This document shows, piece by piece, positions 1-19,757 of a stretch of 19,757 nucleotides of DNA. The notes under the pieces were generated by a model. It ran no database searches and was not told the DNA's origin. It was given only the letters and a program-made list of their open reading frames with translations. This DNA is from Funneliformis mosseae (taxonomy: Eukaryota > Glomeromycota > Glomeromycetes > Glomerales > Glomeraceae), in contig CAJVPP010001473.1 in assembly GCA_910592005.1 (NCBI GenBank), forward strand, positions 1 through 19,757. The letters are read 5' to 3'. The first letter of the stretch is position 1. Every line of letters starts with the position of its first letter. The position numbers and the translations under genes were made by a program.

Positions 1-283
1 AATAAATAAAATTAGTAATCAAATTAATTACCAAAATAAGAAAAGAAAATAAAACAATAAATCAAAAAAATTAGTCAGCTCACCTTAGCCGCGATGACGA
101 GACGCTCGGTTCCGTCCAGTTCTTAGCTAACCGATCGAATCTAAGAAAAAAGAAAATAAATATTAAAATTTTAAATAAAAAAACATTTAAAAAAAAAAAT
201 AAATAAATAAAAGAAAAAAAAAAATTCGACAGCTTACCTTCGCCGCGGGTGACGGACCGGTCGGTTCCGTTCGACCAGTTTCA
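1..283 (-). repeat. GC-rich exon-like repeat modules with intron-like spacers
   Basis: Two GC-rich islands sit in poly-A/T sequence. On the minus strand the first (84-140, 57 nt) is preceded by CTTAG and followed by GTGAGCTGAC. The second (238 to about 282) is followed by GTAAGCTG. Both share a core close to CGGAACCG, then GTC, then AAG, then the donor-like GTRAG. The AT-rich sequence at 1-83 is nearly the same as 5985-6063, so module and spacer were copied together. The modules have no conserved reading frame and their lengths differ, which argues against protein coding. What is seen: the repeated cores and splice-like edges. What is inferred: that these are or were exons of a non-coding, dispersed multi-exon transcript or repeat. 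An ordinary interspersed repeat that happens to carry these ends is the main alternative. Confidence 0.6.
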
Positions 284-443
284 GGTATATCATTAAATAT
301 TTATTAGAAAAAGGATCAATTGAATTAAAGTTTTAATAATTAAAATTTTTATTCATTAGAAAATATTTCGAAAGAACTAGAATTTGATTTGCAAGGTATT
401 ATAATATATTAAGTTAATTTAGATGTGAATTCAACAACCTCAA

Positions 444-692
444 ATGCTCAGCATAGAGTGTGGTTATACAAGTCAATTAAATTCATTTATTCCATCTGAA
501 AATTTAAAGAAGCGTGATATTAAAGAATTAGAAATCAACACTCAAGTAAATAGTAAGTTTGAATTTTATTAATAATTCACATGACCGCTAAATTGATTGT
601 TTTTATTAAAATAAACTTGAAAACATGTTAAAATAGGTGATAATTTAATTTCGAAACCTCTAAATATAGATTTTGCAGGATGTGATTACTGA
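444..692 (+). CDS. Possible small two-exon gene, 53-54 aa, unrecognised
   Basis: An open frame from an ATG at 444 runs to a strong donor, GTAAGT, at 553. An 84-nt candidate intron ends at TAG (634-636). Joining 552 to 637 keeps the frame (split AGT Ser codon) through to TGA at 690-692. The frame is open upstream only as far as 429, so 444 is the simplest start, though an upstream exon cannot be excluded. The predicted peptide is polar, begins MLSIECGY and ends FAGCDY, and has no signal peptide, membrane segment or domain I recognise. Support comes from the frame-preserving intron of typical fungal length and a composition less AT-rich than its surroundings. It may be the 3' end of a longer, partly decayed gene. 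Confidence 0.3.
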
Positions 693-797
693 TTTTATTT
701 TAATTTACGAATGTGTGTATCGTATCTTACAATGTAGTTCTTTTGCTCGATGATCTTATAGTTAGCTAGATTTTTATAATTACTTTTTAATAATTAA

Positions 798-932
798 ATG
801 AATTATCATAGATTATTCTTTGGCAATTTGGATGCAAATTGGTTGGGTTGTACAACAAATATTGATAAAAATAATATCGGTACTGAATCTAACCATAAGT
901 CCTATTCTCGTCAAGTTGTTCAAGTGTCCTAA
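798..932 (+). other. Short open frame, 44 codons, possibly a further exon
   Basis: An ATG at 798 opens 44 codons up to TAA at 930-932. The peptide starts MNYHRLFFGNLDANW and has a normal mix of residues (Trp, Cys, Gly, Asn) rather than the Lys/Asn/Ile/Phe bias of random AT-rich frames. It lies 105 bases after the small two-exon frame at 444-692 and on the same strand, so it may be another exon of that gene or a remnant. I recognise no family. Confidence 0.2.
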
Positions 933-1788
933 TTATCGATCTTGCGCCTCTCACACAGATGAATCATAATATTTTGTTAAATTATCGCATAAAACACTCT
1001 TCAGAAAGATTCTTTGAAATAATTTGGTATTTTGAATTCAGGATAACAACGGATAATAAAATCTGCATTAAAAGTAATAATGAATCACTGAGCATTAGAT
1101 AGCCCAAAATTTTAATATTTTATAGTCTCTTTTATCGCTAATAAATTCAAAAGGCAATACGATGTGGAATACATGTATTTTATTTAATTTAAACTTTTAT
1201 TTTAATTCAAACCTTATTTTCTCGATGAATCTTGTCAATGTTAACAGAAATCAGATCATTATTTTTCGGTTCGGTGATACTTTGAAACACCTGATTAAAA
1301 TAAATAAATATGGCAATAATTTTGCAATAAAATACCGTCATCAACATGTTTTTCACGAAGTAAATTGAAAGCAACGATGTTATGGTATGTTATATACCTT
1401 TTTTTCGATAGAAGTTCCCTTTTAATAAATTTAATTTTTTACTGAATTATTTTTTTTAAAAAATAAAAAAATTTTCAACGTATATTATCTAGATTTTATT
1501 ATATGATCTCTTTTCGTATGTCAATCAATTACAAGAATCGAAATTTAAAAATAAGAAGATGTCAAGAATTTATTGATTAAAATACAAAGGAAACTATCTC
1601 AGTCGGGGATCTGTAATAGGCCTTTTTGAGAAGTTCGGTTGTGACGATAGAAGAATCGGGTGATAACCTTACAAAAATGGAAAAGGAATCAACTTAGGCT
1701 GACGTGAGAGCCTATTCCTTTATTCCTTTACGGAGCTTGTTATAAATATTAAATAAAAATATAATTGTTACTTTCAAATATTAATTAA
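933..1788. other. No convincing gene; one imperfect hairpin
   Basis: Mostly AT-rich sequence without a supported gene. A 68-codon frame at 1162-1368 is rich in Asn, Ile and Phe, matches nothing I know, and is not called. At 1600-1740 the composition becomes more balanced. Within it, 1682-1689 (AAAGGAAT) and 1696-1700 (AGGCT) pair with 1709-1713 (AGCCT) and 1714-1721 (ATTCCTTT), forming a bulged hairpin with an 8-nt loop. Function unknown. Confidence 0.4.
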
Positions 1789-1825
1789 GGCCGTCCGCTG
1801 GCCGGCCATGATAATAAATCTAGTT
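1789..1825 (-). repeat. GC-rich palindromic tag, copy 1
   Basis: GGCCGTCCGCTGGCCGGCC is followed by ATGATAATAAATCTAGTT. A second, diverged copy lies at 6501-6536 in the same orientation. The CTAGTT edge is the same in both copies and the GGCCG edge nearly so. The GC-rich half is close to self-complementary. On the minus strand each copy lies upstream of the exon-like GC modules (1-283 and 5888-6190), so it may mark one end or the promoter side of the same repeat family. That link is inferred from order and orientation only. Confidence 0.6.
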
Positions 1826-2079
1826 TTTTAGTTTAAAATTTTTAATTAAAGTGTAATTCAAATTGTTTTTTAATTTATTCGATTTATTGATTTTTTAATA
1901 AATTTTTTTTAATGATATTTTGTGACATGATAAAATAATATATTAATTTATTATGTCAAAATAAAAAAATTCTTTTTTGTTTTGGCTGTAAGTGATTAAT
2001 CAGTTAGTTGATTTATTAATTTGGAAGTATTTGATTTTTTATATTTAATTATTAAAAAAATAATAGATTTTTTTTATTG

Positions 2080-3219
2080 TTAAAAAGAACTAAAATAATA
2101 TCTGACATAAGAATAAACTACCAGAATATCAATATGTAAAAAAAGAAAAGATATATAGTGAAAAAAAAGATTAGAAATTTTACGCCAACTTTTATTTATG
2201 GTGGGAAAAAAGGTTATTTTTTTTATTTTTTTCATCGCAGATCTTAACTTGAATGATCTTGAAGTTTTTTCAGTAGCATTATTTTGATATTCATCTTTGA
2301 CATGATTTTCTTCGTAATTATCATCATCTTTTCTTTTTGGATTTTCCAGTTCACTTTTTATTTCTTCTATTTTAATTTGTGATTTTTGATCAGTTTTAAT
2401 TGATTTTTTAATTTTTTTTGATTCTGTTTTGTAGTTCATTAAATCTTGATTATGTCATTTTTTATTATCTATAGTTTGTTCTAAGGATGGTATGCTACTT
2501 TTATTTCCTAAGAATATATTATTCCATTCAATATAATTCGTTACAATATGTATCATATTATCTCCCTTATGCAATTCGCCGCAGATAGAGATTATTGCTT
2601 TAGATTCAATTGCTCTTGTGACACCAGTATATATAGGATTAGCAGCATCATATGAACATGCGACTTCTAATGTTAGATAATTAAAAGTCATTGGATTATA
2701 TGCCCTTCGTTCTAAGTAGAGTAAGAAATTGAATTTTTATTAATTTCTGAAGATTTGTATGGAGCTGAGTAGATTCCGAAAGCTGGAGATATTGGAAGAT
2801 CTTTTATTGATGGTTCATTTTCAATGGCTTTTAGATCCAAAGATGTCGCTTGACCTTTTTCATATTTTTTTTTAGATTAATTGAATTAGAAAAAAAAATA
2901 AAAGTTAAAAAAAGAAATTTTTTTTTAATTTAATTAGTATAATTATTTGAAAATATAATAAATATATATTTACGTTAAGTTCAGAATTTTCTAGGATGAA
3001 TTTACCTATAATTAGCATAATTTTATTTCGCTCAATTTGATTAATATGATTATTAGCAAAGGTAAATGCTTTGTAGTTGTAGCTTACGAATTCATCTTCG
3101 TCGCTTCTGTATGTAGCAATTCCTGTTAGTGTTACATTACCAGAAGTTGTTTCAATAAGGAAAATGGCGGCAAATATAGATGTCATTATTCTTTTTTTTT
3201 TGTGTTTTTTTCTTTTCAT
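2080..3219 (-). pseudogene. Broken gene of an unnamed fungal gene family
   Basis: Three frames on the minus strand read as one gene. Segment 1 starts at ATG 3219, has a lysine-rich N-terminus then a hydrophobic stretch (SIFAAIFLIETTSG), and runs to ENSELN at 2974. A candidate 119-nt intron (2973-2855) begins GTAAAT and ends in AG. Segment 2 resumes as QATSLDLKAIEN and passes DLPISPAFGIYSAP before hitting TAG at 2712-2714. Segment 3, in a shifted frame, carries YNPMTFNYLTLEV, CSYDAANP and ISICGELH up to TGA at 2455-2457. Five codons later the same frame reopens for 119 residues: a charged Lys/Glu/Asp linker and a basic stretch around KLRSAMKKIKK. One frameshift, one in-frame TGA and an intron phase that does not resolve cleanly point to a pseudogene. 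To my memory this layout belongs to a large orphan family of Rhizophagus-type fungi; I assign no function. A recently dead or misassembled copy is also possible. Confidence 0.55.
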
Positions 3220-3239
3220 CCTTTTTTTTATAGCTTATA

Positions 3240-4242
3240 AATAACAGAGTATACATTTTTTGTTTATTTTTTATATTTTTAGTTTGAGAAAATTTTTAGT
3301 TCGAGAAGAAAAAAAATAAAATTACAAAAGTTTTAGATCATAAATAAATTTAGTTAAAATTTTTGTTGATTCGGGATCTTATCTGATTTTTGCATAGATA
3401 GCGCATTATCTGTATTGTCCTATTTGTTGTTTATTTTAGTCTTGTTTTTTAGTCATATTATCGAACGAAAAACTCTTTTTTTATCTTTCGTGTATATAAA
3501 AAAAAAAATAACAAAAAAAAAAAATTTAATTTTAATTTTTTCTAGATCATTATCTATTTTATTTTTTTTAATAAATTATTTATAAATTTTAAATAAGAGT
3601 AATAATAAGGTAAGAATAAATTAAATTTAAATAAAATAATGGTAACCGCAGTATATTTCGTTAATCATTTGGATGTAGGAGCGGAAGAATGTTTTTTTTT
3701 ATAGTAACTGCCCTTTTTTTTTTAGCTTCTTTCTTCCAAAAAAAATCGTTTTTTAATACTGATGTTTTTTCTGGATCATGATCATTTTCTTTCTCGTACT
3801 ACCGATCCATAACAAATATAGAAAAAGAATATCTCGGCCAAATATTTGATTATCCGATCATTCAATCATTTTTCAGATAAGGTTTCTCAAAACTCGAGCC
3901 ATTGTTTACATGCTTAATCTTTGATAAAACATCAACTAAATAAAGAATTTTTAAAAGAAACGATTCATGCAATTTTTACAGCCTGCATAATCTAACTTTA
4001 GATTTTGCTTTGTATTTTCCGTAATGAGCGACATGTAGTACGACCACTTTTATAAATCGTAATTTTATATTTAATTTTCGATTAATTATTTTTAAGTTCA
4101 TATAGAGAAAACAACAATGTAAACAAACTAAATTTATTTTATTTTTATGTGTTAATATATTTATATTTTAAACTTAAGGTTGATAGATCTAAATTATACG
4201 CAAAAAATTTTTTATGATTCGAACGTGTTACAATTTAATTTC
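3240..4242. other. Intergenic AT-rich stretch, no gene seen
   Basis: Roughly one kilobase of AT-rich DNA with many T runs lies between the divergent orphan pseudogene (minus) and the membrane-protein gene (plus). It would hold the promoters of both. A slightly more balanced patch at about 3640-4060 shows no open frame or familiar motif. Confidence 0.5.
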
Positions 4243-4273
<31 letters not shown>

Positions 4274-4275
4274 TT
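4243..4275 (+). promoter_or_regulatory. Poly-dT tract and TATA-like sequence
   Basis: An uninterrupted run of 24 T (4243-4266) is followed by ATATAAATTT, about 215-220 bases before the ATG at 4489. Poly-dT tracts next to a TATA-like box are common in fungal promoters because they disfavour nucleosomes. T runs are frequent throughout this window, so the call rests on position and is weak. Confidence 0.25.
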
Positions 4276-4488
4276 TACGCCAAAAAACATTATTTTCCTA
4301 TTTTCACTGTAAAATGAAATCAATTTTATTTTTTTCATTGATATATAATTATTAATTTATTATAATTATTATTTTTTTTGTTCGTGTTTATTTTTAATCA
4401 TTATAAGTTCATTGTTAATCGAAATTTTTTTTTTATTAAAAAATTTGGCAACACTCACCCATTGCATTAATATCTTTTATACAATCAA

Positions 4489-5493
4489 ATGGCAGAAATG
4501 GCAAAGACTATATTAGCACTTTACAAGATTATACCTCAATACGTTCTTGGTAGTCTCCCGGCCATTGCAATTATGGGAGATTCCCCCTATATTGAATTTC
4601 GTGCAAAGTTTATGTGGTTGCTTAGGTGTCTTGGATGCCCTTTTGATGGACTCTTTCATTCCCTCAACGTTGGAGGTAATGAAGTATCCCGCTGCATATA
4701 CTGGCTTTCAGAATATAACTTTACGGTCGTGGAGCACACAAATAACGAAGAAGAAACAAACGACAAAGAAGTCACAAAAGGAACAGATCGTCATCCAAAA
4801 TACAGACCTTTTGGATTTCATGCAATGAAACTAAATATAGAGAAAAATAAGCATATAAATGAATATGTGGAACGATGCACGGCAAAAGCATCCGTGCTAG
4901 AAAGATTATCTTCATTGGTTTCAGCATATTACATAATGGTCGGTTTAGTTGCAGGATTTTCCATGGTTCAAGGAGAAATAGTTTGTGAAGGTTGGGCATA
5001 TTTACCATTATTATTGTCTTGGACAATTCCAGCAATTTGGAGAAGAGGATTTTACGGGATTCTAATAGTCAAAGATCCTAGCGAAGTTTTTGACAAGATA
5101 CAAATTATTGTGGATAACGATCCTAAAGATAAACTGAAATTTCATAAACGTGCAACCGTTACGTTAACTGCTTTATTATCAATAGTTTATCCTTGGGTGA
5201 CAGTACTTATCGTCTACTTTACACCCCCGGTTGGATATTTTTGTCGCAGCAAATATGTAACAGTAATCACCTCCATCTGGTCATTTAACAGTGCTTTGGC
5301 CTATTTTTGGCATATAAAAGGAGAAAGTGATTTAATCATGTCTGGGGAAGGGTTCTTACATGTTTGGTTTTCCACGTGTGGTTTTATAGTGGCATATCTC
5401 TTGTTATTTCTAGGCATCTTTACCGGGTATAATACATTGTGGGTTGATTTATTCGGGGATGCTTGTGATTTATCGAACATAGGATGCTATTGA
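4489..5493 (+). CDS. Intact 334-aa multi-pass membrane protein, orphan
   Basis: This is the only long intact frame: 334 residues, no intron, and clearly higher GC than its flanks, as expected for a conserved coding sequence. The N-terminal part has a moderately hydrophobic stretch (about 8-30) and a Cys/Gly-rich patch (RCLGCPFDG, 46-54). An acidic-to-basic hydrophilic loop follows at about 82-120. Membrane segments are likely near residues 140-160, 168-196 (WAYLPLLLSWTIPAIW), 222-246, 256-276 and 292-315. The C-terminus is short and Cys-containing. The first ATG (4489) is preceded by in-frame stops; a second at codon 4 is an alternative. There is no signal peptide or transporter or receptor motif that I know. 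It appears to be a fungal lineage-specific membrane protein, and any function would be a guess. Confidence is high for a gene and low for its role. Confidence 0.85.
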   Translation: MAEMAKTILALYKIIPQYVLGSLPAIAIMGDSPYIEFRAKFMWLLRCLGCPFDGLFHSLNVGGNEVSRCIYWLSEYNFTVVEHTNNEEETNDKEVTKGTDRHPKYRPFGFHAMKLNIEKNKHINEYVERCTAKASVLERLSSLVSAYYIMVGLVAGFSMVQGEIVCEGWAYLPLLLSWTIPAIWRRGFYGILIVKDPSEVFDKIQIIVDNDPKDKLKFHKRATVTLTALLSIVYPWVTVLIVYFTPPVGYFCRSKYVTVITSIWSFNSALAYFWHIKGESDLIMSGEGFLHVWFSTCGFIVAYLLLFLGIFTGYNTLWVDLFGDACDLSNIGCY

Positions 5494-5700
5494 AACTTTT
5501 TTCCTTGGATTCAAATTAAAGGGTCGAAAAACTGAGGAGAAAATTTTGCCGGAGCCCTGGGAATTTACAATCAGAATCTTAAGTAAATTTGTATATTTTG
5601 TATATTTATATCGCAGATTTATATATTTTGTATTATAATTATCTCTATTTATCTGCAATTTGTAAAATAAAAACTGTATACCTTCAATCTATCAAAAATA
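5494..5700 (+). terminator. 3' untranslated region with polyadenylation signal
   Basis: After the stop of the membrane-protein gene comes a T-rich stretch with repeated TTTGTATATTT-like motifs, then AATAAA at 5666-5671, about 175 bases downstream. This is a reasonable fungal polyadenylation region. The cleavage site cannot be placed. Confidence 0.4.
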
Positions 5701-5887
5701 TAATAAGCAACGTTGCATAATCATATGATTCACTTACCAAATTTTGTGATCATTATTTTTTTTAACACTATATAACCATATAGTTGTTGGTGTCAGGTGA
5801 TTCTATTTTATGACCGTTCCCAATAAATAATAATAGTGGGAATAATAAATAAAAGAACAATGCATTAAATAAATAATTTTAGGTCAC

Positions 5888-6190
5888 CTGTTTTCGCCAC
5901 CGATCAAAAATTCTTTCAGAAATTCGGTCTGATCTAACCTAAAACCGCTTAAGAAAAAAAAAAATCAAATAAATGGATAAAATAAAAAAAATTAGTAATC
6001 AGAACTAATTATCAAAATAAGAAAAGAAAAAATCAATAATCAAAAAAAAATTAGTCAGCTTACCTTTGTGACGAACCGGACGGGTTCCGTTTTAAAATTT
6101 TGGCTTAAGATAGGGAACCGATCTAACCTAAAATAAAATCAATAAATCAAAAAAAAAAAAAAATTTTAGTCAGCCTACCATTTCGATCGA
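5888..6190 (-). repeat. Exon-like repeat modules with conserved spacer, second locus
   Basis: On the minus strand, 6127-6064 (64 nt) is preceded by TTTTAG and followed by GTAAGCTGAC. Also, 5938-5888 (51 nt) is preceded by TTTTAG and followed by GTGACC. A short stub at about 6190-6179 is followed by GTAGGCTGAC. Both full modules begin GTTAGATC. The larger one contains CGGAACCCGTCCGGTTCGTC, like the modules at 84-140 and 238-282. The AT-rich spacer at 5985-6063 is almost identical to 1-83. Seen: repeated module and spacer with splice-like edges in a constant orientation. Inferred: a dispersed non-coding multi-exon unit. Confidence 0.65.
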
Positions 6191-6500
6191 AAAAAAAAAT
6201 CGCCAAAAATTTAGAAAAAAATAAAAATAAAAAATCGCAATCGCGATATAAAAAATAAAAAATAAAAAAAATGAAAAAGACCAGGGGAAATAAAGAAGAA
6301 AAAAATAAAAGAAAATATATTAAAAAAAAAATAATAAAAAAAGAAAGAAACCCGAAAATCAAAATCAAAAAAATCACGATGATAAAAAATTAAGCATTAA
6401 AAAAATAATTAAAAATTAAAATCAAAATTAAAATCAAAAATTTATTAAAAAACATCGCGCGCTATTATCAAACCAAATTAAAAATTAAATAAAATATTAG
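6191..6500. repeat. Poly-A-rich low-complexity spacer
   Basis: Long A-rich sequence with occasional GCGAT-type islands (6180-6245) joins the exon-like modules to the GC-rich tag at 6501. It looks like the interior of the same repeat. The 76-codon frame on the minus strand here is almost all Phe, Leu and Ile, which is poly-T read as protein, and is not a gene. Confidence 0.5.
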
Positions 6501-6536
6501 GGCCGACCCCTGGTCGGTAATGACCATGAATCTAGT
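6501..6536 (-). repeat. GC-rich palindromic tag, copy 2
   Basis: GGCCGACCCCTGGTCGG is followed by TAATGACCATGAATCTAGTT. It matches copy 1 (1789-1825) at both ends with scattered changes. GGCCGACC and GGTCGG form a short stem around CCCT. It lies 310 bases from the exon-like modules at 5888-6190 and may bound that repeat unit, which would then be roughly 650 bp long. Confidence 0.6.
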
Positions 6537-6540
6537 TGAT

Positions 6541-7147
6541 AAAGATAAAAATTAGTTAAATATATAGCATAAAGAATGTTAGATTATTATTTTTTTATTT
6601 AATTATATTTGTTTTTACAAGACCATTCACTAAATTAATGATAATTTTATATTTTTAAGTATAAGAATAATTTTAAGATTTAATTTTAAGCCACGTAAAT
6701 GATACATTGTAAGTAGGTTATTCTTCAAATATAATTAATAGCATACGAGAGACGTTCTTAATTTTCAAAATTCAATTTTGCTTTATTTATTTGTTATTAA
6801 CAACCTTACCCAATTTCACTAATTAATTATTTTGACTCGAATAAATATTTATTTTTTTACATATTTTTATGATAACCTTAATAAAGATAGTTATCATGCC
6901 ATATAAAGTTTCAATTAATTCGGGTAAGAAAATATAATAGAAATAGTTTTTAACGATATAAAATTTATATTAAAAAAAAATATTTTTTAATTTTTTTTTC
7001 GAATTTGGTCACATATGTTCAAGAGAAATACCGTAAAATATCCATAATATGAATTTACTGTAATAGCAGCCCGCCGTATAAAGTAACTAATGTTTCTCGC
7101 TTTAATAAAAAATATTAATATTTTTATAGATAAATAGTTAAATAGTG
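6541..7147. other. Intergenic AT-rich stretch, nothing recognised
   Basis: Plain AT-rich sequence downstream of the BTB-TLDc pseudogene. No open frame, RNA gene or repeat could be supported. The segment at about 7040-7090 is slightly more GC-rich but shows no motif. Confidence 0.5.
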
Positions 7148-8247
7148 CTAAAATTTGATATACGTTGACTTGTTTTTCAAAATTTGAAATACTTCATAAT
7201 CTTCGTTTAAGAAGTAATTTTTTGTATCTCTTATCTCCTTCTCATAATCAGTTAAGTTACAATAATTACAACTATAACTTTTATCATCTGAAAACATAGG
7301 ACTTAAACAAAGGTCATCACTAAAGGAGGGACCACGCCAATAGATATTATAAATTTCATGATCTATATTTTCACCTTGCTTAAAATTGAAGCCTTAAAAT
7401 TATCTTTATGCTTGAAAGAGAATATAAAGCTATATTTAGTATATTCTTTTAGTAGGCTATTGGATTTCTTCCATATTTAAGGATTTAAATCCTCAAAGAA
7501 TTTCTTTCGTTCCTTTCACTTTAATGAATGTAACCGCATAAGGTTTATTATCACATAATTCATGAAATTTTTCAGGAGAAAATCCATCTTTGCTCCCTCT
7601 TAATAATAATTTAAATTTGTATGGCAAATGCAATTCTCTTACATAATCAAATTTGCCTTTAATTTCCACCTTGTCGATCCATCTTGAAATTATGGAGACT
7701 ATATTTAAATTAACAATTTTTGTATCATCAATTTCTTTATTTCTAGGGAATAAAATACTATCGCTTGGTATACTATTAGAATCCAAATAAGAATTTATTA
7801 AATTCTCATAAAGGTGAGATTTTAAAGCTTTTTATATGGTCGAACTTTTTGGGCGAACTCGTCAGAAGAGAAGCTAAAGAATTCAATTAAGGGTAAACAA
7901 TTTTGAAATCATCATCTGACCAAGTTATAGGATCTGGAATGAGTGTAGGATTTTTCGCAAGACCCCACGTTATTACACGTTTCCAAATACCAACTTCTTT
8001 CATTTGTAAATCGTCTCTTTTAATAAGTGAAATTAATGACTTTTCTGAAATCGAAGTAAAATCAAGTGATTTGAATACTCTTTTAGAAATAATATCTGTA
8101 CATATTTGTTGAAGCTCTGATAAAACATTGGATTGGAAGCTTATTCGATATTTCTCCAACTTCGATTGTAATATCATAATAATATTCGTCGTCTTCTAAT
8201 ATTTCCAAATAATTTTGACTTAATTTGGGAAAAATTCGTAAAGACAA
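7148..8247 (-). pseudogene. BTB-BACK-TLDc protein pseudogene, BTB core deleted
   Basis: Minus strand. The N-terminal cap (KLSQNYLEILEDDE, then DITIEVGE) is typical of BTB-TLDc proteins. It begins at TTG (8247-8245) where family members have ATG. The cap then jumps directly to a BACK-like region (LQQICTDIIS, SISEKSLISLIKRDDLQM, IWKRVITWGLAKNP) in another frame, so the BTB core (roughly 130 residues in relatives) is missing. Further frameshifts occur near 7890 and 7825. The TLDc domain follows: IVSIISRWIDK, YKFKLLLRGSKDGFSPEKFH, a shift near 7495, then IWKKSNS, FIFSFKHKDNF, and, after another shift near 7330, RGPSFSDDL through to TAG at 7148-7150. Intact relatives are putative BTB adaptors and TLDc oxidation-resistance-type proteins. 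This copy cannot make the full protein. The family assignment is strong. Confidence 0.85.
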
Positions 8248-9929
8248 TCTTATAATTTGGAGAAAAAAAAAATATTAAATTTTTTTATAAATTTTATTTT
8301 GATCGGAAATGAGCTTGTCCTTATAAAGTTCGATCCGTAATAAAAACAAAAATTTTGATTTGTCAAATCATAATTCCAAATGGGAGCTTGATAGTAATTT
8401 AAAGAATATATGAATTCATATTCTAAGTATACAACGTTAATTTAAGGTTTACAACTTTTAGAATTGTAAACTAAATTATTGACAGTTTAACATATCATAA
8501 TTTTTTTTCGTCGATTATTCACTGCGCAGTATGAACGATTTCTATAATTCTGAAAATTTATGTATCTGAATCTAATATTCGTCATTTCCTCTAAGTGAAC
8601 TTCGTGCAATGAGAAAAAGGAGAAAATTGATAAATAGAAGAGTGCCTTTTCTATTCATCATCTATAACCTTTGCGAATTACTATAATTTTCTGTGAATAA
8701 TCAGGATAAAAGGAATTCAACTATTCAAAGAATGAATTTGAAAAATTGATATTTCTTAAAACTGACATTATATTTAACCAGAAATTTGGTTATTTATTTT
8801 TTACATAAATCCGTACAAAGACGGTACATCAAAGCATATTAAATATTTTGTCGCAAATTTTAGAAATGACATCGTATCCAAAAGTTTCCAAAAATAAATG
8901 GTACGTTATTAGGAACTAATTTAGAACTTTTTATTCATAAGGAAAAAAACTAAAATTTAAATGAATTTGTCACAAGCAACTTCATTTAAAAATATTATGC
9001 GAGGATATTAAAAGATAAATGGATATTGATAAATAGTTGGCTTAAAGTAAATATAAAATTTATTCTTGTGAAGTTTTAGTATTTATATATTAAAAATTTT
9101 TTAATGACAAATATACAATAATTTTATGTTAAATAATATTATATTATTTTTAAATATTTTCTCAAACATAGAAATGATTTCTTTTCTTCCAGCGATCATT
9201 CACCCTAACTGATGACGAAAATCAAACTTCATTGTTAATTTAATATGAGAGGATAATGACCTTCCAAGTCAATGATTCATATAATCTTAGAGTTTAATTT
9301 CTTGCGAAGCTGCAATTAAGAATCAAAAAATTTAGTTATATTTATATTGTAGTGCATGATTTATTATTTGTTTTTGGAATTTTTTATTCTTATTCAAATG
9401 ATATAGATAATCATTTAATATTGCAAAAAGAAAAATTCATACTAATATCAATAAAAACAATAATTTTACTTTATCCCATCGGTATTATGTATATACAGGT
9501 ATAATTTTTCGTTACTTACTACACGGGTTTATAATAAGTATATAAATACTAATATTAATAAATTTATATTAAAGCAATGCATATTTATTATATTAATTTT
9601 ATACAATTAGTAAATAATACAAAATAATAATGAATATGAAAATGCACATCTGTGACTGAATTAGGAATAGATATCTTTGAAAATTCTGATTGTAATTTTC
9701 TTTTTTTGTATGTTGAATTGGAAACATCTTTTAATGCTTATCTTTTTTTTACTATTTTTAAAAAATAAATAGTTAAAATTAAAATGTAAGAATAATGAAA
9801 GAATGAATTACAAATGATTTACTTTCATTATTTATATGAATTTCATTGTTTGAATCACAATTTTTATTGGAAATTTCTTCAGAATCTATCAAACTTTTTA
9901 TTAGACTTAATCTTTATTATTATTTAATT
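8248..9929. other. Long AT-rich stretch without recognisable genes
   Basis: About 1.7 kb with stops in every frame. A small perfect inverted repeat, GTTTACAA against TTGTAAAC, lies near 8446-8471. No coding, RNA or transposon signal was recognised. The stretch from about 8500 to 8730 is a little less AT-rich, but I could not read a family from it. Confidence 0.45.
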
Positions 9930-10620
9930 CCTCGCCTTGTTTATTATCAAACATTTCTTGTTCTTCATTTGTTTCTAAAATTAAGATCATTATATTAATT
10001 ATTTAAAAAATTTAAAACATAACATTTAACTTGCTATTACCTGAACAATCTGAATCATTTTATTATTTAAATTAACCCATGAATATCCAGAATAGTATTC
10101 AAATTCTTCAACTTCAATATCTTCAAAATCTAAAGGTATTATACTAACAGTATTTTAAAATTTTTAGCTTCAGATGAACTTTTATAAGTTCTTACTCCTT
10201 TTTATGATCTATGGCCAGAAAATTTCATAATTTTGTCTTCTGGAATATCTTTATCTTTTAGCTGTTCTATGATAATTATGGTTAACAATTTTTTGATTAT
10301 CAGTTAAATCAATACCTGTTAAGTAGCAAATTGATGTAACATCTTTCCTAATTTATTTTATCCTATTCAGACATTTTTATACCAGATTCCTTTACTAATT
10401 AAATATCTTGCAATTGATACATAACTATTATATACAGATTTCGCCTTATAGTTTTGACCATATAATTTTTTAAGCTATGTAATAAAAATTCTTCAAGTTC
10501 TTTGCAAATATCATATTCATTAATATTTTTTTTAAATTAGCCTTTTTATTAAATTTATCAATTATACAAGTCACTTTGAAGTATACTTGTCTGTATTTTT
10601 TACTCTTGAAATTGTTAAAG
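9930..10620 (-). pseudogene. Tyrosine recombinase relic (Crypton/DUF3504-like)
   Basis: Read on the minus strand with frameshifts. A core-binding-like part appears at about 10530-10400 (NEYDICKELEEFLLHSLKN, then VYNSYVSIARYLISKGIWY). The catalytic part follows: DVTSICYLTGIDLTDNQKI, then VNHNYHRTA, a shift, LKDKDIPEDKIMKFSGHRS, a TAA, and GVRTYKSSSEA. The SGHR histidine is at 10211-10213 and the presumed nucleophile Tyr at 10184-10186. This order (HxxR, GH, Y) is that of tyrosine recombinases, and the spacing and wording resemble Crypton-derived or DUF3504-type proteins of glomeromycetes. A 66-nt intron (10040-9975, GTAATA to TTTTAG) precedes an acidic tail. Stops and shifts show that it is dead. 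In family members the Arg of HxxR is three residues after His; here that position reads His. Confidence 0.6.
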
Positions 10621-10639
10621 CTATAATATTTTCTAATTC

Positions 10640-11839
10640 ATAGGAATAGAATTCATTATGATAGAAAATTTTTAATTTTGTAAAAGGAAAAAAAAAGAGG
10701 TTAAAGTAAAAAAGAGATGCATGTGAAAATATTCAATTTATAAAAATTCTACCAAATATATATATTATACATAATAAGATAAGCCTATTATTCCATACTT
10801 TGTTATAGATTATTTAGGTTATTTAGAGTTAATATAAAATTATATGTATTTATGCATGTATAACTTTTATATATAACTTGAGAATAATCTAGTTATCCTT
10901 CACTATGTATAGAATAATAAGTATTTATTTTAAGTAGCAGATCTATTGTATTAAAATTTCACAAAATAAATATGCAAAGTAGTAATCAAGTATTTATATC
11001 GAAAAGTTATTTTAATACTACTAATTATAAACAGAAAATTTATAATACTTAATGCTACTTGACAAAAAATTGAAACAATTAAGATGATAGCATTAAATTT
11101 ACAAAATAAAGACATTAATCATTCCTGTGATAATATATTAAATAAATATTTTAGAGAATTTGCATTTGTTAGTTTTTGCTTTTTTCATATGATATACTAT
11201 AATATAAAATATTAATATTTTTTTATTCATATGAATCTGTGCAAATATAAAAATAAAAAAAAATGAATTTTATTTTTTTAAAATAGCTTTAAAAGTTTTA
11301 TAAAATAATGTTTCTTAAAAGACAAGTATAACATAAATTTTATTAATTGATAAATGAATGTTAACTAGTAATATTTTTTGCTTAGTTCTATAGTTTTAAG
11401 GATTAAGTTTTGTAAACTTAATTTACAAAAATACTAAATATTAGGATTATTGTTTAACTAACTGCTTATGATAAACTTATTATGTTTAATAAAAACTTAT
11501 TGTAGTAAAAAACTGTGAGTATCTCTAAAGACAGCAATAAAAAAATTTAAATAATTAATTAATAAGGTCCAAATAGGTTTTTTGACATTCTAATTTCATT
11601 ATATCAGATTTTTTACTATTGCTATGACTTATTTAATAAGAAATAATAAATTTTTTAATACTAATTATAAAGTAAATAATACCTGAATATATTTAAAATA
11701 TGAAAAACTAATTCAATATGAATTTCTATACATAATTATATATTACTATTATATAAATTAAAATATAACTTTTTATTATTTATTTGTAACATTTCAAAAT
11801 ACAAAGTCAAATAAGGAAAAAAAAATTTGATTATATCTA
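10640..11839. other. AT-rich stretch, nothing recognised
   Basis: About 1.2 kb of very AT-rich sequence with short A and T runs. A perfect small hairpin, TTTTGTAAA with TTTACAAAA, lies near 11410-11434. No gene, terminal repeat or RNA gene could be supported. Confidence 0.45.
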
Positions 11840-11849
11840 ATATTAAGAA

Positions 11850-11990
11850 TGCTAATGGTCATAATCATAATCAGTTATAACCAATCATAACTGTGATTAA
11901 TATCGATTGGTCAAAGACTTCTGACTGACTATTTGACTAATTGATTTTGACTGATTAGTTGACTAACTAACTTGAGACTGAACTAACATA
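11850..11990. repeat. Degenerate short tandem motif cluster
   Basis: Variants of CATAATCA/TAACCAATCATAACTG and then of TGACTGA/TTGACTAA recur back to back, giving a local stretch dominated by TGACT- and AGTCA-like words. It resembles a decayed minisatellite or the subterminal repeats of a transposon. No unit is cleanly repeated. Confidence 0.35.
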
Positions 11991-12295
11991 TTTTAAATAA
12001 TAAAGCATATTGTATTAAAATTAAGAAAATCACTATTTTAATTTAATTATCTATAAATTAAAATTATATAATTTATAATTTTTTACTTACAGTAATTTCA
12101 ATTTATAATAAATATTCATTGAGTCATGCAGAAGGTGAAGTTTTTTTTTCTTCAGAAGTTATTTTTTTAAAGGGAATATTTCTTTAAAGGTTTCCTTTTT
12201 CTTTCAGATTATTTTTCTCAAATTTTTTAGCACTATTATTAGTAACTATTATAAGTAATTAATGGTCATCCTCTTTACTTTTAATATTATAAACA
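11991..12295. other. AT-rich flank of the Tc1-like element
   Basis: Left flank of the transposon that begins after the TA at 12296-12297. Poly-T tracts and no recognisable frame. Confidence 0.4.
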
Positions 12296-12950
12296 TACAG
12301 CCCCTAGTGAAAAAAATGACAGTGGAAGACCGCATCTATTTTAGGCTGTGATTTCACCACTTTCTGGATTTAGGTATTTATTTATATGCCTAAATCAGAC
12401 ATTGGAATCTGAATTAAAAAGATAAGTTAAAAAATAAGGTTTGTTATTTGTTTTTATTTTGATTTCCTTTCTGAAACTATGCCAAGCTCTTTAAAAATAT
12501 AAAGAAATTCTGTTAAATCACTTTGGGACCAAAAAGTGTGTAATGTAAAGGAAATTTCTAATTGATTATGCATTCCTTTATGCACATGTGGACGATATAT
12601 CAGTTTACATAATAAACTAGCAAAATTTCTATTGGTTACTCTTCTGGTCGTTTAAGAAAATTGGCTTTAAATCAATGTTGCCATATTGAAAAAATTCTGC
12701 AACATAATCATTTTACTACAGCAGGTGAAATTAAAGCAAAATTGGAAAAGATCCTAACCTTGATGTCAATAAACGTACGATACGTCATGAACTCAACAAT
12801 TTTGGATATATTTCTGTTCTTCTAAGAAAGGTTCCTCTCTTGACCTAAAAAGTGAAGGAATTTCATTTGTATTAGACATGTGATCATTCACGATAAAACT
12901 GGAATAAGGTTTTTTTTTTGATGAAATAACATTTCAGATATTTAGAAATA

Positions 12951-12964
12951 CTATGTGTGCATAG
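12951..12964 (+). repeat. 14-bp target-site duplication, left copy
   Basis: CTATGTGTGCATAG is repeated exactly at 13755-13768, on the other side of the inserted element, within the Tc1-like transposase. If the first G is counted in the inverted repeat, the duplication is 12 bp (TATGTGTGCATA). The word is nearly palindromic. Confidence 0.8.
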
Positions 12965-13754
12965 AGTTCTGAATGAGTCAAGTTGAGTCGAGTTTAAAGA
13001 TCAACTCTATTTGACTCTCTTTTTTTGAGTCAAGTCAAGTCAAATTTATTTATAAAATCTTTCAATTTTATTTGATTCGAGTTATATAAATTTTAAACTC
13101 AACTTAATTTGACTTGACTTGATTTTAACTCAATTTGATTTTGAAAAAAAAATAAAAAAAAAATGAAAAGATTGTGGGAGAACTAGAAAAAGCAAACGAT
13201 TTGGATCATCATTCTTCTTGAACGATTTTTTTTATTGTTCAAGTCGAACAATTCGTTATCATTCAAGTCGAACGATTTATCATTGTTTAAGTCGAATGAT
13301 TCCTTATCGTTCTTCTTGAATGATTTTTTTATCATTCAAGTTGAATAATTCTTTATCATTCTTCTTGAACAATTTTTTTATTGTTCAAGTCAAACGATTT
13401 GGATCATCATTCTTCTTGAACAATTTTTTTTATCATTCAAGTTGAACAATTCCTTATCATTCTACTTGAACAATTTTTTTATCATTCAAGTCGAACGATT
13501 CCTTATCATTTTTCTTAAATGATTTTTTTATCATTCAAATTGAACGATTTCTTATCGTTTTTCTTAGAATGATTTTTTTATCATTCAAGTCAACTTGAAT
13601 CAAATTGAATTTAAATCAAGTCAAGTTAAATATTTAACTCAACTTAAATTTGGCTTGACTCACAAATTATCAAGTCAAAAAAATATAAACTCAACTTGAT
13701 TTGAACTCGACTCAACTTATCTGACTCGTGAGTTAACTCGACTCGTCCAAAACT
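12965..13754. mobile_element. 790-bp non-autonomous inverted-repeat element
   Basis: The left end AGTTCTGAATGAGTCAAGTT and the reverse of the right end AGTTTTGGACGAGTCGAGTT match at 16 of 20 positions, with all differences transitions. Inside the ends are arrays of GAGTCAAGT-like words, and at the centre a roughly 50-bp hairpin-bearing tandem repeat. There is no coding frame. The perfect 14-bp (or 12-bp) direct repeat at its borders shows that it jumped into the Tc1 relic. The duplication is longer than those of hAT (8 bp) or Mutator-like (about 9-11 bp) elements, so I do not assign a superfamily. Confidence 0.75.
13190..13595. repeat. About eight tandem units, period near 50 bp, each a hairpin
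   Basis: Units follow the scheme CTTGAACGATTTTTTTATC then ATTCAAGTYGAACGATT then CCTTATCATTCTT. Each unit contains TTGAAYGAT and its complement ATCRTTCAA around a T tract, so it can fold as a stem-loop on either strand. Units differ by scattered substitutions, mostly transitions, and by T-tract length. GATTTGGATCATCATTC variants appear at 13197 and 13396. Confidence 0.7.
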
Positions 13755-13768
13755 CTATGTGTGCATAG
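13755..13768 (+). repeat. 14-bp target-site duplication, right copy
   Basis: Exact copy of 12951-12964. The transposase frame resumes immediately after it, which confirms that the duplication arose by insertion. Confidence 0.8.
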
Positions 13769-14439
13769 TTTTATAATGCAGAACCAATTGCCCCTATGGT
13801 AAAGCATCCATTCAAGGTTTATGTTTAAGCAGCGATTAGTGCTAAAGGAAAAATCAGCATTCATTTGTTTACTGAAAATTTAGATCATTATTTGTATCAA
13901 AAAATCTTAGACGACTATTTATATAATAATGCGGATATGTTATATAGATGTAGCTGGATCTTCCAATAAGATAATGACTCAAAATAAACCTCACACAATG
14001 TTCAAGGGATTTGAAAAAATATCTTTCAGGATGAGTTCTTTCTTGGCCTTCATACAATTCAGACTTGAACCCTATTGAAAATATATGAGCTGTATTAAAG
14101 GGAAAGGTGGAGAAAAAGATTAAGTATTTAGTAGCAAAAAAAAACATTACCTGTGGTGTATTTCTTAATATAATCTAGCAGGAATAGGATGATCTTGATA
14201 ACGCCATGTTACTTTAATGCATCAAGAACATGTTAAGCCAGGTTAAAGTATGTATTAATGCAGAAGGAGAATACACCAAATATTAATTAATAATATAAAA
14301 GTTGTCATTAGTATTGTTCTTATAAATAATAAAAAAAATATATATTAAAATAAAGTTTGTATATACCATCAAAATATATTTCCACACTTTTTTTCACTGG
14401 TGTGACAGGTAAAATTTTAGATAGATTTAATTGGTAGAA

Positions 14440-14650
14440 TAGGAAATCAATTTTATTGTCATATAGATCTTTTATGAAGATCATTTTGTCTATTTTATTG
14501 CTATAATCAATTATGAAAATCCTTAGATGTCAATTTTATTGCCTTTAATAATCATGTAAATCATAGATGTCCATTTAGTTACCTACAAATCTGGCAATTT
14601 TATTGACACAGCAACTTTATTGCTTAGCGAAATAGCAACTTTATTTTCTT
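14440..14650. repeat. Degenerate repeats of the motif CAATTTTATTG
   Basis: The word YAAYTTTATTG or a close variant occurs about seven times in 200 bp (near 14450, 14490, 14530, 14570, 14594, 14615 and 14634), often after GATGT or AGC and at intervals of about 20-40 bp. The motif has self-complementary ends (CAAT/ATTG). This may be a decayed minisatellite between two transposons. Confidence 0.45.
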
Positions 14651-14860
14651 CGATATATTTAGTTTAGTTTATTTTATTATTTATTCAACATGTATAAATA
14701 TCTCTGTATTTTCTTTGAGTCTCAACACTGACGAGATATCAATCTTTTAAGTACCAAACTTATATATTATATTAATAAAGGAGTATAATTAACTAAGTAT
14801 AAAACTTATTCTTCGTAAACCCTTTAAAACTGTTATAAATTATCTGTGACCCTTTATATA

Positions 14861-15015
14861 TATCTTTGAGTTATTTTTGTATTTATTTTGTGTTTATATC
14901 ACATATTTATTATTGAGAATAATTCTTTGATATTATTGTGAATTCTCACCTGTGATTCCTTAAGTAATTGTCTTAGTTTTATTTACTCTTTTTTTGAGAT
15001 TTTATTTGAAGTTAC
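14861..15015 (+). repeat. Left long terminal inverted repeat
   Basis: This 155-bp stretch, beginning TATCTTTGAGTTAT and ending in TTATTTGAAGTTAC, is a clear but diverged inverted copy of 19597-19748. Most differences are transitions plus a 3-base T-tract change. Weaker similarity continues inward to about 15035. Long inverted ends around a Mutator-like transposase relic fit a Mutator-like element. Confidence 0.8.
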
Positions 15016-15035
15016 GAAACTAATGTAATACTGGA

Positions 15036-15729
15036 GACTATACCTATTTCTGAATCTTAAACTCCTAATCAAAAATAAATGCATCTTTATAATATCAAAT
15101 AACTGCTTAAAGTTTTAATAGAAAAATTTAATAGAAAATAGTAAACCTTTTGTATTAAATATAGGAGCAGTCAGTAGAAAAGGAGGAAATCCACTTTTTA
15201 GTCAAACTTTTTTTTAATGATTCACTCTGCGATCATGATCATGTGAATAAAACTAATGTAATTACTAAAATACTCAAAATTTATAGATTTTTTTAACTGC
15301 CTCTCATATATAGATTAAATTTATTTATAAAAATAATGTCAATAGTGATTTATGAAAAGATTTTCATTTGTAAACTTAACAAACTTAATAAGTCGAATAT
15401 CTAAAAAGAAGCAATTTCATATAAAAAGCATTATATAATAAAAACTCAGCCAGTAAATATGTGTTTTGTAAAAATCAGGATTCAAAGTTATACTTCTAAA
15501 CTGAAAATAAAGGTTGAATAGTTTAATTATTCATTTGATTATTTATATCTTCTAAAATAAAAAGATCAAGTATTTATAAGCTATTTGAAATTTAATTTTG
15601 CAAGAAGCTTTAAAGAGTCATTAATTATCAGAAATAGTTAATTAAAAAATATGTATTTAAAGAGTTAAGTTTAAATAAATATGTAAAAGAATTAAAACAA
15701 AAAGAGTTTACAAATATAAAATATAAAGT
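15036..15729. other. AT-rich interior, nothing recognised
   Basis: Lies between the left inverted repeat and the first readable part of the transposase relic. It probably contained the N-terminal exon of that transposase, now too decayed to read. Confidence 0.35.
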
Positions 15730-16420
15730 TAGTAGATCTCCTGATGTACATTTTATCAAAATTCAAAATGTGATTTAGATATTCAAAAAGCTATTGATTT
15801 TCTAAAAAAAAGAATGTTTAATTGAGTATTATGAGATTTTTTATTTATCAACTTACGCTTTTTTTTATATATTCAAATTAATTTGAAAATCTTAAGCAAC
15901 TTAGCTAGTTGACTCTTATTGATTTTATACACAAAACTAACAAATATGATTATTAATTATTTATTTTATAATAATTATAGATGTTAGGACATCAGGATTC
16001 AATAGAATCTAAAAAATTTTCTCTCTGACCAAAATAATATAGAATCAAATAATATTAAAATAGTTTTTTCAGATTTTAAAAATAATAAACAAGAATATGA
16101 TATTAGATTTTGTACATTGCATATTATGCAAATTTAGATAAGTAGAATTTATGATAAAAAAAATACGACAAAAAATAATCTAAGCTATGCATAAAAGGAC
16201 TAAAATAGATGTGAGAATCTCATTTAATAAATAATTAAAGAATTTTTAATTCTGACTATTAAGCAATATATTTTAATAAATTACATAAAGAATATATATT
16301 AGTAGACATTTTGGATATGAAAGCATATCCTCTTCTTTTTACAAATAATTTCAACAAATACTTTAAAATCATATCATAATAAATTTTTTTTCACAATATA
16401 GTTTAATAGGTATATATTTT
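15730..16420 (+). pseudogene. Mutator-like (MULE) transposase relic
   Basis: Read on the plus strand through several shifts. SRSPDVHFIK and CDLDIQKAIDFLKKRMFN come first (15733-15820). A stretch ending in TTATAG (15979) may be an intron. Then come IVFSDFKNNKQEYDIRFCTL and HIMQI, a TAG, and ISRIYDK; then KIIQ-like sequence, AMHKRTKI, and IKQYILINYIKN. It ends with HILFFLQIISTNTLKSYH, which corresponds to the HSPLLLQVTSTN-type block near the C-terminus of this family. The order matches the long MULE-type transposases common in Rhizophagus genomes, as I remember them. Many stops make it a clear relic. Its position between long inverted repeats supports the call. The catalytic Asp/Glu residues of the core cannot be assigned safely. 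Confidence 0.6.
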
Positions 16421-18107
16421 TTTATATTATAATTTTTATATGTTCATATTATAGTTTCATTTAATTAAATTATTAATAAATTTAATATTTATTAAGTGTA
16501 TGCTACAAGATAATTATATATGGTGAAATAAAGTTCTGATTCAGAACATGTTGCTTAAGTTATACTTTGAATTATTTTATTATTTTATAATTCTATTTTT
16601 AAAAAAATAAAAATAAATTAAATAAAAATAAAATATAAATAAATTATAATCTAAAAAAATATAATTTAATTATTAAATTACATTTGATCTTCTTTTATTC
16701 ATTATTTTGTATTTTTTATGTTTATAAAGGTCTGAAAATAAATTATTATATATAAAAAATACTAATAAATATTTAATACTAAAACATAAAAGATTATCAT
16801 ATATAAGTAGATTTGATCTAAATACTTAAATATTTCTAGGTTTCAATTTTACTCTTATATTGAATTGTGAAAATATTATATCATATTCTTCCCAATCTTC
16901 TAATATTATAAATTAACAAAATAATACAGATTTTTTTATATTAAAGAAACTTTGTTATACTAAATTTACTAGTTAAAAACTGTATAATAATATACAAAGA
17001 AAATTTTATAAATATATATATATCTTAGACAATTATATTCTTAAAAATATAATAAGTGAAAGTAATATAAAAAAAATATAAGAGTAAGATTTGAAAAAAA
17101 AATAAGAAATTAAATTTGATTTGTATTTTAATATTTATGATATTTCTGTATTTTTTTCATAGTACAATAGTCAATTGACACTAGTTTTAACCTTTATAAG
17201 GCTAACATAATACTTAAAAAAATTATCTAATATGTAAAATACTTCACTCATTCAAATTGGTTTACTAAAATTATTTATTAGATTTGATAAATTTGAATCT
17301 ATAAGTATTCTACAAAAACTTTAATTATAACTACTTCAGTTTTACCAAATAATTAATGACATTATAATTAGTACATTAGACAGAATTTTAGGTAGTTTAA
17401 GACAATTAGAATTCTTGTTATAAATGTTCAATATATGAAATAATAATTAATAATGATTTTTAATATAGTAATGATAAATTTAAAACAATATTTTCATACT
17501 TCCAAGTTATTATTAAAGTACTAATAAGGTAATAGTGAGTGGTTTTCTGCATTTTTAGTTTTTTCAATAAAACTAGGATTTGATTTTAAATGTGAGTGAC
17601 TACATTACCTATCTATTTTATTTATATTTTAATAAAAAATAATTTTATTAATATTTAGATTTAAATAGTTAATTTAATTTCTAATAATTTTTCTAGTCTA
17701 ATATATTCTTTTTTTATTTTTTTTATCAACTAAAAATGCATCAAATGTAAGAACCAAAATTTTTATATCATTCTAAGATTTACATTTGCTTAAAGTTACA
17801 TATAATTAGCCTCATATAAATATTTAATTATTTAAATAATGTGAAGTTTGTGATAATATTATTGCTTATGTTTATGAACTGTTAAGATAAAAGCATTTTG
17901 TAATGGAAATTGAATTCTACATGATATGATGATATTTCATTAATATTGAAATATGCAGTTTCTTGTTTTATTTTAATATTAATAATTCTTTTATTTATAC
18001 AAAATGCTACTCTTACTATTTTTCTATTTTTGTCAATATCTATAATAATACTAATAGTACTATTACAAATTTGCTTACTAATATGTTATTATTTTAATTT
18101 AAGATAG
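16421..18107. other. AT-rich interior, no gene recognised
   Basis: About 1.7 kb with stops in all frames, lying between the transposase relic and the exon-like module array. No repeat unit or RNA gene stands out. Confidence 0.45.
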
Positions 18108-18676
18108 CTTTTAGTTTATTCTGATATGTTAGTTCAATATGATCAGTCTATCATAGCGTAGGTAGGTAATTTCTCTATTTATTTTTTTTTATTTTATTTG
18201 TATTTTTTTTTACTATTTAATTCTTTATACTTTTTTTTTTTAATTTGTATTTATTAGGTTAGCTTTTAGTGATCAGTTCAGTGTAATTGGTCTGTCAAAG
18301 CAAAGGTAAGTGATCAGATTTTTTACTTTATTCTCTTTTTTTTTACTTTCTATTTTTAACATTGTTTTCATTATTAATATTTTATTTTTATTTTTATTTT
18401 ATTAATTTTTTATAGCTTTTATGCAATTGGTTCAGTATGATCAGTCTATCACAGTAAGGTAAAAAATAGGATTTTTTTTATTTTCTTTTTTATACATTGT
18501 TTTAATTTTTTTATTAATATTTTTTAGCTTTCGTGTAATCAGTTCTGTGCGATCAGTCTGTCACAGCTAAGATAAGCAGTTTTTTTGTATTATATCAGAT
18601 TATTAATTTTTTTATTTTATTTTTTTTTATTTAGACGATTTTAGATTTTGGTTCAGATTTTGGTTGGATTGTTCGG
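18108..18676 (+). repeat. Array of five exon-like modules with splice-like borders
   Basis: Modules at 18108-18161 (54 nt), 18263-18305 (43), 18416-18458 (43), 18528-18571 (44) and 18635-18676 (42) are spaced 155, 153, 112 and 107 bases apart. Each follows a pyrimidine-rich tract and AG; the first four then begin CTTT. They are followed by GTAGGT, GTAAGT, GTAAAA, ATAAGC (donor G lost) and GTAAAA. Modules 1-4 share a core close to GATCAGTCTGTCACAGC and end in (A/T)AG. Spacers are T-rich and not conserved. Several module lengths are not multiples of three and stops occur in all frames, so they are not coding. Module 5 shares the borders but only loosely the core. The core resembles the GC-rich modules at 1-283 and 5888-6190. 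Confidence 0.65.
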
Positions 18677-18689
18677 GTAAAAGTAAAAC

Positions 18690-19185
18690 TACTTTATCAT
18701 CCTAATTCTCCAATAATTACTTCTTATGGCAAAAATTGAAAGAATTTATTTAGTACTAATATCCGAAATCCTTTATCTTGCATTATTAATAATATTATAA
18801 TTAAACTTTCACATGGTATCTCTTCATAAAGTTATAACCTAAATATTAATCTAAAACTAACATAATTATAAATAATATGATTACTTTATTACAAAGTAAT
18901 CAAAATTTGTGTATTCAATAATGATAATAAGTGAATAGAATTTGCATATTTAATAATAAATAAATGAAATTAATTTATTTAATTTAAAGGTGATCAATAA
19001 TTTTATGAAAAAGGATCAGTGCTCATATAAGATGTATGCAATAACTTATATTATACAATCTGATTTTAATTTTTTAAAAGCTAGACTAGAAACATAAAAT
19101 TTAATAAAAAAAATACGGATATTTTTATTTTTTGATATATAAAGAACTTATGTTCCTTTTAAATATTACAGTAAAACAGTATATA
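18690..19185. other. AT-rich interior, nothing recognised
   Basis: Between the module array and the 21-bp tandem repeat. No coding frame or repeat was supported. Confidence 0.4.
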
Positions 19186-19269
19186 GAAACAGTATAACGA
19201 AATACTGAAACAATATAACAAAATACTGAAACAATATAACGAAATACTGAAATAGTATAACTAATATAG
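19186..19269 (+). repeat. Four tandem 21-bp units
   Basis: The unit GAAACAATATAACGAAATACT starts at 19186, 19207, 19228 and 19249, exactly 21 bp apart. Units 2 and 3 differ at one base, unit 1 at one base, and unit 4 is more diverged. A simple minisatellite. Confidence 0.85.
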
Positions 19270-19435
19270 TAATAGTAAACAGTAATAATGTTTTCTTAAA
19301 AATGGCATCAAGACTTTTTTGAAAATCTTTTCTTTTTATACATTACAAGATAATGATCAGCGGCAATATGAACACAATTTTCCTTACTTACCTTTTTATA
19401 TTAGTCCAAAATGCACACTCTCCTCTAGAGGTCGG

Positions 19436-19545
19436 AACTGGTTATCGATATCAGATTTATAACTGGTTTTTATCGTATCAGATTAAAACCAGTTCAGAAT
19501 TTTGTAAAATCAATAACTGATTATATTTATAATCGATAACCAGTT
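19436..19545. repeat. Nested palindromes of AACTGGTT motifs
   Basis: AACTGGTTATCGAT (19436-19449) pairs with ATCGATAACCAGTT (19532-19545) as a perfect 14-bp inverted repeat. Inside it, AACTGGTTTT at 19461 pairs with AAAACCAGTT at 19485-19494. A further CAGTTTTTATC-like copy follows at 19541-19551. The block lies just inside the right inverted arm of the probable Mutator-like element and could fold as a double cruciform or hold sites for a dimeric protein. Confidence 0.75.
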
Positions 19546-19596
19546 TTTATCAGTTTATAGTATAGGAGTACAGATGACGGTGTTACGTTGGATTTT

Positions 19597-19748
19597 GTAG
19601 CTTCAAATAAAATCTCAAAGGGTAAATAAAACTAAGACAATTACTCAAGGAATCACGAGTGAGGATTCACAATAACGTCAAAGAATTATTCTCAATAATA
19701 AACACGTGATGATAAACACAAAATAAACACAAAGATAACTCAAAGATA
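19597..19748 (-). repeat. Right long terminal inverted repeat
   Basis: Inverted counterpart of 14861-15015, for example GAATTATTCTCAATAATAAA here against its complement at about 14913-14932. It may continue past the window edge. Confidence 0.8.
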
Positions 19749-19757
19749 TTTCAGAGA

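Follow-up and report, generated by a model that had tools for sequence, protein, structure and literature searches.

What kind of sequence sets short exon-like modules one after another in T-rich DNA is the question raised by one end of contig C1473 of Funneliformis mosseae. The window analysed here is the entire contig (19,757 nt), an AT-rich stretch of an 82 Mb genome. A sequence-only reading had taken five such modules for a tandem, micro-exon-like, non-coding array, and its interpretation as a whole is partly supported. The modules are real, but they do not form an isolated array and belong to a dispersed element (Table 1). Elsewhere in the window, a 334-aa protein is encoded whose best match is from Funneliformis caledonium (74% identity), and all organism-named matches come from genera that we take to be Glomeromycotina. 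No known RNA family or tRNA was found in the window.

Table 1. Coordinates of the element, the modules and other features in the window
Feature	Position	Strand	Remarks
334-aa protein	4489-5493	+	no Pfam match; 91 protein matches
BACK-domain protein piece	7887-8177	-	
Tandem array, ~49-nt units (TRF)	13208-13591		region 13195-13593 matches L038 7598-8339
Tandem array, 41-nt unit	14447-14576		3.2 copies
Whole element, internally deleted non-autonomous Helitron	17573-19413	- (array on +)	end-region matches to L051
Helitron 3' end and ~0.5 kb 3' region, decayed hairpin	17573-18087	-	CTAG at 17576-17573, then T
M1, exon-like	18108-18161	+	most decayed; profile matches 3' part only; GTAGGT at 18162
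M2, exon-like	18258-18305	+	GTAAGT donor at 18306; alternative start 18263
M3, exon-like, 43 nt	18416-18458	+	followed by GTAAAA, donor-like
M4, exon-like, 44 nt	18528-18571	+	ATAAGC at donor position
M5, 48-nt exon class after the modules	18635-18682	+	GTAAAA at 18683
353 bp unlike L032, L051 and L052	18687-19039	.	occupies the place of the relatives' last intron and terminal exon-like block (~200 bp)
Helitron 5' subterminal block	19040-19413	-	75-86% identical to relatives over most of its length
21-nt tandem repeat inside the 5' subterminal block	19186-19261		

The modules of the window and their relatives

The mean pairwise identity of M1-M4 is 0.728, and 300 mononucleotide shuffles reach at most 0.629. 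The four spacers of the window share an identity of 0.597, which is the shuffled level (100 shuffles: mean 0.581, maximum 0.601). The observation that cores are alike and spacers are not therefore holds inside the window, but it fails between genome copies, as described below. Re-reading of the borders bore out a GT donor-like word to the right of four of the five modules, and the proposed exon ends at 18161, 18305 and 18458 were kept. The fourth, at 18676, was given up, and the M5 donor was placed at 18683, because the 48-nt exon of the relatives ends in CGGGCGAAG followed directly by GTAAGT. The M5 module represents an exon class distinct from M1-M4 and conserved in its own right; relatives have the same exon and the same intron start, GTAAGTTGCG, and the window matches them at 86% over 66 bp. 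Under strict patterns, the window array contains one GTRAGT, no TACTAAY and no YAG preceded by eight pyrimidines, which is weak when taken alone. The case for splicing thus depends on the relatives.

A search of the same genome at the DNA level returned 144 raw matches on 38 contigs, including that of the window, and regions from 20 of the 37 other contigs were taken for locus analysis (loci designated L). A module profile was seeded with M1-M4 and then iterated. The search for further arrays that had been suggested for such a profile showed that the family recurs: at E<=1e-3, the window and the 20 loci together contain 58 module matches. At E<=1, matches fell in 13 of the 20 loci plus the window, and modules were absent from the other seven (L043-L046 and L048-L050); therefore, the 144 raw matches overstate the number of arrays. 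The less decayed copies of the array include those on C790, C3541 and C1391.

Beyond the array, the loci share two blocks, corresponding to the window from ~17562 and to 19040-19406, while the flanks outside are unrelated. Genome-wide (E<=0.001), the former block (5' in window sense) gave at least 23 matches on at least 21 contigs and the latter (3' in window sense) at least 31 matches on at least 26 contigs. The best match of 59 of the 74 modules is a module in another locus, a count to be read with the facts that far more modules lie outside any single locus and that the mean identity within loci slightly exceeds that between loci (0.666 vs. 0.640). Alignments of more than 1 kb between loci run across several modules. 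From these patterns, we judge that the array predates most copies.

The element that carries the array

The dispersed element carrying the array is a Helitron. Its copies share both end regions and have unrelated flanks, and in L051 and L052 the two end blocks lie ~7 kb apart, with a mutual identity of 85% over 5.8 kb. These two loci carry broken Rep and PIF1-helicase frames antisense to the array, so that a Rep and a PIF1-type helicase occur together in one element. Of nine reading-frame pieces from L051 and L052, one gave a Pfam match, to PIF1 (E 5.9e-11); none of the remaining eight, among which are the Rep pieces, reached the cut-off of any Pfam family, Helitron_like_N included. The domain was found in L055 at 31.3 bits, and the genome-wide domain matches list it on neither C947 nor C1011. 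With the Rep frame of L055, alignments reach 2.4e-45 in L051 and 6.9e-43 in L052; with its helicase frame they reach 4.8e-36 and 2.3e-18, respectively, in both cases with stops inside. In the whole genome there are 77 matches to Helitron_like_N, 74 of them with internal stops.

Read in Helitron sense, the element starts with TTAACG or TTAATG in eight of nine copies (11 loci queried; the window and L033 gave no row, and one unrelated L040 row was dropped). Immediately before this start, the copies have an A or a T; insertion between A and T, with no duplication of the target, is characteristic of proto-Helentrons. At the 3' end, CTAG followed by T, in agreement with the CTRR-T pattern, was read in all seven copies that gave this end (L031 and L034 gave none, and two unrelated rows were set aside). 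The canonical 5' TC of Helitrons does not occur here, and the ends are classed as proto-Helentron-like. The 24-nt pattern of the 5' end had no exact match among viral or prokaryote contigs, as expected for a fungal element. A 3' hairpin was seen in one of three copies, as a 9-bp stem 15 nt before CTAG in L038 (z -2.81); stems in L035 (z -0.25) and the window (z 0.01) did not exceed those of shuffled sequence.

The copy in the window is internally deleted: its segments at 17568-18087 and 19046-19385 match the two ends of the 7-kb element of L051 at 85-86%. As read by eye, its 5' end can be followed as far as CCAAAATG at 19406-19413, beyond which the last ~14 nt have been lost or have diverged. 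The 353 bp at 18687-19039 gave no match with L032, L051 or L052, and none at E<=1e-8 with the remaining loci. This copy is devoid of enzyme genes and also lacks at least one donor and the terminal exon-like block. It is most likely inert, and a function today is unlikely.

Splice signals and competing explanations

In L051, ~100 nt separate the first module from the enzyme side's first in-frame ATG, which is on the opposite strand. The array runs from there toward the Helitron 5' end, where the separate 48-nt exon class is followed by an intron and, last of all, a terminal exon-like block. Thus, any transcript of the array would have run antisense to the enzyme gene and away from it, and a divergent promoter may be placed between the two.

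Splice-site words were counted on both strands of 16 arrays (13.1 kb) against 50 shuffles. On the array strand, GTRAGT occurs 31 times (shuffled mean 3.9, maximum 8), AAGGTRAG 25 times (mean 0.1, maximum 1), TACTAAY 32 times (mean 2.2, maximum 7) and YAG after a pyrimidine tract 102 times (mean 46, maximum 73). The same words, in the same order, are counted 2 (mean 1.7), 0 (mean 0.3), 5 (mean 4.7, hence background) and 0 (mean 0.5) times on the opposite strand. As the array copies are duplicates of one another, these counts measure coherence and not independent events. Among the 74 modules, an acceptor is present in 58, a GTRR donor in 62 and both in 49, with some positional freedom allowed. 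The 33 measurable introns are 63-215 nt long, and 19 of them contain TTAYTAAY (shuffled mean 4.5, maximum 11). The last intron and the 48-nt exon carry the same three signals, namely donor, branch site and acceptor, and the acceptor AG of this exon is intact in five of eight copies. Gaps of the GT...AG type and of like size are seen by eye in an actin-family gene of the same genome. AATAAA is found in only two of nine terminal blocks, which leaves the 3' end of a transcript undefined, and a poly(A) signal is not claimed there. In L038, a palindrome at 4165-4215 joins an inverted and a direct half-module and contains inverted donor-like words.

The splice words are strand-specific and clearly above shuffles, so the exon reading is reasonable for the ancestor. 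Accordingly, the proposal of a multi-exon RNA with duplicated exons is the best reading of that ancestor, with the amendment that the array belongs to a Helitron. We consider it rather probable that the array consists of tandemly amplified exon-intron units of a putative antisense transcription unit carried by the Helitron. In this model, the array, a tandem repeat that lies just inside the 5' end of the Helitrons of this Glomeromycotina family, would have a repeat unit made of an exon of ~40 nt (29-48) and a T-rich intron of ~60-215 nt. The ancestral units would have formed a transcription unit antisense to the Rep/helicase gene and heading away from it, its transcript would have been spliced by the host spliceosome, and the exon-intron units would have multiplied in tandem. 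The element with its ends and enzyme genes is observed, as are the place, strand and splice-signal anatomy of the array; transcription and splicing of the array, as well as the point at which transcription began, are what we infer from this anatomy. A further step, in which a Helitron family of arbuscular mycorrhizal fungi would encode a divergent antisense multi-micro-exon ncRNA from the Rep/helicase promoter region, splicing would tolerate growth and shrinkage of the array with no damage to the transcript, and the RNA would control the element's own enzyme gene, appears doubtful to us.

The strongest competitor is a minisatellite of the ordinary kind, located in a non-autonomous Helitron or Helentron like DINE-1 or the oyster HINE, amplified by replication and bearing functionless splice look-alikes. 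Tandem repeats within non-autonomous elements of Helentron type have been published (accessible parts of PMC7492417 and PMC4067079), and the conservation of the copies agrees with this idea, since cores are not conserved above spacers. Inter-copy identity is 74.4% in cores, 82.4% in spacers and 87.6% in the rest of the aligned element, with F81 distances of 0.317, 0.189 and 0.138, or 0.277, 0.182 and 0.131 after removal of CpG changes. Cores are more diverged than spacers in 21 of 26 alignments. By transversions alone, cores fall below spacers in 21 of 26 alignments, and the transversion fraction of cores is 0.068 vs. 0.038 for the rest of the element. The lower core transversions may result from slippage or misalignment of the T-rich spacers together with C-to-T decay in the CpG-rich cores. 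By identity and composition-corrected distance, and not by transversions alone, the copies thus gave the outcome that the sequence-only reading had itself named as contrary, spacers as conserved as modules. The contrast between core and spacer is a property of the window copy alone and not of the family, and slipped T-rich spacers are probably its cause. Conservation of the exon cores under selection was considered and, as a claim, rejected. Splice AG is kept at 0.64 vs. 0.56 for other AG of the array (115 of 2000 resamples as high) and splice GT at 0.61 vs. 0.53 (36 of 2000), while both are kept less than AG and GT elsewhere in the alignments (0.69 and 0.63). The lack of a coding signal fits a minisatellite as well. 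However, a single strand is enriched in donor, branch-site and acceptor words together, and such words also occur in the last intron and at the 48-nt exon, so that we regard a mere minisatellite as unlikely, though a serious contender.

Less probable still, and in our view quite unlikely, is that the Helitron captured or carried a protein-coding gene and that the 45-48-nt exons of this gene (such as SNPDDFVRFDRSVAIK, STLDDFTWFDRSIVVK and TILGLDSDVDWIVRAK) were duplicated and then decayed. The claim that module lengths and stops exclude a protein stands for the decayed window copy but not for the relatives, some of which hold open exons of 45 or 48 nt. Such exons, open in the end-frame of the last codon and alike as peptides, occur in L032, L033, L042 and L051, and the last 48-nt exon aligns without gaps in seven of eight copies and is open in that frame in five of eight. 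The wider sample speaks against a captured gene. The 49 exons with both borders have lengths of 0, 1 and 2 modulo 3 in 11, 22 and 16 cases, and 20, 18 and 20 of them are open in the three end-frames (52, 43 and 47 stops); therefore, no coding frame is preferred, in a test that covers decayed copies and leaves room for a coding ancestor. A 61-aa query built from four open exons, which is short and makes a weak test, shared words with one candidate and had no protein match at E<=10 in a database that includes Glomeromycotina proteins. Furthermore, no host source gene or copy of the last exon outside the element was found in a genome search with a 148-bp query (exon and last intron). This query matched 19 contigs, 15 of them over the exon, and all 19 also match an element block, either the adjoining 3' block or the 5' block. 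The sole candidate left open for a module source outside the element is L039 on contig C2327, which has two well-kept modules at 3514-3745 and is absent from both lists of block matches. A protein product, which no test favoured, is not claimed. Finally, the modules might be iterons, a series of sites bound by Rep of the element itself or by another DNA-binding protein, with incidental splice motifs. This would suit the subterminal location and the palindrome of L038 with its inverted half beside a direct half, but it is very improbable: a binding site has no need of donor, branch-site and acceptor words that share a strand, and by distance the cores have diverged more than any other part of the element.

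Comparison with described elements

Proto-Helentrons have a 5' TT and a 3' CTAG end (PMC4067079, accessible part), and both occur in the element described here. Proto-Helentron-Pi of Phytophthora infestans shares with it the 5' TT and 3' CTAG, the T after CTAG and a Rep/helicase gene, a likeness in ends and gene content; in contrast, the accessible text on Proto-Helentron-Pi describes no antisense exon-intron array (PMC4067079). In non-autonomous elements of the Helentron type, tandem units of 100-500 bp have been sought (PMC7492417, accessible part). As far as the accessible parts of the sources describe them, HINE/DINE-1-like elements are non-autonomous rolling-circle elements with an internal tandem array of variable copy number, as here (PMC4067079; PMC7492417), whereas in the present array the units carry splice- and branch-site words on a single strand, and the enzyme-bearing L051 and L052 have the array as well. 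Helitron gene capture likewise places gene-like pieces in a Helitron (PMC4778049, accessible part), but here the pieces have no source gene found in the host, and every contig matching them matches the element too. In Rhizophagus irregularis, Helitrons are mentioned without such an array in the accessible parts of two papers (PMC8647823; PMC11075540), and CpG methylation of transposons has been reported (PMC8647823, accessible part). A Helitron tandem repeat of microexon type was not described in the literature searched, which consisted mostly of titles and the starts of abstracts.

The description that fits best is a transposon subterminal tandem repeat with exon-intron anatomy, rather than a host non-coding gene with demonstrated selection. 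Helitrons are a known type of mobile element; what is unusual here, and real, is a subterminal repeat built of exon-plus-intron units. Tandem repeats within elements of Helitron type are usually called satellite-like, whereas here the unit is composed of exon and intron parts, and some such arrays may be amplified pieces of genes. In the genomes of mycorrhizal fungi, arrays of this type could be mispredicted as short multi-exon genes.
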